This document shows positions 1 to 10,942 of a stretch of DNA of 10,942 bases, one piece after another. The number at the start of each line of letters is the position of its first letter. The first letter of the stretch is position 1. The notes beneath the pieces are model-generated. The model was not told the origin of the DNA, ran no database searches, and saw only the letters and a program-made list of their open reading frames with translations. A program made the translations under genes and the position numbers. Source of the DNA: Sedimentisphaerales bacterium (GTDB taxonomy: Bacteria > Planctomycetota > Phycisphaerae > Sedimentisphaerales > SG8-4); contig JAFGCA010000156.1 in the NCBI GenBank assembly GCA_016932895.1, forward strand, positions 1 through 10,942. Direction: 5' to 3'.

Positions 1-1014
1 CACCGCAAGAAGCCCATCGAGATCGGCATCACCCCCAAGGGATTCGATACCATCGTTCGCAACCTGCGCGGGTTGACGCGGCGCCAGGCCGCCCGGATCA
101 TCAGCGACGCGGTCGCGGCCGATCAGCGATTCAGAGATGAAGACATCAACATCATCATCGCCAACAAGCGAAGGATGATCCAGCAAGGAGGGCTGCTCGA
201 ATACATCCAGACCCCGCTGGATCTGAGCGAAATCGGCGGCATGAGACGCCTGAAGAAATGGCTCAACCAGCGAAAGGACGCCTTCAGCGCCGAGGCGCGG
301 GAATTCGGCCTGACGCCTCCCAAGGGCGTGCTGATGTTAGGCGTGCAGGGCGCGGGCAAGAGTCTCTGCGCCAAGGCCATCGCCACGGCCTGGCATCAGC
401 CGCTGCTGCGACTCGATCCCGGGACGCTGTACGCCAGCTTCATCGGCGAATCGGAGGCCAACCTGCGCAAGGCTCTCCTCCAAACCGAAGCAATGTCGCC
501 GGTCATCCTCTGGATCGACGAGATCGAGAAGGCATTCGCCTCGGCCGCCAGCCGCAGCGCCGACGGAGGCCTCTCCCAGCGCATGTTCGGTACCCTTCTG
601 ACCTGGCAGCAGGAGCACCAGGCGCCTGTCTTCGTCGTGGCCACCGCCAACGACATCGAAGCGCTGCCGCCGGAACTGCTCCGCAAGGGCCGATTCGACG
701 AGATTTTCTTTGTGGACCTGCCCTCGCCCGCCGTGCGCAAAGAAATATTCGCCATCCACCTGGAAAAACGAAAGCGCGATGCGGCAACGTTCGACCTGGA
801 CCGCCTCGCGGAAGCTTCCGAGGGATACAGCGGTTCGGAAATCGAGCAGGCGGTCATCAGCGCCCTGCACGAAGCGTACGCCGAGAAGTGCGATCTTGCT
901 ACGGATCGGCTGGTGGCGGCCCTGGAGGCATCGCCCCCGCTTTCGGCGACGATGGCCGAAAAAGTCCGCGTGCTGCGCGAGTGGGGCCGGGGACGCTGCA
1001 TACTGGCGGATTGA
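1..1014 (+). CDS. Ycf46-like AAA+ ATPase, first tandem copy (5' end outside window)
   Basis: The reading frame is open from base 1 to the TGA at 1012-1014, so only the C-terminal 337 residues are visible. The visible part starts inside the linker before the AAA+ module and aligns without gaps to the complete paralogue that follows. Seen in sequence: Walker A GVQGAGKS at 340-363, Walker B with D at 517 and E at 520 (LWIDEIEK), sensor-1 Asn at 649-651 (ATAND), the RKGRFDE arginine motif at 682-702, and a small helical lid ending in SPPLSATMAEKV. All catalytic positions are intact, so it should hydrolyse ATP. The GGLLEYI / DLSEIGG / LPPELLRKGRFDE phrasing is typical of the Ycf46 family (cyanobacterial and plastid AAA proteins of poorly defined function; a role in CO2 utilisation has been reported in cyanobacteria). 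The substrate here is unknown. It is followed 29 bp later by copy 2, probably in one operon. Confidence 0.9.
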   Translation, partial: HRKKPIEIGITPKGFDTIVRNLRGLTRRQAARIISDAVAADQRFRDEDINIIIANKRRMIQQGGLLEYIQTPLDLSEIGGMRRLKKWLNQRKDAFSAEAREFGLTPPKGVLMLGVQGAGKSLCAKAIATAWHQPLLRLDPGTLYASFIGESEANLRKALLQTEAMSPVILWIDEIEKAFASAASRSADGGLSQRMFGTLLTWQQEHQAPVFVVATANDIEALPPELLRKGRFDEIFFVDLPSPAVRKEIFAIHLEKRKRDAATFDLDRLAEASEGYSGSEIEQAVISALHEAYAEKCDLATDRLVAALEASPPLSATMAEKVRVLREWGRGRCILAD

Positions 1015-1043
1015 CAAGGCACTTGAGGACGAAGGCACCGCGT

Positions 1044-2528
1044 ATGGACGACTGCGACAGATTATTGAAGCTCATCAAGGCCGGCTATGGCTGTATCTCC
1101 ATCGTCACGCACGAGGAGCAATACGCCCTGGAAATCGTCCGCCTGGCAGCCCTGAACATGAGCCGGCCCCTCTGGCTGTGGTCCATCGCCGGCGGCGTCC
1201 GGGACGGCTTGCTAACCGACAGCCCCTCGATTGCCGAGACGGAACTGCCCGCTGCCGGCCTGCGGTCTCTGATGGACACCGACCCGGGCTCCATTTGCGT
1301 GACGCTGGACCTGGCCGAGCATCTCAAGGGCCTGGCCCTGAGGATGCTGCGCGATATGATCGCCGACGCCGAAAAGACCCGCGGCACGCTGGTCATGATC
1401 GACGGCACCGACCGGCTCCCGGACGTGGTCCGCGCCCACACCCGCTCGCTCGAGCTGGTGCTGCCGGGTAAGGCGGAACTCGAGCGAATCGTCCGCAAGA
1501 CTCTGCAGCGGTTCCACCGGGAGAATCCGATCGAGATCGGCGTCACAAAAAAGGGGCTGGATACGATCGTACGCAACCTCCAGGGCTTGAGCCGTCGGCA
1601 GGCGGAGCGGATCATCCTCGACACGGTCACCGACGACAGGCGGTTCGACGATGCGGACATCGACATCGTCATCGCCAGCAAGCGGCAGATGATCCAGCGC
1701 GGCGGCCTCCTGGAATACATCCGCACACCGCGCGACCTGAGCGAAATCGGCGGGATGCGCCGGCTCAAGAAATGGCTGCGTACGCGCAGCAACGCCTTCG
1801 GGTCGGAAGCCGAGGCGTTCGGCCTGACGCCGCCGCGAGGCGTGCTGATGTTGGGCGTCCAGGGCGCGGGCAAAAGCCTCTGTGCCAAGGCGATCGCCAC
1901 CGCGTGGCATCAACCGCTGCTGCGTCTCGATCCCGGGGCCCTCTACAACAGCTTCATCGGCGAGTCGGAAGCCAACCTGCGGCGTGTGCTCAGGCAGGCC
2001 GAGGCCATGTCGCCCGTGGTGCTCTGGGTCGATGAGATCGAGAAGGGCTTCGCCTCGGCGGCCAGCCAGAGCACCGACGGCGGGCTCTCCAAGCGGCTCT
2101 TCGGCACCCTGTTGACCTGGATGCAGGAACACCAGGCTGCCGTGTTCCTGGTCGCCACCGCCAACGATATAGAGGCCCTGCCGCCGGAGCTGCTGCGCAA
2201 GGGCCGCTTCGACGAGATATTCTTCGTGGACCTGCCGAACCAAACCGTTCGCAAACGAATCTTCGCGATCCACCTCGACAAGCGCGGGCGCGACCCGAAA
2301 GAATTCGACCTGGACCGTCTGGCCGAGGCCTCGGCGGGCTTCAGCGGCTCGGAGATCGAAGAGGCCGTGATATCCGCCCTCCACGAGGCGTTCGCCGCCG
2401 GGGCTGGTCTGGACACCGGGCGGATCGTCGCAACGCTGGAGGCCTCGCCGCCGCTGTCGGCGACCATGGCCGAGAAGGTGCAGGCCCTGCGCCAATGGGC
2501 CCGGGGCCGCTCCGTGCCGGCGGATTGA
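1044..2528 (+). CDS. Ycf46-like AAA+ ATPase, second tandem copy
   Basis: A complete 494-residue protein. I chose ATG 1044 because GAAGG at 1031-1035 lies 8 bases upstream and the protein then begins like Ycf46 N termini (a short helix, then an SIVTHEEQYALEIV strand-helix). The same frame is open back to 258 through the previous gene, but that is only GC-rich read-through. Residues 1-165 look like a degenerate AAA-like domain: there is a Walker-B-like strand (LVMID) and a LPDVV..HTR..ELVLP stretch, but no P-loop. The active AAA+ module follows: DLSEIGG, Walker A at 271-278, Walker B D330/E331, sensor-1 N374, arginines R385 and R388, and a C-terminal lid. By eye it is about 78% identical to copy 1 over 336 residues, highest in the ATPase core. 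It is predicted to be a cytosolic oligomeric ATPase. Its process is not evident from neighbours. Confidence 0.93.
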   Translation: MDDCDRLLKLIKAGYGCISIVTHEEQYALEIVRLAALNMSRPLWLWSIAGGVRDGLLTDSPSIAETELPAAGLRSLMDTDPGSICVTLDLAEHLKGLALRMLRDMIADAEKTRGTLVMIDGTDRLPDVVRAHTRSLELVLPGKAELERIVRKTLQRFHRENPIEIGVTKKGLDTIVRNLQGLSRRQAERIILDTVTDDRRFDDADIDIVIASKRQMIQRGGLLEYIRTPRDLSEIGGMRRLKKWLRTRSNAFGSEAEAFGLTPPRGVLMLGVQGAGKSLCAKAIATAWHQPLLRLDPGALYNSFIGESEANLRRVLRQAEAMSPVVLWVDEIEKGFASAASQSTDGGLSKRLFGTLLTWMQEHQAAVFLVATANDIEALPPELLRKGRFDEIFFVDLPNQTVRKRIFAIHLDKRGRDPKEFDLDRLAEASAGFSGSEIEEAVISALHEAFAAGAGLDTGRIVATLEASPPLSATMAEKVQALRQWARGRSVPAD

Positions 2529-2560
2529 TGGCCAAGCGGACAATTCAGCCTTCCATGGCC

Positions 2561-2578
2561 CGCGAGTTCGCGTATAAT
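2561..2578 (+). promoter_or_regulatory. Promoter -10 box with adjacent palindrome, for the PEGA lipoprotein gene
   Basis: A perfect TATAAT lies at 2573-2578, 42 bases before the lipoprotein start codon. Immediately upstream is a small inverted repeat, CGCGA-gt-TCGCG (2561-2572), ending at the -10 box. No good -35 hexamer sits at the right distance (TTCCAT at 2551-2556 matches poorly), so the promoter may need an activator, or the match could be partly chance. It lies just after the stop of the AAA+ gene, so the lipoprotein gene probably has independent transcription. Confidence 0.55.
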
Positions 2579-2620
2579 AGCTCGCACATGGAACATGGCT
2601 CATTCGAAGGAATCGCCGCT

Positions 2621-3019
2621 ATGCACAAGGATCGCATATTGCTTTTCGTCGCCGCCGTTTTCGCCACACTCCTGGCCGGGTGCGTGGAACGTCAACTGAC
2701 GATCGTCACCGAGCCGCCGGGCGCGATGGTTGCGCTCAACGATGAGCAGATCGGCGTCTCTCCCGTGACGGTCTCGTTCAACTGGTACGGCGACTACTGG
2801 GTGCGACTCAGCAAGGACGGATACCAGACCCTGGATACGCACCGGGAGCTCAAAGGCCCCTGGTACGACCATTTCCCCTTCGATTTCGTCGTGCAGATCG
2901 CCGACCCGACCCGCGTGGTCGATACCTACGAGTGGACCTTCGAACTCGAACCCAAGCAATACCCCACCCGCGAAGAACTCATAGACCAAGCCCGGGCCCT
3001 CCGCACCCAAACCGAATAA
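2621..3019 (+). CDS. PEGA-domain lipoprotein
   Basis: A 132-residue precursor. ATG 2621 is chosen because GAAGGA (2606-2611) is spaced 9 bases upstream, and because the protein then starts with a classic lipoprotein signal: HKDR, a hydrophobic stretch, then lipobox L18-A19-G20-C21. In-frame upstream starts (2495, 2588) would run through the promoter or bury the signal. Residue +2 after the cysteine is Val rather than Asp, which by the usual rule favours the outer membrane. A PEGA domain follows at about residues 25-70 (TIVTEPPGA, then ALNDEQIGVSPV, a Tyr/Trp-rich beta strand and SKDGYQT). This is a small beta-rich module found in surface proteins. The tail has a conserved-looking KGPWYDHFPFDF segment and a charged C-terminal helix. 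The precise role is unknown; a structural or surface-binding function in the envelope is inferred. Confidence 0.85.
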   Translation: MHKDRILLFVAAVFATLLAGCVERQLTIVTEPPGAMVALNDEQIGVSPVTVSFNWYGDYWVRLSKDGYQTLDTHRELKGPWYDHFPFDFVVQIADPTRVVDTYEWTFELEPKQYPTREELIDQARALRTQTE

Positions 3020-3072
3020 CGCCCCGCCAGTTGAAAATGATTCTGCATCACTCGGACGTTTGGGCAAAAGAC

Positions 3073-3717
3073 CTATCGGAGATGCTCAAGAAAGCCCTTC
3101 AGTTCCGCAAGAGCGGGCGAGTCAAAATCCCAGTATCCCTTCTGCGCTGCCAATCCCAGCGCATCGACCGTATCAGTCTGAGCAGCCAGGAATACCTGAG
3201 CCCTGAAGACCTGCGCTTTCGCCTTTGCCATGTTCTTGGGCGCCGAAGGTAAGTCACCAACGCACGAAGCAAACTGCTCTACACAACGCATCGCTTCATG
3301 ACCTTCAACAGTCTTGAGGCACAGGTCTTCGAGCATCGTACCGTCAATTGTCTCACCGGGCATGACAAAAATGCCCACTCTGGGCCTGCCATCCGAAAAC
3401 ACCCCGTGCTCGCCAGGAGGAGTAAGTCCCACCCTTCTCACTATGTTCGCAATGCTCTCGAAAGCATTGTCCTGATCTTTGTCCCGAACGAGCGCCAGAT
3501 TCGTCACCCGCGAAGAGCCATCCGCCTCAAAGAACCCAGGCGCGCGAAGCAATGCGGGAAGCTTCTCCGGGAACTGATTCTTGCCTCCGACGGCCTCTAT
3601 CTGCACGTCCGCAAGATCAATGTGGCGCAGGAGCCTATCGAAGAAGTTCCGATCGTCCTCCCCCTCGACAGCCAACACGGTCCGCGCCGTGATGGTTCTC
3701 GCTTTCTGATTTGCCAC
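3073..3717 (-). CDS. DUF3226-like Toprim protein, putative nuclease of a two-gene defence cassette
   Basis: A 214-residue protein. I chose GTG at 3717 because a strong Shine-Dalgarno GGAGGT (3729-3724) precedes it by 6 bases; an upstream in-frame GTG at 3732 would overlap that site. Its first base is the last base of the upstream ATPase stop (TAGTG), so translation is probably coupled. Toprim-type signature residues: E18 in LAVEGEDDRNFF, then D79 and D81 in VRDKDQD. A GGKNQF motif at 44-49 and a G-x-FVMP...GTMLEDL block (about 115-132) are what I recognise as DUF3226. The C-terminal half is helical and ends GYWDFDSPALAELKGFLEHL. Toprim domains coordinate Mg2+ through these acids, and in OLD and PARIS systems they cut nucleic acid under control of the ATPase partner. 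Function here is inferred from fold and pairing. An RNA or DNA substrate cannot be told from sequence. Confidence 0.82.
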   Translation of the reverse strand: MANQKARTITARTVLAVEGEDDRNFFDRLLRHIDLADVQIEAVGGKNQFPEKLPALLRAPGFFEADGSSRVTNLALVRDKDQDNAFESIANIVRRVGLTPPGEHGVFSDGRPRVGIFVMPGETIDGTMLEDLCLKTVEGHEAMRCVEQFASCVGDLPSAPKNMAKAKAQVFRAQVFLAAQTDTVDALGLAAQKGYWDFDSPALAELKGFLEHLR

Positions 3718-4778
3718 TACCGCACCTCCCACTCGCTTTCCAAAGACTCAGCCAGCAATCCTCGCGTGTATTCTACCGCTCTGAATCTCTCATCTTTCCG
3801 CTCAATGCGAAAAAGTTTGGCCTCAGCCCCAAACAAATTGGCCTCTGCGTGATCGCTGAAAGCCCTGATGCACTCCATTGAGTGTGTACTCGCAAAAACC
3901 TGAACGTTTAGTCTTTGGGCCCAGTCGAAGATAGCATCCCACAGTTTGCCCATAGAAGCAGAGTCAAGACCGTTTTCGATTTCGTCGATCAGCACAACAC
4001 CATCCTGAAGATTCAGCATCGTTAAGGCAGTGCTCAAGAATTTGACTATACCACCACCCATGAGATTAACCGGAATGAGTTCAGGCGCTCCCGTATCGGC
4101 GTACAGCCATCCCTGAGGATCGCCGATTCGGAGATCCACAAGCGAGGGTTCGATTCTCTTCAGAAGACCTACTACCTCCGGAACCCCCTTCTTTCTCTGA
4201 ACCTCGCTGAACCGATCTCGCAGATCACCTCGCAAAGCCATGACGAAGCTCCCGCGTTTTGGGCGAGGAGAGCCATCTGCGCCACGATGCACCTGCAACT
4301 CTTCATCTTGCAGGAAAACCTCCGACACGATTGTGGTATCAAGGTCGCCTGGATCGACGTATTCAAGGCGAAGCCCATTTATCTCTCTACTCACATCCGA
4401 AGCCGACACCACGGTATCGAATGAACCCGGCGAATCAGAGGCAACTCCGTTCGACTTGAGATCCTCGTAGCGAGGCGCTATCCGGAGATATTGCTCGCCA
4501 ACCTCGGAGTCGTGGGCAGTAATCTCGATCGGGATGCTGGTATTCGTATTGTGAAAATACGTCGACCACAGCGCCGTGCTTATATATGGCAACCCTCTGA
4601 ACGCGTTGACGTTAAGTGGTAAGCGAGGGTTTGTCGGCCCGATGAGAAAGAACACGCCTTCCAAGAAGGTCGTCTTCCCACATGCGTTGTGCCCAACAAA
4701 CAGGTTCACTCTGCTGAGACCATCGACCTGCAGATCGGTGATGGCACGGAAGTTCTTTATTCTCACGCTCTTGAACAT
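3717..4778 (-). CDS. Compact AAA ATPase (ABC/SMC-like, AAA15/AAA21 type), partner of Toprim gene
   Basis: A 353-residue ATPase. ATG 4778 is preceded by TGAGG at 4790-4786. The N terminus FKSVRIKNFRAI is the usual opening strand of OLD/RecF-type ATPases. Walker A is GHNACGKT (29-36). A signature-like LMGGGIVKFLSTAL lies at 239-252, Walker B VVLIDEIENG at 261-270 with D265/E266, and the switch histidine H299 in ASTHS. The span between Walker A and the signature (about 200 residues) is short and lacks a long coiled coil, so it is not a Rad50/SMC arm protein. It has no Toprim of its own; that domain is supplied by the next gene, as in split OLD-family systems (PARIS AriA/AriB). Hand counts of six 60-base rows gave 43-58% GC against 62-65% in rows I counted in flanking genes, and AT-rich codons such as ATA and AGA occur, suggesting acquisition from elsewhere. 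Alternative: a housekeeping ATP-binding protein of the same fold. Confidence 0.85.
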   Translation of the reverse strand: MFKSVRIKNFRAITDLQVDGLSRVNLFVGHNACGKTTFLEGVFFLIGPTNPRLPLNVNAFRGLPYISTALWSTYFHNTNTSIPIEITAHDSEVGEQYLRIAPRYEDLKSNGVASDSPGSFDTVVSASDVSREINGLRLEYVDPGDLDTTIVSEVFLQDEELQVHRGADGSPRPKRGSFVMALRGDLRDRFSEVQRKKGVPEVVGLLKRIEPSLVDLRIGDPQGWLYADTGAPELIPVNLMGGGIVKFLSTALTMLNLQDGVVLIDEIENGLDSASMGKLWDAIFDWAQRLNVQVFASTHSMECIRAFSDHAEANLFGAEAKLFRIERKDERFRAVEYTRGLLAESLESEWEVR

Positions 4779-4847
4779 AGCTCAACCTCAGCATCACAAA
4801 GAGAACAAGTGAGCCGGACCGGATTAGGAGCCAAATCTCATAGGATC

Positions 4848-4876
4848 AGAATACCGCCCAGGTAATGAACGGTCAA
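4848..4876 (-). promoter_or_regulatory. Sigma-70-like promoter of the ATPase-Toprim cassette
   Basis: On the minus strand, TTGACC (4876-4871, 5/6 to consensus) is followed by a 17-base spacer and TATTCT (4853-4848, 4/6). The predicted start near 4841 gives a leader of about 60 bases before ATG 4778. It lies wholly in the gap between the epimerase stop and the ATPase start, so the cassette appears to carry its own promoter. Confidence 0.6.
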
Positions 4877-4897
4877 CCCCGATACGCAAATGGGGTT
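4875..4897. repeat. Inverted repeat overlapping the cassette promoter -35
   Basis: AACCCC (4875-4880) and GGGGTT (4892-4897) form a perfect 6-bp inverted repeat around an 11-base loop. The left arm shares two bases with the -35 hexamer. It could be an operator, or a weak hairpin after the epimerase gene. No T-run follows on the minus strand, so a terminator is not convincing. A short match like this can occur by chance. Confidence 0.3.
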
Positions 4898-4939
4898 TCA
4901 GAAAGCCCACACGGAATTCCTGGTGCGCGACGCCACAGC

Positions 4940-5878
4940 CTATACGAGGTTGTGGCGGTACCAGTCTATGGCTTTTTCGAGGCCCTGGCGGAAGGGGACG
5001 ACGGGCTCGAAACCGATGAGTTTGCGGGCGGCGGTGATATCGGCGAGGGAGTGTTTGACGTCGCCGGCGCGCGGAGGCTCGTAGATGGGCTTGACGTTCT
5101 TGCCCAGCAGCTCGTTGATCAGCGCGATGATGGCATTGACGGTGATCGCTTCCCCGCAGGCGATATTGACCACTTCACCCTGTGTTTTCTCGGCGCGGGC
5201 GGCCCGCAGATTCGCTTCGACGACGTTGTCGATGTACGTAAAATCGCGGCTCTGCTCTCCGTCGCCGTAAATGGTAGGCGGCTCATCCTTGAGGATGGCG
5301 GTCACGAAGGCGGGAATGGCCGCGGCATACTGGCTGGTCGGATCCTGGTACGGCCCGAAGACATTGAAGTAGCGCAGCGAAATTGTCTCTAATCCGAACA
5401 CCTTGGAGAAGACCGAGCCGTAGTACTCGCCGACGAGCTTGCCTACCGCATACGGCGAAAGCGGACTGGTCGGCATCGTCTCGACCTTGGGCTGCCCCGG
5501 CGCGTCACCGTACGCCGACGAGCTGGCCGCATACACGACGCGTTTCACGCCGGCGTCACGCGCCGCCATGAGCACCGTGAACGTCGCATCGACGCAATGC
5601 CGATGGGTGCCGGCGGGATCGTCCACGCTCAACGGCACCGAGGGCAGCGCCCCCTGATGCAGGACGACGTCAACGTCCTTCATGGCCGCGCGTACGATCT
5701 CGGCATCGCCCATGTCGGCCTCGACGAAATCGATCCGGTCGATCACGTCCGCCAGGTTGCTCCGCTTGCCTGTGAGTAAATTGTCTACCACGCGCACCGA
5801 GCAGCCTTCGGCTACCAGGCGTCTGCAGATGTTGGAGCCGATGAACCCGGCCCCACCGGTCACCAGAAACTTTTCCAT
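4940..5878 (-). CDS. WbpP/GalE-type nucleotide-sugar 4-epimerase (extended SDR)
   Basis: A 312-residue protein. The start at ATG 5878 (MEKFLVTGG) puts the Rossmann strand at the N terminus. A longer in-frame start at 5932 would translate through the promoter -10 box, so I reject it. AGAGAG about 8 bases upstream is a modest ribosome site. Motifs: NAD-binding GGAGFIG (8-14), acidic D32 at the end of strand 2, catalytic S119-S121 (AASSSAYGD), Y143 and K147 (YAVGK), the LRYFNVFGPYQDP block and YGDGEQSRDFTYI (204-216). The HQGALPSVPLSVDDP and QDPTSQYAA phrases resemble WbpP, the UDP-GlcNAc/GalNAc (or uronic acid) 4-epimerase. It should supply an epimerised UDP-sugar for polysaccharide assembly in the cytoplasm, which fits the co-polymerase and kinase gene immediately upstream. 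Exact sugar specificity cannot be read here; UDP-glucose and UDP-glucuronate epimerases are alternatives. Confidence 0.9.
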   Translation of the reverse strand: MEKFLVTGGAGFIGSNICRRLVAEGCSVRVVDNLLTGKRSNLADVIDRIDFVEADMGDAEIVRAAMKDVDVVLHQGALPSVPLSVDDPAGTHRHCVDATFTVLMAARDAGVKRVVYAASSSAYGDAPGQPKVETMPTSPLSPYAVGKLVGEYYGSVFSKVFGLETISLRYFNVFGPYQDPTSQYAAAIPAFVTAILKDEPPTIYGDGEQSRDFTYIDNVVEANLRAARAEKTQGEVVNIACGEAITVNAIIALINELLGKNVKPIYEPPRAGDVKHSLADITAARKLIGFEPVVPFRQGLEKAIDWYRHNLV

Positions 5879-5923
5879 CAAGCCAACTCTCTTTCCATAA
5901 TCAGTGTCAGAAGAAGGAGCCGG

Positions 5924-5951
5924 ATTATACAACGCTCTCGGCCCAGGGCAA
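5924..5951 (-). promoter_or_regulatory. Promoter of the epimerase gene
   Basis: On the minus strand, TTGCCC (5951-5946, 4/6 to consensus), a 16-base spacer and a perfect TATAAT (5929-5924). The predicted start, about 40 bases before ATG 5878, gives a normal leader length. It supports separate transcription of the epimerase from the kinase gene and supports the shorter protein start. Confidence 0.6.
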
Positions 5952-5981
5952 ACTCTTTTGCCGATACGTACCAGAGGTACG
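5947..5981. repeat. Two adjacent inverted repeats between kinase stop and epimerase promoter
   Basis: Palindrome one: GGCAAA-ctct-TTTGCC (5947-5962). Palindrome two: CGTACC-aga-GGTACG (5967-5981). Each is a perfect 6-bp stem with a 3-4 base loop, four bases apart. The first overlaps the -35 hexamer of the epimerase promoter. They follow the kinase stop (5992-5994) on the minus strand, so they could form a tandem 3' hairpin structure. No T-run follows, so an operator or an mRNA end-stabiliser is as likely as a terminator. Confidence 0.4.
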
Positions 5982-5991
5982 CCGGCCTTGC

Positions 5992-8214
5992 TCAGGCGGA
6001 ACTGGCGGCCAGTTGGGGCTTGAGATACCGGCGATACGCCTTGAACTGCTGGCGGAAATAGCCGCCCTTCATGGCTTCGGCGCCGAACAGCACGCAGCCC
6101 ACCACGTGGGCCCCGACGTCCTGCAACTCGGCCAGCGTCCGCTGGGCCGCTCCTCTCCGGGTCGTGGCGGCGTTGACGATCAGCAGCGTCCCATGCACCA
6201 GTCTGGCCAGCACTTTCACGTCGCTGACCAGAAGCACCGGAGGACTGTCAATGATGACCCGATCGTACTGTCCGGCAACGTTTTCGATCAGCTCTTTCAT
6301 GCGAGCGCCGGCCAGCAGTTCGGCCGGCGTGGCCGTCGGCGGACCGGCGTAGATCAGATCCAGGCCCTCGAGCGCGCTGGGCCGAATGACCTGCGGATAC
6401 TCGCACTGTCCCGTCAGAAGGCTGGTCAGACCGAACCGGTGTCCCGCCGCAGCATCCTCGCCGCCCCGGGGGAAAGCCAGATGCAGGTTCGGCTGCCGCA
6501 GATTCGCGTCGATCAGCAGGACTCTTTCGTATTTGGCCACAAAAGCGGCGGCCAGATTGCACGCCATCGACGTCCTGCCGTCGCCGGCATCCCCGCTGGC
6601 GACCAGCAGCGTCTTCATCGTCTCGTCGCCGGCCAGGTCGAGATTCGTGCGGCATCGGCGGTACGCCTCGCCCAGCAGCGAATACGGCGCTTCGGCCACA
6701 ACGTGACAGAGATCGATGCGCGCCACGGCCCGGTCCTCGTCCGCATCCGGGATCATGCCCAGAAGCGGCAGAGCCAGGGACCGTCTCACGTCGTTGGCCG
6801 TGCGAACGAGATCGTTCAGCATTTCGATGAGAAATCCCAGGGACAGGCCAAGCAGCAGGCCGAACATGGTGCCGCCCGGAATCCAGACCAGGAAGTGACG
6901 AGAGATGACCATATGCAGCGGCTCCGGCGCCGGGCCGAGCAGCTTGACCTTGGGGGTGTCGGGGGCGTCCAGCATGATTCTGAGCTTCTCAACTTGTGTC
7001 TTGATCTCGTTGAGCGTCTCGGTGCGTTCCTCACGCACTTTCAGCCGCTGCTCGTACCGGGCGCGGGCCTCATCCAGGTTCTTTTGCTTGCCCAGGGCCT
7101 CGTCTCGCAGTTTCTGCAGTTCCGCGAGCCGCTCCTCCAGAACGCGAAGGGTATCCCGCGCATTGTAGAGATTGGCCCGGCGGGTCTGTTCGGCGATTTC
7201 GGTCTTGCGCTGCTGGCGCCTTTGACCGATCTCGTCGATCAATTCCCGAATTTGCCGGATCTCCCGATGGTTCTCCCCGAACTTCGTGAGGCGCCCCGAA
7301 AGCTGCGCCTCGAACAGAGCCGACTGCTGCGCCAGGGACACCATCACCGGATCGTTTTCGATCGCATGTTCGATTTGTTCGGTGATGGGCCCCTCCGCCA
7401 GCGCCTTCAAGTTCTCGATGTCGGCCCTCAACTGCTTGATGGACAGACTCAGCTCGTTCTCTTGCAACTCCAGATCGTTCAGGCGCAAGGTGATGGTGTG
7501 CTGGAAATAACGGCCCGCCGGCCGTTCGAGGTCCGTGATGCCCGTCTCTTCCCGCACCCGCTGCAGCGCCCGCTCGCTGTCGGCAATCTCTTTCTCGACG
7601 GCACTTTGCCGGGCCGTCAGATCGATCAGTTTCTGGCGAACCTCTTCCCGCTTGGTCTCGCCGTGCTCGCTGACGAACAGGCGGGCCATCTCGTTGACGA
7701 TAAGAGCCGCTTCGCGCGGATGGCCGCACGCCATGGAAACGATGATGTGCTCGGCCTCCCGGTGGGGAAAGGCGCCCAGATTCTTGTCCAGCGATTCCAC
7801 CAGCGCCGGAATGTCGTCCTCCATCTCGCGAAACCATTTGGTGGCCCGCACCTTGTCACTGCGAAGCAGCTCCTGCAAACTGCTCTGCCGCTTCATGAGA
7901 TTGGCCAGAGACACGCGGTGGCCGTACTGCAGGTCCTGCTGGACTTGGGCCGTCACGATGTCCATGGGATCCGTCTCCACCGGCGGCAGAACCTTGATGA
8001 TCGTCTCGGCCTGGTAGAGCGGGGCATAGCGCCGGATCAGGAACCACCCCCCCGCTCCGGCGGCGGACCCCAGGACTGTCATGAAGAAAATGAGCCAGAT
8101 ATGCCGACGCAGCATGCCCAACACTTCCTTCGGCGTCAGGGCGGAAGCGGAAGCATTCCCTGCTCCGGAAGGTCTCGGCGTCCTGCCTGGAACCGTCGGC
8201 CGTTGCTTGCCCAT
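5992..8214 (-). CDS. Wzc-like polysaccharide co-polymerase / BY-kinase with Arg in Walker A
   Basis: A 740-residue inner-membrane protein. ATG 8214 has GGAG (8224-8221) six bases upstream. Order: a Pro/Ser-rich cytosolic tail, a Wzz-type chain-length domain starting near residue 25, TM1 about 39-60, a periplasmic region with long charged coiled coils (about 190-415), TM2 about 441-464, then a cytosolic bacterial tyrosine kinase domain. The kinase has the oligomerisation motif ExxRxxR (E516, R519, R522), Walker A GDAGDGRTS (541-549), Walker A' LLIDANLRQP with D569 and Walker B VIIDSPP with D656. The canonical P-loop lysine is Arg547 (codon AGG at 6576-6574). The tail has three tyrosines (Y719, Y727, Y730), fewer than in Escherichia coli Wzc. 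Such proteins control chain length in Wzy-dependent polysaccharide export through cycles of autophosphorylation. Whether this one is catalytically normal is doubtful (see findings). It follows the TPR gene by 65 bp and is upstream of the epimerase. Confidence 0.92.
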   Translation of the reverse strand: MGKQRPTVPGRTPRPSGAGNASASALTPKEVLGMLRRHIWLIFFMTVLGSAAGAGGWFLIRRYAPLYQAETIIKVLPPVETDPMDIVTAQVQQDLQYGHRVSLANLMKRQSSLQELLRSDKVRATKWFREMEDDIPALVESLDKNLGAFPHREAEHIIVSMACGHPREAALIVNEMARLFVSEHGETKREEVRQKLIDLTARQSAVEKEIADSERALQRVREETGITDLERPAGRYFQHTITLRLNDLELQENELSLSIKQLRADIENLKALAEGPITEQIEHAIENDPVMVSLAQQSALFEAQLSGRLTKFGENHREIRQIRELIDEIGQRRQQRKTEIAEQTRRANLYNARDTLRVLEERLAELQKLRDEALGKQKNLDEARARYEQRLKVREERTETLNEIKTQVEKLRIMLDAPDTPKVKLLGPAPEPLHMVISRHFLVWIPGGTMFGLLLGLSLGFLIEMLNDLVRTANDVRRSLALPLLGMIPDADEDRAVARIDLCHVVAEAPYSLLGEAYRRCRTNLDLAGDETMKTLLVASGDAGDGRTSMACNLAAAFVAKYERVLLIDANLRQPNLHLAFPRGGEDAAAGHRFGLTSLLTGQCEYPQVIRPSALEGLDLIYAGPPTATPAELLAGARMKELIENVAGQYDRVIIDSPPVLLVSDVKVLARLVHGTLLIVNAATTRRGAAQRTLAELQDVGAHVVGCVLFGAEAMKGGYFRQQFKAYRRYLKPQLAASSA

Positions 8215-8229
8215 GTCACTCTCCGATCA

Positions 8230-8263
8230 GCATCCGCGAAAGAAAGGCAGGCTCCGCGGATGC
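8230..8263. repeat. 9-bp perfect inverted repeat between TPR and kinase genes
   Basis: GCATCCGCG (8230-8238) and CGCGGATGC (8255-8263) are exact reverse complements around a 16-base loop. The repeat lies within the 65-bp gap, between the TPR stop and the kinase Shine-Dalgarno. On the minus-strand transcript it would make a GC-rich hairpin ending about six bases before the ribosome site. No U-run follows, so a classical intrinsic terminator is unlikely. Differential mRNA stability or translation control within the operon is inferred. Confidence 0.55.
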
Positions 8264-8279
8264 ACAGCAAAAATCACCC

Positions 8280-10942
8280 TCACGGCTTTAGTCGCTCGAT
8301 CGCCGCGTTCAGCCGCTCCCGGGCGGCGGCGGACATCGTCTCGTCCGCCACTTCCTGAGCGCGCCGATAGGCGGCCAGCGCACGCGCGTTTTCTCCGAGT
8401 GCCTCACTGATCATACCCAAATGCTCGTACACCTCTGCAGGCGCCGTTCCTGTCACTTCGTACTGCTGGATGGCCGCCGCAAGCGACTGCGCCGCCTCTG
8501 AGTTTCTGCCATTCTTGTATAGAACATAGGCGTACGTATCCAGAAAAACGGCATTATCCGGACCCTGCTCAATGGCCATGCCGGCGTATTTCAACGCCTC
8601 GGCAAGCTTGCGGTCGCTCTGGGCCAGCAGATACGCCAGATTGTTCAAAACACTGCTATTCTTCGGCATTCTGTCCCGCAGACTTTCGTAAACGGCAATG
8701 GCCTTGTCCAGATACGTATTATCGGCGGTCTGCCGGTAGGCCGCGGTCAGCACCTGGGCCTTCTTGAGCAGGTACTCGATCCGTGCCGGCGTCTGCGCCT
8801 CGCACAGTTCGATGCACTTGTCGGCGTACGCAACCGCATCGTCATAGTGACCCTCGATTTGGGCCAGATTGAACATGGTACGGTTGGCGGCCAGCGAATC
8901 CGGATCGATCCGGAGCCTCTCGCGACAGTAGCGAGAAACCTCTTCAGCGCCCATCAACGAATAGACGCGGCGGAGAACCTCCACGGCCAGTTGTTCGTTT
9001 TCCCAGGCCTTGTTCACCGCGTTGCGGCAGTAGTCCGCGGCGGCACCGGCATCCCCGAGCTTCTTCTTCGCCTCGGCCATATGATAGAAAGCCACCGCCG
9101 CATACGCGGTATCCGCATATTTCGCCCCCTCCTGCAACACCTTTTCCAGCTTTTCCGGATGCCAGAGTCCCGCTCCCGCCGCCGGCTCGCCCGCCACCAG
9201 GACCAGGGCGTGGAGGTATCCATCGAACACGGGCACATACTCCAGGCCGCCTGCGGCTATGGCACCCTCCTGATCCACCTGGCGCTGCTGTTCGAGACGA
9301 TAGGCCTTCTCGTACAGCTCTTCGGCCCTGCCGTATTGCCCCTGGTCAATGGCGAAACGCCCGGCCCGGCTCAGCCATTCGACACTATCCGGGAACCGCG
9401 CCAGCACCTCGGCATAGAGCTGCTCCAGGGCCTCGTCCCGACCGAGTCGCCGGTAGATGTCCTCCAGCAGAGATCGGGCCTGGCCCGGCGTTCCCGGTCG
9501 ATCCAGCACGCTGCGCAACTCGGAAATCGCCTCCTCGTCCCGACCGGCCCATGCATACACCTCGGCCAACGCCACACTCGTGGCCGGATCATCTTCCAGC
9601 AACCGGCTCTTGCGAAAATCCTGAATCGCCTGGTCATAGTCGCCCATCAAGACATACACTTCGCCGCGCAAGCGCCACCCCTTGGCGCTCTGTTCGTTGC
9701 GTGCCAGGTTCTGATTCGTCAGCTCCAGGGCCCGCTGCAACTGCCCCTGGCGCTTGGCCAGCAGCGCCTCCATCAGAAGAAGCTGCGGCTCACCGGGATG
9801 CTGCTCCTTGAGACTCTGCAGCCGGCCCTGCGCCTCCTGGACCAATCCCACCTCCAGGTACGCCCGAATCTGCGCCAGACGGTTGAGCGGATTGTCCTCC
9901 AGAGACAGCAACTCCTCCGAGTATTTCTTGACGCTTTCTTTGTCGCCGGTCTCTTGCGCGACCAGAACGAGCCCCTTGAGAGCGTCCACTTTGGCGTCCT
10001 CCTGCTGGTACATCCGCCCCAGAAGGACCCGTGCTTCGTTGTATCGCCCCGCGCGGTAATAATGACGCCACAGGAGCCGGTCGTCCCGGGACTCGGCCAG
10101 CAGTTGCCGGGCCTTCTCTTCCTGCCCCCGCGCACGATAATACGCTGCGTAATTCTCCAGCATGAACTGGTTGTCGGGCTCCATCTCTTTGGCCTGCGCG
10201 AATGCCGCTTCGGCGATCGCGAAGAAGGCCCGCCTTCGCTCTTCATCCGGCTCGGTCAAGGCGATCTGCGTCGCCAGACCGCCGAGCTTGACGGCGTTGT
10301 TGAGACTCGGCGCGCCGGCCTGTATCGCCTGCCGCAAAGCCAGCGCCTTGAGCGGCTCGTTCTCCGTGACATAGTCGGCGTACGCGATGAGCAGACTGGT
10401 ATCCCGGGGGCTGAGGCGTATGGCCTGCTGCAACGCGCGCTTGGTTTCCTCGCGCTGCTCGGAAGAGACGCTCTGGCCCAGCTCATTGTCGCGCGCGTAC
10501 AGAGCGTGCGCCAGAACCCGGGCCACCAGAGGATCCATCGGATTCAGACGCGCCGCTTTGGTGAGATCCTCCACCGAAGCGTGCGCGTTGCCCTGTGCCG
10601 CTTGAACGCTGCCTCTGAACATGTAGCCGTAAGAGAAGATCGGCCGCTGCTTGAGACACTCATCCAAATGCGCGAGAGCCTCCTCGTTCCGGTCCCTGGC
10701 AAACGCCAGGCGGCCGGCGAAGAAATGGCCGCCGCACTCATCGAGGTTGTCTTTCCGGGCCAGATCGACGATCTCCTCGGCCAGCGGCCAGTCCTCCCGC
10801 GTGCGGGCAATGTCAAAGGCATGGCCTGCGGCCACCTGACGCGGACTCAGCAGATCGGCCTTGAGACCGCTGCCTGCGGTTGCGGTATCCCCGGAACCGG
10901 TGGCATCCAGGACCTGCCGCCATTGAGAGACCGCCTCGTCCC
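8280..10942 (-). CDS. Large TPR-repeat protein of the exopolysaccharide locus (N terminus outside window)
   Basis: The minus-strand frame is open from the TGA at 8282-8280 to the right edge, giving 886 visible residues. The GTG at 10835 is not a convincing start because TPR-like sequence (EAVSQWRQVL) continues upstream of it without a stop. The visible chain is almost all helical TPR hairpins, recognisable by W/Y..G.....G....A...L...L..P spacing: for example ...WRLRGEVYVLMGDYDQAIQDF, then NNLAYLLA followed by LDTYAYVLYKNGRNSEA near the C terminus, and a final ALAAYRRAQEVA hairpin. No enzyme motif or membrane segment is visible in this part; a signal or lipobox could be in the missing N terminus. 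TPR arrays like this are commonly encoded next to polysaccharide or exosortase export genes and are presumed scaffolds. The role is inferred from the neighbouring Wzc-like kinase. Its stop is 65 bp from the kinase start, consistent with an operon. Confidence 0.9.
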   Translation of the reverse strand, partial: DEAVSQWRQVLDATGSGDTATAGSGLKADLLSPRQVAAGHAFDIARTREDWPLAEEIVDLARKDNLDECGGHFFAGRLAFARDRNEEALAHLDECLKQRPIFSYGYMFRGSVQAAQGNAHASVEDLTKAARLNPMDPLVARVLAHALYARDNELGQSVSSEQREETKRALQQAIRLSPRDTSLLIAYADYVTENEPLKALALRQAIQAGAPSLNNAVKLGGLATQIALTEPDEERRRAFFAIAEAAFAQAKEMEPDNQFMLENYAAYYRARGQEEKARQLLAESRDDRLLWRHYYRAGRYNEARVLLGRMYQQEDAKVDALKGLVLVAQETGDKESVKKYSEELLSLEDNPLNRLAQIRAYLEVGLVQEAQGRLQSLKEQHPGEPQLLLMEALLAKRQGQLQRALELTNQNLARNEQSAKGWRLRGEVYVLMGDYDQAIQDFRKSRLLEDDPATSVALAEVYAWAGRDEEAISELRSVLDRPGTPGQARSLLEDIYRRLGRDEALEQLYAEVLARFPDSVEWLSRAGRFAIDQGQYGRAEELYEKAYRLEQQRQVDQEGAIAAGGLEYVPVFDGYLHALVLVAGEPAAGAGLWHPEKLEKVLQEGAKYADTAYAAVAFYHMAEAKKKLGDAGAAADYCRNAVNKAWENEQLAVEVLRRVYSLMGAEEVSRYCRERLRIDPDSLAANRTMFNLAQIEGHYDDAVAYADKCIELCEAQTPARIEYLLKKAQVLTAAYRQTADNTYLDKAIAVYESLRDRMPKNSSVLNNLAYLLAQSDRKLAEALKYAGMAIEQGPDNAVFLDTYAYVLYKNGRNSEAAQSLAAAIQQYEVTGTAPAEVYEHLGMISEALGENARALAAYRRAQEVADETMSAAARERLNAAIERLKP

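Follow-up and report, generated by a model that had tools for sequence, protein, structure and literature searches.

What is the role of a two-gene unit in which an ABC-type ATPase is joined to a small Toprim protein of the DUF3226 family? Such a unit lies on the minus strand of a 10,942-nucleotide stretch of a Sedimentisphaerales bacterium contig, analyzed here at its full length (the window). A sequence-only reading had described it as a candidate defense system of the split-OLD, PARIS-like kind. The answer that we consider probable retains the first part of that description but not the second. The two genes would form a mobile immune module, a split-OLD system of the DUF3226 (PDC-M38) lineage, in which an ATPase gates a Toprim nuclease that acts in abortive defense.

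Two genes that share one base

The leading gene (3717..4778, minus strand, ATG start) encodes a 353-aa protein resembling PDC-M38A, an ATPase of the SMC/OLD type of the ABC fold that Pfam assigns to AAA_15 (3.4e-16) and AAA_21. The second gene (3073..3717, minus strand, GTG start) encodes a 214-aa Toprim protein, a putative metal-dependent nuclease resembling PDC-M38B. Pfam assigns the latter to DUF3226 (PF11536) at 9.7e-27, with 94.5 bits against a gathering score of 27, and a protein search returned 253 relatives at E ≤ 0.001. Judged by these Pfam matches and by the Toprim relatives, both open reading frames look real. They have the arrangement reported by the sequence-only reading, including the one-base overlap of stop and start. 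Within TAGTG (3715..3719, minus strand), as read from the sequence, the G is common to the ATPase stop TAG (3719-3717) and the Toprim start GTG (3717-3715).

This junction may couple translation of the Toprim gene to that of the ATPase gene. Ahead of the Toprim start, within the last ATPase codons, is GGGAGGT (3724..3730, minus strand), and ahead of the ATPase ATG is GAGGT (4785..4789, minus strand), both of which resemble the Shine-Dalgarno consensus. In relatives, too, the two genes either overlap slightly or stand a few bases apart, and the one-base overlap, as called, recurs in 8 of 35 related loci. A longer Toprim gene starting at 3732 (219 aa) has an open frame, but it is disfavored both by this recurrence and by the length of 214 aa found in the eight best relatives, the window itself included.

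Conserved sites and predicted fold

Conservation of individual residues was counted in 38 pairs, comprising the window, 35 related loci, and two plasmids. The ATPase motifs pointed out earlier are kept in all 38 (each on the minus strand): the Walker A sequence GHNACGKT at residues 29-36 (4671..4694; G29, N31, G34, and K35), the acidic Walker B pair D265-E266 (3981..3986), and H299 (3882..3884), presumably the switch histidine of the ABC fold. The proposed metal ligands of the Toprim protein, also on the minus strand, fared less uniformly. E18, the first ligand, in a VEGxD motif (3664..3666), is kept in 36 of 38 pairs and D79 in every pair. The third residue of D79-x-D81 (3475..3483) is not invariant, being D in 20, E in 16, and N in 2, and hence acidic in 36. 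A Toprim protein lacking a metal site had been named as evidence that would speak against the defense proposal; the site is kept. Two residues can be added to the original motif list, because E130, on the helix that opens the C-terminal helical region (3328..3330, minus strand), and K165 (3223..3225, minus strand) are each present in 38 of 38 pairs. From their positions, we propose that they are the counterparts of OLD E508 and K562, respectively.

Structure comparison gives the Toprim protein a predicted OLD-type fold with a helical C-terminal part, which agrees with the original view of the pair as a split ATPase/Toprim module of the OLD kind. Profile alignment to OLD proteins, for which 6 of 11 OLD loci tried supplied a usable open reading frame, covers only the first Toprim motif (35 columns, E 3.1e-4, probability 39%), and the remaining OLD metal and catalytic positions (D79, E130, and K165) were matched by position, outside that alignment. 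The single Toprim sequence had no match in a PDB sequence search, and its profile matched 2p62 at 6.8e-5. Among DUF3226-like proteins, PH0156 has a solved structure.

Relation to known systems

The pair had been likened to PARIS, but by PADLOC models PARIS is not the nearest system. The AriA model matches the ATPase at 5.8e-18, whereas five PDC-M38A models match it, the best of them (PDLC04611) at 5.1e-47. For the Toprim protein, the AriB model reaches 0.029, and PDC-M38B models reach 1.3e-13 (PDLC04623), 2.9e-6 (PDLC04624), and 5.9e-4 (PDLC04620). The two designs are alike in combining an ATPase with a Toprim protein, yet the Toprim domain here is not of the DUF4435 type, which is absent from the Pfam matches at E ≤ 1. 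The preference for DUF3226 over DUF4435 in the sequence-only reading is thereby upheld. So is its remark on size, since the AriA chain has 464 aa and AriB, if it is the second chain in 8ux9 as we assume, has 306 residues, compared with 353 and 214 aa in the window.

A second two-gene system with an ATPase (AbiLi) and a Toprim-like effector is AbiL. Its effector, AbiLii, is grouped with RloB in PMC10440598, whereas the effector in the window is DUF3226, and neither RloB nor AbiLii appears among its Pfam and PADLOC matches at E ≤ 1. By comparison, two real RloB genes match AbiLii at 7.4e-34 and 5.8e-24. A complication is that a PADLOC model named AbiLi (PDLC02336) matches the ATPase of the window at 1.6e-53. 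The same model fits the DUF3226-partnered ATPases of loci L040, L049, and L060 at 1.3e-53 or better, whereas PDLC02335 is the best-fitting model for both of the RloB-partnered ATPases examined (1.8e-102 and 1.3e-80). Thus, PDLC02336 may mislabel PDC-M38 pairs as AbiL. Since its Toprim domain is DUF3226 rather than DUF4435 or RloB, the pair is neither PARIS nor an AbiL system of the RloB type.

Both proteins match PDC-M38 models and their genes adjoin each other, so the pair appears to be a member of PDC-M38, a candidate defense family already catalogued by PADLOC but uncharacterized as far as we could find. Its Toprim protein is a poorer match to the M38B models than that of a more typical member (L049, 3.6e-48). 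The effector fails the tests for PARIS and AbiL, and the lineage that the earlier reading thought might be distinct had already been catalogued as a candidate. According to PMC12988326, PDC families were proposed by guilt-by-embedding, and the majority of them await validation. A search of the open-access literature, which leaves out most subscription papers and supplements, returned no paper naming DUF3226, PF11536, PH0156, or PDC-M38, and the open-access literature likewise yielded no activity data on any DUF3226 protein.

The OLD nucleases and the Gabija protein GajA are single polypeptides, in contrast to the two overlapping reading frames seen here, and the Pfam matches of the six flanking genes include no helicase or reverse transcriptase family. 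Even so, the two proteins could form a stable complex resembling OLD or Gabija, in which an inseparable ATPase and Toprim protein serve as an ATP-regulated DNA endonuclease on foreign DNA and no toxin is released. This alternative, to which we give perhaps a minority chance, is also a defense reading and overlaps with the gated module, so the odds of the two are not exclusive. The predicted fold does not favor it: GajA and AriB score within 1 Z of each other, in rows interspersed with unrelated ones, and the fold does not reveal the substrate. The division into two genes, as in PARIS and AbiL, argues against it.

A pair inherited together

The pairing of the ATPase and Toprim genes is conserved. 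A genome scan found 39 related loci, three of which lie at contig edges (L013, L017, and L039) and one of which is broken up (L038). An upstream reading frame is available in 36, and in 35 of these it encodes a homologous ATPase (E at most 3.7e-32); in 35 loci the ATPase gene adjoins or overlaps the Toprim gene. These 35 usable pairs are spread across 12 phylum-level groups, including Planctomycetota, methane-cycling archaea, Bacillota, Nitrospirota, Gemmatimonadota, and a cyanobacterium. In 25 further loci (L044-L068), an ATPase is upstream in 23; one of the 23 (L066) is the gene of L001 again, L062 stops at a contig edge, and no ATPase was found beside the Toprim gene of L048. In locus L120, a stop lies within the ATPase gene and the adjoining Toprim gene is intact.

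Trees of the two proteins agree, with a patristic correlation of 0.888 that was equaled in none of 2000 permutations. Planctomycetota (eight rows and the window) fall on one branch and the six methanogens on another, and Pseudomonadota, Bacillota, Rhodothermota, Acidobacteriota, and Gemmatimonadota are split. Phylum labels are nevertheless clustered on the tree (14 changes versus a shuffled mean of 24.8), so some of this distribution must be vertical or regional in origin. Within the phylum of L001, DUF3226 occurs in 25 of 392 genomes, including the genome at the center of the survey, and a DUF3226 match is also present in M. jannaschii.

Searching from the ATPase side gave the same association. 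An ATPase profile matched 18 of 199 genomes of the phylum of L001, again including the center genome, and a DUF3226-like reading frame lies next to the ATPase in all 20 leading loci (L116-L135) of those genomes, albeit with a weak partner in L127 (3e-6) and shortened ones in L129 and L134. The other matches are fragments or cut genes (L136 and L137), repeats of loci already counted (L138-L140 and L142), or, in a single case (L141), a full ATPase without a DUF3226 neighbor. In Bacillota, the profile matched 3 of 199 genomes, namely the center genome and two fragments. A different arrangement is seen in the genome that carries L030 (G008, an Acidobacteria MAG), which has seven DUF3226 matches, three of them on long frames (328, 365, and 565 aa) that suggest fused or expanded versions.

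Mobility and neighboring genes

The pair is jointly inherited, patchy, and mobile. In the window its composition appears foreign to the contig: GC content is 53.8%, compared with 60.8-66.2% in 117 other segments of the same size in the contig, and third-position GC is 58.5 and 62.8% in its two genes versus 76.6-87.3% in the six other genes. The plus-strand flank consists of a pair of AAA+ genes together with a gene for a PEGA lipoprotein (named by Pfam), and genes for an NAD-dependent epimerase, a Wzc-like polysaccharide kinase, and a TPR protein lie on the opposite side. By Pfam names, none of these six flanking genes is a defense gene, so the idea that the window itself is a defense island is not borne out; the surroundings are exopolysaccharide, AAA+, and lipoprotein genes. 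Matches to the flanking genes at 1e-10 were absent from the reading frames of the 39 related loci, several of which are short, with the exception of epimerase paralogs in L029. Homologous pairs at syntenic loci had been named as a reason to doubt a defense role, and apart from those paralogs no common flanks were found.

Relatives are also carried by plasmids. DUF3226 relatives were found in 121 plasmid records, 115 of them from Klebsiella, with 22.6-24.2% identity in the best 40 of the 121 records. Plasmids of Klebsiella, Salmonella, and Raoultella (L040, L041, and L043) of 3.8-4.2 kb consist largely of the ATPase-DUF3226 pair. The pair accounts for the bulk of the coding DNA of these three (4167, 4119, and 3793 bp), and the rest is Rop, mobilization, HTH, or short hypothetical genes, as given by gene tables that are possibly incomplete. 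In one 244-kb plasmid, the pair has mercury resistance genes on one side and a Tn3-family transposase on the other. When 5426 E. coli genomes were searched at the DNA level for the Klebsiella pair, 9 contained it, on plasmids only. No relatives were found in phage records, and none in IMG/VR with a single-protein scan whose reach is close relatives.

The SMC/Rad50-like character of the ATPase could instead reflect a housekeeping pair for DNA or RNA maintenance, with a role resembling that of RNase M5 or a cell-cycle role like that of Cran1, an archaeal OLD-family ATPase for which such a role is reported in PMC12796447. A function of this type fits poorly with the small fraction of genomes in the phylum of L001 that carry DUF3226, the foreign composition, the non-syntenic loci, and the plasmid-borne relatives, and we consider it highly improbable.

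The plasmids bring up another alternative, since a pair that is the main cargo of the three small plasmids might be an addiction module, in which a Toprim toxin and an ATPase antitoxin maintain a plasmid or island and play no part in phage defense. Two AAA-TOPRIM_OLD pairs have been assayed as toxin-antitoxin systems in E. coli (PMC10440598). We nonetheless find this explanation unlikely, because defense genes lie near chromosomal relatives, and an ATP-switch protein of such size would be unusual for simple addiction.

Those defense genes emerged from the survey of gene neighborhoods that the sequence-only reading had recommended. The 4-kb surroundings of the 35 pairs contain 198 reading frames of 90 aa or more; scanned with PADLOC at 1e-15 in lots of 85, 76, and 37 proteins, these gave 29, 82, and 54 families, respectively. 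Among the families listed (25 per lot) are type I and type III restriction, HmaA/B, SoFic, DISARM/BREX helicases, and CARF-HEPN/Csx1, as well as PDC-S04, PDC-S11, and PDC-S13. Genes 4-10 kb from the pairs proved to be defense-rich as well (91 families from 145 of 166 reading frames scanned), so random stretches were used as the control instead. That control comprised 111 reading frames in 12 arbitrarily chosen stretches, drawn from three genomes of the set, and gave nine families (SspA, DndA, two RT models, RmrA three times, mad3, and capP), with none of the kinds named for the surroundings of the pairs. Given that the scan counts families rather than proteins or loci, that PADLOC models are redundant, and that the control is small, the result is an association of some relatives with defense genes rather than a measured enrichment. 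When 10 neighbors picked as likely defense genes were searched at 1e-20, eight had no PADLOC match, so that assignment to particular loci is limited to REase_I (L026) and an HmaB-like protein (L028).

A near-invariant tail of the ATPase

The ATPase of the window ends in E351, V352, and R353 (3720..3728, minus strand), and the same E-x-R ending is found in 60 of 60 DUF3226-partnered ATPases (EVR 43, EIR 9, ELR 4, EMR 3, and ETR 1). When seven more are included, 62 of 67 have an exact E-x-R-stop, and all 67 have an acidic-x-Arg sequence no more than three residues from the end; the exceptions to the exact form have D-x-R (L123 and L133), one extra Ser (L129 and L131), or three extra residues (L127). 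The chance level is low, with E-x-R ending 4 of 346 neighboring reading frames. ATPases beside RloB genes, taken as Walker A reading frames within the same short locus, end differently (0 of 14 rows, which represent 13 distinct genes because L071 and L073 are the same locus), as does the full ATPase without a DUF3226 neighbor (L141). DUF4435 loci are mostly long or partial frames and are unfit as a fair comparison for the tail. No mention of such a tail was found in the passages of the literature covered here.

The last three residues have a pLDDT below 50 in a monomer model, and a tail that is kept yet unplaced in the monomer is what a partner-binding segment would be expected to show. All six Arg codons are in use at the final position, which argues that at least the Arg is held at the protein level. 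For the Glu, 52 of 60 genes use GAG, versus 25.3 expected from the rest of the same genes (relatedness not corrected), an excess suggesting that the same bases are probably the Shine-Dalgarno site of the Toprim gene. The tail as a mere by-product of that ribosome site is thus countered by the use of six Arg codons, even though the GAG preference fits it. Both pressures may act on these codons.

One speculative role, which we put forward tentatively, is that the acidic-x-Arg carboxyl end is a latch docked in the Toprim partner, possibly in its metal site, and that the nuclease could act only once the ATPase cycle had pulled this latch out. Because the latch codons would also be the ribosome-binding site of the Toprim gene, latch and effector would be made in step. 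If true, this would be a new regulatory variant among ATPase-Toprim defenses, distinct from PARIS and AbiL. In any event, a tail so nearly invariant provides a precise and cheap mutational test of ATPase control over the nuclease.

How the module might act

In the immune module that we favor, the ATPase would be made first, and the Toprim protein would follow by coupled translation from a ribosome site within the final codons of the ATPase gene. The ATPase would bind the Toprim protein and hold it either inactive or loaded in a complex, until a trigger from a phage or another foreign element altered the state of the ATPase and freed its partner. Acting as a two-metal phosphodiesterase, the Toprim protein would then cut nucleic acid, perhaps host tRNA by analogy with PARIS or DNA by analogy with OLD and Gabija, and the infection would be stopped at the cost of the cell. 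A precedent for such gating is the sequestration of the Toprim nuclease AriB by AriA and its release by a phage trigger, as described in PMC12409363. The observations themselves comprise the gene pair, the predicted folds, the conserved metal and ATP sites, joint inheritance, mobility, and the defense genes near some relatives; the complex, its gating, the trigger, the substrate, and the abortive outcome are inferred by analogy and context.

Several observations are counted against this explanation, including the non-defense flanks of the window, the lack of relatives in phage records and IMG/VR, the clustering of phylum labels, and the occurrence of DUF3226 in M. jannaschii and of the DUF3226-like PH0156. 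Experiments with AbiL (PMC3985639) point both ways: the toxicity of F. nucleatum AbiLii in E. coli speaks for it, and against it L. lactis AbiLii was non-toxic there and F. nucleatum AbiLi failed to neutralize its own AbiLii. For AbiL-type AAA-Toprim pairs, PMC10440598 reports no convincing predicted interface.

Overall, these results give shape to a split ATPase-Toprim lineage that spans bacteria and methane-cycling archaea, and the intact pairs carried by tiny plasmids of enterobacteria open it to testing in E. coli K-12.

Other features of the window

No RNA families or tRNAs were found in the window. Promoter-like sites number 1 versus 0.9 expected and terminator-like sites 5 versus 2.5 expected, and the repeats are short and present in two copies only. 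The AAA+ genes at 73-1014 and 1044-2528 (plus strand; the start of the second is assumed to be 1044) lie in tandem, and their translations look alike by eye, so they are probably a duplication. The first of the two has a weak match to the anti-phage IteA model, with 74.6 bits against a cut-off of 510.
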